From Nesterenkonia halophila (lineage in GTDB: Bacteria; Actinomycetota; Actinomycetes; Actinomycetales; Micrococcaceae), in assembly GCF_009467795.1 (NCBI RefSeq), contig NZ_WIAX01000012.1, positions 186,001-250,000 on the forward strand: 64,000 nt of DNA. Direction: 5' to 3'. The notes below the pieces were generated by a model. The model saw only the letters and a list, made by a program, of their open reading frames with translations. It did not search any database and had not been told where the DNA came from. Each line of letters starts with the position of its first letter. The first letter of the stretch is position 1. A program made the translations under genes and the position numbers. This document shows positions 1-64,000 of the stretch, piece by piece.

Positions 1-204
1 CTGCAGCAACAGAACGCCGTGGTCGGCACCGAGCTCAACGCCACGCACCACCGGGCCGCGACGGCGGGGATGGTGACCGCCACCTGCACGCCGATCTCGC
101 GGGGCCGGACGCTGACCTCCCACGAGATCGTGATGCGCGACGAGCGCGGCCGCCGGCTGTCCACCGCGCGGATGACGAACATGATCCTGGCGCCGCGCGA
201 CTGA
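1..204 (+). CDS. PaaI-family hotdog thioesterase, 3' fragment
   Basis: Only the last 67 codons are present; the frame is open from base 1 and ends in TGA at 202-204. The residues show the second half of a hotdog-fold thioesterase: G-T-E-L-N-A-T-H-H followed by a stretch that reads as two beta strands (G-x-V-T-A-T-C-T-P and T-L-T-S-H-E-I-V), as in PaaI/YdiI-type acyl-CoA thioesterases. The family hydrolyses CoA thioesters of aromatic or fatty acids in the cytoplasm; the substrate cannot be told from the fragment. The catalytic half lies outside the window. It is followed on the same strand by putP after 145 bp, which has its own promoter. Confidence 0.72.
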   Translation: MQQQNAVVGTELNATHHRAATAGMVTATCTPISRGRTLTSHEIVMRDERGRRLSTARMTNMILAPRD

Positions 205-314
205 CGCGCCGGCAACGGGCGGGCGGCCCGCGGGCGACGGGCGGATGGACGGCGCGGAGCCGCCGCCTGCCGAGGCTCTGGACGGAGACTGCACGGCGAC
301 TGGGCGCGGCACAT

Positions 315-349
315 GGTGACCCCGCACACTGCGTGCCATACTCTGCCGC
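315..349 (+). promoter_or_regulatory. Leaderless promoter of putP
   Basis: A TACTCT hexamer at 339-344 matches TANNNT and leaves only 5 nt before the ATG at 350. A weak -35-like GGTGAC lies at 315-320 with an 18-nt spacer. No Shine-Dalgarno sequence precedes the ATG, so the mRNA probably begins at or next to the start codon. Confidence 0.55.
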
Positions 350-1864
350 ATGATCGAGACCGCAGATTCCTCCGTCCAACTCGTGGCGGTGATCCTGTAC
401 TTCGCGTGCATGCTCGCGATCGGGTACTACGCCTATCGCCGGACGAGCAGCTACGACGACTACATGCTCGCCGGCCGCCGGCTGCGCCCGTCGACCGCCG
501 CCCTCTCGGCGGGAGCCTCCGACATGTCCGGCTGGCTGATGATGGGCCTGCCCGGCGCCATCTACGCCTCCGGACTCGTGGAGGCCTGGATCGCCATCGG
601 GCTGACCGTCGGCGCCTGGCTGAACTGGAAGTTCGTCGCGCCGCGCCTGCGGGCCTACACCGAGGTCTCGCAGAACTCCATCACCATCCCCAGCTTCCTG
701 GAGTCCCGGCTGAAGACCGACAATCATGCCGTGCGGATCATCGCAGGGCTGATCATCCTGGCCTTCTTCATCTTCTACGTCTCCTCCGGCCTGGTGGCCG
801 GCGGCCAGTTCTTCACCGTGGCCTTCGGCCTGGAGTACGTGCCGGGGATGCTCATCGTCGCGGGTGTGACGGTGGTGTACACGCTGGCCGGCGGCTTCCT
901 CGGCGCCTCGCTGACCGACGTCGTGCAGGGCACGATGATGTTCATCGGCCTGCTGCTGGTGCCCATCATCGCGCTGGCGACGATGGGCGGATGGGGCGAC
1001 GTGACCTCCGGCGTCGACGCCGCCGACGCGGCCTCCGGCGGCGACGTCGACCGGATGAGCTTCCTGGTCGGCGCCTCGTTCTGGGGCGTGGTCTCGGCCG
1101 TGGCCTGGGGCCTGGGCTACTTCGGCCAGCCGCACATCATCGTGCGCTTCATGGCCATGCGCTCCGTGGCCGACGCCCCCGCCGCCCGGCGCATCGGCAT
1201 CGGCTGGATGGCGCTGGCCGGCTTCGGCGCGGTGATGACCGGACTGATCGGCGTGGCCTACTTCCAGAGCGAAGGCTCCGCGCTGGACAACCCCGAGCAC
1301 GTCTTCCTGGTGCTCGCCCAGGCGATGTTCCATCCGTTCATCGCCGCGCTGCTGCTGGCCGCCGTGCTGGCCGCGGTGATGTCGACGATCTCCTCCCAGC
1401 TGGTGGTCTCCTCCTCAGCGCTGGTCGAGGACATCTACCTGAGCTTCGGGCGGAACTCCACCCGCCGCCAGCAGCTGATGCTCGGCCGCGCGGCCGTGCT
1501 GACCGTCTCCGTGGTCGCCGCCCTGCTGGCGCTGGACACCGAGTCGACGATCCTGGACCTCGTCGGCTTCGCCTGGGCCGGATTCGGCGCCGCCTTCGGC
1601 CCGGTGGTGCTGCTCAGCCTCTACTGGCGGAAGCTGACCATGCCAGGCGTGCTGGCCGGCATGGTCGTCGGCGCGGTGACTGTGGGCGTCTGGGGCTCGA
1701 CCGACACCCTCTCCGGCGTGGTCTACGAGATCATCCCCGGCTTCGCCCTGGCGCTGCTGGCCGCCGTCGTCGTCTCGCTGGCGACCTACCGCCGGAACGC
1801 GCAGGTCGAGGAGGAGTTCGACGCGATGCTGGCCCAGACGAGCGGGACGAAGACGCCGGCCTGA
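350..1864 (+). CDS. putP: Sodium/proline symporter PutP (SSS family)
   Basis: A 504-aa polytopic membrane protein of the sodium:solute symporter family, close to the usual PutP length of about 500 aa. The N-terminal hydrophobic segment (about residues 9-28) is followed by the conserved S-D-M-S-G-W-L-M-M-G-L-P-G motif around residue 60, which is typical of PutP in TM2. Further hydrophobic segments run to about residue 485, consistent with 13 helices. The role is Na+-coupled proline uptake for nutrition or osmoprotection. The start is set by a leaderless promoter 5 nt upstream. A 48-nt perfect palindrome follows the stop and separates it from the convergent glycosyltransferase gene. Substrate preference for proline over another solute is inferred from the motif only. 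Confidence 0.9.
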   Translation: MIETADSSVQLVAVILYFACMLAIGYYAYRRTSSYDDYMLAGRRLRPSTAALSAGASDMSGWLMMGLPGAIYASGLVEAWIAIGLTVGAWLNWKFVAPRLRAYTEVSQNSITIPSFLESRLKTDNHAVRIIAGLIILAFFIFYVSSGLVAGGQFFTVAFGLEYVPGMLIVAGVTVVYTLAGGFLGASLTDVVQGTMMFIGLLLVPIIALATMGGWGDVTSGVDAADAASGGDVDRMSFLVGASFWGVVSAVAWGLGYFGQPHIIVRFMAMRSVADAPAARRIGIGWMALAGFGAVMTGLIGVAYFQSEGSALDNPEHVFLVLAQAMFHPFIAALLLAAVLAAVMSTISSQLVVSSSALVEDIYLSFGRNSTRRQQLMLGRAAVLTVSVVAALLALDTESTILDLVGFAWAGFGAAFGPVVLLSLYWRKLTMPGVLAGMVVGAVTVGVWGSTDTLSGVVYEIIPGFALALLAAVVVSLATYRRNAQVEEEFDAMLAQTSGTKTPA

Positions 1865-1901
1865 TCCTGGCTCGCGCCGAGAACGACTCGGACCCGCCCC
1901 G

Positions 1902-1949
1902 CACGACGAGGCCCTCCTTCCGGAGCTCCGGAAGGAGGGCCTCGTCGTG
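1902..1949. terminator. Bidirectional terminator (48-nt perfect palindrome)
   Basis: CACGACGAGGCCCTCC at the left end is mirrored exactly to GTG at 1949; all 24 bases of each arm match, centred on AGCT at 1924-1927. It lies between the convergent putP and GT4 genes; the GT4 stop codon begins on the next base (1950). There is no U-tract, as is common for actinobacterial terminators. Confidence 0.85.
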
Positions 1950-3179
1950 TCAGGACGTCGCCGGCTTCATGCTCCGGCGGCGTCGGCCGCGGCGGTCCCA
2001 GCGCCGCAGGAACCCCAGGATCGCCTCCTCCAGGGCCTCGGCGTGCGCCTCGGCGGTGTAGCGCTCCTCGACGACGGCCCGGCCGGCCGCCCCCATCCGC
2101 CGCATGGCCGGCGGGTCGGCGAGCATCTCGGCCAGCACCTCCTGCAGGGAGGCCGGATCCCCGGAGCGGTACAGCCGGCCGGTCTCGCCGTCGACGACGG
2201 CCTCGATCTCCGGACTCGAGTCGGGGTGGGCGTCCTCGGCCACCACCGGCACGCCGAAGCCCAGCGCCTGGGTGACGTTCAGCCCCGCCCCGCCGATGCA
2301 GACGGCGGCGTCGGCGGCGGCGTAGAGCGCGCGGAGCCGGTCGACGTCGTAGACCGCCCCCAGGAAATCGGCCTCCAGGCCGGCGTCGGCGAAGCGCCGT
2401 TCGAGCCGAGGCCGCTCGACGCCGTCGCCGACGACGATCACCCGCGGCCGCACGGCGTCCTCCGGCAGCTGTTCCAGCGCCTCGACGAGGGTGTCCAGCC
2501 GGTGCCGAGTGGTCAGCCGCGAGCTGTAGATCAGCGTCGGCCGTTCGTCGCCCGTCGGATCCCGACGGCCCTCCTCCGCACGGCTCGCGCCGGTGCTCCT
2601 CGGGACGTCGGCGTCGGTCGCCTCGAGCTGGTCGGCCGAGTAGATGCTGTTGTACACCACGGCGATCTTCTCGGCGTCCACGCCGTAGGCGGTCCCCAGC
2701 TCACGGGCACGGTCCCCGTAGACCAGCAGCCCGTCGGAGAGCGCGTAGAAGGCCAGGCGCAGCCGCCGCTTCACCCCGGACTCCGGACGCTTCCAGCCGT
2801 GGCCCCAGAGCAGCACCCGGGCCCCGCGCGCCCGGGCGGCGAGCAGCGCGGCCCAGGCGGAGAGGGTGTAGATGCGGCCGGCCAGCACGTAGACGTCGTG
2901 GCGGCCGGAGAGCACCGCGCCGACCTGGCCCTTCTCCCACCAGAGCTCGCCGCAGGAGACGAAGTCCATCGGCGTGACCTCGGCCAGCACCGATGCGTCG
3001 GCGGACTCGATGCGGTCGGCCGAGGCCCCCTCGGAGTTGCGGAAGCGGCCGACGAGGTCGAATTCCAGGCGCCGGCTCTCCAGCAGTCGTCGCAGCAGCG
3101 GGCCCCGATAGTGGCTGACCGTCGGCTGGACCACGAAGTGCACGCGTGGTCGGTCGGCGGAGCGGGATGCAGCGGGCAT
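1950..3179 (-). CDS. Glycosyltransferase family 4 protein
   Basis: A 409-aa GT-B-fold glycosyltransferase. The N-terminal half begins with a Rossmann strand (V-H-F-V-V-Q-P) and S-H-Y-R-G. The C-terminal half carries the nucleotide-sugar site: R-V-I-V-V-G-D-G around residue 250, G-A-G-L-N-V-T-Q-A-L-G-F-G-V-P-V-V around residue 300 and a D-x-x-P-D-S-S-P-E-I-E-A-V-V-D-G-E-T-G-R-L run near residue 330, which is the GT4 acidic motif region. It probably transfers a sugar onto a lipid-linked or cell-surface glycan in the cytoplasm; donor and acceptor are unknown. The ATG at 3179 has GAGG 5 nt upstream. It is a single gene, transcribed toward the shared palindromic terminator. Confidence 0.85.
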   Translation of the reverse strand: MPAASRSADRPRVHFVVQPTVSHYRGPLLRRLLESRRLEFDLVGRFRNSEGASADRIESADASVLAEVTPMDFVSCGELWWEKGQVGAVLSGRHDVYVLAGRIYTLSAWAALLAARARGARVLLWGHGWKRPESGVKRRLRLAFYALSDGLLVYGDRARELGTAYGVDAEKIAVVYNSIYSADQLEATDADVPRSTGASRAEEGRRDPTGDERPTLIYSSRLTTRHRLDTLVEALEQLPEDAVRPRVIVVGDGVERPRLERRFADAGLEADFLGAVYDVDRLRALYAAADAAVCIGGAGLNVTQALGFGVPVVAEDAHPDSSPEIEAVVDGETGRLYRSGDPASLQEVLAEMLADPPAMRRMGAAGRAVVEERYTAEAHAEALEEAILGFLRRWDRRGRRRRSMKPATS

Positions 3180-3310
3180 GCGGACCTCGGGGCTTCAACG
3201 GCGACGGACGGACTGGCCGGAACCGGTCCCGACCCTCTTCGCCATCGTATCGACCCGCCGCGCGGCCCGGACGCCGAACCCCGACGCGCCGGAGGCGGGA
3301 GGGGCACGGA

Positions 3311-3356
3311 CGACGACGGGCCCTCTGCGCAGATCTGCACAGAGGGCCCGTCGTCG
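3311..3356 (-). terminator. Terminator of tRNA-Gly
   Basis: Arms CGACGACGGGCCCTCTG (3311-3327) and its exact complement at 3340-3356 form a 17-bp stem. The 12-nt loop itself contains the palindrome GCAGATCTGC. It begins 26 nt downstream of the tRNA-Gly 3' end on the minus strand. Confidence 0.8.
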
Positions 3357-3381
3357 AGGATGTCCTGCGACATCTCAGGAG

Positions 3382-3452
3382 AGGGGATGACGGGAATCGA
3401 ACCCGCGTCGTCGGTTTGGAAGACCGAAGCTTTACCATTAAGCTACATCCCC
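3382..3452 (-). tRNA. tRNA-Gly (TCC anticodon)
   Basis: The minus strand reads as a 71-nt cloverleaf: a 7-bp acceptor GGGGATG/CATCCCC with discriminator T, a D arm with A-A-T-G-G-T-A, anticodon loop CTTCCAA (anticodon TCC), and a T arm GCGGG-TTCGATT-CCCGT. CCA is not encoded. It is followed by a strong hairpin terminator. Confidence 0.97.
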
Positions 3453-3649
3453 GATCGGCCGCGGCGTCGCGGCGACACCTCAGATTAGCAAGACCCCGGC
3501 GCCGCCGCCAAACCTCGCACGCATCCCCTGCCACCGGCGAGCCCGCCGGACCTGCGACGCCGCCCCGGGCGGCCTCCACGCCCGCGCGATCTGCACCGAC
3601 CTCGCCGGGAAGGCGGCATGCCGGAAGACGTCGCGCACTCCGGCGGCGA

Positions 3650-3661
3650 TAGGCTCTCAGG
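3650..3661 (+). promoter_or_regulatory. Leaderless promoter of the CgeB/GT2 glycosyltransferase
   Basis: TAGGCT at 3650-3655 (TANNNT) is followed by 6 nt and then the GTG start at 3662. No Shine-Dalgarno sequence is visible, so transcription probably starts at the GTG. Confidence 0.5.
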
Positions 3662-6600
3662 GTGAGCATTCCCCCGCCATCCGAGCACGCCGAGCAGCCC
3701 GGGCAGCCCGCCCCGGCCGAGACCTGGGCCTCCGCGCTGCAGGAGACCGCCCGCACCCACCGCCGCGCCGCTTCGTGGATGGCCGAGCAGACGCATGACC
3801 CCGGCGTCTGGCGGCGGCCGGCCGAGGCGCATCATCGTCGCGCGGCCACGCTCGAGAACCGCGGGGCCGCGACGGAGGAGCACCGGGGACCGTCGCTGCC
3901 GGCCGAGCTGCTCGCCGCGCCGCGGCCCGCACCGGGCGCGGCGACGCCGCCCCGACGCGCGGTCGAGCAGGCGTTGGAGGCCGCCGAGCAGCTCCCCGGC
4001 CCCGAAGCCGGGATCACCCGTCCGCGGCTGGGCCTGCGCCTCGGCATCATCTGCGACCGGTTCCTGCTGGACACCTTCACCGGCGCCGCCGAGCTGTTGC
4101 CCATCACCCCGCAGAACTGGCAGGAGCGCCTCGGCGAGGTGGACGTGCTGCTGGTCGCGGCGACCTGGCGCGGCCACGACGGCGCCAGCTGGGACGTCAC
4201 CGGCGAGGGGGCGCGCGCCCGCCGGACGCTGCTGGTCGAGACTCTCATCCCCGCCTTCCGCGCGGCCGGAGTGCCGACGGTCTACTACGGCAAGGAGGAT
4301 CCGCCGGACTATCGGCGCTTCCTCGACGTCGCCCGCGCCTGCGAGCACGTCCTCACCACTGCCGCCGAAGTCGTCCCGCAGTACCGCGCCGACTGCCCGG
4401 GCGCGCGCAGCATCGAGGTGCTGCCCTTCGGGGTGAACCCGCTGCTGCACTCGCCGCTGGGCGGCCGCCCCGCCGGCTCGGAGCTGATCCCCTTCGCCGG
4501 ATCCTGGATGGGCCGGAAGTATCCGAGCCGGGCCGAGCAGGGCCGATGGATCCTCGACGGCGTGCTGGCCGCGGACCGGCCGCTGGCGCTGATCGACCGG
4601 CACTACGACGCCGAGGACCCCTCGCCGAACCAGCTGATGCCGTTCGAGTACTGGCCGCACCGCGCCCCGTCGATGGACCACGAACAGCTGATGGGCCTGC
4701 AGCGCACCGTGGACATCGCGATCAACTTCAACTCGGTGCAGGACTCGCAGACGATGTTCGCCAATCGGGCGCTGGAGCTGCAGGCCTCCGGAACGATGGT
4801 GCTCTCCACCTACAGCCAGGGGCTGAACTCGCACCACCCGCAGGTGCACATCGCCAACTCCGCCGAGGACGTGGCCGCGACGCTGCGACACCTGACGTCC
4901 TCGGCCGCCGGACACGAGGATCTCCGGCGGATCCAGGGCGACGGCATCCGCCGCGTCTTCCTCGACCATCACGTCGTCGACCTCCTCGCCCGGGTGGCCG
5001 CGATCGCCGGAGTCAGCATCGACATGCCGGGGGAGCGTGTGCTGGCCGTGAGCGAGGAGCCGACCGAGACGCTGCGGGCGGACCTGCGCATCCAGTCGGC
5101 GGGATCCGTCGACCTCGTGCGCTGGGAGGATCTGCCGGCCCGCGCGGACGACTATGACATCCTGCTCCCGGTCAGCCCCGACCGACGCTACGAGCCCGAC
5201 TACGTCGCCGACCACCTGGCGGGCCTGCGATTCCAGTCCGCCCCGATGACGGTGAAGCTGGAGAACCGGGCCGACGGAGGCCTCGACGCCGCGACCGACG
5301 CCGCCTCGCTGACCCATCGACGAGCAGGGGCCGACACCGCGTGGGAGCTGACCGCGCTGCACCGCCCCCAGGAGACGCTGGGCGGCCCTGCTCTGGGATC
5401 GGCGGAGCGGACCGCGGCGGCCGCCCGCGGGCTGCGCAGCCTCGCCCTCGACTCCTTCCAGCACCGTCGCGCAGAGTCGACGGTCACCGTCTGCGCCGCG
5501 GGGTCGGATGCCGACGAGACGCCGGAGCACGCCGACGCGGAGGAGCCGCTGCAGGACGCCGCCGCCCGGACCCGCGCCGTCGCCGCCGCCGAGGGGCTGG
5601 ACCTGTCGGTGATCGTGCCGATCTTCGACAACGGGCACCACCTGCGGCACAAGGCCTTCGCCTCGCTGCGCCGTTCCCCCGGGTTCTCCCGGATGCACGT
5701 GCTGCTGGTCGACGACGGCTCCACCGACGGCGTCACGCCGGCGATCGTCGCGGACCTCGCCCGCACGCACGCCAACGTCACCGCCTACCACCACGCGCCC
5801 GGCGGCTCGGGATCGGCGTCGCGCCCGCGGAACACCGGACTGGCCCTGGCGGCGACCGAGTACACCACCTATCTGGATCCCGACGACGAGCAGCTCGGAG
5901 ACTCCTACTCTCGGATGGCCGATCGGCTGGCCGCCGCCGAGGAGGCGAACTTCGCGCTGGCCACCCAGATCACCTGGACCGACCGGTGGCTGCACCTGGA
6001 TGTGCATTCCTGGCTGCGCGAGGGCGCAGCCCTGCGCGACGGCCTGCGCCGTCCCTCGCGCGACAGCCTGCGGGAGACCCGATTCCGCCCGGCCAGCATC
6101 GAGTCCATGGTCTTCCGCACCGTCTGGCTGCAGTCGCTGGGACTCGAGCAGCCGGTCGGCGCCACGGGCCAGGACACCTTCTTCTTCCAGCAGCTGCTCT
6201 TCCGCGCCGAGGCGTACCTGGAGGTCGAGGAGCCCGCCTACGTCTACTACGGCGCCGTGGAGACCTCCATCGTCAATGCGATCTCGCCGGGCTACTTCCG
6301 CAAATACCTGCTGCTGGAGACGGCCCGGGCGGCCTGGCTGCGCGAGGTCGGGCTGATGCAGGACTATCTGGACACGCGCTTCGAGTCCTTCTTCGTCGGC
6401 TGGTATCTGGACAAGCTCGACCGGGTGCCGGCCGCGCAGCGGGCCGAGGCCGCCGGGGTGCTCGACGAGCTGGCCCGCTGCTATGTCGAGGATCCGCGGG
6501 CGCACCCGTGGACGACGGCGGCGGCCCGGCGCTTCTTCGACCTGCCCGTCCGCCCTCGCGTCGGGATGCTGCGCCCGGCCGCGCTGCGGCCGGTCCTCGG

Positions 6601-6856
6601 GCGGCTCAGCCGCCGCGGTCGGGGCGAGGCGACGCTGGCGCTCGAGAGGTTCCGCGGGACTCCGGCCGGCCGGCGCCTCGGGACGGTCTATCGACGCACG
6701 CTGAAGCCGGCGCCGTCGGCCGAGCGCGGCGAGCTGCTCGCCGCCCTGCGCGAGGAGACCGACGCGGCCGAGGCCGCGAGCTCTCCGGTGCGCGCGGCGG
6801 CCGAGGCCGAGGACGCGCTGGAGGCGCTGCGCACCCGGCTGCTCGCCGCGGAGTGA
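3662..6856 (+). CDS. Two-domain glycosyltransferase: CgeB-like GT-B plus C-terminal GT2
   Basis: A 1064-aa protein. Residues 1-110 are Ala/Arg/Glu-rich and low in complexity. Residues about 120-450 resemble CgeB/spore-protein-type GT-B glycosyltransferases: R-L-G-I-I-C-D-R-F, a D-V-L-L-V-A-A-T-W strand, V-P-T-V-Y-Y-G-K-E-D-P-P-D-Y and the L-P-F-G-V-N-P junction. Residues about 646-800 form a GT-A (GT2) domain: L-S-V-I-V-P-I-F-D-N, then L-L-V-D-D-G-S-T-D-G near residue 684 and Y-L-D-P-D-D-E near 738 (metal/UDP site). The last ~250 residues are the helical tail common in GT2 polymer enzymes. Such fusions build repeating surface glycans, so it may add two different sugars. The GTG start is supported by the promoter at 3650. 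Acceptor and sugars are unknown. Confidence 0.82.
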   Translation: MSIPPPSEHAEQPGQPAPAETWASALQETARTHRRAASWMAEQTHDPGVWRRPAEAHHRRAATLENRGAATEEHRGPSLPAELLAAPRPAPGAATPPRRAVEQALEAAEQLPGPEAGITRPRLGLRLGIICDRFLLDTFTGAAELLPITPQNWQERLGEVDVLLVAATWRGHDGASWDVTGEGARARRTLLVETLIPAFRAAGVPTVYYGKEDPPDYRRFLDVARACEHVLTTAAEVVPQYRADCPGARSIEVLPFGVNPLLHSPLGGRPAGSELIPFAGSWMGRKYPSRAEQGRWILDGVLAADRPLALIDRHYDAEDPSPNQLMPFEYWPHRAPSMDHEQLMGLQRTVDIAINFNSVQDSQTMFANRALELQASGTMVLSTYSQGLNSHHPQVHIANSAEDVAATLRHLTSSAAGHEDLRRIQGDGIRRVFLDHHVVDLLARVAAIAGVSIDMPGERVLAVSEEPTETLRADLRIQSAGSVDLVRWEDLPARADDYDILLPVSPDRRYEPDYVADHLAGLRFQSAPMTVKLENRADGGLDAATDAASLTHRRAGADTAWELTALHRPQETLGGPALGSAERTAAAARGLRSLALDSFQHRRAESTVTVCAAGSDADETPEHADAEEPLQDAAARTRAVAAAEGLDLSVIVPIFDNGHHLRHKAFASLRRSPGFSRMHVLLVDDGSTDGVTPAIVADLARTHANVTAYHHAPGGSGSASRPRNTGLALAATEYTTYLDPDDEQLGDSYSRMADRLAAAEEANFALATQITWTDRWLHLDVHSWLREGAALRDGLRRPSRDSLRETRFRPASIESMVFRTVWLQSLGLEQPVGATGQDTFFFQQLLFRAEAYLEVEEPAYVYYGAVETSIVNAISPGYFRKYLLLETARAAWLREVGLMQDYLDTRFESFFVGWYLDKLDRVPAAQRAEAAGVLDELARCYVEDPRAHPWTTAAARRFFDLPVRPRVGMLRPAALRPVLGRLSRRGRGEATLALERFRGTPAGRRLGTVYRRTLKPAPSAERGELLAALREETDAAEAASSPVRAAAEAEDALEALRTRLLAAE

Positions 6857-6946
6857 CCGAACGGGACGGCGAGCGCGCGGAGCCCTCGGGGCCGCCCCGG
6901 GAACGACCTCGGGGCAGTCCTGGGACAGCCCGGGGACGGTCCCGGC

Positions 6947-9190
6947 TCAGTCCCGGGCGTACTCGCCGCGGGCGCGGCCGGCGAGCCATTGCAGCATGCC
7001 CAGTCCCTCGCGCGTCCAGAGTCGGTCCTGATAGCTCGCCCGTCGTCCGCGCACTCGGACTGCCCCGCGTCGCAGCACGCCGGCGCCGAGGCGCGCGGCT
7101 CCCTCGGCGGCGATGCTCGCGCTGCTCCGCCGGGCCTTGCGCGCCTTCAGCGCCCGCACATGGCCGGAGCGCAGCCCGCGCCGGCGCAGCCACTGTCGCG
7201 TGGTGCGCTCGAGCGGCACCTCCTCGGAGACGCGCGCCGCGGCGCACCACCACGACGTCGCTCCGGCGGCCTGGAGCCGGCCGAAGAGCTCGGAGTCCTC
7301 GCCGCCGGTGGCGTTGAAGGCCTCGTCGAAGCGGAACGCCGGCGAGCGGGTGAACCACTCGGCCCGCACCAGCACGTTGTTCGTCGCCGGCCGCAGAGTC
7401 CACGGCCCGGTGGCGAAGTCCGTGCGTCGGATCGCGCCGTCCTCGACGGCCTGCGCGGAGGCCTCAGGCGGAAAGATCGATTCCACCGGCCCGGAGACGG
7501 TGGCCGCCCCCGAGCTGCGGGCCGTGCTGATCAGCGCGTCCAGCCACCCGGGCGCCACGCGCTCGTCGTCGTCGACGAAGACCACCGCGTCGGCGTCGTC
7601 GGGCACCGCGTCCAGCGCGGCGTTGCGCGCGACGGCGAGCCCCGGGCGGGGCTGGTGGACGGCGATCGCCTCCGGCGCCAGCTCGGCGACGGTCTCGGCC
7701 GCTCCCGCCGCGGGGTCGTTGTCGACGACGACGAGCGGAGGCAGCACGTCCTCGCCGAGCTCCTGGGGAGCCGCGGCGCGCAGCGAGGTCAGCAGCTCGG
7801 CGAGCAGCTCGTTCCGCCGGTAGGTGCACACGCAGACCCAGACGCGATCGGCGCGCACCGGGCCGGGCTCGGCGGTCGCGCGCGGATCGAGGGCCTGCTC
7901 CCCGTCGCGCCGCCCGGCACGCCCCTGGTGTGCGGCGCGCGCGGAGCCGGCCGGGCCGCGGCGGTCGACGACGTCGGCCAGCAACCCGGCGTAGTCCTGG
8001 GCCAGCCGCGGCAGATCCGCATGCTCACGCACCCAGCGGCGCCCGGAGTCGCTGATCGGAGTGGACTCCGGGTCCCGGGCCAGGGCCACCAGCGCCTCGG
8101 CCAGCCCGTCGGGGCCCTGGTCGACGAGGGTGACGTTCTCGGCCGCGGCGAGGATCTCGGCGGCCTCGCCGACGACGGCGGCGGTGATGTGCTTGCCGGT
8201 GCCCATCAGCTCGAAGGTCTTGGACGGCACCGTCCAGGCGAAGGACTCCCAGTCGGTGCGCAGGCTGATCAGCACGGTGTCGGCCCACCGGTGGTGCTGC
8301 CAGAGCTCCTCGCCGTGGACGGGATCGTGGAACTCGATCGCCGCACAGTCCGCCGCACGGGCGACCAGGCGCGGCTTCTGCGTGCCGGAGCCGACCATGC
8401 GCAGCCGCACGGCGACCTCGCCGGCGGCATGCAGCGCGGCCGCCGCGTCGATGACCGCATCCAACGCCTGGCTCTCGCCGTGGTTGCCGAGATAGGCGAC
8501 CCGCAGCTCCCCGGCGGTGCGCTCCCGATGCTCCAGCTGCGGGACCTCGTCGAGCGCGACGCCGTTGCTGATCGTGGTCACCCGCTCCACGCCGCGGGCG
8601 GCCAGCCGGCGGGCGAATCCGCGGGTCACCGTCACCACGAGCTCGGCGCGGCGCTGGACTGCGGCGACGACCGTCTCCATCATCCGGCCGGCCGGTCCGG
8701 CCCGCACGCCGGCCTCGCGGGCCAGCTCGGGCCAGGCGTCGCGCATGTCGACCACCAGCGGCGCACGGCGCAGGCGCGCGGCCAGCCAGCCCGAGCAGAT
8801 CACCGGCAGCGCCGGCACAGTGGCGACGACGACGTCGGGACGCTCGACGAGCAGCGCCCGCGGGACCATCAGCCCCGCGGCGACCGCGTCGGCGGCGAAC
8901 CGCCCGGCGCGGCTGTCCCGGAGCAGCGGGCGCAGCACCCGGTGCACCTGCTCACCGGCCGGGCCGCTCCCGCTGCGCACGCCGGCGGCGCCGGAGCCGC
9001 GCTCGGCGGCCGGCGTGCTGCGGGCATCGGCGGCCGGGGTGACGACGTCGACGCTCCAGCCCTCGGCCCGCAGTCCGGCGACCAGGCGCTGCCAGCGCCG
9101 CTGCGGGGGCGTGTGCTCCGGCCAGTAGGAATGGGTGAGCAGCAGCGCGCGTCGGCCGTCTCCCCGGCGACGGTCCTCGACCGGGCTCAC
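6947..9190 (-). CDS. Two-domain glycosyltransferase: GT4 plus GT2
   Basis: A 747-aa protein with two catalytic units. Residues 15-400 form a GT-B enzyme like wall-polymer GT4 proteins (L-L-L-T-H-S-Y-W-P-E-H-T-P-P-Q-R-R-W at the start, V-V-D-M-R-D-A-W-P-E-L near 150, P-S-K-T-F-E-L-M-G-T-G-K-H-I near 320). A charged linker (about 405-450) leads to a GT2 domain (V-W-V-C-V-C-T-Y-R-R-N-E near 455, V-V-D-N-D-P near 495, V-F-V-D-D-D-E near 545, G-G-E-D-S-E-L-F near 635). Its GTG start overlaps the stop of the upstream LCP gene by 4 nt (GTGA), so the two are translationally coupled. It is convergent with the CgeB/GT2 gene. Coupling to an LCP ligase points to assembly of a wall-attached glycan; substrates are unknown. 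Confidence 0.85.
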   Translation of the reverse strand: MSPVEDRRRGDGRRALLLTHSYWPEHTPPQRRWQRLVAGLRAEGWSVDVVTPAADARSTPAAERGSGAAGVRSGSGPAGEQVHRVLRPLLRDSRAGRFAADAVAAGLMVPRALLVERPDVVVATVPALPVICSGWLAARLRRAPLVVDMRDAWPELAREAGVRAGPAGRMMETVVAAVQRRAELVVTVTRGFARRLAARGVERVTTISNGVALDEVPQLEHRERTAGELRVAYLGNHGESQALDAVIDAAAALHAAGEVAVRLRMVGSGTQKPRLVARAADCAAIEFHDPVHGEELWQHHRWADTVLISLRTDWESFAWTVPSKTFELMGTGKHITAAVVGEAAEILAAAENVTLVDQGPDGLAEALVALARDPESTPISDSGRRWVREHADLPRLAQDYAGLLADVVDRRGPAGSARAAHQGRAGRRDGEQALDPRATAEPGPVRADRVWVCVCTYRRNELLAELLTSLRAAAPQELGEDVLPPLVVVDNDPAAGAAETVAELAPEAIAVHQPRPGLAVARNAALDAVPDDADAVVFVDDDERVAPGWLDALISTARSSGAATVSGPVESIFPPEASAQAVEDGAIRRTDFATGPWTLRPATNNVLVRAEWFTRSPAFRFDEAFNATGGEDSELFGRLQAAGATSWWCAAARVSEEVPLERTTRQWLRRRGLRSGHVRALKARKARRSSASIAAEGAARLGAGVLRRGAVRVRGRRASYQDRLWTREGLGMLQWLAGRARGEYARD

Positions 9191-10383
9191 CGGGGAGTCT
9201 CCTCGACGTCGTCCTCCGTCGCGGGAGAAGTCTCGGGAACGGTCTCAGGGTCGGCCTCAGGATCGGTCTCGGGAGCCTCGAAGGGATTCGTCCCGTCCTC
9301 GGCGAGATCGTCCACGAAGTCGTCCATGGACGCCTCGTCCAGCGACCGGCGGAGCGCCTCCATCGCCGCCTCGTCGCGGGTGATCACCTGCGCGCCGCCG
9401 GAGGTCGTCATCGGCTCGCCGGCGGGGATGGTGAACATCTCGATGTCGTCGGAGCGCAGGCTGCGCAGCTGGACCGCGTAGCCGGCCACCGTCTCGGCGT
9501 CCAGCCCTTCGTCGAGCCACAGGTAGGGGACCATGCTCTCGACGATGTCCGAGACGCGGCCGGGGTTGGTCAGCGTGTCGGCGCTGAGGAAACGGTCGAT
9601 GATCGCCTTGACCACGCGCCGCTGGTTCTCCACACGGGTGAAGTCGCCGTCGGAGAAGGTCTTCCGTTCGCGGACGTAGCGCAGCGCGTTCGATCCCTCC
9701 AGCCGGATGGTGCCCTCGGGGTAGAAGTCCGGGTTGTGCTGGCCCGAGGAGAACGCCTGTGGGTTGTCCACGTAGACCCCGTCCAGCGCCACGGTGAGAT
9801 CCTTGAAGCCCTCGAAGTCGATGATCGCGGCATGGTCGATATGCGTGTCGAGCAGCTCCTCGACCGTGTCGACCACCAGCGGGTAGCCGCCGGAGTTGAT
9901 GGCGGTGTTGATGCGGTTGGGGCCCTCGCCGGGGATGTCGACCCACAGATCCCGGATGATCGACATGACGTAGACCGTCGAGCGGTCGGCCGGGATGTGG
10001 ACGAACATCATCGTGTCCGAGCGCTGCCCGTCCTCGCCCTTGACCTCGGCGAGATCCTGCCCCTCGCCGCGGGTGTCGGAGCCGAGCAGCAGCAGGTTGA
10101 TGACGTCGTCGTCGGTGCGCGCGGCGGAGTCGTCGTCCAGGTTCATCTCCAGGACGTTGCGGTTCTCCTCGAAGCTGCTCCGCAGGTCGTGCAGGTAGAT
10201 GCCGACGACCGCGACGGCGACGACCACCAGCGTGGCCACTGCGGCCAGCGACCAGGCCAGGATCCGCCGGCCGCGGCGAGGCTTCTCCCCTCGGTCGGAC
10301 GGGGCGGGGGCCCCCGGAGAGACGGAGCGCACGCGCTGCGGCCGGTGACCACGGCGGGCGCCGTCATGCTCTCGGTCGGCCAT
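9187..10383 (-). CDS. LCP (LytR-CpsA-Psr) family cell-wall glycopolymer ligase 1
   Basis: A 398-aa type II membrane protein: a basic cytoplasmic tail (residues 1-40), one membrane helix (about 41-64), then an extracellular LCP domain. Visible motifs are N-L-L-L-L-G-S-D-T-R, R-S-D-T-M-M, V-M-S-I-I-R-D-L-W with the conserved Arg-Asp, N-A-L-R-Y-V-R-E-R-K and R-V-E-N-Q-R-R-V. LCP enzymes transfer lipid-linked polymers (teichoic/teichuronic acids, arabinogalactan, capsule) to peptidoglycan. The C-terminus is Glu/Asp/Pro-rich. ATG at 10383 is chosen over an upstream start because GGAGG lies just before it. The second residue of the usual S-I-P-R-D motif is Ile here, unlike its paralogue at 21.8 kb. 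It is in one operon with the GT4-GT2 enzyme. Confidence 0.9.
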   Translation of the reverse strand: MADREHDGARRGHRPQRVRSVSPGAPAPSDRGEKPRRGRRILAWSLAAVATLVVVAVAVVGIYLHDLRSSFEENRNVLEMNLDDDSAARTDDDVINLLLLGSDTRGEGQDLAEVKGEDGQRSDTMMFVHIPADRSTVYVMSIIRDLWVDIPGEGPNRINTAINSGGYPLVVDTVEELLDTHIDHAAIIDFEGFKDLTVALDGVYVDNPQAFSSGQHNPDFYPEGTIRLEGSNALRYVRERKTFSDGDFTRVENQRRVVKAIIDRFLSADTLTNPGRVSDIVESMVPYLWLDEGLDAETVAGYAVQLRSLRSDDIEMFTIPAGEPMTTSGGAQVITRDEAAMEALRRSLDEASMDDFVDDLAEDGTNPFEAPETDPEADPETVPETSPATEDDVEETPR

Positions 10384-10617
10384 GGGTCCTCCCCTCGGAT
10401 GCGACGGCCGCCTGGGTCGTCGGAGTGGTCGCAGTCTGGGCGCGGCGCGCGGATCCGTCCCCTCCGGAGCGGACGGCACGACGGGTGCCGCCTCCCGGAC
10501 CCGCGCGACCGTCCGCGGCGGGCACGGGCGACCCGTCCCATGCTAGACGAGGCGGTCGGCTCTGCGATGCAGGAGCGTCGAGGCGCGGAGTCGACGTGAG
10601 CGAGGCCATGGTCGGCG

Positions 10618-11577
10618 TCACCATCGTCCGGAGCGCGGCCGGGGCTGGCAGCGCGGACACCAGTGCGAGGACCGCCCCATGAAGGGCGTGCGGCGCAGCG
10701 GCGTCGCGCAGCGGCGGCAGGGTTCTCCCGTGCGGCCGTAGGCGTCGAGCCCGCGGGAGAAGTAGCCGGATTCCCCGTTGACGTTGACATAGAGCGCGTC
10801 GAAGCTGGTGCCTCCGGCCTCCAGCGCGGCCTCCATGACCTCGCGGACCGCGCCCAGCACCCGCGCCGCCTCGGCGCGGGTGACGGTCTCGGTGCGTCGG
10901 GCGAAGTGCAGCCGGGCCCGCCAGAGCGCCTCGTCGGCGTAGATGTTGCCGATGCCCGAGCGCAGCGTCTGGTCCAGCAGGGCCCGTTTCAGCCCGCTGC
11001 GCCGGCGACGCAGCGCGCGGAAGAACGGTTCGACGGCGGCGCCGGCCGGCTCCAGCGGATCTGGGCCGATGTGGGCGATGCTCGCCGGCACTGTGCCGGA
11101 CGGGTGGTCGGCGGGCACGAGCGGGCGGATCTGCAGACCGCCGAAGATGCGCTGGTCGACGAAGCGCAGCTGCCGGCCGGATCCGGTCGCCGGCTCGCCG
11201 TCGCCGGCCGCGGCGTCCCCCGGCACGTCCCCCAGGTCCACGACGACCTTCAGATGCTTCTCCGCCGGGGCGTCGTCGGGCTGGACCAGCACCTGGCCGC
11301 TCATGCCCAGGTGGATCACCAGCGCCTCGTCGCGCGCGGATCCGTCCGGCCTCGTCGTCGGGGACCCGGCCGCGGACAGCGGGATCCAGAGGTATTTGCC
11401 GCGGCGGCGCGCGGCGTCGAGCGTCCGGCCGGCGACTCGGGCGGCGAAGTCCTCGACGCCGTCGTCGTGCCGGCGCAGACTGCGCACGTCGTGGACGACG
11501 GGCCGGGCGGCGCGGCGACCGACGGCCCAGCGTTCGACGCCGCGGCGGACGACTTCGACCTCGGGGAGCTCGGGCAT
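10618..11577 (-). CDS. mutM: Formamidopyrimidine-DNA glycosylase (Fpg/MutM)
   Basis: A 319-aa base-excision repair enzyme that removes 8-oxoguanine and formamidopyrimidines and nicks the DNA. The N-terminal M-P-E-L-P-E-V-E carries the catalytic Pro2 and Glu3; R-R-R-G-K-Y-L-W has the conserved Lys near residue 60; the helix-two-turn-helix and the late N-V-N-G-E motif are present. The C-terminal zinc finger reads C-R-R-C...C-P-R-C-Q. It lies 11 nt downstream of rnc, the standard actinobacterial rpmF-rnc-mutM order. The protein is longer than typical Fpg (about 270-290 aa) because of insertions around residues 75-85 and 125-140. Confidence 0.95.
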
Positions 11578-11588
11578 CAGGCCCCGCG

Positions 11589-12341
11589 TCAGCGGCCGAG
11601 CACGGCGTCGAAGGCGCCGCGGTCGGCCTCGCCGGCGGTCAGCGTCGCCGCGGTGAGTCGGGCGGCCTCGCGCTCGGCCTCCTTCTTGGACTTGCCTGTG
11701 CCGGAGGAGTAGGCGACGCCGCCGATGGTCAGCGTGGCGGTGAACGTCTTGTCGTGGTCGGGCCCGGAGTCCTCCATCACGTAGCGGATGTCGCCGAGCT
11801 CCCGGTCGGCGGCGATCTCCTGGATGGTCGTCTTCCAGTCCTTGCCCGCGCTCATCGCCTGGTCGTCGTCCAGCAGCGGAAGCACCAGACGCAGCACCAG
11901 CCGGCGGCCCGTCTCGAAGGAGGTCGAGAGATAAGCCGCGCCGATCAGCGCCTCCATCGTGTCGGCGAGGATCGAGTCCTTGTCCTGTCCGCCGGTGCGC
12001 AGCTCGCCGGTGCCCAGGCTGATGTGCGGACCGACGCCGTGGTCGCGGGCGACGCGCGCCAGCGCCCGGGTGCTGACCAGCGCCGAGCGCAGCTTGGCCA
12101 GGTCTCCCTCGGAGAGCTCGGGATAGCTGCGGAACAGGTGGTCGGTCACCGCGTAGCCGAGCACGGAGTCGCCCAGGAACTCCAGGCGCTCGTTGGTGGG
12201 GATGCCGTCGTTCTCATAGGAGTACGACCGATGCGTCAGGGCAAGACGAAGAGTCTCGGGGTCGATGTGCACCCCGAGACTCTCCACCAATGCCTCATGG
12301 TCCCCCGGCGTCGTCGCGCCGGCGGATGCCGATGATGTCAC
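11589..12341 (-). CDS. rnc: Ribonuclease III
   Basis: A double-strand-specific endonuclease for rRNA precursors and structured RNAs. The RNase III signature [12 protein letters not shown] is followed by the metal-binding D-T-M-E-A-L-I-G-A motif; the dsRNA-binding domain (about residues 165-235) has [15 protein letters not shown]. The in-frame GTG at 12341 is preferred (250 aa) because GGGAG lies 8 nt upstream. A TTG at 12356 would add five residues (255 aa) but has no good ribosome-binding site. It sits 27 nt after rpmF and just before mutM, in one operon. Confidence 0.94.
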
Positions 12342-12368
12342 GTCACGCGCTCCCAACAGGTCAGGAGA

Positions 12369-12572
12369 TCACGCGTCGGCGACCTTGCGCCCCTTGTACT
12401 CGTAGAACAGCGGGGAGCCGGCCGAGTCGGTGACCAGCTTGGCCTGGTGCGGCTGGCTGTAGACGACACGACCGTTCTCCACCGACTTCACCAGCGAGGG
12501 CGCCTGGGCCTTCCACTGCGAACGGCGGCTACGGGTGTTGGAACGGGACTTCTTCCGCTTCGGAACAGCCAC
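12369..12572 (-). CDS. rpmF: 50S ribosomal protein L32
   Basis: A 67-aa basic protein of the large ribosomal subunit, with the L32 N-terminus [16 protein letters not shown]. The zinc-binding Cys residues of the C+ form are absent, so this is the zinc-independent (C-) type common in actinobacteria. GTG start with AAGAGAGA a few bases upstream. It lies between the DUF177 gene and rnc, as in most actinobacteria. Confidence 0.95.
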
Positions 12573-12642
12573 GGTGTCTCTCTTCTTTCGTCGTTGTCGG
12601 ACAGGTCAGCAGGGACGCGCCGCGTCCCCGGCTCTGGAGTCT

Positions 12643-13218
12643 TCAGCTGCGCTCCCCGGAGGCGTCCTCCGGGTCGTTCAGCCCGTCGGCGAGGTCCGCC
12701 AGGGCGGCCCAGCGGGGGTCGATCTGCTCGTGAGCATGCTCCGGATCGTCCTCCATGCGGAAGCCGCACTGGGAGCACAGGCCGGGGCAGTCCTCGCGAC
12801 AGACCGGCTGGAACGGCAGCGTCGAGACCATCAGGTCCCGCAGCACCGGTTCCAGGTCGATGGTGAGGTCCTCGCCGATGAGACGCTCATCCTCGTCCTC
12901 GGCCTCGCCGTCGACCTCCCGTCCCGGGTGGGTGAACAGCTGCATGAGGTCCACCGTCGCGGAGTAGCCGATCGCGTCGAGGCACCGGCTGCACTGACCG
13001 GTGACCTCCGCCGAGGCGGTGCCGGTCAACAGCACGCCCTCGTGCACCGACTCCAGGCGCAGGTCCAGGTGCAGCGCTCCGCCTTCGCGGAAGCCGACGA
13101 GGACCGCCGAGAAGTCGGCGGGGGTCGCCACCGTCCTGTCCAGATGCTCCTGCGTGCCGGGCTTGCCCCCGAGCTCGCGGACATCGACGGACAGTCCGGC
13201 GTCCTGCTCTGCGCTCAC
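12643..13218 (-). CDS. DUF177 / YceD-family protein
   Basis: A 191-aa cytoplasmic protein of the DUF177 family encoded next to rpmF; family members are linked to 23S rRNA or ribosome assembly. It shows two Cys pairs, C-S-R-C-L-D around residue 85 and C-R-E-D-C-P-G-L-C-S-Q-C-G near residue 148, likely to bind zinc, with the acidic D-E-D-E-R-L region between. The GTG at 13218 is chosen because GGGAGA lies 7 nt upstream; an in-frame upstream ATG would add 12 residues without such a site. It is first gene of the unit DUF177-rpmF-rnc-mutM. Confidence 0.9.
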   Translation of the reverse strand: MSAEQDAGLSVDVRELGGKPGTQEHLDRTVATPADFSAVLVGFREGGALHLDLRLESVHEGVLLTGTASAEVTGQCSRCLDAIGYSATVDLMQLFTHPGREVDGEAEDEDERLIGEDLTIDLEPVLRDLMVSTLPFQPVCREDCPGLCSQCGFRMEDDPEHAHEQIDPRWAALADLADGLNDPEDASGERS

Positions 13219-13273
13219 GGGGCACTCTCCCTGGGTGGACGGCGATCCGGGCATACGTCATGACCGACGTTCC

Positions 13274-13279
13274 ATGCTA
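13274..13279 (-). promoter_or_regulatory. -10 element upstream of the DUF177-rpmF-rnc-mutM operon
   Basis: TAGCAT on the minus strand matches TANNNT and lies about 55 nt before the chosen GTG. No clear -35 is visible. Confidence 0.4.
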
Positions 13280-13375
13280 GACCATGGTCGCACACCGGAG
13301 CGAATCCCCGCGTTCCGGCGCGTCACGACGCCTCCGGACGCGCCCGGACGCAGCCGAGCGTGGTCCGCGCAGCGC

Positions 13376-14287
13376 TCAGAGGTCGGCGGCGAAGTCCTTC
13401 AGCCAGCTGCGCAGGTCAGTGCCCAGATCCTCGCGATCGACGGCGAGGGTCACCACCGCCTTGATGTAGCTGAGCTTGTCTCCGGTGTCGTAGCGGCGCC
13501 CGCGGAAGACCACCGCGTGCACGCCGCCGCCCTGCTCTGCCGGCTTGGCGGCCATCTCCTGCAGCGCATCGGTCAGCTGGATCTCGTCGCCGCGACCGGG
13601 CGGCGTCTGCTCGAGCTGCTCGAAGATCGCCGGGTGCAGCACGTAGCGGCCGATGACCGCGAGATTCGACGGGGCCTCGTCGGCCGCCGGCTTCTCCACC
13701 AGCCCGGAGACCGGCACGACGCCGTCGCCGGCCGCGTCGCCGCCGGACTCGGCGGGAGTGACCACGCCGTAGGCGCTGATGTCCTCGCGGGGGACCACCA
13801 TGACCGCGATGACCGACCCGCCCAGACGCTCCTGGGTCTCCAGCATGGTGGTCAGCAGCTCGTCGCGGGCGTCGATGAGGTCGTCGCCGAGCAGCACGGC
13901 GAAGGGCTCGTTGCCGACGTGGCGTTTGGCGCAGAGCACCGCGTGGCCGAGGCCCTTGGCCTCGCCCTGGCGGATGTAGTGCAGATCGCCCAGGCCGGTC
14001 GCCCGGCGCACCAGGTCCAGCTTCTTCTGATCTCCCTTGGCCTCCAGGACGGCCTCGAGGTCCGGCACCCGGTCGAAGTGGTTCTCCAGGGCGCGCTTGC
14101 TCCGGCCGGTGACCATCAGGATGTCGTCGAGCCCGGCCTGGGAGGCCTCGTCGACGACGTACTGGATGGCCGGCTCGTCGACGACCGGAAGCATCTCCTT
14201 CGGCATCGCCTTGGTCGCCGGGAGGAAGCGAGTCCCCAGTCCGGCGGCGGGGATGACGGCCTTGCGGATCTGGCTCATGGGACGCAT
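13376..14287 (-). CDS. galU: UTP-glucose-1-phosphate uridylyltransferase
   Basis: A 303-aa nucleotidyltransferase that makes UDP-glucose from UTP and glucose-1-phosphate. The N-terminus carries the signature A-V-I-P-A-A-G-L-G-T-R-F-L-P-A-T-K-A-M-P-K-E-M-L-P; later L-L-G-D-D-L-I (metal-binding Asp), S-A-Y-G-V-V, G-L-V-E-K-P and Y-D-T-G-D-K-L-S-Y are seen. Two starts are possible, ATG at 14287 (GAGAGG 3 nt upstream) or ATG at 14278; the longer is given. UDP-glucose feeds the Ugd enzyme encoded at 31.6 kb and glycan synthesis. It sits between coaD and DUF177, which are usually closer together. Confidence 0.95.
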   Translation of the reverse strand: MRPMSQIRKAVIPAAGLGTRFLPATKAMPKEMLPVVDEPAIQYVVDEASQAGLDDILMVTGRSKRALENHFDRVPDLEAVLEAKGDQKKLDLVRRATGLGDLHYIRQGEAKGLGHAVLCAKRHVGNEPFAVLLGDDLIDARDELLTTMLETQERLGGSVIAVMVVPREDISAYGVVTPAESGGDAAGDGVVPVSGLVEKPAADEAPSNLAVIGRYVLHPAIFEQLEQTPPGRGDEIQLTDALQEMAAKPAEQGGGVHAVVFRGRRYDTGDKLSYIKAVVTLAVDREDLGTDLRSWLKDFAADL

Positions 14288-14372
14288 CGACCTCTCTCGG
14301 TTGGGCTGCTCCGACCCGCAGCTCCCGGGGCGGGGACGCAGACGGGCCGCAGGACGGGATCCGGTGCCTGCG

Positions 14373-14378
14373 AATCTA
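14373..14378 (-). promoter_or_regulatory. Candidate -10 element of galU
   Basis: TAGATT on the minus strand, about 85 nt upstream of the galU ATG and within the coaD-galU gap. No -35 is obvious. Confidence 0.35.
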
Positions 14379-14386
14379 GCACGGAG

Positions 14387-14878
14387 TCAGGAACCGCCGT
14401 CGGCTCCACGCCGCTCGGCCAGCCGCCGCTCGACGGCCCACGGGACGAACTCGGCGACGTCGCCGCCGAGGGCGTGGACCTCCTTGATCAGCGTCGAGGA
14501 GAGGTGCGTGTAACGGCCGTCGGCGGCCAGGTAGATGGTCTCCAGACCGGTCAGATGACGATTCATCGTCGCCATCGGCGTCTCGTAGGCGAGGTCCTTC
14601 GCATCGCGGATGCCCTTGACCACGGCGTTGGCCCCGTGCTGCCGGCAGAACTCGGCGAGCAGACCCTCGCCCAGCGGCTCGACGACGACGCCGCGGACCG
14701 CGGAGAAGGTCTCGCGGGCCATCTCCATGCGCTCCTCGACCCCGAACATCGGGGACTTGTGCATGTTCGGCGAGACGGCGACGATCACCTCGTCGAAGAG
14801 ATTCGCCGCTCGGGCCACGATCTCCGCGTGGCCGTTGTGCATGGGGTCGAAGGATCCGGGACACACTGCAGACTGCAT
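14387..14878 (-). CDS. coaD: Phosphopantetheine adenylyltransferase
   Basis: A 163-aa enzyme of coenzyme A synthesis that makes dephospho-CoA from 4'-phosphopantetheine and ATP. The nucleotidyltransferase motif G-S-F-D-P-M-H-N-G-H lies at residues 8-17, with K-G-I-R near residue 88 and the late motif Y-T-H-L-S-S-T-L-I-K-E. Length matches the family (about 160 aa). It is read from a leaderless promoter. In many actinobacteria rsmD is the direct neighbour; here rsmD is 3 kb away, with an aminotransferase, a spermidine-synthase-like gene and a membrane-protein gene between. Confidence 0.96.
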   Translation of the reverse strand: MQSAVCPGSFDPMHNGHAEIVARAANLFDEVIVAVSPNMHKSPMFGVEERMEMARETFSAVRGVVVEPLGEGLLAEFCRQHGANAVVKGIRDAKDLAYETPMATMNRHLTGLETIYLAADGRYTHLSSTLIKEVHALGGDVAEFVPWAVERRLAERRGADGGS

Positions 14879-14891
14879 GGACAGGACACTA
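14879..14891 (-). promoter_or_regulatory. Leaderless promoter of coaD
   Basis: TAGTGT (minus strand, 14886-14891) followed by 7 nt and the coaD ATG at 14878; no Shine-Dalgarno sequence. Confidence 0.55.
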
Positions 14892-14984
14892 GTCGACGCG
14901 GCCGACGACGGCCACGCCGCCGGACGTCGCCGGCCCGGACGACCGCGTCCGCCCCGCCCTCTGCGCCGCCGGGGCCGCCGTGTC

Positions 14985-14997
14985 TACGATGGGGAGC
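14985..14997 (+). promoter_or_regulatory. Leaderless promoter of the aminotransferase gene
   Basis: TACGAT at 14985-14990 followed by GGGGAGC and the ATG at 14998. The G-rich spacer touches the ATG and is too close to serve as a normal Shine-Dalgarno site. Confidence 0.55.
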
Positions 14998-16371
14998 ATG
15001 CTGTCGCACGCCGATGATCCCGTCGCACCCCGTTCCGCCGACCGCCCGACCGAGGGCGGAGTCGACGGCGCGCCCGACCTCTCCCCCGCCGAGACGCCCG
15101 CCGAGCGCGCCGCCCGCCGCCCGCTGGATCACCGCCCGCTCTGGGCTCGGGCCGCCGTCGGCGCGAACACCTATGACGGCGCGACCGGCACCGTGACCCC
15201 GACGATCTACGAGCGCACCACGGCCGCGGCGATGCGCCATGAGGCGGTCAACCTCGGACAGGGCTTCCCGGACCGGGAGGGGCCGGACTGGCTGCTCGAC
15301 CTGGCCGCCCGCGCCGTCGCCGATCCGCAGGTCGGCCCGCCCAACCAGTACGCGCCGGGTCCGGGACTGCCGGCCCTGCGGCAGGCCGTCGCCGCCGACG
15401 TCGATCGCCGCGCCGGCGTCGCCCTGGATCCGGAGCAGCAGGTGCTGATCACCACCGGGGCCACTGAGGCGATCACCGCCGCGATCCTGGCCTTCGCCCG
15501 CCCCGGCGGCGAGGTGCTGACCTTCGAGCCGCACTATGACTCCTACGGCGCCTGCGCGGCGCTGGCCGGCGCCGAGCTGGTGGGCGTGCCGCTGCGCGGC
15601 CCGGACTTCCGGCCCGACGTCGACGCGCTGGAGGCCGCAGTCACCGAGCGGACGACGATGATCCTGCTCAACACTCCGCACAATCCGACCGGCACCGTCT
15701 TCAGCGCCGAGGAGATGCGGCGGATCGTCGATCTGGCCGTCCGCCACGACCTGCGCATCATGTGCGACGAGGTCTACGAGCGGCTGGTCTTCGACGACGC
15801 CGCGCATCCGCACCGCACGGTCCTCTCGATCCCCGGCGCCGAGCAGGTCGCCGTCGCCGTGGGCTCGGCGGGCAAGTCCTTCTCGGTGACGGGCTGGAAG
15901 GTCGGCTGGATCACCGGCTCGGCGACGCTGGTCAACCAGGTCCGCGGGGTCAAGCAGTTCCTGAGCTTCTCCTCCGGCCCGGCCTACCAGCACGCCGTCG
16001 CCGAAGGGCTGGCGGACGACCGCGGCTTCTTCGCCGAGAACGTCGCCGAGCTGACCGCAGGCCGCGATCTGCTGCACCGCGGGCTGACCTCGGCCGGCCT
16101 GCGCGCCCACCACACCGAGGCGGGCTACTTCGTCGTCGCCGACATCTCACCGCTCACCGATCTCTCCGGCGAGGCCTTCTGCCGGCTGCTCGCCGAGGAG
16201 GTCGGCGTCGCGGCGATCCCGGTCTCGACGCTGACCATCCGGCACGCCGCCTCCGCCGAGGACGAGCTGCAGAAGCTGGTGCGCTTCGCCTTCTGCAAAC
16301 GCCACGAGACGATCATCGAGGGCATGCGCCGCCTGGCCGAGCGGCTGCCCGCCGCGCTGGAGCGGTCCTGA
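14998..16371 (+). CDS. PLP-dependent class I/II aminotransferase
   Basis: A 457-aa fold-type I aminotransferase. After an acidic/Pro-rich N-terminus (1-55), the catalytic core shows V-N-L-G-Q-G-F-P-D, N-Q-Y-A-P-G-P-G-L-P-A-L-R (substrate loop), T-T-G-A-T-E-A-I, N-T-P-H-N-P-T-G (PLP-binding Asn), D-E-V-Y-E and S-A-G-K-S-F-S-V-T-G-W-K-V-G-W with the PLP lysine. This set resembles kynurenine/methionine-type aminotransferases and the DapC group; the amino donor cannot be fixed. The ATG at 14998 is preferred over an in-frame GTG at 14980, which would overlap the -10 hexamer. The stop overlaps the next gene by one base, so the two are one unit. Confidence 0.9.
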   Translation: MLSHADDPVAPRSADRPTEGGVDGAPDLSPAETPAERAARRPLDHRPLWARAAVGANTYDGATGTVTPTIYERTTAAAMRHEAVNLGQGFPDREGPDWLLDLAARAVADPQVGPPNQYAPGPGLPALRQAVAADVDRRAGVALDPEQQVLITTGATEAITAAILAFARPGGEVLTFEPHYDSYGACAALAGAELVGVPLRGPDFRPDVDALEAAVTERTTMILLNTPHNPTGTVFSAEEMRRIVDLAVRHDLRIMCDEVYERLVFDDAAHPHRTVLSIPGAEQVAVAVGSAGKSFSVTGWKVGWITGSATLVNQVRGVKQFLSFSSGPAYQHAVAEGLADDRGFFAENVAELTAGRDLLHRGLTSAGLRAHHTEAGYFVVADISPLTDLSGEAFCRLLAEEVGVAAIPVSTLTIRHAASAEDELQKLVRFAFCKRHETIIEGMRRLAERLPAALERS

Positions 16372-17198
16372 TGGCCCGGCTGCCGGCGAGCATGCGGCTG
16401 AGCGCCTCCGGAACGGTCACCGAGCTGCGCTGCGACGAGCTCACCGACGCCGGCGTGGTGCTGAGCATCGACGGGGCCGAGCAGTCCCACGTCGAGGTCG
16501 CGGACCCGGGCTTCCTGCTGCACGACTACACCGTCCGAAAATCCGCCGTGCTGCGCACCGCCGCGCGCGACCTGGTGCGCGCCGACGCCCGCGGACAGGT
16601 CCTGCACCTCGGGGCCGGCGCGCTGACGCTGCCGCGCTGGCTGGGGCATCACGCCCCGGGCCTGGAGCAGACGGTGGTCGACGTCGAGCCCGAGCTGGTC
16701 GACTTCGTGCTCACCCACCTGCCGATGGAGCCGGCGCCGCGCAGCGTCGTCGCCGATGCCGCGACAGTGTTCGCCGACGACGGCGCGCTGGCCGGCGAGC
16801 GCTTCGACCTGGTGCTGGTGGACCTCTTCAACTCCTCCGAGGCCCCGGAGGCGCTGACCTCGACGGCCTTCCACCGCACCACGCTGGGCGCGACGGCCGA
16901 GGGCGGGCTGCTGCTGATGAATCTGGGCGACGAGCCGCCGATGGACTTCGCCGCCGAACAGGTCCGCCGCGTCGCTGAGGCGCTGGGCCCGCTCGGCGCG
17001 GCCGCCGACGGGCTGTGGGACCGGCTGCTGCTGACCGCCCCGGCCGACGTCGTCGCCGGCGAGGCCGAGGGCAATCTGGTGCTGGCCGTCTCCCCGCAGG
17101 CGCCGTTCGCCGAGGCCACCGTCAATGCCGTCTGGGCCTCCGGGCCGCATCCCGGCGAGACGCTGACCGGAGCCGCGCTGCGCGACTGGGCCGGCTAG
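16371..17198 (+). CDS. Spermidine synthase-like methyltransferase-fold protein
   Basis: A 275-aa protein with the Rossmann core of the spermidine synthase family: V-L-H-L-G-A-G-A-L-T-L-P-R (nucleotide-binding loop) near residue 80, V-V-D-V-E-P-E-L near 101, and F-D-L-V-L-V-D-L-F-N-S near 145. Members of this actinobacterial group lack full polyamine-synthase evidence and are usually annotated only by fold; the true substrate is unknown. Its ATG shares the A of the preceding TGA (TGATG), so translation is coupled to the aminotransferase. Its TAG stop lies in a CTAG that is also the stop of the convergent gene. Confidence 0.8.
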   Translation: MARLPASMRLSASGTVTELRCDELTDAGVVLSIDGAEQSHVEVADPGFLLHDYTVRKSAVLRTAARDLVRADARGQVLHLGAGALTLPRWLGHHAPGLEQTVVDVEPELVDFVLTHLPMEPAPRSVVADAATVFADDGALAGERFDLVLVDLFNSSEAPEALTSTAFHRTTLGATAEGGLLLMNLGDEPPMDFAAEQVRRVAEALGPLGAAADGLWDRLLLTAPADVVAGEAEGNLVLAVSPQAPFAEATVNAVWASGPHPGETLTGAALRDWAG

Positions 17199-17704
17199 CA
17201 GCGCGAGCGCGGCACGGCAGCCGATCCGGCGCCCCGCGCCGCCGCACGCCGCTCGACGGCCCGGCACACGACGGAGGGGTCCGCGGCGCTGAGCAGCCAG
17301 CGGCGCCGGTCGGTGACCACATGGACGGTGGGGCCGCCGACGAGCAGTCCGGTCGTCCCGCCGGGGAGGAACCGGCATCCGAGGCCCTCGACGAGTCCGG
17401 TCGCCGGCCCCTCCTCAGCGCGGCGGATCTGCGACCAGGCGGCGGTCATCCGGAAGACGCCCAGGCAGCGGGCGTGCAGGCCGGCTGCATCGGCGGTGAT
17501 CGTCGTCCGGAGGCGCAGCATCATCCCGGCCAGGACCAGCATCAGCGCGGCGGTCGCGGCGCCGAACACCACGCCCGCGCCGACGAGCAGGGTGGTCCCC
17601 AGCGAGAAGGCGCCGGCGCCGAGGAGCAGCCCCGCCAGCGGCAGGGCGACGCCCCGCGGGGCCCGCGCGATGGACAGGACCGTCGGTGTGTCTCCCCCGT
17701 TCAT
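17195..17704 (-). CDS. Small membrane protein, possible PH-like domain
   Basis: A 169-aa protein with two hydrophobic helices (about residues 17-38 and 43-63) followed by a ~90-residue soluble region (T-T-I-T-A-D-A-A-G-L-H, then W-S-Q-I, then V-H-V-V-T-D-R-R-R-W). The order (two helices, then a strand-rich domain beginning with a G-L-H-like turn) resembles bacterial PH-domain membrane proteins of actinobacteria; this is inference. A leaderless promoter directly upstream supports it being a real gene. Its TAG overlaps the stop of the convergent spermidine-synthase-like gene through the palindrome CTAG. Confidence 0.65.
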   Translation of the reverse strand: MNGGDTPTVLSIARAPRGVALPLAGLLLGAGAFSLGTTLLVGAGVVFGAATAALMLVLAGMMLRLRTTITADAAGLHARCLGVFRMTAAWSQIRRAEEGPATGLVEGLGCRFLPGGTTGLLVGGPTVHVVTDRRRWLLSAADPSVVCRAVERRAAARGAGSAAVPRSRC

Positions 17705-17716
17705 GGGGTCAGCCTA
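17705..17716 (-). promoter_or_regulatory. Leaderless promoter of the small membrane-protein gene
   Basis: TAGGCT (minus strand, 17711-17716), 6-nt spacer, then ATG at 17704. Confidence 0.5.
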
Positions 17717-17789
17717 ATGCCCGTACCGACTGGGTTCCACCCCCTGACGACAGGACCTTGAGACGGGACGACCACCGTCCCGCGACGGC

Positions 17790-18347
17790 TCACTCCGGCT
17801 CGAGGAACCAGATGTGCGTCGAGCCGTAGGCCCGGTCGGCGAAGCGCTCCAGCCCCTCCGGCCAGGCCGGCTCGCCGCCGCGCTCGTCCCGCTCGACGAC
17901 GATCGTCGCCGCCGGATGCAGCTGCGGCAGCGCTGCGGCGAGGATCTCGGCCAGCTGCGCGTCGGTCCAGTCGTAGGGCGGGTCGAGGAAGAGCAGCTCG
18001 ATGGGCTCGGCCTCGCGCAGTCCGCGCTGCTGCAGATGACGCAGCGCCGCCGTGCGGTGGACGGTGACCCCGCCGTCGGCGATCGCGGCGTTGCGCCGCA
18101 GCGTCGCCGCCGCCGGCTCGGCGACGTCGACCAGCTCGACGGCGCGCGCGCCGCGGCTGCGCGCCTCCAGCCCCAGCGCTCCGGAGCCGGCGAAGAGGTC
18201 CACCACGACGGCGTCGACCAGCGCGTCGTAGCCCTCGAGGCGGCTGAAGAGCGACTCCTTGACCCGGTCGCTGGTGGGACGCGTCGCGTCGGTGGGCACC
18301 GACGTCAGACGGCGGCCCTTGTGCGTGCCGGCGATGATGCGTGCCAT
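17790..18347 (-). CDS. rsmD: 16S rRNA (guanine(966)-N(2))-methyltransferase RsmD
   Basis: A 185-aa SAM-dependent rRNA methyltransferase. The N-terminal M-A-R-I-I-A-G-T-H-K-G-R-R-L and R-P-T-S-D-R-V-K-E-S-L-F motifs are diagnostic; V-V-D-L-F-A-G-S-G-A-L-G-L-E-A is the SAM loop and L-F-L-D-P-P-Y-D is the N-methyltransferase D-P-P-Y motif. It modifies G966 of 16S rRNA during 30S assembly. AGGAG precedes the ATG. It follows recG by 93 nt of almost pure G/C with two homopolymer tracts. Confidence 0.95.
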   Translation of the reverse strand: MARIIAGTHKGRRLTSVPTDATRPTSDRVKESLFSRLEGYDALVDAVVVDLFAGSGALGLEARSRGARAVELVDVAEPAAATLRRNAAIADGGVTVHRTAALRHLQQRGLREAEPIELLFLDPPYDWTDAQLAEILAAALPQLHPAATIVVERDERGGEPAWPEGLERFADRAYGSTHIWFLEPE

Positions 18348-18379
18348 GGAGAGCTCCTGTCTCGGGTCGGGGCGGATGC

Positions 18380-18430
18380 GGGGGGGGGGAGGCGGCGGGA
18401 GCGGCGGCCGGCTCGCGGGGGGGGCGGGGG
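18380..18430. repeat. Homopolymeric G tracts between recG and rsmD
   Basis: A run of ten G (18380-18389) and a run of eight G (18417-18424) plus GGGGG at 18426-18430. On the transcribed minus strand these are C tracts in the 5' region of rsmD. Such tracts are prone to slippage in replication and to sequencing error. Confidence 0.9.
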
Positions 18431-18440
18431 CGCTCGGGCC

Positions 18441-20735
18441 TCAGCCGCGCTCGATATACGCGTCGGCGCCGTCGTGGGCGGCCATCCAGGCGTCGACGGA
18501 GGCGCGCAGCCCCGGATGGGCCCGCCAGTCCGGATCGGCGGCGGTGATCCGGCGCAGCTGCTCGGCGGCGGAGGTGATGAGCTCCTCGTCGCGGACGATG
18601 CGCAGCAGCTTCAGCGTCGAGCGGCGCCCGGCCTGCGAGGCGCCGAGGACGTCGCCCTCGCGGCGACGCTGCAGGTCCAGCCGGGCCAGGGTCATCCCGT
18701 CGGAGTGCTCGGCGACCTCGTCGAGCCGCCGCCCCGAAGGGTGGTCGTCGGGCAGCCGGGTGACCAGCAGACAGAGCCCCGGGGCCGCGCCGCGGCCGAC
18801 GCGGCCGCGCAGCTGATGCAGCGTGGAGATGCCGAAGGCGTCGGCGTCGAGGATCGTCATCACAGTGGCGTTGGGCACGTCCACGCCGACTTCGATGACG
18901 GTGGTGGAGAGCAGCACGTCGACCTCGCCGCGTTCGAAGGCGGTCATCGCCTCCTCCTTCTCCTCGCCGCTCATCCGCCCGTGCAGCACGGCGCGGCGCA
19001 GCGGGCCGATCAGCGGATGCTCGGCGAGCGTCTGCTCCAGCAGCTCCACCGAGGCGTCCTGCTCGATCTCCACACCGGACTCCGGATCCTCGCGCTGGTC
19101 GGACTCGGTGATCTTCGGACACACCACATACGCCTGATGCCCGGCCGCGACCTCCTCGGCGAGGCGCTCCCACACCCGGCCGATCACCCGGGGGCCGCGC
19201 CGCATCCTCGCCACATGCGTCTCCACCGGACGTCGCCCGGCGGGCAGGCCCTCCAGCACGGTGAGCTCGAGGTCGCCGAAGGTGGTCATCGCCACCGACC
19301 GCGGGATCGGCGTCGCAGACATCACCAGCATGTGCGGCGTGGCCGCCTCCCGGGTCCTCAGCGCGTCGCGCTGCTCGACGCCGAAGCGGTGCTGCTCGTC
19401 GACCACCACCAGCCCCAGGTCGGCGAAGCTCACCGTCTCGGAGAGCAGCGCATGGGTGCCGACGACGATCCCGGCGGCGCCGGAGGCGATGTCCAGCAGG
19501 GCCTGCTTCCGCCGCGCGGTGCTCATCGAGCCGGTCAGCAGCGTCACCTGCGCCTCGGTCCCGGCCGCCGGGCGCTGCCAGGCCGAGAGCAGGTCGGAGC
19601 CGGCCAGCGGGCCCAGCATCGCCCGCAGGGAGCGTTCGTGCTGGGCGGCCAGCACCTCGGTCGGCGCGATGAGCGCGGCCTGGCCGCCGGCGTCGACGAC
19701 CTGCAGCATCGCCCGCAGCGCGACCAGCGTCTTGCCGGATCCGACCTCGCCCTGCAGCAGCCGGTTCATCGGCTGCTTCCCGGCGAGGTCGCCGGCGAGG
19801 AGCTCGCCGCAGCTGCGCTGGCCCTCCGTCAGGGCGAAGGGCAGCTGTGCGTCGAAGGCGGCGAGCAGCCCGTCGGCAGGCCGCGGACGCGGGATGCCGA
19901 CGCCGGTGCCCACCCGCGCCCGACGCCGGGCGAGCAGCGCATGCAGGAAGAACGCCTCCTGGAAGCGCAGCCTGGCCAGCCCGCGCTCGGGGTCCTCCAT
20001 GGTCTCCGGCCGATGGATGAGCCGCAGCGCCGTGACCAGGTCGCACAGCCCTTCGGCGGCGGCGACCTCGGCGGGCACCGGATCGGGCCACGCGTCGACG
20101 GCGGCGAGGTCGAGCACCAGCCGCACGCAGCGCAGGATCTCCCAGCTGGAGATCCGCGCCGTGGCCGGGTAGATCGGCAGCGGCGCGCGTCCGGCGGCGA
20201 GGATCAGCGCCGCCGCGCCGTCGTCGTCCTCCTCGGGCGCGCCGCCGTCGGCGAGCTCGAGCACGGAGTACTCGGGGTTGTTCAGCGTCAGCCGGCCGCC
20301 GTAGCTGCCGACCTTGCCGTGGAACATCGCCTTGGCCCCGCGCCGCAGCTCGCGGAAGGCGCGGAAGCCCTGGAAGAAGGCCATCTGCAGCCGGCCGCCC
20401 TCGTCGTCCTCGACGACGACCTCCACCAGGACTCCGCGGCGGCGCTGCATGGAGCGCTTGGAGACGCTGACGACGCGCGCGATGAAGCTGGCGTGCTCGT
20501 CCTCGCGCAGCTCCGTCAGCGAGGAGAGCCGCCCGTACTCCACCCAGCGGCGCGGATGGTGCTCGAGCAGTTCGCCGGCGGTGCTCAGCCCCAGCTCGCG
20601 GCGCAGCGTCTCGGCCGCGGCGGCGCCCAGCAGCGTCTCCAGCGGCGCATGCGGGCCGGACTGCTCGGACTGCTCGGACGGCCCGGACGGTCCGGTCGCG
20701 CCGGCGGCGGTCGAGGAGTCAGTGCTCGCCTCCAT
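18441..20735 (-). CDS. recG: ATP-dependent DNA helicase RecG
   Basis: A 764-aa branch-migrating helicase that reverses stalled replication forks. After a Ser/Gly-rich N-terminus (1-30) comes the wedge/OB domain, then helicase motifs: Walker A G-E-V-G-S-G-K-T, the D-E-Q-H-R-F-G Walker B form typical of RecG, S-A-T-P-I-P-R-S, T-T-V-I-E-V-G-V-D-V-P-N-A and H-Q-L-R-G-R-V-G-R-G. Length is a little above the ~690-aa norm. The ATG overlaps the end of the upstream DAK2 gene by 17 nt, and GGGTGAG lies 8-9 nt before it. Confidence 0.96.
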   Translation of the reverse strand: MEASTDSSTAAGATGPSGPSEQSEQSGPHAPLETLLGAAAAETLRRELGLSTAGELLEHHPRRWVEYGRLSSLTELREDEHASFIARVVSVSKRSMQRRRGVLVEVVVEDDEGGRLQMAFFQGFRAFRELRRGAKAMFHGKVGSYGGRLTLNNPEYSVLELADGGAPEEDDDGAAALILAAGRAPLPIYPATARISSWEILRCVRLVLDLAAVDAWPDPVPAEVAAAEGLCDLVTALRLIHRPETMEDPERGLARLRFQEAFFLHALLARRRARVGTGVGIPRPRPADGLLAAFDAQLPFALTEGQRSCGELLAGDLAGKQPMNRLLQGEVGSGKTLVALRAMLQVVDAGGQAALIAPTEVLAAQHERSLRAMLGPLAGSDLLSAWQRPAAGTEAQVTLLTGSMSTARRKQALLDIASGAAGIVVGTHALLSETVSFADLGLVVVDEQHRFGVEQRDALRTREAATPHMLVMSATPIPRSVAMTTFGDLELTVLEGLPAGRRPVETHVARMRRGPRVIGRVWERLAEEVAAGHQAYVVCPKITESDQREDPESGVEIEQDASVELLEQTLAEHPLIGPLRRAVLHGRMSGEEKEEAMTAFERGEVDVLLSTTVIEVGVDVPNATVMTILDADAFGISTLHQLRGRVGRGAAPGLCLLVTRLPDDHPSGRRLDEVAEHSDGMTLARLDLQRRREGDVLGASQAGRRSTLKLLRIVRDEELITSAAEQLRRITAADPDWRAHPGLRASVDAWMAAHDGADAYIERG

Positions 20736-21720
20736 CTTCGGTGCTCACCCCCTCGGTCCCGGTGCTCAATGCGGTCACGTCCAGCGTCTCCACGGAGCCG
20801 GCGGCGCGCAGCGCCTCCTCGACCTCGCGGGCGTCGGCGGTGTGCACGTGGATGCGCCACCGGTGCGTGCCCGAGGCGTCGGGCTCGACGTCGATGGGCG
20901 TGATGATGACCGCTTCGCCGAGCTCGTCCAGCCGGTGGCGCAGCGAGGCCGCCCCCAGCGGGTCCAGCCGGGAGGTGCACATGATCTCCACGCCGGCGGC
21001 CGAGGTCGCGGTCGGCTCCGCGGCCGTCGCCGGCCCGTCCGTCCTCGGCCGCCGGCCGTCCATGCCGAGCAGACCGTCGATGATCTCGTCCCGCACGGCG
21101 GTGCCGGTGACGGCGGCGCGCAGCGCCTCGACCACCAGCAGCAGTCCGGCCGCGCCGGCGTCGACGACCCGCTCGCGGCGCAGCGCCTCGAGCTGCTCGA
21201 CGGTGGACTCCACCGCCGTGCGGGCGACGTCGACGAGCGCGTCGGCGGCGCCCTGCACGGCGGCGCGGCTGTCCGGCTCCTCGGCCTCGGCCGCGAGCCG
21301 GCGGGCCCGTGCGGCCAGCGCGTCCACCACGGACAGCATCGTGCCGGACACCGGTTCGGAGAGCGCGGACCAGGCCCGCAGCCCGCCGCGCTCCAGCGCA
21401 TCGGCCAGACCGGCCGCGCTGAGCCGCGGGACGGTGTGCAGCGGCTCGGCGAAGCCGGAGATCAGCACGGCCAGCAGCGTGCCGGAGTTGCCGTGCGCCT
21501 CGGACATCGCCCGGGCGCCAGCGGCGGCGAGCAGCGCGCCCAGGTCCTCCCGGTCCTGCTGCTCGGCGGCCTCCTCCTCGACGGCCCGACGGCAGGCGCG
21601 CATCGTCGCCAGCATGTTCGTGCCGGTGTCGGAGTCCGGGATCGGGAACACGTTGAGCCCGTCCAGCCGTTCGCGCGCGGCCTCCAGCGACTCCTCGGAG
21701 AGGAGGAGCCAGCGATGCAT
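20719..21720 (-). CDS. DAK2-domain protein, short FakA/YloV-like
   Basis: A 333-aa protein with the N-terminal DAK2 fold: L-N-V-F-P-I-P-D-S-D-T-G-T-N-M (ATP/Mg site, usually P-D-G-D-T-G-T-N), A-H-G-N-S-G-T-L-L and V-S-G-T-M-L-S-V. FakA-type enzymes are fatty-acid kinases; the full-length family has ~550 aa with a second DegV-like region, of which only a ~90-residue piece (I-M-C-T-S-R-L-D...) remains. It is thus shortened and may be a divergent kinase subunit. Start at ATG 21720 is preferred (GAGGA 9 nt upstream); an upstream GTG at 21750 adds ten residues. It directly precedes recG, the normal actinobacterial order. Confidence 0.82.
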   Translation of the reverse strand: MHRWLLLSEESLEAARERLDGLNVFPIPDSDTGTNMLATMRACRRAVEEEAAEQQDREDLGALLAAAGARAMSEAHGNSGTLLAVLISGFAEPLHTVPRLSAAGLADALERGGLRAWSALSEPVSGTMLSVVDALAARARRLAAEAEEPDSRAAVQGAADALVDVARTAVESTVEQLEALRRERVVDAGAAGLLLVVEALRAAVTGTAVRDEIIDGLLGMDGRRPRTDGPATAAEPTATSAAGVEIMCTSRLDPLGAASLRHRLDELGEAVIITPIDVEPDASGTHRWRIHVHTADAREVEEALRAAGSVETLDVTALSTGTEGVSTEDGGEH

Positions 21721-21796
21721 GGCGGCGGGTCCTCGGACCTTCCCCTTCACAGCTCCCCCTTCCGGTCAGGTGCGCGGCGTGCGTGATCGGCGGTGC

Positions 21797-22867
21797 TCAG
21801 AGGTCGTTCTCCTCGACGTACTCCTCGAGCGTGTCGTCGGCCAGCGCCTCGGAGATCTCCGTCATCGCCTGCTCGTCCTGCCGCCAGATCCACTGCCCGT
21901 CGGCGGAGCGATCGTCGGGTCCGGTCGGCAGGGTGAACATCGTGATGTCGTCGGCCGCGCCGCGGATCTCCCAGCCGAGCGAGGCGACCGTCGAGGCGTC
22001 GAGGGACTCGTCGACGGTGAGGTACGGGGTGAAGGTCTCGACCATGTCGCGCACGCGGCCGGGGTTGGCGAGGTTGCCGGCCTGCAGCGATTCGTCGACC
22101 ACCGCCTGGATGAACGACTGCTGATTGCGCGCCCGCTGCAGGTCCCCGTCGGAGAAGGTCTTGCGCTCGCGGACGAAGGCCAGCGCCTCCTCGGCGTCCA
22201 TGTGCTGGGTGCCGGGGTGGAAGGTATGTCCGCCCGTGGTGGTGAACGTCTCGGGATGCGTGGACTCGACGTCGACGCCGCCGAGGGACTCGACCAGGCC
22301 GATGAAGCCCTGCATGTCCACTGAGGCGACATGGTCGACGCGCACGTCGAAGAGACCCTCGATGGTCTGGACGGTCAGCGAGACGCCGCCGAGCGCCATC
22401 GGGGCGTTGATCTTGGCCTCGCCGTGGTCGCCGGGCACGTCGACCCACAGGTCGCGCGGGATCGACATCACCTGCACGCCGCTGCGGTCCGAGGGCACAT
22501 GGACCAGCATCATCGTGTCCGAGCGGCTGCCCGGGAACTGTCCGGTGCTCTGCGCGAGGTCGGTGCCGGCGCGGTCGTCGGAGCCGAGCAGCAGGATGGT
22601 GATCGACTCGTCGTCGGCCTCCTTCTCCGGCCGGTCCGACTCCTCGGGGAAGGATCCGCCGGTCCCGGCGTCCCCGCCCTCCTCCTGCGCCTGCTGCTCG
22701 AAGGTCTGGACGTTCTCCTCATAGCTGCTGCTCAGCGAGTCCAGGTAGTACCAGGTCGTCGCGAGACCGCCCACCACCAGCACCAGCAGGCTGACCAGCA
22801 CCACCGCGGTGATCCGACGGCGGCGCCTGCCGCGCGGCGCGGCAGGGGTCACAGGGGCCTCGGACAT
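21797..22867 (-). CDS. LCP (LytR-CpsA-Psr) family cell-wall glycopolymer ligase 2
   Basis: A 356-aa type II membrane protein: 18 basic residues, a membrane helix (about 19-41), a spacer rich in Glu/Gln (about 50-85), then the LCP domain with I-L-L-L-G-S-D-D-R, R-S-D-T-M-M-L, V-M-S-I-P-R-D-L-W, E-A-L-A-F-V-R-E-R-K and R-A-R-N-Q. It is a paralogue of the protein at 9.2 kb and retains the standard S-I-P-R-D. ATG at 22867 is chosen over an in-frame ATG at 22993 because GAGGAGGA lies directly upstream. It probably attaches a glycopolymer to peptidoglycan. Its stop is 76 nt before the DAK2 gene start, so they may be cotranscribed. Confidence 0.9.
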   Translation of the reverse strand: MSEAPVTPAAPRGRRRRRITAVVLVSLLVLVVGGLATTWYYLDSLSSSYEENVQTFEQQAQEEGGDAGTGGSFPEESDRPEKEADDESITILLLGSDDRAGTDLAQSTGQFPGSRSDTMMLVHVPSDRSGVQVMSIPRDLWVDVPGDHGEAKINAPMALGGVSLTVQTIEGLFDVRVDHVASVDMQGFIGLVESLGGVDVESTHPETFTTTGGHTFHPGTQHMDAEEALAFVRERKTFSDGDLQRARNQQSFIQAVVDESLQAGNLANPGRVRDMVETFTPYLTVDESLDASTVASLGWEIRGAADDITMFTLPTGPDDRSADGQWIWRQDEQAMTEISEALADDTLEEYVEENDL

Positions 22868-23070
22868 GGATCCTCCTCGGAGACGGCGGCCCCGGGGAGG
22901 GTCCGCGGGGTCGCACGGTGCGACGCCGGAGCTTGCGGACGCGATCGTCCGGGCGATGCTGATCAGCGGCGTCGACGGGTCGACAGACTGCACCCAGGAT
23001 AGGACACGCGCGCAGTCTCGGCGGAAACCGGCCCGTCTCCTCGTCCCGACGCGGAGCAGGGAACGTCCGA

Positions 23071-23082
23071 TATCCTGGCCGC
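23071..23082 (+). promoter_or_regulatory. Leaderless promoter of the DUF3515 gene
   Basis: TATCCT at 23071-23076 followed by 6 nt and ATG at 23083; no Shine-Dalgarno sequence. Confidence 0.55.
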
Positions 23083-23703
23083 ATGCTCTCCGCGCCCTCC
23101 GAGCCGTCGACCCCGCGCTCCGCGTCCCGCCCGTCCGCCCGGCGGAGTCACCTCGATGCTCCCGGAGGATCCCGCGGGGTCCGGAGCGGCCGCGCCGCGG
23201 GCCGGGTCCGCGGACGACTGACCGCCCTCGCCGCGCTCGGCGCGGCGGGCCTGGCGCTGACCGCCTGCGGGAGCATCGCCGACGTCGAGGCCGCGCCGCA
23301 TGCCGCCGACCCGGACTGCGCCCCGGTCATGATCGCCCTGCCGGACAGCATCGGCGAGGCCGATCAGCGGGAGACCAACGCCCAGGCCACCGCCGCCTTC
23401 GGCGACCCGAGTCAGGCGGTGGTCCGGTGCGGCGTGGAGCCGCCGGGGCCGAGCAGCGAGCACTGCGTCAGCGCCGACGGCGTCGACTGGCTGGCCGTCG
23501 AGGAGGACGGCGCCACCTGGCGGCTGATCAGCTATGGGCGCGAACCCGCCGTGGAGGTGCTCATCGACACCGAGGAGATCTCCTCCTCCTCGGTGATGCT
23601 GGCGATGGCCCGTCCGACGAAGCGCATCGAGGCCGACGACCGCTGCCCGTCGGTGGAGCAGTCGCTCGAGGACGTCGAAGGCTCGGGCGGCGCCGCCGAC
23701 TGA
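23083..23703 (+). CDS. DUF3515 lipoprotein
   Basis: A 206-aa secreted protein. A long basic N-terminus (1-43) leads to a hydrophobic core and a lipobox L-A-L-T-A-C-G near residue 62, so it is likely a lipoprotein processed by the Lgt encoded at 61 kb. The mature part has the DUF3515 pattern: C-A-P-V-M-I-A-L-P-D-S-I, then A-F-G-D-P-S-Q-A-V-V-R-C-G-V. The function of the family is unknown; it is regularly found beside ddl in actinobacteria, as here (convergent). The n-region is unusually long; an internal start is possible, but the leaderless promoter argues for 23083. Confidence 0.85.
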   Translation: MLSAPSEPSTPRSASRPSARRSHLDAPGGSRGVRSGRAAGRVRGRLTALAALGAAGLALTACGSIADVEAAPHAADPDCAPVMIALPDSIGEADQRETNAQATAAFGDPSQAVVRCGVEPPGPSSEHCVSADGVDWLAVEEDGATWRLISYGREPAVEVLIDTEEISSSSVMLAMARPTKRIEADDRCPSVEQSLEDVEGSGGAAD

Positions 23704-23708
23704 CCACC

Positions 23709-23736
23709 TCCGTCGGCGGCCCCGTCCGCCGACGGA
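23709..23736. terminator. Bidirectional terminator between DUF3515 gene and ddl
   Basis: TCCGTCGGCGG (23709-23719) and CCGCCGACGGA (23726-23736) form a perfect 11-bp stem with a 6-nt loop between convergent genes. Confidence 0.75.
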
Positions 23737-23782
23737 CATCCCCGGCCCTCAGCGCAGCCCGGGTTTCAGCTCAGTCCGACTG

Positions 23783-25003
23783 TCAGCGCAGCCCGACGGG
23801 CCGCTGCCGGGCCAGGGTGATCAGCTCGGTGATCAGCTCGCGGTAGTCCAGCCCGGTGGCCCGCCACATCTGCGGGTACATGCTGATCGGCGTGAATCCG
23901 GGCATCGTGTTGATCTCGTTGACGGTCACCGAGCCGTCCTCGGCGCAGAAGAAGTCCACCCGGGACAGGCCCTCGCCGTCCACGGCCTCGAAGGCGACGA
24001 CCGCCTGGCGGCGCACTTCGGCGGAGACCTCCTCGGGCAGGTCGGCCGGGCAGCTCAGGTCCGCGGCCGCGGCGTCGGTGTACTTGGCGGTGAAGTCGTA
24101 GAACTGGTGGGACTCGCCGCCGTCGTGGACGACGATCTCCCCCGGCAGCGACGCCCGCGGAGCGGCGCCGTCGCGGCCGTCGAGCACTCCGCACTCGATC
24201 TCCCGCCCGTCGATGCCCTCCTCGACGATGACCTTCGGGTCGTGCTTCTGCGCGCCGGCGATCGCCGGATCCAGCTGCTCCCAGTCCTCGACCCGGGTGA
24301 TGCCCATCGAGGAGCCGGCCCGGGCCGGCTTGACGAAGACCGGCAGACGCAGCCCGCGGAGGCGTTCCCGGGCCGCGTCGGGGTCGGCGGCCCACTGCCG
24401 GGCGGTGACGGTCTCGTAGGGGCCGACCCGCAGGCCGGCCGCGGTGAAGGCCACCTTCATGAAGTGCTTGTCCATGCCCACCGCCGAGGCCAGCACCCCG
24501 GCGCCGACGTAGGGCACCCCGACCGTCTCCAGCAGCCCCTGCAGCATGCCGTCCTCGCCGAAGGGACCGTGCAGCAGCGGCAGGACCACGTCCACCGTCC
24601 CGAGGGACTCGGCGGAGCCGTCGGCGCCGATCTCGAGCAGCTCGGCGCCGCGCTCGGCGGAACCCGACGGACCGGAATGCAGCTGCACGGTGGCGTCGGT
24701 CGGCACGACCCGCGGCAGGTCCTCGCCCGGCACGAACGCGTGGGTCCGCGGGTCGATCACCGGACGGGTCCACTGGCCGGCGGCGGTCACCCCCACCGGC
24801 ACGACGTCGAACTGCTCGCCGTCGACGGCGTCGAGCACGCCGGCGGCAGTCACGCAGCTCACGGCATGCTCGGAGGACTGGCCGCCGTAGAGCACCAGCA
24901 CGCGCGGGCGCCGGACCTCGGGGCCGACAGCGCCGACGGCGCCGGAGGCGGCGGCCGGGTCGGGGAGGGAGTGGTGGGACGGAGCGTCGGACACGTCGGT
25001 CAC
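23783..25003 (-). CDS. ddl: D-alanine--D-alanine ligase
   Basis: A 406-aa ATP-grasp enzyme making the D-Ala-D-Ala dipeptide of peptidoglycan. Motifs: V-L-V-L-Y-G-G-Q-S-S-E-H-A-V-S near residue 35, L-H-G-P-F-G-E-D-G near 147, F-V-K-P-A-R-A-G-S-S-M-G-I near 226, R-E-I-E-C-G-V, and V-N-E-I-N-T-M-P-G-F-T near 375 (Mg site). It is the last gene of murA-plsC-gpsA-ddl; its GTG overlaps the stop of gpsA by 4 nt (GTGA). The neighbour gpsA-ddl pairing is conserved in actinobacteria. Confidence 0.96.
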   Translation of the reverse strand: MTDVSDAPSHHSLPDPAAASGAVGAVGPEVRRPRVLVLYGGQSSEHAVSCVTAAGVLDAVDGEQFDVVPVGVTAAGQWTRPVIDPRTHAFVPGEDLPRVVPTDATVQLHSGPSGSAERGAELLEIGADGSAESLGTVDVVLPLLHGPFGEDGMLQGLLETVGVPYVGAGVLASAVGMDKHFMKVAFTAAGLRVGPYETVTARQWAADPDAARERLRGLRLPVFVKPARAGSSMGITRVEDWEQLDPAIAGAQKHDPKVIVEEGIDGREIECGVLDGRDGAAPRASLPGEIVVHDGGESHQFYDFTAKYTDAAAADLSCPADLPEEVSAEVRRQAVVAFEAVDGEGLSRVDFFCAEDGSVTVNEINTMPGFTPISMYPQMWRATGLDYRELITELITLARQRPVGLR

Positions 25004-26064
25004 TTTCCTTCGGCTTTGAGGTCGCGTGCCAGCAGCAGCGGGGCGATGCGGTCGACGCTCAGCGTGCCGTCGAGCACGGCGACGACCGCCTCGGAGATGG
25101 GCATCTCCACCCCGTGGCGGCGGGCCAGATCCACCACGGCGGATCCGGACTTCATGCCCTCGGCGGTCTGGGTGAGCTCGGCGACCACCTCGTCGGCGGT
25201 CAGCCCGTCGCCGAGCAGCCGCCCGGCGGTGCGATTGCGCGAGAGCGGCGAGGCGCAGGTGGCCACCAGATCACCGAGGCCGGCGAGCCCGGAGAACGTC
25301 TCCAGCGTCCCGCCGAGGGCGTGGGCGAGCCGCGTGGTCTCGGCGAGGCCGCGGGTGATGACCGAGGCCTTGGAGTTGTCCCCCAGCCCCTGCCCGTCGC
25401 AGATGCCGACCGCCAGGGCGATGACGTTCTTCACGATGCCGGCCAGCTCCACGCCGACGACGTCGGAGTTCGTGTACGGCCGGAAGTAGCCGGTGTTGCT
25501 CAGCCCGGCGATGCGCTCGGCGACGGCGTGGTCGGCGCAGGCCACCACCGAGGCCGTCGGCTCCTCGCGGGCGATCTCCATGGCCAGATTCGGCCCGGAG
25601 ATCACCGCGATCCGCTCGGCCGGCAGCGCCAGCTGCTCGGCGATGACCTCCGACATGCGCAGGTCGGTGCCGCGCTCCAGGCCCTTGATCAGCGAGACCA
25701 CGACGGTCTCGGCGCCCAGCCGGCCGCGGACCTCCTCCAGCTGCGTGCGCAGCGACTGGGCCGGCAGCGCCAGCACGACGACGTCGGCGCCGGCGACGGC
25801 CTCGCCGACGTCGGCGGTGGCGGTGATCGCCTCCGGCAGCCCGATCTCGCCGAGGTACGTGGTGTTCGTGTGCTGCTCGGCGATCTCGGCCGCGACCTCG
25901 GGGCGACGGGCCCAGAGCACGATCTCGGGCTCTTCGCCGCGGCCGGCGGCGGCGTCGGCGAGGACCTTGGCGAAGGTGCTCCCCCAGCTGCCGGCCCCGA
26001 GCACTGCGATCCGGTGCGCGCCGGCGCCGGAGGAGGTCCGGGCGGCGTCGACGGGTGCCGTCAT
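25000..26064 (-). CDS. gpsA: NAD(P)H-dependent glycerol-3-phosphate dehydrogenase
   Basis: A 354-aa enzyme reducing dihydroxyacetone phosphate to sn-glycerol-3-phosphate for phospholipids. Motifs: I-A-V-L-G-A-G-S-W-G-S-T-F-A (Rossmann loop) near residue 18, L-I-K-G-L near 120, S-G-P-N-L-A near 155, G-V-E-L-A-G-I-V-K-N-V-I-A-L-A near 205 (catalytic Lys) and G-L-A-G-L-G-D-L near 270. It overlaps plsC and ddl by 4 nt each, so the three are translationally coupled; making G3P beside an acyltransferase fits membrane-lipid synthesis. Confidence 0.96.
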   Translation of the reverse strand: MTAPVDAARTSSGAGAHRIAVLGAGSWGSTFAKVLADAAAGRGEEPEIVLWARRPEVAAEIAEQHTNTTYLGEIGLPEAITATADVGEAVAGADVVVLALPAQSLRTQLEEVRGRLGAETVVVSLIKGLERGTDLRMSEVIAEQLALPAERIAVISGPNLAMEIAREEPTASVVACADHAVAERIAGLSNTGYFRPYTNSDVVGVELAGIVKNVIALAVGICDGQGLGDNSKASVITRGLAETTRLAHALGGTLETFSGLAGLGDLVATCASPLSRNRTAGRLLGDGLTADEVVAELTQTAEGMKSGSAVVDLARRHGVEMPISEAVVAVLDGTLSVDRIAPLLLARDLKAEGK

Positions 26065-26978
26065 GAGTTCTGCTCTCCGCTCTGCCGGGTGTCGTTCTCC
26101 GTGGGCGTCCCGAGGTCGGATCGGGCTCCGTCCTGCTCTCGCACCTCGTGCTGCTCCTGCGCCGCGTCCGGTCCGGGGCCCGCGGAGGCGGCCCCTCCCC
26201 CGGGCTGCCGCAGGTGCTGGTCGCGCGGGACGCGGCAGCGCAGCGCCCGGTCCCAGATGAGCTCCGGGGCGGGCTCGCCGCGCAGCTCGGCTACGCCGTC
26301 GCTGAGCGCCTGTTCGATGCGCATCGTGGCCTCGGCCAGGCTTCGGCGGGTCACCCGTCCGTCACGCAGGTCCTGCAGCTCGACCGGGTGCCCCACGGAG
26401 AGCCGGTACCGGGCGCGCGGCAGCACGTGCGGCACCTTGCCGTAGGGGGCCAGGAAGTCCTGCACGCCCCAGTGGGCGATCGGCACCACCGGCGCGCCGG
26501 TGGTCAGCGCCAGCCGGGCCGCGCCGGTCCGCGCCCGCATCGGCCAAAGCTCCGGATCGCGGGTCAGCGTCCCCTCCGGGTAGATGATGATCGCCCCGCC
26601 CTCGTCGATCACCTCGCGGGCGACCTCCAGGGACTTCTGCGCCTCGCGCCGGTCACGGATCACCGGGATCTGCTTCAGCCCGCGCAGCGCCGCGCCGACG
26701 ACGGGCAGCCGGAACAGCGAGTCCTTGGCCAGGAAATGCGGCGTGCTGCCGCCGGAGTAGACCGCATGGGCCACCGCCAGCGGGTCCACTTCGGTGACAT
26801 GGTTGGCCACCACGATGAACCCGCCCTCGGGCAGGCGGTCCATGTGCTCCCAACGCTTGCCCATCAGCAGGTTCAGCGCCGGACGCACGACGGCGGCCGC
26901 GGCGCGGAAGCCCGGCGGGATGGGCCGGGCGCACGTCGCGGCGGGCCCGGCGGAGGAGGTGTCGTCAGCTGCGGTCAC
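26061..26978 (-). CDS. plsC: 1-acyl-sn-glycerol-3-phosphate acyltransferase (PlsC-like)
   Basis: A 305-aa acyltransferase with the catalytic N-H-V-T-E-V-D (HX4D) motif near residue 58, F-L-A-K-D-S-L-F, and the substrate motif I-I-Y-P-E-G-T near residue 133. It adds the second acyl chain to lysophosphatidate at the membrane. About 75 residues at the C-terminus (Arg/Gln/Glu-rich) are beyond the domain. The stop overlaps the gpsA ATG (ATGA) and the start is 17 nt after murA. Confidence 0.9.
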   Translation of the reverse strand: MTAADDTSSAGPAATCARPIPPGFRAAAAVVRPALNLLMGKRWEHMDRLPEGGFIVVANHVTEVDPLAVAHAVYSGGSTPHFLAKDSLFRLPVVGAALRGLKQIPVIRDRREAQKSLEVAREVIDEGGAIIIYPEGTLTRDPELWPMRARTGAARLALTTGAPVVPIAHWGVQDFLAPYGKVPHVLPRARYRLSVGHPVELQDLRDGRVTRRSLAEATMRIEQALSDGVAELRGEPAPELIWDRALRCRVPRDQHLRQPGGGAASAGPGPDAAQEQHEVREQDGARSDLGTPTENDTRQSGEQNS

Positions 26979-26995
26979 GTCGCCAGCCTACCGAC

Positions 26996-28318
26996 TCAGC
27001 GCTCGGTGAGCTCGACGTCCGCGCCCAGGGCGTGGAGCTTGTCCATGAAATGCTCGTAGCCGCGGTCGATGATCTCGATGCCGGTCACCCGGGAGGTCCC
27101 CGAGGCCGCCAGCGCGGCGATCAGGTGGGAGAAGCCGCCACGGAGGTCCGGCACGTCGATGTCGGCGCCCTGCAGCTCCGCAGGGCCGGAGATCACCGCC
27201 GAGTGCAGGAAGTTCCGCTGGCCGAAGCGGCAGGGGTTCGACCCCAGGCACTCCCGGTGCAGCTGGATCGAGGCCCCCATGCGGCGCAGCGGCTCGGTGA
27301 AGCCGAAGCGGTTCTCGTAGACGGTCTCGTGGACGATGGAGACTCCGTGGGCCTGGGTCAGCGCGACGACCATCGGCTGCTGCCAGTCGGTCATGAAGCC
27401 GGGGTGCACGTCGGTCTCCAGCACCAGCGGCTCCAGCTGGCCGCCGGCGTGCCAGAAGCGGATGCCGCCGTCGTCGACCTCGAACTCGCCGCCGATCTTG
27501 CGGTAGGTGTTCAGGAACGCCGAGAGATCCCGCTGAGCCGCCCCCTGGACATAGATGTCGCCGCGGGTGACCAGCGCCGCAGAGGCCCAGGAGGCCGACT
27601 CGATGCGGTCCGGGATCGCCCGGTGCTTATAGCCGCCGAGCCGCTCGACGCCCTCGATGCGGATCGTGCGGTCGGTGTTGACGGTGATGATCGCGCCCAT
27701 CTGCTGCAGGATGGCGATCAGATCGTGGATCTCGGGCTCGACCGCGGCGTTCTTCAGCTCGGTGATGCCGTCGGCCAGCACGGCGGTCAGCAGCACCTGC
27801 TCCGTGGTGCCCACCGACGGGTAGGGCAGCTCGAGCTTCGCGCCTTTGAGCCCCTTCGGGGCGGTGATGTGGATGCCGGTGGCCTGCTTGTCCACCACGG
27901 CGCCGAAGGTGCGCAGCACCTCCAGGTGGTAGTCGATCGGCCGGTCCCCGATCCGGCAGCCGCCGAGGTCGGGGATGAAGGCCTCGCCGTTGCGGTGCAT
28001 GAGCGGACCGCAGAACAGGATCGGGATGCGCGAGTCGCCGGCGTGGGCGTCGATCTCCGAATGCTCGGCGGTGCGCATCTGGCTCGGATCGAGCGTCAGG
28101 TCGCCGGTGTCGACGTCGGCCTCGACCTTAACCCCGTGGATCGTCAGCAGGTTGGTGACGATCTCGACGTCCTTGATCTCCGGGACGTTGCGCAGCTGCG
28201 ACGGCGAGCTGCCCAGCAGCGAGGCGACCATCGCCTTGGGGACGAGGTTCTTCGCCCCGCGGACCCGGACGCTGCCCTGGAGGGGCTTTCCACCCTGGAT
28301 GGTGAGCAGTTTGGTCAT
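26996..28318 (-). CDS. murA: UDP-N-acetylglucosamine 1-carboxyvinyltransferase MurA
   Basis: A 440-aa enzyme that commits UDP-GlcNAc to peptidoglycan by adding enolpyruvate from PEP. R-G-A-K-N-L-V-P near residue 20 has the catalytic Lys; the active loop P-D-L-G-G-C-R-I-G-D-R-P-I-D near residue 118 keeps the Cys that fosfomycin alkylates. T-D-W-Q-Q-P near 315 and R-G-G-F-S-H near 397 complete the fold. It is first in the murA-plsC-gpsA-ddl unit, which joins wall and membrane precursors in one transcript. Confidence 0.97.
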   Translation of the reverse strand: MTKLLTIQGGKPLQGSVRVRGAKNLVPKAMVASLLGSSPSQLRNVPEIKDVEIVTNLLTIHGVKVEADVDTGDLTLDPSQMRTAEHSEIDAHAGDSRIPILFCGPLMHRNGEAFIPDLGGCRIGDRPIDYHLEVLRTFGAVVDKQATGIHITAPKGLKGAKLELPYPSVGTTEQVLLTAVLADGITELKNAAVEPEIHDLIAILQQMGAIITVNTDRTIRIEGVERLGGYKHRAIPDRIESASWASAALVTRGDIYVQGAAQRDLSAFLNTYRKIGGEFEVDDGGIRFWHAGGQLEPLVLETDVHPGFMTDWQQPMVVALTQAHGVSIVHETVYENRFGFTEPLRRMGASIQLHRECLGSNPCRFGQRNFLHSAVISGPAELQGADIDVPDLRGGFSHLIAALAASGTSRVTGIEIIDRGYEHFMDKLHALGADVELTER

Positions 28319-28364
28319 GGTGACTCGACGGTCCCTTCGTGGTGCGCAGGTTTACAGCCCTGCC

Positions 28365-28370
28365 ACTGTA
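28365..28370 (-). promoter_or_regulatory. Candidate -10 of murA
   Basis: TACAGT on the minus strand, 46 nt before the murA ATG; would give a 5' leader of about 40 nt that contains GAAGGGA upstream of the start. Confidence 0.45.
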
Positions 28371-28438
28371 CCCAACGCGGCGCCGCCGCCCGCGCACCTC
28401 GCAGTGCGTCCCGGCAACGATTCGATGACAGCACGAGC

Positions 28439-29038
28439 TCAGGTGCGGGCCGGCAGCGTGGTGGGCTTGAACGCCGCGCGGGACGCCTCATAGTCGACGA
28501 TGTCCTGCTCGGCGGTCAGCGTGAGAGAAATGTCATCGTGCCCCTCCATCAGCCGCCACCGGGTGTAGTCGTCGATGGCGAAGGGAGCTTCGACAGCGCC
28601 GCAGCGGACCATGCGGCTCTCCAGATCGACCTCGACCTCGGCGCCGGGGACGGTCTCCAGCTCCTTCCAGAGCCGCTCGACCTCGGCCTGCTCGACCTCG
28701 GCGGTGAGCAGACCCTGTTTCCCGGAGTTGCCGCGGAAGATGTCGGCGAAGCGCGAGGCGACGACCACGCGGAAGCCGTAGTCCTTCAGCGCCCAGACGG
28801 CGTGCTCGCGGGAGGAGCCGGTGCCGAAGTCGGGCCCGGCCACCAGCACCGAGCCGGCCGAGTAGGCCGGCTGGTTCAGCACGAACTCCGGGTCCCGGCG
28901 CCAGGCGGAGAACAGCGCGTCCTCGAAGCCGGTGCGGGTGATCCGTTTCAGGTAGACGGCGGGGATGATCTGGTCGGTGTCGACGTTGGAGGCGCGCAGC
29001 GGCACGCCCACTCCGGTGTGGCGGATGATCGGTTCCAT
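28439..29038 (-). CDS. leuD: 3-isopropylmalate dehydratase small subunit
   Basis: A 199-aa subunit that partners LeuC in isomerising 2- to 3-isopropylmalate. It has the swivel-domain motifs V-D-T-D-Q-I-I-P-A near residue 20, [16 protein letters not shown] near 75 and [11 protein letters not shown] near 105. AGGAGA lies 8 nt before the ATG. It follows leuC by 55 nt. Confidence 0.97.
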
Positions 29039-29093
29039 GGCGGGATCTCCTGTATGTCCTGGTACGTGGCGTCGGGCTCTGCGACGGAGCGGG

Positions 29094-30530
29094 TCAGGCC
29101 GGGTGCGCGGCCAGCACGTCGGAGGGGGCGGAGAGCGTGCCGCGGATCGCCGTGGCGGCCGCGACCACCGGCGAGACCAGGTGGGTGCGTCCCCCCTTGC
29201 CCTGCCGGCCCTCGAAGTTCCGGTTCGACGTCGAGGCGCAGCGCTCGCCCTCGGCGAGCTGGTCGGGGTTCATCCCCAGGCACATCGAGCAGCCGGCGAA
29301 GCGCCACTCCGCGCCGAAGTCCTTGAACACCTGGTCCAGGCCCTCGGCCTCGGCCTGCAGGCGGACCTTCTGCGAGCCCGGCACCACGATCATCCGCACC
29401 TCCGGATCCTTCTCCCGGCCGCGGATCAGCCCCGCGGCCGCGCGCAGGTCCTCCATCCGGGAGTTGGTGCAGGAGCCGAGGAAGACCGTGTCCACCCGGA
29501 TGTCGCGCATCGGGGTGCCCGGCTCGAGGTCCATGTAGCGCAGCGCCCGCTCCGCGGAGTCGCGATCGCCCGGATCGGCGAAGTCCTGCGGCCACGGCAC
29601 CGACTCGCCCAGGCCGACGCCCTGCCCGGGGTTGGTCCCCCAGGTGACATGCGGCTCGAGCGCGTCGGCGTCGATGACGACCTCGGTGTCGAACTCCGCG
29701 CCCTCGTCGGTGCGCAGCGAGCGCCAGTACTCCACCGCGGCGTCCCAGTCCGCACCCTGCGGCGCGTGCGGACGGTCCTTCACGTAGTCGAAGGTCGTCT
29801 CGTCCGGGGCGATCATGCCGGCGCGGGCGCCGGCCTCGATGGACATGTTGCAGATGGTCATCCGCGCGTCCATCGAGAGCTGCTCGATCGCGCTGCCGCG
29901 GTACTCCAGCACATAGCCCTGCCCCCCGCCGGTGCCGATCTTCGCGATGACCGCCAGGATGATGTCCTTGGAGCTCACTCCGGGCTTCAGCGTGCCCTCG
30001 ACGGTGATCGCCATCGTCTTGAACGGGTTCAGCGGCAGCGTCTGGGTCGCCAGCACATGCTCGACCTCGGAGGTGCCGATGCCCAGGGCCAGAGCCCCGA
30101 AGGCGCCGTGGGTGGAGGTGTGCGAGTCGCCGCAGACCACTGTCATGCCCGGCTGGGTCAGTCCCAGCTGCGGGCCGACGACGTGGACGATGCCCTGGTC
30201 GTCGTCGCCCAGCGAGTGCAGCCGCACGCCGAATTCCTCGGCATTGTCGCGCAGCGTGTCGACCTGCTTGCGTGAGACGGGGTCGGCGATCGGCTTGTCG
30301 ATCTCCAACGTGGGCGTGTTGTGGTCCTCGGTGGCGATGGTCAGGTCCGGACGCCGCACCGGCCGCCCGGCCAGGCGCAGCCCTTCGAACGCCTGCGGAG
30401 AGGTGACCTCGTGGACCAGGTGCAGGTCGATGTAGAGCAGGTCCGGCGAGCGCTGCCCGTCCTTCTCGACGCCGGGCGCGACGACGTGGTCGCGCCAGAC
30501 CTTCTCGGCGAGGGTGAGCGGCCTGCTCAT
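29094..30530 (-). CDS. leuC: 3-isopropylmalate dehydratase large subunit
   Basis: A 478-aa aconitase-family subunit with the [4Fe-4S] cluster. Motifs: [10 protein letters not shown] at the start, D-H-N-T-P-T near residue 75, [12 protein letters not shown] near 130, [10 protein letters not shown] (cluster Cys) and [10 protein letters not shown] (two more cluster Cys). ATG at 30530 is chosen because GGAGG lies upstream; an ATG at 30566 in frame has no such site. It is divergent from the IclR gene and shares the operator at 30617. Confidence 0.97.
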
Positions 30531-30616
30531 GGGAGCCTCCGTGGGGGTCGTCCTGCTGCGGTCCATATACCACTACAGAAGCACCTCCGCCAGTCGGACC
30601 TCCATACCGTGACGTC

Positions 30617-30637
30617 AGGTCTCACTATCTGAGACCT
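30617..30637. promoter_or_regulatory. IclR-type operator between leuC and the regulator gene (site A)
   Basis: AGGTCTCA-N5-TGAGACCT: 8-bp arms separated by CTATC, a perfect inverted repeat. It overlaps the -35 region of the divergent iclR-type gene (centre 39 nt upstream of its ATG) and lies about 87 nt upstream of the leuC ATG. Near-identical motifs lie upstream of leuB and ilvB. The position suggests autorepression of the regulator and control of leuCD. Confidence 0.8.
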
Positions 30638-30653
30638 CGGCCGCGAGGCGTCG

Positions 30654-30665
30654 TATCATGGAGCC
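30654..30665 (+). promoter_or_regulatory. Leaderless promoter of the IclR-family regulator
   Basis: TATCAT at 30654-30659, 6 nt, ATG at 30666. The -35 region falls inside operator site A. Confidence 0.6.
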
Positions 30666-31550
30666 ATGTCCAGTCCTCGCGCCCCGAAGAACCAGCGGCC
30701 GGAGCTCCCGGCCCGGGACGTCGCCCCCGACGCCGAGCCCCCGACCGGCGTCGCGTCCCCGCTGTCCGTCGACCCGGAGCCGCCGCGGCCGCTGCACTCC
30801 CCCTCCGGCATCGGCGTCGTCGACAAATCGGTGATGATCCTCGACGCGCTGGAGGCCGGCCCGGCCTCGCTCGCCCAGCTGGTGGAGTCCACCGGCCTGG
30901 CCCGGCCGACCGTCCATCGACTGGCCAGCGCGCTCATCCACCACCGCTTCCTCTCCCGCGACGTGCGGGGCCGCTACGTCATCGGCTCGCGGATGGCCGA
31001 GCTGGCCTCCGCCGCCGGCGACGACCGGCTGATCTCGGCGGCCGGGCCCATCCTGCTGCGGCTGCGCGACGCCACCGGGGAGAGCTCGCAGCTGTATCGC
31101 CGCCAGGGCGACGCCCGCATCTGTGTGGCCTCGGCCGAGCGGCCCATCGGTCTGCGCGACTCCATCCCGGTGGGCACCCAGCTGTCCATGAAGGCCGGGT
31201 CCGCCGCCCAGGTGCTGCTGGCCTGGGAGGACCATGAGCGGCTCGTCGAGGGGCTGCAGGGCGCCCGCTTCACCCCGACGGTGCTGGCGGGGGTCCGCCG
31301 GCGCGGCTGGGGCGAGTCGCTGGGCGAGCGCGAACCCGGCGTGGCCTCGGTCTCGGCCCCCGTGCGCGGCCCCTCCGGCCGGGTGATCGCGGCCGTGTCC
31401 ATCTCCGGACCCATCGAGCGGCTGACCCGCCAGCCGGGCCGTCAGCACGCCGAGGTGGTCGTCCAGGCCGCCCATCAGCTCACCGAGCTGGTGCGGCGCA
31501 ATCCGGAGGCCGCCGAACATGGTCTGGGCGAGGATGCCGGACGCGCCTGA
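30666..31550 (+). CDS. IclR-family transcriptional regulator of leucine/ilv genes (NdgR/LtbR-like)
   Basis: A 294-aa regulator. After a Pro-rich N-terminus (1-45), the winged helix spans about 50-105 (V-V-D-K-S-V-M-I-L-D-A-L, L-A-Q-L-V-E-S-T-G-L-A-R-P-T-V-H-R-L), then the IclR effector domain (about 120-285) with R-D-S-I-P-V-G, M-K-A-G-S-A-A-Q and V-S-A-P-V-R-G-P-S-G. Genes in this place, divergent from leuCD, are NdgR in Streptomyces and LtbR in Corynebacterium, which control leuCD, leuB and ilv genes. The inferred operators in this window match that regulon. Whether it activates, represses or both is inference. Confidence 0.9.
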   Translation: MSSPRAPKNQRPELPARDVAPDAEPPTGVASPLSVDPEPPRPLHSPSGIGVVDKSVMILDALEAGPASLAQLVESTGLARPTVHRLASALIHHRFLSRDVRGRYVIGSRMAELASAAGDDRLISAAGPILLRLRDATGESSQLYRRQGDARICVASAERPIGLRDSIPVGTQLSMKAGSAAQVLLAWEDHERLVEGLQGARFTPTVLAGVRRRGWGESLGEREPGVASVSAPVRGPSGRVIAAVSISGPIERLTRQPGRQHAEVVVQAAHQLTELVRRNPEAAEHGLGEDAGRA

Positions 31551-31594
31551 CGCGCCGGTCGCCTGTCGAGTCTCGCCGCGGTCCGGGTGCGTCC

Positions 31595-31607
31595 TATGAT
31601 GGGGCGC
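31595..31607 (+). promoter_or_regulatory. Leaderless promoter of ugd
   Basis: TATGAT at 31595-31600, 7 nt, then GTG at 31608. Confidence 0.6.
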
Positions 31608-32942
31608 GTGATCAAGAACATCAGTGTCATCGGAACCGGTTACCTGGGCGCCACGCATGCCGCATGCATGGCCGAGCTCGGCTTCGACGTCCTCGGCGTC
31701 GACGTCGACCCGGAGAAGATCGAGGCCCTCTCCCGCGGCGACCTGCCCTTCCACGAGCCCGGGCTGCCCGAGCTGATCCGCAAGCATGTGGACTCCGGAC
31801 GGCTGCGCTTCACCACCGACATGGAAGGCGCCGGCTCCTGGGCCGACGTGCATTTCATCGCCGTCGGCACTCCGCAGGTCGCCGGCGGCACCGCCGCGGA
31901 CCTGACCGCCGTCGACGCCGCGACCGCCGCGCTGGCCCGCTCGATCACCAAGGACGCCCTGGTGGTCGGCAAGTCGACGGTGCCGGTGGGCACCGCGCGC
32001 CGGCTGCAGCGGCTGGTGGCCGAGGAGTCCTCGGACGACGTCGAGGTCTCGCTGGCCTGGAACCCGGAGTTCCTCCGCGAGGGCTTCGCCGTCCAGGACA
32101 CGCTGCGCCCGGATCGCCTGGTGATCGGCACCGACGCCGCGGACGACGAGCAGGTGCTGCGCGAGGTCTACGCAGATGCCCTGACCCAGGAGACTCCGTG
32201 GATCAGCACTGACTTCGAGACCGCCGAGCTGGTCAAAGTCGCCGCCAACGCCTTCCTGGCGACGAAGATCTCCTTCATCAACGCCTTCTCCGAGGTCACC
32301 GAGGCCGTCGGCGGCGACATCCGGACGCTGGCCGATGCGATCGGCCACGACACCCGCATCGGGCGGAAGTTCCTCAATGCCGGCGTCGGATTCGGCGGCG
32401 GCTGCCTGCCCAAGGACATCCGCGCGCTGCAGACCCGGGTCTCGGAGCTGGGCCTGGACCACTCGATGACCTTCCTCAACGAGGTCGACCAGATCAACCT
32501 GCGCCGGCGCGAGCGGGCGGTGACCCTCGCCGAGCAGATGCTCGGCGGCCTGCCCGGCACGCGGATCGCCGTGCTGGGCGTGACCTTCAAGCCGCTCTCC
32601 GACGACGTGCGCGACTCCCCCGGGCTGGACGTGGCCAACCGGCTCTACACCGCCGGCGCCGACGTCCTCGTCTATGACCCGGAGGGCAACGAGAACGCCG
32701 CGAAGCGCTTCCCGCGGCTGGGCTACGTGGACTCGCTGCGCGAGGCCGCCGCGGACGCCGATCTGGTGGTGCTGACCACCGAGTGGAACGAGTTCAAGGC
32801 GCTGACCCCCGACGACCTCGACGAGGTCGTGGCCGTCCGGCGGCTGCTCGACGCGCGCAACGTGCTCTCCGCCGACCAGTGGCAGGCCGCCGGCTGGCAG
32901 TTCGCCCAGCTCGGCCGCTACTACGACGGCGCCCCCGAGTGA
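31608..32942 (+). CDS. ugd: UDP-glucose 6-dehydrogenase family protein
   Basis: A 444-aa NAD-dependent sugar-nucleotide dehydrogenase. It has the N-terminal Rossmann I-S-V-I-G-T-G-Y-L-G, V-G-K-S-T-V-P-V-G-T near residue 123, N-P-E-F-L-R-E-G near 150, catalytic G-F-G-G-G-C-L-P-K-D near 265 (Cys) and G-V-T-F-K-P near 325. It most likely oxidises UDP-glucose (from GalU) to UDP-glucuronate; a UDP-ManNAc or GDP-mannose substrate cannot be excluded. The GTG at 31608 is used, because an upstream in-frame ATG at 31587 lies before the -10 hexamer. Confidence 0.92.
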   Translation: MIKNISVIGTGYLGATHAACMAELGFDVLGVDVDPEKIEALSRGDLPFHEPGLPELIRKHVDSGRLRFTTDMEGAGSWADVHFIAVGTPQVAGGTAADLTAVDAATAALARSITKDALVVGKSTVPVGTARRLQRLVAEESSDDVEVSLAWNPEFLREGFAVQDTLRPDRLVIGTDAADDEQVLREVYADALTQETPWISTDFETAELVKVAANAFLATKISFINAFSEVTEAVGGDIRTLADAIGHDTRIGRKFLNAGVGFGGGCLPKDIRALQTRVSELGLDHSMTFLNEVDQINLRRRERAVTLAEQMLGGLPGTRIAVLGVTFKPLSDDVRDSPGLDVANRLYTAGADVLVYDPEGNENAAKRFPRLGYVDSLREAAADADLVVLTTEWNEFKALTPDDLDEVVAVRRLLDARNVLSADQWQAAGWQFAQLGRYYDGAPE

Positions 32943-32963
32943 GGCGCCCCCGCATGGGGCGCC
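32943..32963 (+). terminator. Terminator of ugd
   Basis: GGCGCCCC, loop CGCAT, GGGGCGCC: a perfect 8-bp stem beginning directly after the ugd stop codon. Confidence 0.7.
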
Positions 32964-33005
32964 CCGCACGATGATCCGCCGATGAGTCTGCGCTGACCGT
33001 CGGCG

Positions 33006-34172
33006 TCAGCCGCTCAGCGAGTCCCATCCCGACGACCCCTCGGAGCCCCCGGCGTCCACGCCGGGGGCTCCGTCGTGCGCACGCACGGTGCCGAGCCGGC
33101 GGAATCCCTCGGGCAGCTCGGCGGCGGCGCCGAACGTCGCCAGCAGGGCGTAGTCCTCGCCTCCGGAGAGCACCCAGGCCCGCGGATCCGGGCGGGCCCC
33201 CGGCGAGCGGCGGCGCAGCGTCTCCGCGACGCGACGCAGGGACTCGACCTCCTCCTCGAGCGCGGCCTGGTCGAACTCGAGGGCGACGTCGGAGGCCGCC
33301 GCGAGACGCCGCGCATCGCGCAGCAGCCCGTCGGAGACGTCCAGCCCCGCCGTGGCGCCGGCACGCACCGCCGCGGCCCCCGAGGTCAGGTCCGGGCTCG
33401 GGGCGGTCTGGGCCGCCGCACAGGCGGCCAGCAGGCCCTCCTGCGGGCTCTGCCCCCGCATCGGCCGGGCGTCGGGGGCGACGACCCCGCCCTCGATCAG
33501 CGCCAGACCCGCCGCCGCACGACCCAGCGGCCCGCTGATCGCCAGGACGTCGCCGGGACGCGCACCGTCGCGGCGCAGCGGCCGGGCGGCGGCCGACGGC
33601 TCCGGACGCCAGGGCTCGCCGACGGCGGTGATGGTCACCGCCAGCCCGGGCCCGGAGCCCAGGTCTCCGCCGGCGACGACGCAGCGACCCGCGCCCGGGG
33701 CGCGGCAGGCCGCCGTCAGCCCGTCGGCGAGGGCGGTCACCGCCGCCAGCGGCAGGTCGGCCGGCAGCGTGCAGCTGACCAGCAGGGCCAGCGGCTCGGC
33801 CCCCATGGCGTTGAGGTCGGAGAGGTTCTGCGCGGCGGCCTTCTGCCCGACGGCGCGGCCCGCCGCGACGGAGTCGGACCACCAGGACAGCCGGAAGTCC
33901 TGACCCTCGGCCATGGTGTCGGTGCTCAGCACCGCCTCCGCGGAGGCCAGGCGCAGCACTGCGGCGTCGTCTCCGGGGGGCAGGGCCAGGCCGGCGGCAC
34001 GTGGCTCCTCGGCGTTGTGCGCGTCGATCACCGCTCGCACGGCGGCCAGGACGCGGTCCTCGCCGACATCGCCCACGGTGATGCCGGCGGGCTCCTCCGT
34101 CCCGGCGTGGGGCTCGGCGCCGCGTCCGACGTCGGGCTCGGGACGGGTGCGGATCTCTCGCGGTTCTGCCAT
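33006..34172 (-). CDS. thiL: Thiamine-monophosphate kinase
   Basis: A 388-aa kinase that forms thiamine diphosphate from thiamine monophosphate. After a ~40-residue Pro/Glu-rich N-terminus it has G-D-D-A-A-V-L near residue 70, S-T-D-T-M-A-E-G-Q-D-F near 85, N-L-S-D-L-N-A-M-G-A-E-P near 117, V-V-A-G-G-D-L near 165, G-L-D-V-S-D-G-L near 280 and L-S-G-G-E-D-Y-A-L-L near 340. Start ATG 34172 is chosen because AGGA lies 8 nt upstream; ATG 34181 is also possible. The N-terminal extension makes it longer than the usual ~330 aa. A 13-bp hairpin is embedded near its 3' end. Confidence 0.9.
   Translation of the reverse strand: MAEPREIRTRPEPDVGRGAEPHAGTEEPAGITVGDVGEDRVLAAVRAVIDAHNAEEPRAAGLALPPGDDAAVLRLASAEAVLSTDTMAEGQDFRLSWWSDSVAAGRAVGQKAAAQNLSDLNAMGAEPLALLVSCTLPADLPLAAVTALADGLTAACRAPGAGRCVVAGGDLGSGPGLAVTITAVGEPWRPEPSAAARPLRRDGARPGDVLAISGPLGRAAAGLALIEGGVVAPDARPMRGQSPQEGLLAACAAAQTAPSPDLTSGAAAVRAGATAGLDVSDGLLRDARRLAAASDVALEFDQAALEEEVESLRRVAETLRRRSPGARPDPRAWVLSGGEDYALLATFGAAAELPEGFRRLGTVRAHDGAPGVDAGGSEGSSGWDSLSG
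33042..33071. other. Terminator-like hairpin inside the 3' end of thiL
   Basis: GGAGCCCCCGGCG (33042-33054) and CGCCGGGGGCTCC (33059-33071) form a perfect 13-bp stem with a 4-nt loop, about 35 nt before the thiL stop codon. It may end transcripts reading through from ugd on the plus strand; in thiL it encodes part of a Gly/Ser-rich tail. Confidence 0.65.
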
Positions 34173-34271
34173 GCGTGCCATCCTGCCACGTCGGTTCTGA
34201 GGGTCGGTCCTGCCGGGCCGCGGCGGCACGCCTCGCGGAGACGCCCGGGCGTCGTCGCAGGCCGACATGAC

Positions 34272-34306
34272 GAAGGCCCCCGATCCGCGCGGGATCGGGG
34301 GCCTTC
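34272..34306 (-). terminator. Terminator of the promoter-distal tRNA-Glu
   Basis: GAAGGCCCCCGATCC and its exact complement (34292-34306) make a 15-bp stem with a GCGCG loop, 5 nt after the tRNA 3' end. Confidence 0.85.
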
Positions 34307-34311
34307 AGCGG

Positions 34312-34384
34312 TGACCCCAGCGGGATTCGAACCCGCGTTACCGGCGTGAGAGGCCGGCGTACTAGGCCGCTATACGATGGGGCC
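34312..34384 (-). tRNA. tRNA-Glu (CTC anticodon), copy 1
   Basis: A 73-nt cloverleaf: acceptor GGCCCCA paired to TGGGGTC with discriminator A, anticodon arm CGCCGG-CCTCTCA-CGCCGG-like with CTC, T arm GCGGG-TTCGAAT-CCCGC. It is identical to copy 2 at 34558, 246 bp away. Confidence 0.97.
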
Positions 34385-34514
34385 GTATGTGATTGTCGCC
34401 CTCGTCAGAAGGCTTTTCCATCCTAGCAGAACCCTCAGAGAGAATCCTGTTCGAAGCACGTGCCGTCGGTCACCGGACGGCCGGCGCCCGACGATCCGAA
34501 CGCCTGCTCATAGC

Positions 34515-34550
34515 GGCGGCCCTCGCACTGTGATCAGCACGAGGGCCGCC
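34515..34550 (-). terminator. Terminator of tRNA-Glu copy 2
   Basis: GGCGGCCCTCG (34515-34525) and CGAGGGCCGCC (34540-34550): 11-bp stem, 14-nt loop, 7 nt downstream of the tRNA. Confidence 0.8.
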
Positions 34551-34557
34551 TGAGCGG

Positions 34558-34630
34558 TGACCCCAGCGGGATTCGAACCCGCGTTACCGGCGTGAGAGGC
34601 CGGCGTACTAGGCCGCTATACGATGGGGCC
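34558..34630 (-). tRNA. tRNA-Glu (CTC anticodon), copy 2
   Basis: Same 73-nt sequence as copy 1, base for base. It has its own terminator, so the two copies can be expressed separately. Confidence 0.97.
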
Positions 34631-34686
34631 CTCTCCATATGTCGGGCCCCCGTCTCCGAGGGCCCTCGATCCCCGAGGGGATCTCG

Positions 34687-34758
34687 CTGGGCTACTAGGA
34701 CTCGAACCTAGAACGACGGTACCAGAAACCGCTGTGTTGCCGATTACACCATAGCCCA
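34687..34758 (-). tRNA. tRNA-Gln (CTG anticodon)
   Basis: A 72-nt cloverleaf: acceptor TGGGCTA/TAGCCCA with discriminator G, anticodon loop TTCTGGT (CTG), T arm CTAGG-TTCGAGT-CCTAG. It lies 70 nt downstream of the HAD gene and upstream of both tRNA-Glu genes, all on the minus strand. Confidence 0.96.
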
Positions 34759-34828
34759 TCGGCCGCTGCTCCTCGCCCGGTCATCCGCTCGTCTCCGACC
34801 GGTGTTCCGAACGCCTCGCAACGGACAA

Positions 34829-35632
34829 CTACTCTACACGACCCTCTGCTCGATGTACAAAATCGAGCGCGGCCCTCAGCGACTTGACCTTCGTCACACC
34901 CTCGATCTCGGCATGCCGGCCGGCCCGGTCGACCAGCACCGGGAGCATCCCGGCGTCGCGCGCGCCGATGCCGTCGGCGGCCGGATCGTCGCCGATATAG
35001 GCGCACTGCTCCGGGGCGAGGCCGAGCCGGCGGGCGCCCTCGTGGAAGATGGCCGGATCAGGCTTGACCACGCCGACGGCGTCGATGCCGACGACGTCGG
35101 CGATCCGCTCCAGGCCCGCCGTGCGCAGCTTCTCGGTCTGGTAGGCGGCGACGTTGTTGGTCACCGCGCCGACGGCGAATCCGGCCGCCTCCAGGGCGTC
35201 GAGGCTGGGATGCACATCGTCGAAGGGGCCCCAGCGGCGCCGCATCGCCTGCTCATAGGGCTCGCCCCAGAGCTCGGCCAGGGCCTCTGCCGGCGCGCCG
35301 CGGTCCGGGAGCGGGACCCCGAGCGCGGCGCAGGCATCGCGCATCCGGGCCACCCGCTGCTCGACGAAGGACAGCTCCCCGGCCAGATAGGCGTGGTACC
35401 GCCGCCGAGCGTCCTGCGCGAAGAGCTCGGCGGCGCGCCGTCGAGCCTCGAGATCGAGCGCGGCCGGGAGCTGGGCGGCCAGCTCGACGACGGTCGCACG
35501 CATGGCCGTTCCCAGGTCGACCAGCGTGTCGTCGACGTCGAAGAGCACCCCCGCGACCGTCCGCGGCGCCCGGCCGGAGCCGGACGAGCCGCCGACGGGC
35601 TCCGCGGCGTCCGGCTCCTCGGCCGCGGCCAT
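34829..35632 (-). CDS. HAD-family hydrolase (phosphatase)
   Basis: A 267-aa haloacid-dehalogenase-like hydrolase: motif I F-D-V-D-D-T-L-V-D near residue 32, motif II V-T-N-N near 160, K-P-D-P-A-I-F near 190 and motif IV I-G-D-D-P-A-A-D near 215. A helical cap lies between motifs I and II. The substrate (a phosphomonoester) is unknown. Its ATG overlaps the stop of gltX (ATGA), so it is coupled to it; a HAD protein after gltX is recurrent in this lineage. Confidence 0.88.
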   Translation of the reverse strand: MAAAEEPDAAEPVGGSSGSGRAPRTVAGVLFDVDDTLVDLGTAMRATVVELAAQLPAALDLEARRRAAELFAQDARRRYHAYLAGELSFVEQRVARMRDACAALGVPLPDRGAPAEALAELWGEPYEQAMRRRWGPFDDVHPSLDALEAAGFAVGAVTNNVAAYQTEKLRTAGLERIADVVGIDAVGVVKPDPAIFHEGARRLGLAPEQCAYIGDDPAADGIGARDAGMLPVLVDRAGRHAEIEGVTKVKSLRAALDFVHRAEGRVE

Positions 35633-37173
35633 CAGCCCTCCTGCCGGGCGACCAGCTCGCGACGGAAGCGAGCCAGACGGGCCAGCGAGGAGGCCCGGCC
35701 GAGCAGCTCCATCGACTCGAAGAGCGGCGGGGAGACCTTGCGCCCGGAGACGGCCGAGCGCACCGCGCCGAAGGCCTTGCGCGGCTTGAACCCCAGCCCG
35801 TCCACCAGGGCATCGCGCAGTGCGGCCTCGATGCGCTCAGTGGTCCACGCGGCGTCGTCGAGCTCCTCCAGAGCGGCGACGGCGGCGTCGACGGTGGCCG
35901 GCGCCTCCTCGCCGAGTCCGCTGAAGGCCTTGGCCTCGATCTCCAGCTGTTCGTCGTCGACGAACAGGAAGGCCATCATGTCCGCCCCCTCGGCGAGCAG
36001 CGCGATGCGCTCCTGCACCAGCGGGGCGGCGCCGTCGAGGATCCTCGCCTGGCGTGCCGTGAGCTCCTCGCCGACCAGCTCCTGGGCCCGCAGATGCGGC
36101 ACCAGCCGGTCGCGGAAGTCCTGCGGGTCCAGCCGGCGGATGTGGGTGCCGTTGATCGCCTCGGCCTTCTTGGTGTCGAAGCGCGCCGGATTGCCCAGCA
36201 CGTCGGCGACGTCGAAGTGCTCGACGAGCTGGTCGACGGTGAAGACGTCCTCGTCGGAGGAGAGCGACCAGCCCAGCAGCGCCAGGTAGTTCAGCAGGCC
36301 CTCACGGATGAAGCCCCGGTCACGATGGTGGAAGACGTTCGACTCCGGGTCGCGCTTGGAGAGCTTCTTGTTCCCCTCCCCCATCACGTAGGGCAGATGT
36401 GCGAAGGCCGGCATGTGGTCGGCGACGCCGATCGCGTGCAGTGCCCGGTAGAGGGCGATCTGCCGCGGCGTCGAGGAGAGCAGGTCCTCGCCGCGCAGCA
36501 CGTGGGTGATGCCCATCAGGGCGTCGTCCAGCGGGTTGACCAGGGTGTAGAGCGGCCTGCCGTCGGCGCGGGCGACGACGAAGTCCGGCGTGGAGCCGGC
36601 GGCGAAGGTGATCTCGCCGCGCACCAGGTCGGTGAAGGTGAGGTCCTCGTCGGGCATCCGCAGCCGCAGCACCGGCTGCCGGCCCTCGGCGCGGAAGGCC
36701 GCCTTCTCCTCCTCGGTCAGGTGCCGGTCGTGGTTGTCATAGCCCAGCTTCGGGTCCCGGCCGGCCGCGCGGTGGCGCTCCTCGACCTCCTCCGGCGTGG
36801 AGAACGCCTCGTAGACGTGGCCGGAGGCCGTCAGCCGCTCGAGCATGTCGGCGTAGATCTCGCCGCGCTCGGACTGGCGGTACGGACCGTGCTCGCCGCC
36901 GACTTCGACACCCTCGTCCCAGTCCAGGCCCAGCCAGCGCAGCGCCTCGAGGAGCTGCTCGTAGGACTCCTCGGAGTCGCGGGCGGCGTCGGTGTCCTCG
37001 ATGCGGAACACCAGCGAACCGCCGGTGTGGCGGGCGTAGGCCCAGTTGAACAGCGCGGTGCGGATCAGCCCGACGTGCGGCGATCCCGTCGGCGACGGGC
37101 AGAAGCGCACGCGCACGGGGGCGGACGGGTCGACGGCGGGGATCGCGGGGCCGGAGGCGGCGGGGGTGCTCAT
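35632..37173 (-). CDS. gltX: Glutamyl-tRNA synthetase
   Basis: A 513-aa class I synthetase. [16 protein letters not shown] near residue 20 is the HIGH region, F-R-I-E-D-T-D near 55, and K-K-L-S-K-R near 250 is the KMSKS loop. In actinobacteria this enzyme is usually non-discriminating: it charges tRNA-Glu and also tRNA-Gln, the latter corrected by GatCAB. Start ATG 37173 is chosen because the HIGH region begins at the right distance; the open frame extends upstream without homology. It lies downstream of the FAHD gene and is followed by HAD and the cognate tRNAs. Confidence 0.96.
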
Positions 37174-37262
37174 AGCGGTGTGGGGGCTCCTGATCGGTGC
37201 GGGATGAGGGAGGGCGCGGCGCAGGCGGGCACGACGGCGCACGGCCGCCCGCGCCGCCGAGG

Positions 37263-38036
37263 TCAGCGCCGGAAGTGGTTGACCAGCGTGCCGAGGCCCT
37301 CGACCTCGGCCTCGAAGCGGTCGCCGTCGGAGACGGCGCCCACGCCGGCCGGCGTGCCGGTGAGGATGACGTCGCCGGGCAGCAGGGTGAAGGCCTGCGA
37401 GACCTGGGAGATGAGCTCGGGCACGCCGAAGATCATCTCGGAGGTCCGGCCCTGCTGGACGACGTCGCCGTTGAGCCGGCCGGTGATCTCCAGGTCCTCG
37501 ACGTCCAGCTCCGTCTCCACCCAGGGACCGAGCGGCGTCGATCCGTCGAAGCCCTTGGCGCGGGCCCACTGGCCGTCGGTGCGCTGGGCGTCGCGGGCGG
37601 TGATGTCGTTGGCGACGGTGTAGCCGAAGATCACCTCGTCGACGCGCTCGCGCGGCACGTCCTTGCAGATCCGGCCGATGACGACGGCCAGCTCGGCCTC
37701 ATAGCTGACCTCCTCGGAGAAGGAGGGCAGGGTGATCGGCTCGTTCGGCCCGGACACGGCGGTGTTGGGCACCAGGAACAGCAGCGGCGAGACCGGCGGC
37801 TCGCCGCCCATCTCGGCGATGTGGTCGGCGTAGTTGCGGCCGACGCCGACGACCTTGCTGCGGGGGATGATCGGGGCGACGAGCCGGACGTCGTCGACGG
37901 CATGCGAGGTCCCGGTCTGCTGGACGGATCCGTAGAACGGATCGCCGGTCAGCTCGGTGATGGTCTCCTCGCCGGGATCGCCGGTGACGATGCCGTAGGC
38001 GGGCTCGGCTTCAGTGACGAAACGTGCAATGCGCAT
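37263..38036 (-). CDS. Fumarylacetoacetate hydrolase family protein
   Basis: A 257-aa FAHD-fold metal-dependent hydrolase/isomerase: [11 protein letters not shown] near residue 65, [10 protein letters not shown] (metal ligands Glu-x-Glu) near 112, [11 protein letters not shown] near 138, [11 protein letters not shown] near 160 and L-T-G-T-P-A-G-V-G near 225. The family includes acylpyruvases and 2-hydroxyhepta-diene-dioate isomerases; the substrate is unknown. It leads the FAHD-gltX-HAD unit from a leaderless promoter; the neighbourhood with gltX is conserved in mycobacteria. Confidence 0.9.
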
Positions 38037-38049
38037 GCCCGCCAGTCTA
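38037..38049 (-). promoter_or_regulatory. Leaderless promoter of the FAHD-gltX-HAD unit
   Basis: TAGACT (minus strand, 38044-38049), 7 nt, then ATG at 38036. Confidence 0.6.
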
Positions 38050-38093
38050 CTCGTCGCGCCCCGAGCGCGCCGCCGGGCCGACGGCCCGCCTGC

Positions 38094-39176
38094 TCAGGCC
38101 AGCCGGTGCATCCAGCCGTGGCGGTCCGCGACCGCGCCGGTCTGGATGCCCAGCAGCTCCTCGCGGATGCTCGCGGTGACCTCCCCGGTGCCCGGGGAGG
38201 CGATGGTCGTCTCGCCGTCGACGAGCTCGCCGATCGGGGTGATCACCGCCGCAGTGCCGCAGGCGAAGGCTTCGACGATCGTGCCGTCCTCGATCCCGCG
38301 GGCCCACTCGTCGAGCGTGACCCGCCGCTCCTCGACCGTCAGACCGCGGTCCTGGGCCAGCTGGATCACCGAGTCGCGGGTCACACCCTCGAGGATCGTG
38401 CCGGTCAGCTGCGGAGTGATCAGCCGGCCGTCGGAGGTGACCAGGAAGACGTTCATGCCGCCGAGCTCCTCGACGGCGTTCTCGTGCAGCGGGTCCAGGA
38501 AGAGCACCTGGTCGCAGCCGTGCTCGGCGGCCTGGGCCTGCGCCGCCAGCGAGCCGGCGTAGTTGCCGCCGGTCTTCGCCGCGCCGGTGCCGCCGGGCCC
38601 CGACCGGGTGAAGTCCCGAGAGACCCAGATGCGCACCGGCTTCAGCTCGCCGCCGAAGTAGTTGCCCGCCGGCGAGGCGATGACCCGGTAGGAGACCTCG
38701 CGCGCCGGGCGGACGCCGAGGAAGGCCTCGGTGGCGATCATGAACGGACGCAGATACAGCGCCGCGCCCTCGCCCTCGGGCACCCAGGAGGAGTCCACGG
38801 CGAGCAGCTGCTCGAGCGACTCGACGAAGGCCTCCTCGTCGAGCTGCGGCAGGGCCATGCGCGCCGCCGAGCGGTTCATCCGCGCCGCATTGGCCCGCGG
38901 GCGGAAGGTGTACACGCCGCCGTCGGCGTGCCGATAGGCCTTCATGCCCTCGAAGACCTCCTGGGCGTAGTGCAGCACCGAGGCGGCCGGGTCCAGCGCG
39001 ATCGGGCCGTAGGCCTCCACGCGGGCGTCGTGCCAGGAGCCGCCGTCGCCGTCGTCGGTCCAGTCGATGATCACCGTGTGGTCGCTGAAGTGCACGCCGA
39101 AGCCCGGATCGGCCAGGATCTCGCGGCGCCGATCCTGCGCGACGGGGTGCGGGTTCTCGATGACGTCGAACTGCAT
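38094..39176 (-). CDS. ilvE: Branched-chain amino acid aminotransferase
   Basis: A 360-aa fold-type IV PLP enzyme for the last step of Val, Ile and Leu synthesis. Motifs: H-Y-A-Q-E-V-F-E-G-M-K-A-Y near residue 75, F-R-P-R-A-N-A-A-R-M near 92, A-A-K-T-G-G-N-Y-A-G-S-L near 205 (PLP Lys), E-L-G-G-M-N-V-F near 245 and F-A-C-G-T-A-A-V-I-T-P near 315. GGAAGG lies 9 nt before the ATG. A TAGAGT element upstream suggests a short leader, unlike leuB next to it. Confidence 0.97.
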   Translation of the reverse strand: MQFDVIENPHPVAQDRRREILADPGFGVHFSDHTVIIDWTDDGDGGSWHDARVEAYGPIALDPAASVLHYAQEVFEGMKAYRHADGGVYTFRPRANAARMNRSAARMALPQLDEEAFVESLEQLLAVDSSWVPEGEGAALYLRPFMIATEAFLGVRPAREVSYRVIASPAGNYFGGELKPVRIWVSRDFTRSGPGGTGAAKTGGNYAGSLAAQAQAAEHGCDQVLFLDPLHENAVEELGGMNVFLVTSDGRLITPQLTGTILEGVTRDSVIQLAQDRGLTVEERRVTLDEWARGIEDGTIVEAFACGTAAVITPIGELVDGETTIASPGTGEVTASIREELLGIQTGAVADRHGWMHRLA

Positions 39177-39215
39177 TCAGGACTGCCTTCCACTCGGCCG
39201 GTGCTTCAGGCCCAC

Positions 39216-39221
39216 ACTCTA
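39216..39221 (-). promoter_or_regulatory. -10 element of ilvE
   Basis: TAGAGT on the minus strand, 39 nt upstream of the ilvE ATG. Confidence 0.45.
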
Positions 39222-39248
39222 CCGCCGCTCCGGCGCGTGCTCGACCGG

Positions 39249-40349
39249 TCAGCCGGCGAGCACGCGCCGGAGCAGCGCCTCGCCGCGGGCGGCGGTGCTC
39301 AGCGCCGCCGAGGCCTGGGGATCGCGAGCCCAGTCGGCGATCTGCGCGTCGACGGCGGCCTGGATGCGGGCGGCCGGACCGGCGTGGCCGAGGTGCTGCA
39401 GCATCAGCGCCGCCGAGAGCACCGTCGCAGTGGGGTCGGCGATCTGCTCGCCGGCGATGTCCGGCGCCGACCCGTGGACCGGCTCGAACATCGAAGGGGC
39501 GGTGCCCTCGGCGTTGATCGAGCCGGAGGCGGCCAGTCCGATGCCGCCGCTGATGGCGCCGGCGAGGTCGGTGAGGATGTCGCCGAAGAGGTTGTCGGTG
39601 ACGATCACGTCGAAGCGCGCCGGGTCCTGGACCATGTGGATGGTCGCGGCGTCGACGTGCATGTACTCCCAGCTCACGTCCGGGTGCTCGACGGCGGCCT
39701 CTTCCACGGCCCGGCGCCAGAGGTCGCCGGCCCGGGTGAGCACGTTGTGCTTGTGCACCAGGGTCAGCTTCCGCCGGCGGGAGGCCGCCCGGGCGAAGGC
39801 GTCGGCGACGACGCGCCGGACCCCGTGGGCGGTGTTCAGCGAGACCTCGGTGGCGATCTCCTGGGCGGTGCCGCGACGGATGGTGCCGCCGTTGCCCACG
39901 TAGGGGCCCTCGGTGCCCTCGCGGACGACGACGAAGTCGATCTGCGGGCCCGACTCCTCGCCGACGCCGCGCAGCGGCGAGGTCACCCCCGGGTAGGAGC
40001 GCGAGGGGCGCAGGTTGATCGCATGGTCCAGGCTGAAGCGCAGCTTCAGCAGCAGCTCCCGCTCGATCAGCCCCGAGGGGACGCGGTCGTCCTGGGGGTC
40101 AGCGCCGACGGCGCCGAAGAGGATCGCATCATGGCCGCGGAGCTTCTCGAGCGTGTCGTCCTCGAGCGTCTCGCCGGTCTCCAGCCAATGGGCGGCGCCC
40201 AGCGGGTACTCGGTGCAGCGCAGCCCGACGCCCGCGGAGTCCAGCACCGCCTCCAGCACACGCCGTGCTTCGGCGATGACCTCAGGTCCGATCCCGTCTC
40301 CGGGGATGACGGCAATGTCCAGGGTCGTCTGCGCAGAGGTGTCAGCCAT
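39249..40349 (-). CDS. leuB: 3-isopropylmalate dehydrogenase
   Basis: A 366-aa decarboxylating dehydrogenase of leucine synthesis. [13 protein letters not shown] near residue 12 is the family start; [17 protein letters not shown] near 95, V-R-E-G-T-E-G-P-Y near 130, [11 protein letters not shown] near 232 (metal site) and [12 protein letters not shown] near 265 follow. ATG at 40349 is chosen: it is 7 nt behind a TACTCT element and matches homologous N-termini; a longer frame to 40430 would include the promoter and operator. Regulated by the operator at 40399 (inferred). Confidence 0.97.
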
Positions 40350-40362
40350 GCCGCCCAGAGTA
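40350..40362 (-). promoter_or_regulatory. Leaderless promoter of leuB
   Basis: TACTCT (minus strand, 40357-40362), 7 nt, then ATG at 40349. Confidence 0.6.
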
Positions 40363-40398
40363 GGGCCCCGGCGCCGCGACGGCGAGAGGACGACGACG

Positions 40399-40417
40399 GC
40401 TCTCACCATCTGAGACC
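40399..40417. promoter_or_regulatory. IclR-type operator upstream of leuB (site B)
   Basis: GCTCTCA-CCATC-TGAGACC; TCTCA/TGAGA arms are perfect. The left TCTCA begins 52 bp upstream of the predicted transcription start (40349), the same distance as at ilvB. This place (about -50 to -68) suits an activator. Confidence 0.75.
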
Positions 40418-40465
40418 GGCGCGGCCCCACCGCCGGGACGCGCCGTCAGGCCCCCTCGCACGACG

Positions 40466-40482
40466 GCCCGGCGCCGCCGGGC
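40466..40482 (-). terminator. Hairpin at the 3' end of metG
   Basis: GCCCGGC-GCC-GCCGGGC, a 7-bp stem immediately after the metG stop. Confidence 0.5.
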
Positions 40483-40485
40483 GCC

Positions 40486-42090
40486 TCAGTCCTCGTGCCG
40501 GGGGAAGATCGGCTGCGGCTTCTCCAGCGGCGTCCCCGGCCGCAGCTGCTCGCCGAAGGCGGCGAAGCTCCGCGGCCCCTCCCCCGAGGCGGTGGTGCGG
40601 CCGGCATCGCCGGCCGCCGCGACACCGAGGGCGTCGAGCAGCCGGGTCGCCGACTCCGGCATCACCGGCTGAGCCAGCAGCGCGACGCGCCGGACGAGCT
40701 CGGCGGTCACGTAGAGCACTGTGGCCATCCGCTCCGGATCCGAGGCCTTCAGCTTCCAGGGCTGCTCGTCGGCGAAGTAGGCGTTGGCCTCGCCGAGCAC
40801 GAACCAGGTCCGCTCCAGAGCCCGGTGGAAGTCCTGGACCTCGTAGGCCGCGCGGTTGATGTCCAGCAGCTCCTCGGCCTGGGCGAGGATCGCCCGGTCA
40901 GCCTCGGTGAGCTCGCCCGGCTCGGGCACGGCGCCGGCGCAGTTCTTCACGATCATCGACAGCGACCGCTGGGCCAGATTGCCCAGGTTGTTCGCCAGGT
41001 CCGCATTCTTCCGCCCGACGACGGCCTCGTGGGAGTACGAGCCGTCCTGGCCGAAGGGGAACTCGCGCAGCAGGAAGAAGCGCACCGCATCCAGGCCGTA
41101 CTCCGCGACCCACTCGCGCGGGGCGACGACGTTGCCGACCGACTTCGACATCTTCTCGCCGGCGTTGTGCAGGAAGCCGTGGATCATCACGCGCTGCGGC
41201 AGCGGCAGCCCCGCGCTCATCAGGAAGGCCGGCCAGAAGATGCAGTGGAAGCGGGAGATGTCCTTGCCGATGATGTGCAGGTCGGCCGGCCAGTAGGCCT
41301 GGTAGTCCGCCGACTCGACGTCCGGGAAGCCGGCTCCGGTCAGATAGTTCGTCAGCGCGTCGACCCACACGTACATCACGTGGTTCTGCGTCGTCTCCGC
41401 CGCGGTGAGGTCGGCGGGCACCGGCACGCCCCAGTCGAAGGTGGTCCGCGAGATGGAGAGGTCCTCCAGACCGGACTCGACGAAGCGGATGACCTCGTTG
41501 AAGCGGCTGGCCGGCGCGGCGAACTCCGGATGGTCCCGGTAGAGCGCGAGCAGCTTCTCCTGATAGGCGGAGAGCCGGAAGAAGTAGCTCTCCTCCTCTG
41601 TCCAGGTGACCTCGGTGCCGGTCTCGGAGGCCCGGCGGACGCCGTCGTCGCCGACCTCGGTCTCGTCCTCGGCGAAGTAGCGCTCGTCGCGCACCGAGTA
41701 CCAGCCGGCGTAGTCGGCCAGGTAGATGTCGCCGTTGTCCACCATGCGCCGCCAGATGGCCTGGGAGGCCTCGTAGTGGTCGGAGTCGGTGGTGCGGATG
41801 AACCGGTCGTAGGAGACGTCGAGGACCTCGTCGTCGACGTCGCGGATGGCCTGCGCATTGCGCGCGGCCAGCTCCAGCGGGGTGATGCCCTCGGCCTCCG
41901 CCGTCTGCTGGACCTTCTGGCCGTGCTCGTCGGTGCCGGTCAGGAACCGCACGTCGTAGCCGTCCAGCCGCTTGAACCGGGCCATCACGTCGGCGGAGAT
42001 GTACTCGTAGGCATGGCCGATGTGCGGCTCACCGTTGGGATAGGTGATCGCCGTGGTCAGGTAGTAGGGGGAACGCTGCACAGAAGTCAC
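40486..42090 (-). CDS. metG: Methionyl-tRNA synthetase
   Basis: A 534-aa class I synthetase. [13 protein letters not shown] near residue 20 (HIGH), T-G-T-D-E-H-G-Q-K near 50, [11 protein letters not shown] near 268 and E-K-M-S-K-S-V-G-N near 307 (KMSKS). The connective-peptide zinc Cys of the E. coli type are absent, so it is the zinc-free MetG form; no C-terminal tRNA-binding (EMAP) domain is present. GTG start is fixed by a leaderless promoter. Confidence 0.97.
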
Positions 42091-42102
42091 ATCGAGAATC
42101 TA
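42091..42102 (-). promoter_or_regulatory. Leaderless promoter of metG
   Basis: TAGATT (minus strand, 42097-42102), 6 nt, then GTG at 42090. Confidence 0.55.
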
Positions 42103-42192
42103 CCGCACCGGCGTCGACCGCGCCGAGCCGGTGACGTCGCCGCGACCGCCGCCACCGGCGCCGACGCCGCTCCCGACACCGCCCCAGACACG

Positions 42193-42238
42193 ACGACGCC
42201 GGCCGCCGGTCCCTGCAGGGACCGGCGGCCGGCGTCGT
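42193..42238 (-). terminator. Terminator of serA (46-nt perfect palindrome)
   Basis: ACGACGCCGGCCGCCGG... is mirrored exactly around CTGCAG at 42213-42218; all 23 bases of each arm match. It lies 45 nt downstream of serA and before the metG promoter. Confidence 0.85.
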
Positions 42239-42282
42239 GCGGCGGAGGCGAGTCGGACCGGCTCAGTCCGGTTCAGCCCGGC

Positions 42283-43884
42283 TCAGCCACGCTCCTCGAG
42301 GTCGACCTCGGCGGCCAGGGCGGCGCCGACCTCGTCGGCGATCTCGTCCAGCACCCCGGTCGGCAGCGCGGCGTCGACGGCCAGCACCGCCAGCGCGCGC
42401 TCCTCCTTGGTGCTCTGCGAGACCTGCATGCCGCCGATGTTCAGCCCGTGCTGGCCGAGGATCCGTCCCAGCGCGCCGACGACGCCGGGGCGGTCGGCGT
42501 ACTCGAAGATCACCAGGTGCTCGGTCAGCGGGATCTCCAGGTCGTAGCCGTTGATCCCGATGATCTTCTCGACCTGCTTCGGCCCGGTGAGCGTGCCGCG
42601 GACCTCGAACTGCGCCCCGGAGGATGTCGCCCCGCGCACAGTGAGCGCGTTGCGATAGTCCCCGACGTCGGGCGTGGTCGTCAGCCGGGTGGTGATCCCG
42701 CGCTGCTCGGCGAGCACCGGCGCATTGACATAGGAGACCTGCTCGGAGACGACGTCGGTGAACAGGCCCTTCAGCGCGGCCAGCTGCAGGGCATCGACGT
42801 TGAGCTCGGCGATCTCGCCGGCGGCCTCGGTCTCCACATCGGTGAAGGCGTCGGAGCCGACGGCGGTGAGCACCCGGCCGAGCTTCTCGATCAGCGGGAT
42901 GCCGGGGCGGACGAGCTCGTCGATCGCCCCGCCGGCGACATTGACCGCGTCCGGCACCAGCTCGCCGGCCAGGGCCAGGCGGACGGACTTCGCCACCGAG
43001 ACGCCGGCCTTCTCCTGGGCCTCGGCGGTGGAGGCGCCCAGATGGGGGGTCACCACGACGTTCTCCCGGGAGAAGAACGGCAGGTGGGTGGACGGCTCGG
43101 AGGCGTAGACGTCGATCGCCGCCCCGCCGATGCTGCCGGCCTGCAGGGCCTGCTCCAGCGCGTCCTCGTCGACCAGGCCGCCGCGGGCGACGTTGACGAC
43201 GTAGGCCGAGTCCTTCATCCGCTCGAAGGCCGCCGCGCCCAGCATGCCCAGCGTCTCCGGGGTCTTGGGCATATGGATCGTGACCACGTCGGCCCGCTCG
43301 TAGAGCTCCTCGAGGCTGAGCAGCTGCGCGCCGAGCTGATGCGCGCGGGCGGAGGTCACGTAGGGGTCGTAGGCGACGATCTCCATGCCGAAGGCCTTCA
43401 TCCGCTCGGCGACCAGCCCGCCGATGCGGCCCAGGCCGATGACGCCGAGGACCTTGTCCTGCAGCTCCAGGCCGGCGTACTTCGAGCGCTTCCACTCCCC
43501 CGCCTTCAGCGCCGCCGTCGCCGGCGGGATGTTCCGCGCCAGTCCCAGGATGTGGGCGCAGGTCAGCTCGGCGGCGGAGACGATGTTCGACGTCGGCGCG
43601 TTGACCACCATCACGCCGGCCTCCGTGGCGGCGCTGATGTCGACGTTGTCCAGACCGACGCCGGCGCGGGCGACGACCTTCAGCCGGGGCGCCTGGGCGA
43701 GGACCTCGGCGTCGACGGTGGTGGCCGAGCGGACCATGAGGGCGTGGGCGTCGGCGAGATCGGCGGCGAGCCGGTCACGGTCGGTGCCGTCCGACTGGCG
43801 GATCTCGAAGTCGGGCCCGAGGGCCTCGACAGTGGCGGGCGAGAGTTCCTCGGCGAGGACGACGACGGGGCGGTTGCTGCTCAC
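42283..43884 (-). CDS. serA: D-3-phosphoglycerate dehydrogenase
   Basis: A 533-aa first enzyme of serine synthesis, of the long actinobacterial form. NAD domain: A-R-A-G-V-G-L-D-N-V-D near residue 77 and G-V-I-G-L-G-R-I-G near 147; catalytic N-V-A-R-G-G-L-V-D-E near 230 and H-L-G-A-S-T near 280. It is followed by an intervening (ASB) domain (about 315-450) and a C-terminal ACT domain (about 458-530, F-E-Y-A-D-R-P-G-V-V-G) that binds serine for feedback control. GTG start with AAGGA upstream. TAGAGT gives a leader of nearly 90 nt. Confidence 0.97.
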   Translation of the reverse strand: MSSNRPVVVLAEELSPATVEALGPDFEIRQSDGTDRDRLAADLADAHALMVRSATTVDAEVLAQAPRLKVVARAGVGLDNVDISAATEAGVMVVNAPTSNIVSAAELTCAHILGLARNIPPATAALKAGEWKRSKYAGLELQDKVLGVIGLGRIGGLVAERMKAFGMEIVAYDPYVTSARAHQLGAQLLSLEELYERADVVTIHMPKTPETLGMLGAAAFERMKDSAYVVNVARGGLVDEDALEQALQAGSIGGAAIDVYASEPSTHLPFFSRENVVVTPHLGASTAEAQEKAGVSVAKSVRLALAGELVPDAVNVAGGAIDELVRPGIPLIEKLGRVLTAVGSDAFTDVETEAAGEIAELNVDALQLAALKGLFTDVVSEQVSYVNAPVLAEQRGITTRLTTTPDVGDYRNALTVRGATSSGAQFEVRGTLTGPKQVEKIIGINGYDLEIPLTEHLVIFEYADRPGVVGALGRILGQHGLNIGGMQVSQSTKEERALAVLAVDAALPTGVLDEIADEVGAALAAEVDLEERG

Positions 43885-43979
43885 AGTGTCCTTCTTCTCG
43901 GTGGTGGTTGGATCGAGTCCGATCGACGGTGCGGACCTCAGCGGTGCGGGGCCGGGCCGCGGACGACCCGACCCCGCTC

Positions 43980-43985
43980 ACTCTA
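43980..43985 (-). promoter_or_regulatory. Candidate -10 element of serA
   Basis: TAGAGT on the minus strand, 95 nt upstream of the serA GTG. Confidence 0.4.
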
Positions 43986-44014
43986 CTGCCTCCTGCCTGC
44001 TGCCCGACGACGGG

Positions 44015-45668
<1,654 letters not shown>

Positions 45669-45670
45669 GG

Positions 45671-47557
45671 TCACTCCTCCTCGTCCCAGTCCGGGGTCAG
45701 GTCGCGGGCGACCTGGATGTCGCTGTTGGAGACCCCCGCCGGCACCATCGGCCAGACCATGGAGTCGCGGCTGACCCGGAAGTCGACGACGACGGGCCGG
45801 TCGGTGATCGCCATGGCCTCGGCGATCGTCGCGTCCAGGTCCTCCTCGCGCTCGCAGCGCAGCCCCGCGCAGCCGTAGGCCTCGGCGAGCTTCACGAAGT
45901 CCGGGATCGGCACGACCTGGTCGCCGTGGCGGTCCATCGCCGTGTTCAGGTCGGTGTTGGAGTAGCGCGACTCGTAGAACAGCGTCTGCCACTGCCGCAC
46001 CATGCCCAGCGAGGAGTTGTTGATCACCGCCACCTTGATCGGGATGCCGTTGATCGCGCAGGTGGCCAGCTCCTGGTTGGTCATCTGGAAGCAGCCGTCG
46101 CCGTCGATCGCCCAGACCACACGGTCCGGCTGGCCGACCTGCGCCCCCATCGCGGCGGGCACCGAGTAGCCCATGGTCCCCAGTCCGCCGGAGTTCAGCC
46201 ACTGCCGGGGCCGCTCGAAGCCGATGAACTGCGAGGCCCACATCTGGTGCTGGCCGACGCCGGCGACGTAGACCGCCTCCGGGCCGGCGGCCTCGCCGAT
46301 GCGCCGGATGACCTGCTGCGGGGCGGTCATGCCGTCCTCGGGCTCGGTCCAGCCCAGCGGGTAGGTGGTGCGCATCCGGTCCAGCTGGCGCCACCAGCTC
46401 TCCAGCTCCGGACGGCCCTCACGCTCGAAGACGTCGGTCACCGCCGTGGTCAGCTCGGGGACGATCTCCTTCAGCGAGCCGACGATCGGCACGTCCGCCA
46501 GCCGATTCTTCGAGATCTCGGCCGGGTCGACGTCGGCGTGGATGACCTTCGCGTCCGGGGCGAAGGAGTCCAGCGCCCCGGTGACGCGGTCGTCGAAGCG
46601 GGCGCCGAGGGTGATCAGCAGATCCGCCCGCTGCAGCGCGGCGACGGCGGCCACTGTGCCGTGCATGCCCGGCATCCCCAGGTTCTGCTCGTGCGAGTCG
46701 GGGAAGGCGCCGCGGGCCATCAGCGTCGTCGCCACCGGAGCGCCGGCGGCCTCGGCCAGGGCGCGGAACTCCTCGGAAGCCTCGGCCTTGACGACTCCGC
46801 CGCCGAGGTAGAAGACCGGACGGCGCGCCTGCTGGATGAGCTTGGCGGCCTCGCGGACCTGTTTGGCGTGCCCGCGGGTGACCGGCCGATAGCCGGTCAG
46901 TCCGATCTCGGGCGGCCAGGAGAACGTGGTCTTCGCGGCCTGGGCCGACTTGGTGATGTCCACCAGCACCGGGCCCGGGCGCCCCGAGGAGGCCAGGTGG
47001 AAGGCCTCGGCCATCACCTGCGGGATGGTCTCGGCGTCGGTGACCAGGAAGGAATGCTTGGTGATCGGCGCGGAGATCCCGACGATGTCGGCCTCCTGGA
47101 AGGCATCGGTGCCGATCACTGCGGCGTTGACCTGGCCGGTGATCGCGACCATCGGCACCGAGTCCATATGCGCGTCGGCCAGCGCGGTGACCAGGTTCGT
47201 CGCACCGGGTCCGGAGGTGGCCAGGCAGACGCCGACCTCCCCGGTCACCATGGCGTAGCCCTGCGCGGCGTGGCCGGCGCCCTGTTCGTGGCGGACCAGC
47301 ACGTGATTGATCGTCGACGAGTCCATGAGCGGGTCGTAGGTCGGCAGGATCGCGCCGCCCGGGAGGCCGAACACATCGGTCACTCCGAGCGCCTCGAGGC
47401 TGCGGATGATGGACTCCGAGCCGGTCACCTCCACCGGCTCCACGGACAGGCCGGGGCCGTAGAGGCGATGATCGGCGGTCGTGGTGTGGCTAGGCCGGCT
47501 CCGCTCGGGGCTCGACGCCGGCGGAGCCGCTGGGCTCGTCGCAGCTGTTCTGCTCAT
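45671..47557 (-). CDS. ilvB: Acetolactate synthase large subunit
   Basis: A 628-aa TPP enzyme: pyruvate condensation to acetolactate, first common step of Val/Leu synthesis. After a Ser/Pro-rich N-terminus (1-40): [10 protein letters not shown] near residue 65, [11 protein letters not shown] near 88 (catalytic Glu), T-S-G-P-G-A-T-N near 115, F-Q-E-A-D-I-V-G near 155 (herbicide/FAD region), [15 protein letters not shown] near 490 (TPP/Mg motif). First structural gene of the ilvBNC unit, behind the leader peptide and attenuator at 47634-47812. Confidence 0.97.
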
Positions 47558-47633
47558 CTGTGTGTTCCTGTATCCGGTCGGCAGGGGCTGCGCCCCCGGA
47601 TGGATGCTGGCAAGTGACCCCGGAGATGAGAAG

Positions 47634-47676
47634 ACCCCGGCGAGGAAGCGTCCCTGCGGGGGCTCTCTGCCGGGGT
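47634..47676 (-). promoter_or_regulatory. Terminator/antiterminator of the ilvB attenuator
   Basis: On the minus strand ACCCCGGC (47669-47676, arm B) pairs with GCCGGGGT (47634-47641, arm C), followed by CTTCTCAT, forming a terminator-like hairpin 77 nt before the ilvB start. Arm B can instead pair with GCCGGGGG (47770-47777, arm A) in the last codons of the leader peptide. A:B and B:C exclude each other, as in amino-acid attenuators. Confidence 0.7.
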
Positions 47677-47712
47677 TTGAGCGTCATGCGTCAGCTCGAG
47701 TGCGACCGTCCG

Positions 47713-47732
47713 CCTGCTCGTCGACGAGCAGG
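47713..47732 (-). other. Pause-type hairpin in the ilvB leader
   Basis: CCTGCTCGTCGACGAGCAGG, a 20-nt perfect palindrome between arms A and B of the attenuator. It may pause RNA polymerase. Confidence 0.6.
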
Positions 47733-47761
47733 ATTCGGGCCGCCCTGAGGAACGTGGATCG

Positions 47762-47812
47762 TCACGCTTCCCCCGGCGGGAGGACGGGAGCTACTCGTAG
47801 CATCTGGCGCAT
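47762..47812 (-). CDS. ilvB leader peptide (16 aa)
   Basis: ATG at 47812 to TGA at 47762 encodes MRQMLRVAPVLPPGEA. It carries four branched-chain codons: CTA (Leu5), GTA (Val7), GTC (Val10), CTC (Leu11). CTA and GTA are very rare in this GC-rich genome. The end of the ORF overlaps arm A of the attenuator. It is too short for standard gene calls. No other function is likely: stalling of a ribosome at these codons would favour antitermination upstream of ilvBNC. It is leaderless by position of the promoter. Confidence 0.72.
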   Translation of the reverse strand: MRQMLRVAPVLPPGEA

Positions 47813-47848
47813 GCCCCCAATGCTTCCCCGACGAGAGGGGCGAGTCAA
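47813..47848 (-). promoter_or_regulatory. Promoter of the ilvB leader
   Basis: TTGACT (-35, minus strand, 47843-47848), 17-nt spacer, AAGCAT (-10, 47820-47825), then 7 nt to the leader-peptide ATG at 47812. It is the best -35 in the window. Confidence 0.7.
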
Positions 47849-47861
47849 CAGGCGACTCACC

Positions 47862-47880
47862 CGTCTCACCATCTGGACTG
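47862..47880. promoter_or_regulatory. IclR-type operator upstream of the ilvB leader (site C)
   Basis: CGTCTCACCATCTGGACTG: TCTCA and the CCATC spacer equal those at leuB; the right half (TGGAC) is degenerate. TCTCA starts 52 bp upstream of the predicted start (47812), exactly as at leuB, and just upstream of the -35. Confidence 0.65.
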
Positions 47881-47900
47881 CCCGTCGGGCCGCCCCGCGA

Positions 47901-47924
47901 GCGCGGCGCCTCCGGGCGCCGCGC
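47901..47924 (-). terminator. Terminator of ilvD
   Basis: GCGCGGCGCC-TCCG-GGCGCCGCGC, a perfect 10-bp stem and tetraloop, 37 nt after ilvD. The rest of the 403-bp gap 47558-47960 is the ilvB leader described separately. Confidence 0.8.
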
Positions 47925-47960
47925 CCCGACCGGAGGGCCGGGCGCGGACGGCGCGGAGGA

Positions 47961-49733
47961 TCAGCCGCAGTAGGCTCCTTCGGCCGCCGAGCGGACCAGC
48001 TTGGCGTACTTGCCCAGCACCCCGGTGGTCGTCGTCGGGTCCAGCGGCTCCCATCCCTCGGCCCGGCGCGAGAGGTCCTGCGCGTCGACCAGCAGGTCGA
48101 TGGTGCGCGAGGCGATGTCCACCCGGATCCGGTCGCCGTCGGCGATATGGGCGATGGGGCCGCCGTCGACCGCCTCCGGCGCGATGTGGCCGATGCACAG
48201 CCCGGTGGTGCCGCCGGAGAACCGGCCGTCGGTGATCAGCAGCACGTCCTTGCCCAGGCCCGCGCCCTTGATCGCGCCGGTGATCGCCAGCATCTCGCGC
48301 ATGCCGGGCCCGCCCTTGGGCCCCTCGTAGCGGATGACGACGACGTCGCCGGCGGTGATGCTGCCGGCGGACAGCGCATCCAGCGCGGCCTGCTCGCGCT
48401 CGAAGACCCGCGCAGTGCCTTCGAAGACCTCGGCGTCGAAGCCCGCCGACTTCACGACCGCACCCTCCGGCGCGAGCGAGCCGCGCAGCACCGCGATGCC
48501 GCCGTTGTGGTGCATCGGGTCCTGCAGCGACCGGATGATCGAGCCGTCGAGGTCCGGCGGATCGATCTCGGCCAGGTTCTCGGCGACGGTGCGGCCGGTG
48601 ACGGTCAGTGCGTCGCCGTGCAGCAGTCCGGCGTCGAGCAGCGCCCGCATGACCACCGGCACGCCGCCGACGCGGTCGACGTCGGCCATCACGTACTGGC
48701 CGAAGGGCTTGAGGTCGCCCAGGTGCGGGATCCGGTCGCCGATCCGGTTGAAGTCCTCCAGCGCGAGGTCGACCCCGGCCTCACGGGCGATGGCCAGCAG
48801 GTGCAGCACCGCGTTGGTGGATCCGCCGAAGGCCATCGTGACCGCGATGGCGTTCTCGAAGGCCTGCTTGGTGAGGATGTCGCGGGTGGTGATCCCCCGC
48901 CGGAGCAGCTCGACGACGGCCTCGCCGGCGCGGTGGGCGAAGACGTCGCGGCGCCGGTCCGCCGATGGCGGAGCGGCCGAGCCGGGCAGCGAGAGCCCGA
49001 GGGCCTCGCCGATGGCGGCCATCGTGTTGGCGGTGTACATGCCGCCGCAGGCCCCCTCGCCGGGGCAGATGGCGCGCTCGATGACCCCGAGGTCCTCCTC
49101 GCTGATGGTCCCGCGGGCGCAGGCCCCGACACCCTCGAAGGCGTCGATGAGGGTGACCTCCTTCTCGCTGCCGTCGGAGAACCGCGCGGTGCCCGGCATG
49201 ATGGAGCCGGCGTAGAGGAAGACGCTGGAGAGGTCCAGGCGCGCCGCGGCCATCATCATCCCGGGCAGCGACTTGTCGCAGCCGGCCAGCAGGATGGAGC
49301 CGTCCAGTCGCTCGGCCTCCATGACCGTCTCCACGGAGTCGGCGATGACCTCGCGGGAGACCAGCGAGTAGTGCATCCCCTCATGCCCCATGGAGATCCC
49401 GTCGGAGACCGAGATCGTGCCGAACTCCAGCGGGTAGCCACCGCCGGCGTGCACACCCTCCTTGGAGGCGCGGGCCAGCCGGTCCAGCGAGAGGTTGCAC
49501 GGAGTGATCTCGTTCCACGAGCTCGCGATGCCGATCTGCGCCTTGCCGAAGTCCTGGTCGCCCATCCCGACCGCACGGAGCATGCCGCGGGACGGCGCGC
49601 TGGTGTAGCCGTCGGTGACCTGCCAGCTGCGCGGCTTCTCCGGGACGCTCGGACCGGTGACCGGCGTCGGCGGGGTGTGGGGCGCCTCCTCGGCGGCGCC
49701 CCGTGCGGGGTCCTCTGGGGTGCTGTGTGCCAT
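47961..49733 (-). CDS. ilvD: Dihydroxy-acid dehydratase
   Basis: A 590-aa Fe-S dehydratase of Val/Ile synthesis. T-P-C-N-L-S near residue 79, [10 protein letters not shown] near 148 and [12 protein letters not shown] near 220 supply cluster and active-site residues; T-D-G-R-F-S-G-G-T near 510 is near the C-terminus. N-terminal ~35 residues are Pro/Glu-rich. ATG at 49733 sits 6 nt behind a TAGAAT element. It may also be read from an upstream promoter with a long structured leader. Confidence 0.97.
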
Positions 49734-49745
49734 GGTGCGATTCTA
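49734..49745 (-). promoter_or_regulatory. Leaderless promoter P2 of ilvD
   Basis: TAGAAT (minus strand, 49740-49745), 6 nt, then ATG at 49733; the best -10 match in the window. Confidence 0.6.
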
Positions 49746-49769
49746 TGCCCTGGTCGGCGCGGAACGACG

Positions 49770-49849
49770 ACAGCCCCGCCGCCGTCTCAGCATGCAGGAC
49801 GCTCCGGAGAGCGTCGCAGCACAGTGCTGCGGGACGACGACGGGGCTGT
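49770..49849 (-). other. Structured three-way-junction element upstream of ilvD
   Basis: A 17-bp basal stem joins 49770-49786 with 49833-49849. Two positions are mismatched on the plus strand but are G-U pairs if the minus strand is RNA. Inside are two perfect hairpins: GACGCTC-CGGA-GAGCGTC (49798-49815) and GCAGCAC-A-GTGCTGC (49816-49830). The 11-nt linker contains GCATGC. The role is unknown; it would lie in the leader of a transcript from P1. Confidence 0.65.
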
Positions 49850-49975
49850 TCCTCCCCTCGACGGCGGCGGCCCGCTCCGAGGGGCGACCTCGAGCGACCT
49901 GAGGCCCCGCCGCATCCGACGCGCCGCACCACCAGCGCCCCGGCATCCGTCGGCCGGGTGGACCGGCCACGACTC

Positions 49976-49990
49976 CCTCACACTGTGAGG
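49976..49990. promoter_or_regulatory. Palindrome upstream of ilvD, possible operator
   Basis: CCTCACACTGTGAGG, 7-bp arms around one base, about 10-25 bp downstream of the P1 start point. The binding protein is unknown. Confidence 0.35.
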
Positions 49991-50007
49991 TGAGTCGCTT
50001 TAACGTG

Positions 50008-50036
50008 ACATTACCGGGTCGAGGGATCGATCACAA
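50008..50036 (-). promoter_or_regulatory. Candidate promoter P1 upstream of ilvD
   Basis: Minus strand TTGTGA (50031-50036), 17-nt spacer, TAATGT (50008-50013). It would give a leader of about 265 nt before ilvD, including the 80-nt fold. In the rest of 49734-50147 (414 bp) I see no gene. Confidence 0.45.
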
Positions 50037-50134
50037 GAGCGGCGGCCGAGAGATGACATGGTCCGGTGCTGCGACGTCCCGGACGGCGGCCGAGCGGGAC
50101 GCCGCGCCGCCGGGCCCGTATCCGGGCATCCCGC

Positions 50135-50147
50135 TACAGTGGACGCC
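50135..50147 (+). promoter_or_regulatory. Leaderless promoter of the CHY zinc-finger gene
   Basis: TACAGT at 50135-50140, 7 nt, ATG at 50148. Confidence 0.55.
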
Positions 50148-50543
50148 ATGGCCCGAGCCGACTCCCGCACCGATCCGCCGCGCGGCCGGCAGGCCGATCC
50201 GCACGATGCGGACCGGCGACCTGCCGTGGTCGGCGCCGTCGTCGATGCGCAGACGCGCTGCGCGCACTATGCCGGCGCGCTGGACGTGGTGGCGATCCGC
50301 TTCCGCTGCTGCGACCGGTGGTACCCCTGCCTGCACTGCCACGACGCGGCCGAGGAGCACGCGCCCGTCCCCTGGCCCCGCGCCGAGCACGACGCGGCGG
50401 CGCTGCTCTGCGGCGTCTGCGGTGCGCGGCTGACGATCCGCGCCTATCTCGCGGCCGACGCCGTGCGGCCGGCCTGCCCGGCCTGCGGTGCGGCCTTCAA
50501 TCCCGGGTGCCGGAAGCACCACCCGGCGTACTTCGAGAGCTGA
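50148..50543 (+). CDS. CHY zinc-finger protein
   Basis: A 131-aa protein. After ~30 polar residues comes the CHY zinc-finger pattern: T-R-C-A-H-Y...L-D-V-V-A-I-R-F-R-C-C-D-R-W-Y-P-C-L-H-C-H-D, then H-A-P-V-P-W, L-C-G-V-C-G-A-R-L-T-I-R-A-Y-L, C-P-A-C-G-A-A-F-N-P-G-C-R-K-H-H. About nine Cys and six His can bind three zinc ions. In eukaryotes the fold occurs in CHY E3 ligases and Hot13; bacterial single-domain forms have no firm role (oxidative or metal stress suggested). The ATG at 50148 is used rather than an upstream in-frame start at 50058, which lies before the -10. Confidence 0.88.
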   Translation: MARADSRTDPPRGRQADPHDADRRPAVVGAVVDAQTRCAHYAGALDVVAIRFRCCDRWYPCLHCHDAAEEHAPVPWPRAEHDAAALLCGVCGARLTIRAYLAADAVRPACPACGAAFNPGCRKHHPAYFES

Positions 50544-50552
50544 GCCGCTCCC

Positions 50553-50569
50553 CCGCCCGCGGAGGGCGG
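50553..50569. terminator. Hairpin between the CHY and regulator genes
   Basis: CCGCCC-GCGGA-GGGCGG between convergent genes; short but well placed. Confidence 0.45.
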
Positions 50570-50582
50570 AGTGACGGAGGAC

Positions 50583-51218
50583 TCAGTCCATCTGGTCGAC
50601 GACGGTCTCGGCGACCTCGCGCATGCTCAGCCGGCGGTCCATCGAGGTCTTCTGGATCCAGCGGAAGGCCTCCGGCTCGCTGAGCCCCATCTTGGTGGTC
50701 AGCAGCGACTTCGCCCGGTCGACCAGCTTGCGGGTCTCGAACTTGTCGTTGAGCGAGGCGACCTCCTGCTCCAGGGCACGGATCTCGTCGAAGCGCGCGA
50801 CGGCGACCTCGATGGCCGGGATGAGGTCGTTCTCGGTGAAGGGCTTGACCACGTAGGCCATCGCCCCGGCCTCGCGGGCGCTCTCGACGAGATCCCGCTG
50901 GGAGAAGGCGGTGAGCATGACCACCGGAGCGATCTGCTCCTCGGCGATCGTCGTCGCGGCGGTGATGCCGTCCATCACCGGCATCTTCACGTCCATGACC
51001 ACCAGCTCCGGATCGTGCTCGCGGGCCAGCTCGACGGCCTGCTCGCCGTCGTCGGCCTGCGCGACGACCTCGTACCCCGCTCCGTCGAGGATCTCGACGA
51101 TGTCCAGACGGATGAGCGTCTCATCCTCGGCGACGAGCACGCGGCGCTTGCCGGCCCCGCCGTCGGACGCTGCGTCGGATGCGGCCTCGGCTGATGCGGA
51201 GTTCTGCTCTTCGGTCAC
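50583..51218 (-). CDS. pdtaR: ANTAR-domain response regulator (PdtaR-like)
   Basis: A 211-aa protein: an N-terminal receiver domain (about 25-140) with V-L-V-A-E-D-E-T-L-I-R near 32, V-V-M-D-V-K-M-P-V-M-D-G near 75 (phospho-Asp) and V-V-K-P-F near 125; then a C-terminal ANTAR RNA-binding domain (about 150-208, K-S-L-L-T-T-K-M-G-L-S-E-P-E-A-F-R-W-I-Q). PdtaR with PdtaS controls antitermination in actinobacteria, e.g. Rv1626. The kinase gene is not here. GTG at 51218 with AAGGAG 5 nt upstream is chosen. Confidence 0.94.
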   Translation of the reverse strand: MTEEQNSASAEAASDAASDGGAGKRRVLVAEDETLIRLDIVEILDGAGYEVVAQADDGEQAVELAREHDPELVVMDVKMPVMDGITAATTIAEEQIAPVVMLTAFSQRDLVESAREAGAMAYVVKPFTENDLIPAIEVAVARFDEIRALEQEVASLNDKFETRKLVDRAKSLLTTKMGLSEPEAFRWIQKTSMDRRLSMREVAETVVDQMD

Positions 51219-51291
51219 CGTTCTCCTTCGGATGGGGCTCATCTGCTGGTGCGAGGCCGCCCATGCCGCCGATCCCGGCGGCGCGGCCGAA

Positions 51292-51322
51292 TTGTCCACC
51301 CCAGCGTATCGCCCGGTATGCT
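51292..51322. promoter_or_regulatory. Divergent promoter region (pdtaR / tRNA-Leu)
   Basis: Minus strand TACGCT (51303-51308) may serve pdtaR. Plus strand TTGTCC (51292-51297) and TATGCT (51317-51322, 19-nt spacer) may serve tRNA-Leu, 97 nt downstream. The two overlap. Confidence 0.35.
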
Positions 51323-51418
51323 GATCAGGCACCTCGAGTCCGCCGGCCACGCCGGCACGCCTGTCGACGACGTCGCCGCCTCCGGCGGCCCCTGGCGCCC
51401 GGACTCGAGCGGCCACCA

Positions 51419-51499
51419 GCCCGAATGGCGGAATCGGTAGACGCGCCGCACTCAAAATGCGGTACCACTGGTGTGCGGGTTCGAGTCCCGCTTCGGGCA
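51419..51499 (+). tRNA. tRNA-Leu (CAA anticodon)
   Basis: An 81-nt class II tRNA: acceptor GCCCGAA/TTCGGGC with discriminator A, D arm with G-G-T-A-G-A-C-G-C-G, anticodon arm CCGCA-CTCAAAA-TGCGG (CAA), a variable arm TACCACTGGTG and T arm GCGGG-TTCGAGT-CCCGC. Confidence 0.96.
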
Positions 51500-51506
51500 C
51501 CTGGGT

Positions 51507-51522
51507 GATGTCGCGGGACATC
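51507..51522 (+). terminator. Weak hairpin after tRNA-Leu
   Basis: GATGTC-GCGG-GACATC, 8 nt after the tRNA; only 6 bp. In the rest of 51523-51710 I see no gene. Confidence 0.4.
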
Positions 51523-51710
51523 GTGGACCGAGGTCCCGGCACGCGCTCGGCATGCGGCCGCCGTGCTGCCTGTCCGCCCCACCGTGCTGGAGGCACACCT
51601 GGTGTGTCGGGAATCGGCCCCGGACGCCGTCTGCGTGACGCATCTCGTGTGCGACGGCTCGGCCGCGTCGTGCCGACGGACACCGGGAGGCGCCCTGCAC
51701 GGAGAGAGTG

Positions 51711-52010
51711 TCACGACGAGGTCCGCCGCTCCCCCACCTCGCGACTCACCGCCTCCACGACGTCCATCCAGTCGCGCCGATCGCGATGCTCGCCCCGGAG
51801 GTACCACCCGGGGCGATGGTGTTCGCAGTCCTCCACCCAGAGGCACAATCGACTGAGGATCTCGCTCACATGATCCTCGTCGATGTACCCGCAGTAGGCC
51901 CACGCCTCGAGGATCGGCACGAGCTCGCTCGGGCGCAGCATCTCGTCCTCCGACGGCGTGCAATCGAGCCGCGCCGCGAGCTCCCGCCGCTCCGTCTGAT
52001 AATCCGCCAT
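51711..52010 (-). CDS. Small hypothetical protein, unrecognised
   Basis: A 99-aa acidic, Cys-containing protein that I do not recognise. It has a helical N-terminus (Y-Q-T-E-R-R-E-L-A-A-R-L), a helix pair (P-S-E-L-V-P-I-L-E-A-W-A-Y-C-G-Y-I then H-V-S-E-I-L-S-R-L-C-L-W-V-E-D-C-E) and an aromatic W-Y-L-R-G-E-H-R-D-R-R-D-W-M-D-V-V. Start ATG 52010 has GAGGGGG 5 nt upstream. It uses more A/T codons than its neighbours and is next to tRNA-Leu, so it could be a later arrival. The longer open frame upstream lacks homology. Confidence 0.6.
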   Translation of the reverse strand: MADYQTERRELAARLDCTPSEDEMLRPSELVPILEAWAYCGYIDEDHVSEILSRLCLWVEDCEHHRPGWYLRGEHRDRRDWMDVVEAVSREVGERRTSS

Positions 52011-52081
52011 GGCGACCCCCTCGTCACCCGCGCCCCTCACCCCATGCGCGGCGATCCGGACACATGAGTCCGGGGACGTCG

Positions 52082-52087
52082 ACCATA
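52082..52087 (-). promoter_or_regulatory. Candidate -10 of the 99-aa gene
   Basis: TATGGT on the minus strand, flanked by short inverted repeats (CCGGAC-N6-GTCCGG at about 52057-52074 and GTCGA-N5-TCGAC overlapping it). Confidence 0.35.
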
Positions 52088-52180
52088 TCGACTGCGCCCG
52101 GCCGGGCACCAGGGTCTCCCGGCCGGCCGGGGCGGCGGAGGAGGCCCGACGATGAAGTGGCCTGACGACGAGGTCCGCTC

Positions 52181-52194
52181 TAGACTCGAGCACC
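52181..52194 (+). promoter_or_regulatory. Leaderless promoter of the PAP2-like gene
   Basis: TAGACT at 52181-52186, 8 nt, GTG at 52195. Confidence 0.5.
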
Positions 52195-52833
52195 GTGCCC
52201 TCCGCCGCAGCCCGACTCACCCCCGGACCGCGCCGTGCCGCGCGGCGACGAGCCGCCCACCTCCTCTCGGAGGCGCTCAGCCCCTTCATCCTGGTGACGC
52301 TCGTGCTGGTCTGGGTGGCGCTGCTCACCGACCCCCGCTGGTGGTGGGCCGCCCTGTTCTCGGCCGTCTTCTTCGCGGGAATTCCCTGGCTGGCATCGCG
52401 CGCGATGGTCCGCCGCGGGCTGGCCACCGATCCGTTCATCCGGCACCGACGCCAACGGCACCTGTTCTACGGGATCGCGCTGGCGTCGATGCTGCTCGGC
52501 GCCGCATCCCTGCTGCTGGTGCCCACCAGCGAGGCCGTGCGCTGGTCCGGCGTCCTCGGCGTCGGGACTCAGCTGACGGCGTTGATCATCAATACCAGGC
52601 TCAAGATCAGCATCCATGCGCTGACCGCCGCTCTGGCCGCCGTCATCGTGCCCGCCGGCCTCGACCATCCGGTCTGGTGGGTCGTCGGCATGCTGGTCTG
52701 GGCGGCCGCGTCCTGGTCGCGCCTGGAGCTGCGACGCCATACGGGCCTCGACATCGTTCTCGGCTCACTGCTCGGCGCCTCAGTGGGTGCAGCCCTGCTG
52801 GCCATCCTCGGCGGACTGCCCACGATGGGCTGA
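52195..52833 (+). CDS. PAP2-like membrane protein (phosphatase superfamily)
   Basis: A 212-aa membrane protein with about five or six hydrophobic helices. Near the C-terminus S-R-L-E-L-R-R-H-T-G-L-D-I-V-L-G matches the PAP2 motif 3 (S-R-x5-H-x3-D). Motif 2, normally P-S-G-H, reads K-I-S-I-H here, and motif 1 is unclear; catalytic activity is therefore uncertain. It may act on lipid phosphates at the membrane. It is convergent with pyk. Confidence 0.72.
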   Translation: MPSAAARLTPGPRRAARRRAAHLLSEALSPFILVTLVLVWVALLTDPRWWWAALFSAVFFAGIPWLASRAMVRRGLATDPFIRHRRQRHLFYGIALASMLLGAASLLLVPTSEAVRWSGVLGVGTQLTALIINTRLKISIHALTAALAAVIVPAGLDHPVWWVVGMLVWAAASWSRLELRRHTGLDIVLGSLLGASVGAALLAILGGLPTMG

Positions 52834-52881
52834 CGCGCGGGGTCCGCGACGGCGCACGCCGTGACCGGCCGCCCCGGACAC

Positions 52882-52928
52882 GACGACGCCCCCGCGACCC
52901 GGCGAGGTCGCGAGGGCGGGGCGTCGTC
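52882..52928. terminator. Bidirectional terminator between the PAP2-like gene and pyk
   Basis: GACGACGCCCC (52882-52892) pairs with 52918-52928; above a bulge GCGACC (52894-52899) pairs with GGTCGC (52906-52911). Confidence 0.75.
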
Positions 52929-52954
52929 CCGGCGTCCCGGGCAGGATCAGCCGC

Positions 52955-54469
52955 TCAGAGCGGGCTGGAGGCGCTCTTCGCCGGCCACGGACCGACCGGC
53001 TCCTTGTTCGGCGGCGCGATGTCGCCGCGCTGCAGAGTCGCCAGATCCGCGCTGTCGGGGATGTCGCCGATGCGGTGGACCTTGACCATGTTGGTGGTGC
53101 CGGCCTGACCGGGAGGCGAGCCGGCGGCGATGACCACCAGGTCATCGGGCTTCGCGATGCCCTCCTCCAGCAGGAGCTTGTCCACCTGGGCGGTCATCTT
53201 GTCGGTGTGCGAGGCGAATTCTACCCAGCGGGGCTGCACGCCCCAGGACAGGCACAGGATGTTGTGCGTGTGCTCGACGTGGGTGAAGGCGAAGATCGGC
53301 TGGACCGGGCGGAGCCGGGAGAGCCGCCGCGCCGAGTCGCCCGACCGGGTGAAGGTGGCCAGGTAGTCGATGTCCAGCTGCTCGGCCATCTCGGCGGCCG
53401 CGCGGGTGATCGCCCCGCCCCGGGTCCGCGGCAGCGTGCCCAGCGGAGGGATGCGGCTCAGCCCCTTGCGCTCGGTGGCGGCGATGATGCTGGACATCGT
53501 CTCCACTGTGCGCACCGGGTACTGTCCGACCGAGGTCTCGCCGGAGAGCATGACCGCGTCGGCGCCGTCGAGCACCGCGTTGGCGCAGTCGGAGGCCTCC
53601 GCGCGGGTCGGCCGCGGGTTGTCGACCATCGACTCCAGCACCTGAGTGGCCACGATGACCGGCTTCGCCCAACGGCGGGCCAGCTCGATGGCCCGCTTCT
53701 GCACCAGCGGGACCTCCTCCAGCGGGAGCTCCACGCCCAGATCGCCGCGGGCGACCATGATCGCGTCGAAGGCGTCGACGACGTCCTGCAGCGCGTCGAC
53801 CGCCTGGGGCTTCTCCACCTTGGCGATGACGGGCACCCGGCGGCCCTCCTCGTCCATGATGCGGTGGACCGCCTCGACGTCGGAGGCGTCGCGGACGAAG
53901 GACAGCGCGATCATGTCGAAGCCGGTGCGCAGCGCCCAGCGCAGGTCGTCCTCGTCCTTGTCGCTCAGCGCGGGGACGGAGACGGCGACGCCGGGCAGGT
54001 TGATGCCCTTGTTGTCCGACACCGGGCCGGCCACGGTCACCTCGGTGACCACCTCGGTCTCGGTCACCTCGACGGCGCGCAGCGAGACCTTGCCGTCGTC
54101 GATGAGCAGCGTGTCACCGGGCTCGACGTCGCCGGGCAGGCCCTTGAACGTGGTCGAGCAGCGCTCCTTGGTGCCCTCGACGTCCTCGGTGGTGATCGTG
54201 AAGCGGTCGCCGACGGCGAGCTCGTGGCCGCCCTCGACGAAGCGGCCCAGACGGATCTTCGGACCCTGCAGGTCGGCGAAGAGCGCGACGGCGCGGCGCA
54301 GGTCCTTCGAGACCTCGCGGACGGTGTTGTAGGTCTGCTCGTGGACGCTGTAGTCCCCGTGGCTCATGTTCACCCGGGCCACGTCCACGCCGGCCTCGAC
54401 GAGCCGACGCGTGGTCTCATATCCCTCGGTGGCCGGCCCGAAGGTCGCGACGATCTTGGCGTGTCTCAT
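52955..54469 (-). CDS. pyk: Pyruvate kinase
   Basis: A 504-aa glycolytic enzyme (PEP to pyruvate with ATP). R-H-A-K-I-V-A-T-F-G-P-A near residue 2, R-V-N-M-S-H-G near 32, D-L-Q-G-P-K-I-R near 65, I-A-K-V-E-K-P near 215 (catalytic Lys), M-V-A-R-G-D-L-G-V-E-L near 240 and T-R-A-E-A-S-D-C-A-N near 295. The last ~30 residues are beyond the typical ~475-aa length. G-G-G-T-G-A-G-type sequence lies a few nt before the ATG. Confidence 0.97.
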   Translation of the reverse strand: MRHAKIVATFGPATEGYETTRRLVEAGVDVARVNMSHGDYSVHEQTYNTVREVSKDLRRAVALFADLQGPKIRLGRFVEGGHELAVGDRFTITTEDVEGTKERCSTTFKGLPGDVEPGDTLLIDDGKVSLRAVEVTETEVVTEVTVAGPVSDNKGINLPGVAVSVPALSDKDEDDLRWALRTGFDMIALSFVRDASDVEAVHRIMDEEGRRVPVIAKVEKPQAVDALQDVVDAFDAIMVARGDLGVELPLEEVPLVQKRAIELARRWAKPVIVATQVLESMVDNPRPTRAEASDCANAVLDGADAVMLSGETSVGQYPVRTVETMSSIIAATERKGLSRIPPLGTLPRTRGGAITRAAAEMAEQLDIDYLATFTRSGDSARRLSRLRPVQPIFAFTHVEHTHNILCLSWGVQPRWVEFASHTDKMTAQVDKLLLEEGIAKPDDLVVIAAGSPPGQAGTTNMVKVHRIGDIPDSADLATLQRGDIAPPNKEPVGPWPAKSASSPL

Positions 54470-54621
54470 GCCTCACCCTTAGTCGTTGGCGGTCATTGCT
54501 CTGCTCGATGCCTGGCACGACACTGGGCCAGCGGAAGCATGCGTCGCTGACGTCGCTGACGTCCGACGCGTCACGCTCCGAGCCTATCTCACTCGGCCCC
54601 GGCCGGGGACAGGCCCGGCGC

Positions 54622-56080
54622 TCAGGCCGAGAGCGAGATCCCGTGGTCGGAGGGCTTGACCGGCGCCGGCAGGCGGGACTCGCCCTCGAGGTAGGAGTCC
54701 ACCTCCTTGGCGACGGCGCGCCCCTCGGCGATCGCCCAGACCACCAGCGAGGCCCCGCGGCCGGCGTCGCCGACCGAGAAGACGCCGTCGACGTCGGTCA
54801 TGTAGTCCTCGCCGCGGCCCAGCGCGCCGCGCCGGTCGAAGCCGGTGCCCAGCTGCTCGGACAGCGTGTCCTGCTCCGGACCGGTGAAGCCCAGCGCCAG
54901 CAGCACCAGGTCGGCGGGGATCTCGTGCTCGGTCCCCTCCTTCGGCGTGCGCGAGCCGTCCTCGTTGTACTGGGTCTCGGCGATCTTCAGCGCCCGCACC
55001 CCTCCGTCCTCGTCGCCGAGGAACTCCACCGTCGAGGCCAGGTAGCGCCGCTCGCCGCCCTCCTCGTCGGCCGAGGTGACCTCGAAGACCTTCGGATCCA
55101 CCGGCCACGGCTGGTTCTCCGGGCGCTCCTGCGGCGGCTGGGTGCCGATGGCCAGGGTGGTGACCGAGGCCGCACCGTGCCGGTGGGCGGTGCCGATGCA
55201 GTCGGCGCCGGTGTCGCCGCCGCCGAGCACGATCACATGCTTGCCCTCTGCGTGGATCTGGTCCTCGACGTCGTCGCCGTGGGTGGCCCGGTTCGACTGG
55301 ACCAGGTACTCCATGGCGAAGTGCACCCCGTCCAGGCCGCGGCCCGGGATCGGCAGATCGCGCGGGACCATGGCCCCGGTCGCGACCACGACGGCGTCGT
55401 AGCTCTCGCGCAGCGCGTCCCAGGAGATGTCCTCGCCGATCGCCGTCGACGGGTAGAAGCGGGTGCCTTCGGCCTCCATCTGCTCGATGCGGAAGTCGAC
55501 GTGCTGCTTCTCCATCTTGAAGTCCGGGATGCCGTAGCGCAGCAGTCCGCCGAGCCGGTCGTCGCGCTCGTAGACGGCGACCGTGTGCCCGGCGCGGGTG
55601 AGCTGCTGGGCCGCGGCCATCCCGGCCGGGCCGGAGCCGACGACGGCGACGGTCTTGCCGGTCAGACGCTGCGGGATCACCGGCTCCACCCAGCCCTGCT
55701 CGATCGCCTCGTCGGCGATGGAGACCTCGGACTGTTTGATGGTGACCGCGGGCTGATTGATCCCCAGCACGCAGGAGGTCTCGCAGGGTGCCGGGCAGAC
55801 GCGGCCGGTGAACTCCGGAAAGTTGTTGGTCATGTGCAGCCGGGCGGAGGCCTCCTCCATCTGGTCCCGATGGACGAGGTCGTTCCATTCCGGGATCAGG
55901 TTCCCCAGCGGGCAGCCGGTGTGGCAGAACGGGATGCCGCAGTCCATGCAGCGGCCGGCCTGGGTCTGGACCGTGTCCTTCTCCTGGCGCTCGTAGACCT
56001 CGTGGAAGTCCATGATGCGCACGGGCACGGGGCGCGAGGGCCGGTCCCGGCGCTCGCGGTGCTTCAGGAATCCGCGGGGA

Positions 56081-56088
<8 letters not shown>
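54622..56088 (-). CDS. gltD: Glutamate synthase small subunit
   Basis: A 488-aa flavin-dependent subunit that takes electrons from NADPH. N-terminal Cys cluster [17 protein letters not shown] near residue 42 (4Fe-4S), then [11 protein letters not shown] near 150 (FAD) and [12 protein letters not shown] near 290 (NADPH). GTG start; its first codons overlap the end of gltB by 8 nt, so the two are coupled. Confidence 0.96.
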
Positions 56089-60718
<4,630 letters not shown>

Positions 60719-61193
60719 GACGGTGTTCCTTCCTCCGCATGCGGACGATTCATGGGAGGGGACATCATCGGCCCCTGTCACAGCTGGAGGGCGGCGCCGC
60801 CGTGCTGGCGGTCGGCTCGACCCGCGGATCGCCCGGGCGCCCTCGTCTCGCGTCTCATGCAGTCTCGGGCCCGGAGAGGCCCGCCGGGTCCGCCGTGCAG
60901 GCGGCCGGCCGGTCCCCGGACAGGCTGTCGGTGCGTCCTGAGGCGCCGGTGCTCCGGCTCCGCGGCCCGGATACGACGTCGCACTCCGACGCCGCACCCG
61001 GGACGACACGCAGTCCCGGGCGCCGAGCCCGGCCCGCGGCGACGCCTCGGCGCCGGATGTGGGGCGCCGGTCACGCCCGGCATCGGTGGTGCGAGTGTCC
61101 GGGCACGACGGTGTCGCCTGGGTCTCAGGTGATCAGATTCATCTTCTGGGTCCCACGCCGCAGAAGCAAATCACATCTCATGATGTGGACCGC
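60719..61193. other. 475-bp gap between gltB and lgt
   Basis: No gene is supported here. Next to lgt is its terminator hairpin. The centre is very GC-rich with many short inverted repeats. Close to gltB a GTGACA-like sequence is found (minus strand, around 60778), but no clear -10 at a standard distance, so the gltB promoter is unresolved. Confidence 0.6.
61172..61187 (-). terminator. Terminator of lgt
   Basis: Minus strand CACATC-ATGA-GATGTG followed by ATTTGCTTCT; a 6-bp stem with a U-containing tail, 6 nt after the lgt stop. Confidence 0.55.
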
Positions 61194-62393
61194 TCAGCGG
61201 CGCTCATCAGCGGCTTCGGAGGGATCCTCTCCTGCACTCCCGGCGGTCTCGTCGGACGCTCCGTCCTCCTGGGCCGCGGCGCCCCCTTCAAGTGTCCCAG
61301 CATCTGGACCGACCGAGGTCTCATCATCCGGACTCTGGTCCGCGACGGTGCTCTCCTCGGCGTCCTGGTCGGCGTCCTCCGCGGAATCCTGGTCGGGATC
61401 CGCGGGGGCGTCCTCGTCGACATCGGGGTCGATGTCCTGGGCGCTTCCCACGGTACGGGTCCCGTGGCCGGCGCGGTAGACCTCGAGCTCCTCGGCGACG
61501 GCCTCGGCGGTGCGCGGGCGACGCAGGAAGAGCACCACGAGCATGACCGCCGCCAGCACGAAGGTGAACAGCGCGGCCCACATGTTCAGCCGCCACTCCT
61601 GCCCGAAGAGGCTGATCCACTGGGTCGACTTGTCCAGCTCGTCGATGCGCAGGCTCTCGATCCAGAAGCGGCCCAGCGTGTAGTAGGCCACGTAGGTCCA
61701 GGTGACCAGCCCCTGCTTGAAGCGGAACTTCTTGTGCAGCAGCACCAGCAGCACGACGCCGGCGAAGCTCCAGAGACTCTCGTAGAGGAAGGTCGGGTGG
61801 AAGAGCGTGGACTCGGAGAGGTGCTGGACCTGCGGAACGCGGTGCTCGGCGTCGACCTCGAGGCCCCACGGCAGGCTGGTCGGCGCGCCGTAGAGCTCCT
61901 GGTTGAACCAGTTGCCCCAGCGGCCGATCGCCTGTCCGAGCAGCACGCCGGGGACGATCGCGTCGGCGAATCCGGCGAATTTGATGCCGTAGCGTCGGCA
62001 GGCGATCCAGATGCCGACGGCGCCCAGGACGATGGCGCCCCAGATGCCCAGCCCGCCGAGCCAGACCTGCGGGATGAGCGTCAGATCGCCGCTGCCGTCG
62101 AAGTTCGGGCCGAAGTAGGCGTCCGGCGAGGAGAACACGTGATAGAGCCGGCCGCCGACGATGCCCAGCAGCACCGCCCACAGCGTGGCGTCCATGACGT
62201 TGTCGACCGATCCCCCGCGCGACTTCCACAGCCGGGAGCTGAGCAGGATGGCGGCGATGATGCCCACCACGATGCACAGGGCGTAGTAGTTCAGGGTCAA
62301 CGGGCCGAACAGGTCGAGACCGCTGGAGGGCGGAGCCGGGAATCCGGCACGCAGGTCCCCGGCAGGGGCGGCCGCCGCAACAGTGGGAGTCAT
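61194..62393 (-). CDS. lgt: Prolipoprotein diacylglyceryl transferase with acidic tail
   Basis: A 399-aa membrane enzyme that attaches diacylglycerol to lipobox Cys. Seven hydrophobic segments lie between residues ~25 and 285; the signature G-R-W-G-N-W-F-N-Q-E-L-Y-G near residue 158 and G-G-R-L-Y-H near 80 are present, with H-P-T-F-L-Y-E near 200. Residues ~300-399 form a long Asp/Glu/Ala/Ser tail not found in the core family (~280 aa). It probably modifies lipoproteins such as the DUF3515 protein. It follows trpA in the usual actinobacterial order trpB-trpA-lgt. Confidence 0.96.
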   Translation of the reverse strand: MTPTVAAAAPAGDLRAGFPAPPSSGLDLFGPLTLNYYALCIVVGIIAAILLSSRLWKSRGGSVDNVMDATLWAVLLGIVGGRLYHVFSSPDAYFGPNFDGSGDLTLIPQVWLGGLGIWGAIVLGAVGIWIACRRYGIKFAGFADAIVPGVLLGQAIGRWGNWFNQELYGAPTSLPWGLEVDAEHRVPQVQHLSESTLFHPTFLYESLWSFAGVVLLVLLHKKFRFKQGLVTWTYVAYYTLGRFWIESLRIDELDKSTQWISLFGQEWRLNMWAALFTFVLAAVMLVVLFLRRPRTAEAVAEELEVYRAGHGTRTVGSAQDIDPDVDEDAPADPDQDSAEDADQDAEESTVADQSPDDETSVGPDAGTLEGGAAAQEDGASDETAGSAGEDPSEAADERR

Positions 62394-62570
62394 GGGCAGA
62401 AGGTCCTCTCGGATCTGTGCACGGTCAGGCGCGCCGTCGACCCGTCCGCTCCCCGCGGGGAGTGCACCGGGGTCGACGGCGCGACGTCGGGGGCGAGTCT
62501 ACGTCCTGAGTCTGGACATGCGGCGCATGTCGTCCGGCACGCGGCCCGGCGGATGCCGCGTCGTGGCGGA

Positions 62571-63347
62571 TCAGGCGCGGCCGGAGAGCTCGGCGGCCTT
62601 CGCCGCGACCGCCTCGACGCCGCCGTCGCGCAGGGCGGCGACCAGGGCGGTGCCGACGATGACGCCGTCGGCGTAGCCGCCGATCTCCTCCACATGGGAC
62701 CGGGTGGAGACGCCGAGTCCGACGCAGACGCGCCCGGCGCCGGCGGAGTGGGCGGCGGACACCACGCGTTCCGCGGCGTCGGAGACCTCGGTGCGCGCCC
62801 CGGTGACGCCCATCAGCGACACGCCGTAGACGAAGCCGCGCGAGGCCTCGGCGATCCGTCGCATCCGCTCCGGCGTCGACGTCGGCGCCGCCAGGAAGAC
62901 CCGGTCGAGGTCATGGGCCTCGGCGGCGGCGATCCAGGCCCCGGCCTCGTCGGGCGTGAGGTCCGGGGTGATCGCTCCGGCCCCGCCGGCCTCGGCCAGT
63001 CGGCGGGCGAAGACCTCCGGGCCCATCCGGTCGATGAGGTTCCAGTAGGTCATCACCAGCACGGCCGCGTCGGTGGCCGCCGTGACGGCGGCGACGATCT
63101 CGAAGACCTCGTCCATGCGGAACCCGCGGGCGAGCACCTCCGTGGTGGCCTGCTGGATGACCGGGCCGTCCATCACCGGGTCCGAATACGGGATGCCGAT
63201 CTCGAGGACGTCGGCGCCGTTCTCCGCCAGCGCGATCGCCGCGGCGATGGAGGTCTCCTTGTCCGGGTAGCCGGCCGGGAGGTAGCCGATGAACGCCGAG
63301 CGTCCCTCGGCGCGGGCGGCCTCGACGGCGTCTGCGGTGATGCTCAT
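62571..63347 (-). CDS. trpA: Tryptophan synthase alpha subunit
   Basis: A 258-aa TIM-barrel subunit that cleaves indole-3-glycerol phosphate. [10 protein letters not shown] near residue 19, [16 protein letters not shown] near 48 (catalytic Glu), D-L-T-P-D-E-A near 128 and G-V-T-G-A-R near 178 fit. Start ATG 63347 overlaps the trpB stop by 4 nt (ATGA). The frame to 63650 is not homologous upstream. Confidence 0.96.
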
Positions 63348-64000
63348 GCCTGGACTCCTGTCTCGTCGCCCTGCTCGTCCTCGTCCTGCTCGTCCTCGTC
63401 CTGCTGCTCCTGCTGCTCCTGCTGCTCCTGCTGCTCCGCGTCGAGCAGGTCGAACCATTCGGCCGCAGTGCCGACGTCCTTGTCCCCGCGGCCGGAGAGG
63501 CTGACGACGATGATCTTCTCGGCGGCGGCCGCGGGATCCTCCGCCGTCCAGGCGGCCGAGAGCCGGGCCGCGCCGGCCAGCGCATGGGCCGACTCGATCG
63601 CCGGGATGATGCCCTCGGTGCGGCACAGCGTCTCGAAGGCGGTCATGCACTCGGCGTCGGTGACCGGCTCGTAGATCGCCCGGCCGCTGTCGGCCAGATG
63701 CGCATGCTCCGGACCCACCGAGGGGTAGTCGAGCCCGGCCGAGATGGAGTGCGAGTCCAGCGTCTGGCCGTCCTCGTCCTGCATCAGGTAGGAGCGCGCG
63801 CCGTGCAGCACGCCCGAGCGGCCCAGCGTGATCGCCGCGGCGTGCCGGCCGGTCTCCACGCCGTCGCCGCCGGCCTCGTAGCCGTGCAGGGCGACCTCGG
63901 CGTCGTCGAGGAAGGCGTGGAAGAGGCCCATCGCGTTGGAGCCGCCGCCCACGCAGGCGGCCACCGCGTCGGGCAGCCGGCCCTCCTGCGCGAGCATCTG
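63344..64000 (-). CDS. trpB: Tryptophan synthase beta subunit, 3' part
   Basis: The last 218 codons are present; the gene continues beyond base 64000. V-G-G-G-S-N-A-M-G (PLP phosphate site) is near the visible start, then [28 protein letters not shown] and S-G-R-G-D-K-D, where TrpB normally ends soon after. About 30 further residues form a Gln/Glu/Asp repeat tail. It makes tryptophan from indole and serine with TrpA. Confidence 0.95.
63370..63435. repeat. Coding tandem repeats in the 3' end of trpB
   Basis: Two perfect copies of CCTGCTCGTCCTCGT (15 nt, 63370-63399) are followed by four perfect copies of CCTGCTGCT (9 nt, 63400-63435). Read on the minus strand they give four E-Q-Q units and two D-E-D-E-Q units. 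All units are multiples of three. Confidence 0.95.

Follow-up and report, generated by a model that had tools for sequence, protein, structure and literature searches.

How the valine/leucine/isoleucine genes of Nesterenkonia halophila are switched on is the question raised by the region in front of ilvB. The stretch of DNA analyzed here, called the window, spans 64,000 nucleotides, and an original prediction made from its letters alone placed a full attenuation circuit of three RNA arms upstream of ilvB. Our analysis makes it highly probable that this region attenuates transcription of ilvBNC(-serA) through the translation of a leaderless leader peptide.

For Corynebacterium, an ilvBNC attenuator was reportedly described by Morbach in 2000, in a paper whose title announces that the leader peptide is formed in the absence of a ribosome binding site. 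Leader peptides and terminators upstream of ilvB have been predicted in Corynebacterium, Mycobacterium, and Streptomyces (Seliverstov 2005, PMC1262725). Papers on C. glutamicum (Ryabchenko 2025, PMC11857589) and C. diphtheriae (PMC5784534) state that the ilvB leader is leaderless, and the former argues from mutants for a mechanism of the same kind. Streptomyces lividans carries ilvL (MRTRILVLGKRVG), a leaderless leader peptide before ilvBHC with hairpins and a U-rich run downstream of it (PMC8079986). The ilvB-II RNA was defined in 103 Corynebacterium representatives (Narunsky 2023, PMC10272879), and attenuation at M. tuberculosis ilvB1 was tested with reporters in a 2026 paper (PMC13236596). 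A search for literature combining Nesterenkonia, attenuation, and leader peptide found none.

Locus, Promoter, and Leader ORF

The leader is followed by ilvB, ilvN, ilvC, and serA, and ilvD lies immediately upstream of it. The genes carry the following Pfam domains.

47961..49733, minus strand: ilvD, dihydroxy-acid dehydratase, upstream neighbor of the leader (ILVD_EDD_N, ILV_EDD_C)
45671..47557, minus strand: ilvB, acetolactate synthase large subunit (TPP_enzyme domains)
45144..45674, minus strand: ilvN, small subunit, start approximate (ALS_ss_C, ACT_AHAS_ss)
44015..45040, minus strand: ilvC (KARI_N/KARI_C)
42283..43884, minus strand: serA-like phosphoglycerate dehydrogenase (2-Hacid_dh, PGDH_inter, ACT)

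The genus set comprised 30 genomes, including the window's own, and 28 of these gave an ilvB match at 1e-200. Two genomes without such a match (G001 and G014) were left out, as were three duplicates of genus members (L032–L034). The nearest named relative among the matches listed was Nesterenkonia sp. F, whose ilvB is 98% identical. The window's own assembly measures 2.19 Mb and is 65.5% complete. This genome also holds two further acetolactate-synthase-like matches, L002 and L003, at 36% and 28% identity.

The elements between ilvD and ilvB that would start transcription and translation are as follows.

47843..47848, minus strand: -35 element TTGACT
47820..47825, minus strand: candidate -10 element AAGCAT, read from the sequence in an aligned region
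47762..47812, minus strand: leader ORF MRQMLRVAPVLPPGEA, 16 codons plus stop (stop at 47764–47762), predicted to be leaderless

A 17-nt spacer separates the -35 from the -10, and 7 nt lie between the -10 and the leader ATG at 47812. The promoter had been called consensus-like, which overstates the -10, as this matches TATAAT at only three of six positions; a strict scan detected no promoter. TTGAC was found in 28/28 genus members at 35–37 nt before the leader start codon. The distance of 35–37 nt would put +1 on or adjoining the start codon, and by this geometry transcription in the window would begin near 47812, at most about two bases from the ATG. The same distance argues against a start far from the leader ATG.

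The 16-residue ORF first read from the sequence, beginning 7 nt after the -10, has counterparts throughout the genus. All 28 members, the window included, carry upstream of ilvB an ORF of 16–18 codons with four to eight Leu, Val, or Ile codons; the window leader has 16 codons with four Leu/Val. In the genus alignment the operator and promoter are followed by the start region, the rare codons, arm A where the ORF ends, and arms B and C. Conservation, geometry, codon bias, and mutually exclusive pairings were all observed, by comparison and calculation.

Rare Codons in the Leader

The four Leu/Val codons of the window leader are Leu5 CTA, Val7 GTA, Val10 GTC, and Leu11 CTC, and two of them are candidate control codons on the basis of codon counts and folding.

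47798..47800, minus strand: control codon Leu5, CTA, rare
47792..47794, minus strand: control codon Val7, GTA, rare

The predicted rarity of CTA and GTA was confirmed. In the window's ilvB, ilvC, ilvD, and serA, CTA makes up 0/176 Leu codons and GTA 0/192 Val codons. Across the 28 genus leaders, by contrast, 41 of 50 Leu codons are CTA and 72 of 111 Val codons are GTA, and the ilvB genes of the same genomes use CTA for only 4 of 1068 Leu codons and GTA for only 26 of 1598 Val codons.

Three Arms and Their Predicted Switching

Between the leader ATG and ilvB, the RNA folded better than 200/200 dinucleotide shuffles (z -3.55). Alignment and constrained folding located the arms as follows.

47770..47778, minus strand: arm A CGCCGGGGG, at the end of the leader ORF
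47669..47676, minus strand: arm B ACCCCGGC, common to antiterminator and terminator
47634..47641, minus strand: arm C GCCGGGGT, the terminator 3' arm (B:C hairpin, -26.0 kcal/mol)
47624..47634, minus strand: U-rich tail UCUUCUCAUCU, weaker than in 26/28 genus members

Arms A, B, and C with a T-rich tail were found in 28/28 genus members at an arm length of 6 nt (6.2 expected from shuffled ORF tails) and in 26 of 28 at 7 nt (1.1 expected), counts in which the rows are related and hence not independent. This test speaks against a chance origin of the arms. Comparison with close relatives had been proposed as a search for covarying arms. All three were indeed conserved in 28/28, but they are nearly invariant within the genus, so that the comparison speaks for conservation of the core arms and not for covariation. 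UUU follows arm C in 26/28 genus leaders, and the two in which GGGGTTT is missing after arm C are the window and L005. A simple terminator scan gave no terminator; it allowed loops of at most 8 nt, and the B:C hairpin has a longer one.

Switching was calculated by constrained folding in which the ribosome was assumed to mask everything from the 5' terminus up to and including 12 nt counted from where the A-site codon begins. When transcripts were cut before arm C, an early Leu/Val stall gave P(A:B) above 0.5 in 28/28 genus leaders, and a ribosome at the stop codon gave P(A:B) below 0.05 in 28/28, as expected from the stall positions relative to arm A that had been proposed. In transcripts extended to the U-tract, B:C reached at least 0.5 in 28/28 both without a ribosome and with a ribosome at the stop codon. 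With an early stall, A:B reached at least 0.5 in 19/28; in the other 9/28, the early-stall state fails to beat the terminator at equilibrium once arm C is made.

In the window, with the transcript ended at the U-tract, the ribosome-free RNA gave A:B 0.00 and B:C 0.99, and a ribosome at the stop codon also gave B:C 0.99. A stall at Val7 gave P(A:B) 0.87. A stall at Leu5 gave 0.86 before arm C was made and 0.07 after, and stalls at Val10 or Leu11 did not hold A:B. The claim that a stall at either Leu5 or Val7 frees arm A therefore holds fully for Val7 and, for Leu5, only until arm C is made. Accordingly, the calculation points to Val7 as the codon that would sense, joined by Leu5 if kinetics favor it. 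The proposed mutual exclusion of A:B and B:C, with arm B common to both, was reproduced in these model foldings for the window and, before arm C, for 28/28 genus leaders. A second CCGGGGT lies at 47617–47623, just past the terminator, and can pair with arm B as well; the stretch also occurs in L005. Competition of this copy (47623–47617) for arm B accounts for the lower B:C in longer window transcripts.

These results bear on a different account, in which control is exerted by Rho or by translation coupling, with the ribosome shielding the RNA, the ORF translated, and the hairpins accessory. The weak U-tract of the window fits this account, as do two observations reported in PMC1262725: codon changes in the S. 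coelicolor ilvB leader were without effect, and some actinobacterial leader peptides (cys operons) have no clear terminator. We nevertheless consider it unlikely, in view of the presence of arms A, B, and C in 28/28, with arm A placed for cover by a ribosome at the stop codon, and of the UUU after arm C in 26/28.

Structures That May Block Arm A without a Ribosome

The predicted three-arm circuit was found in the window, but the prediction left out any structure that keeps arm A from arm B when no ribosome is present. The minimum-energy fold of the window offers two candidates, a hairpin at 47779–47740 and a helix between the 5' end and 47694–47686.

47740..47779, minus strand: hairpin over the leader stop codon, taking up arm A (long subtype; folding and pair counts of helices 1–3)
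47804..47812, minus strand: proposed long-range helix P0, 5' strand AUGCGCCAG, in the start codon region (weak to moderate support)
47686..47694, minus strand: proposed P0, 3' strand CTGACGCAT, before arm B (TGACGC in 23/28 leaders)

The leaders were divided by eye into 14 short and 14 long, with the window among the long. In the short leaders the stop-codon hairpin is built from codons just before arm A, and in the long leaders arm A is itself the 5' half of a hairpin enclosing the stop codon. For the long hairpin together with the terminator, 96.5% of cells pair, compared with 94.7% in shuffles and 32–54% when the structure was slid, although such pair counts favor a structure derived from the same alignment. 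Paired cells and covariation score of these helices lay above all 500 shuffles. The stop-codon hairpin contains two pairs changed on both sides, amounting to six cells versus 2.5 in shuffles. For the long hairpin plus terminator, no excess was seen in pairs with two-sided changes (2 versus a shuffle mean of 1.8) or in further pair types (9 versus 9.7). We regard the local stop-codon hairpin as supported, and as a candidate for the ribosome-free block on arm A.

The evidence on P0 is mixed, and we put this helix forward as a proposal for a further part of the block. RNAalifold returned a 5'-end helix of the P0 kind in both the long and the short halves, and in L008 the TGACGC element is shifted and the 5'-end pairing is kept. 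A swap test was flat, with own pairing at -9.79 kcal/mol and swapped pairing at -9.55 kcal/mol on average over the 28 leaders. Against region shuffles, own pairing ranked in the best 5% in 12/28 leaders (10/14 long and 2/14 short, with 12/14 short leaders outside), and the window scored 0.10. In L031, whose 5' end deviates, CTGCGCA replaces the element and the best partner, GCTGCACA, sits 8 nt further upstream; because of this offset from the element's position, L031 is no clean compensatory case. Without a ribosome, predicted P(A:B) fell below 0.2 in only 11/28 genus leaders.

A more far-reaching reading, which we regard as tentative and rather doubtful, makes the bare 5' end a switch arm through pairing of AUGCGYCA(G) with (C)UGACGC before arm B. 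A ribosome on the start codon or on the first CTA/GTA codons would then hold the start open and remove the block on A:B, and its departure would close the 5' end to new ribosomes. Combined with the CTA/GTA preference, such a leader would sense the charging of particular minor tRNAs and not total Leu/Val. Two anti-antiterminator designs would, on this reading, have arisen inside one genus.

The Putative Upstream Operator

A site upstream of the promoter and a second locus in the window point to a regulator of the IclR family.

47863..47878, minus strand: putative NdgR/LtbR-type (IclR family) operator GTCCAGATGGTGAGAC, separated from the -35 by 14 nt and centered at -58.5 from the ATG
30666..31550, plus strand: candidate NdgR/LtbR, an IclR-family regulator gene in divergent orientation to leuC (Pfam IclR_C, HTH_IclR)
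30619..30635, unstranded: palindrome GTCTCAGATAGTGAGAC in the gap that separates leuC from the IclR gene

The predicted IclR-type site was upheld. Of the 15 positions in the NdgR/LtbR consensus KTYCRSMWYSYGRRM (PMC8222616), GTCCAGATGGTGAGAC agrees at 14. Across the genus, at least 14 positions match in 15/28 members and at least 12 in 28/28. GAGAC is present upstream in 28/28, and its gap to the -35 is 14 nt in 24 members and 13 or 15 nt in four. Scanning the window's own genome (2.19 Mb, 65.5% complete) with the pattern KTCCRNNNNNTGAGAC gave three matches, and the backwards control gave none. Of the other two matches, one falls inside an lgt gene (window 61318–61333) and one where an unrelated ORF begins (L112). 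With about four chance matches estimated, the pattern alone is not significant, and it is the fixed position that counts.

The IclR-family protein scored above the cut-off of no NCBIfam model. Among six leuC upstream regions examined, five contain TGAGAC and the sixth (L115) has AGTGAGAAC. In S. coelicolor, NdgR binds the upstream DNA of both ilvB and leuC (PMC4340878). The window resembles the NdgR/LtbR regulon as described in PMC4340878 and PMC8222616 in its 14/15 ilvB site and in carrying, divergent from leuC, an IclR gene accompanied by a related palindrome. From its position, GTCTCAGATAGTGAGAC may perhaps be the operator of the IclR-family regulator itself. An NdgR/LtbR-type regulator binding just upstream of the -35 would probably form a second control layer, and a center at -58.5 would suit an activator.

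The conserved operator, present in 28/28 at near-fixed spacing, and the fact that S. coelicolor NdgR binds upstream of ilvB (PMC4340878) could also suggest that the region is mainly a promoter and operator, with leader structure playing a minor part. This is improbable in our judgment, since conservation extends as far as arm C and takes in peptide residues and rare codons for which an operator has no need.

Leaders beyond the Genus

We compared 77 other loci (L035–L111), the nearest relatives among the best 80 of 597 matched stretches and mostly actinobacterial by title. A locus was counted as leaderless when a BCAA-rich short ORF started 12–14 nt from the start of the -10, with a good -35 and a score of at least 7/12. 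With leader and promoter picked jointly as the best-scoring pair, 62/77 of these loci from the best 80 of 597 had the leaderless layout, against a base rate of 91/1749 for any start codon in the same regions, leaders included. The remaining 15/77 in this best-80-of-597 set consisted of 13 without a candidate and two (L048 and L102) below a score of 7. A leaderless leader combined with an IclR-type site had been thought less usual. Both features are in print, and the count of 62/77 among the best 80 of 597 matched stretches makes the leaderless ilvB layout common.

Codon choice differs between the groups: among the matches listed, Nesterenkonia leaders use CTA and other-genus leaders use CTT. 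In the 62 other-genus leaders from the best 80 of 597, CTT makes up 59/113 Leu codons and GTA 58/171 Val codons; in the ilvB genes beside them the rates are 3.9% and 2.5%. A 14/15 match to the NdgR/LtbR consensus at -90 to -45 was found in 21/62 of these leaders (best 80 of 597), compared with 9/680 control pieces. The three-arm test gave 12 at 6 nt (7.2 expected) and three at 7 nt (1.4 expected) for the 62 leaders from the best 80 of 597. By this crude test, with counts near chance, the exact A/B/C arms fail to generalize. Two loci titled Sporosarcina beigongshangi (L056) and Proteobacteria bacterium (L060) carry ilvB genes 76% and 69% identical to that of the window together with actinobacterial-type leaders, and these are possibly mislabeled or contaminated assemblies.

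Model and Known Systems

A riboswitch or protein-bound RNA element, for example of the ppGpp type, might be suggested by the long structured leader and by the ppGpp riboswitches on some ilvB genes (PMC10272879), but we find it very improbable given that the BCAA-rich ORF is conserved, that Corynebacterium ilvB-II RNA is described as unresponsive to ppGpp (PMC10272879), and that Rfam gave nothing at gathering score in the leader: the five matches up to E 10 in 47400–48000 all fell far below their thresholds, and the five gathering-score hits across the window were all tRNAs.

In the attenuator that we favor, transcription would begin at or within one to two bases of the leader ATG, and the ribosome would load on a bare 5' end without a Shine-Dalgarno site. 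A shortage of charged Leu- or Val-tRNA would halt the ribosome at the early CTA or GTA codons, and it would cover the 5' end there. Arm A would then be free to pair with the emerging arm B, and transcription would run on into ilvB. With charged tRNA plentiful, the ribosome would reach the stop codon and cover arm A, and B:C would form as an intrinsic terminator. Without a ribosome, the local hairpin would take up arm A, perhaps aided by long-range pairing of the 5' end as an anti-antiterminator, and B:C would again form. The start site, stalling, termination, and the binding of the regulator with its sign are the steps that we infer.

The ilvBNC and ilvB-II leaders of Corynebacterium, as described in the sources cited above, have a leaderless start, as predicted for the window, and share with it a Leu/Val/Ile-rich peptide, usually of 15–17 residues in Corynebacterium. 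The Corynebacterium ilvBNC leader is drawn with an anti-antiterminator (H1, to which shielding of the start site is ascribed), an antiterminator, and a terminator, parts that have candidate counterparts in the window. Its control codons are named as CUU and GUA (PMC11857589), and Nesterenkonia has CTA in place of CUU. The Nesterenkonia leaders differ in their peptides of the MRQxL..VPV..PAG type and in their two stop-codon hairpin designs, with ilvB-II compared by its published description. S. lividans ilvL also places a leaderless peptide ahead of ilvB, although the peptide itself is different (PMC8079986). M. tuberculosis ilvB1NC has a BCAA-rich uORF, and an abundant transcript of about 120 nt ends in the leader there; unlike the window, it has a 166-nt leader with LVVI control codons, and the excerpted text does not state a leaderless start (PMC13236596).

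Modest additions are the set of leaders covering the genus, the bias toward CTA and GTA, the two designs of the stop-codon hairpin, and the possible use of the 5' end as a switch arm. The range of this type of control circuit, described in Corynebacterium, Streptomyces, and mycobacteria, is extended here to Nesterenkonia, where the leader probably switches on the valine/leucine/isoleucine genes when supplies of these amino acids fall. Among the matches listed, our comparison suggests that a leaderless ilvB leader is a common actinobacterial layout, often with an NdgR/LtbR-type site. The 28 related leaders, with their near-fixed geometry, provide a ready set for the study of ribosome control on leaderless mRNA and of rare-codon sensitivity.
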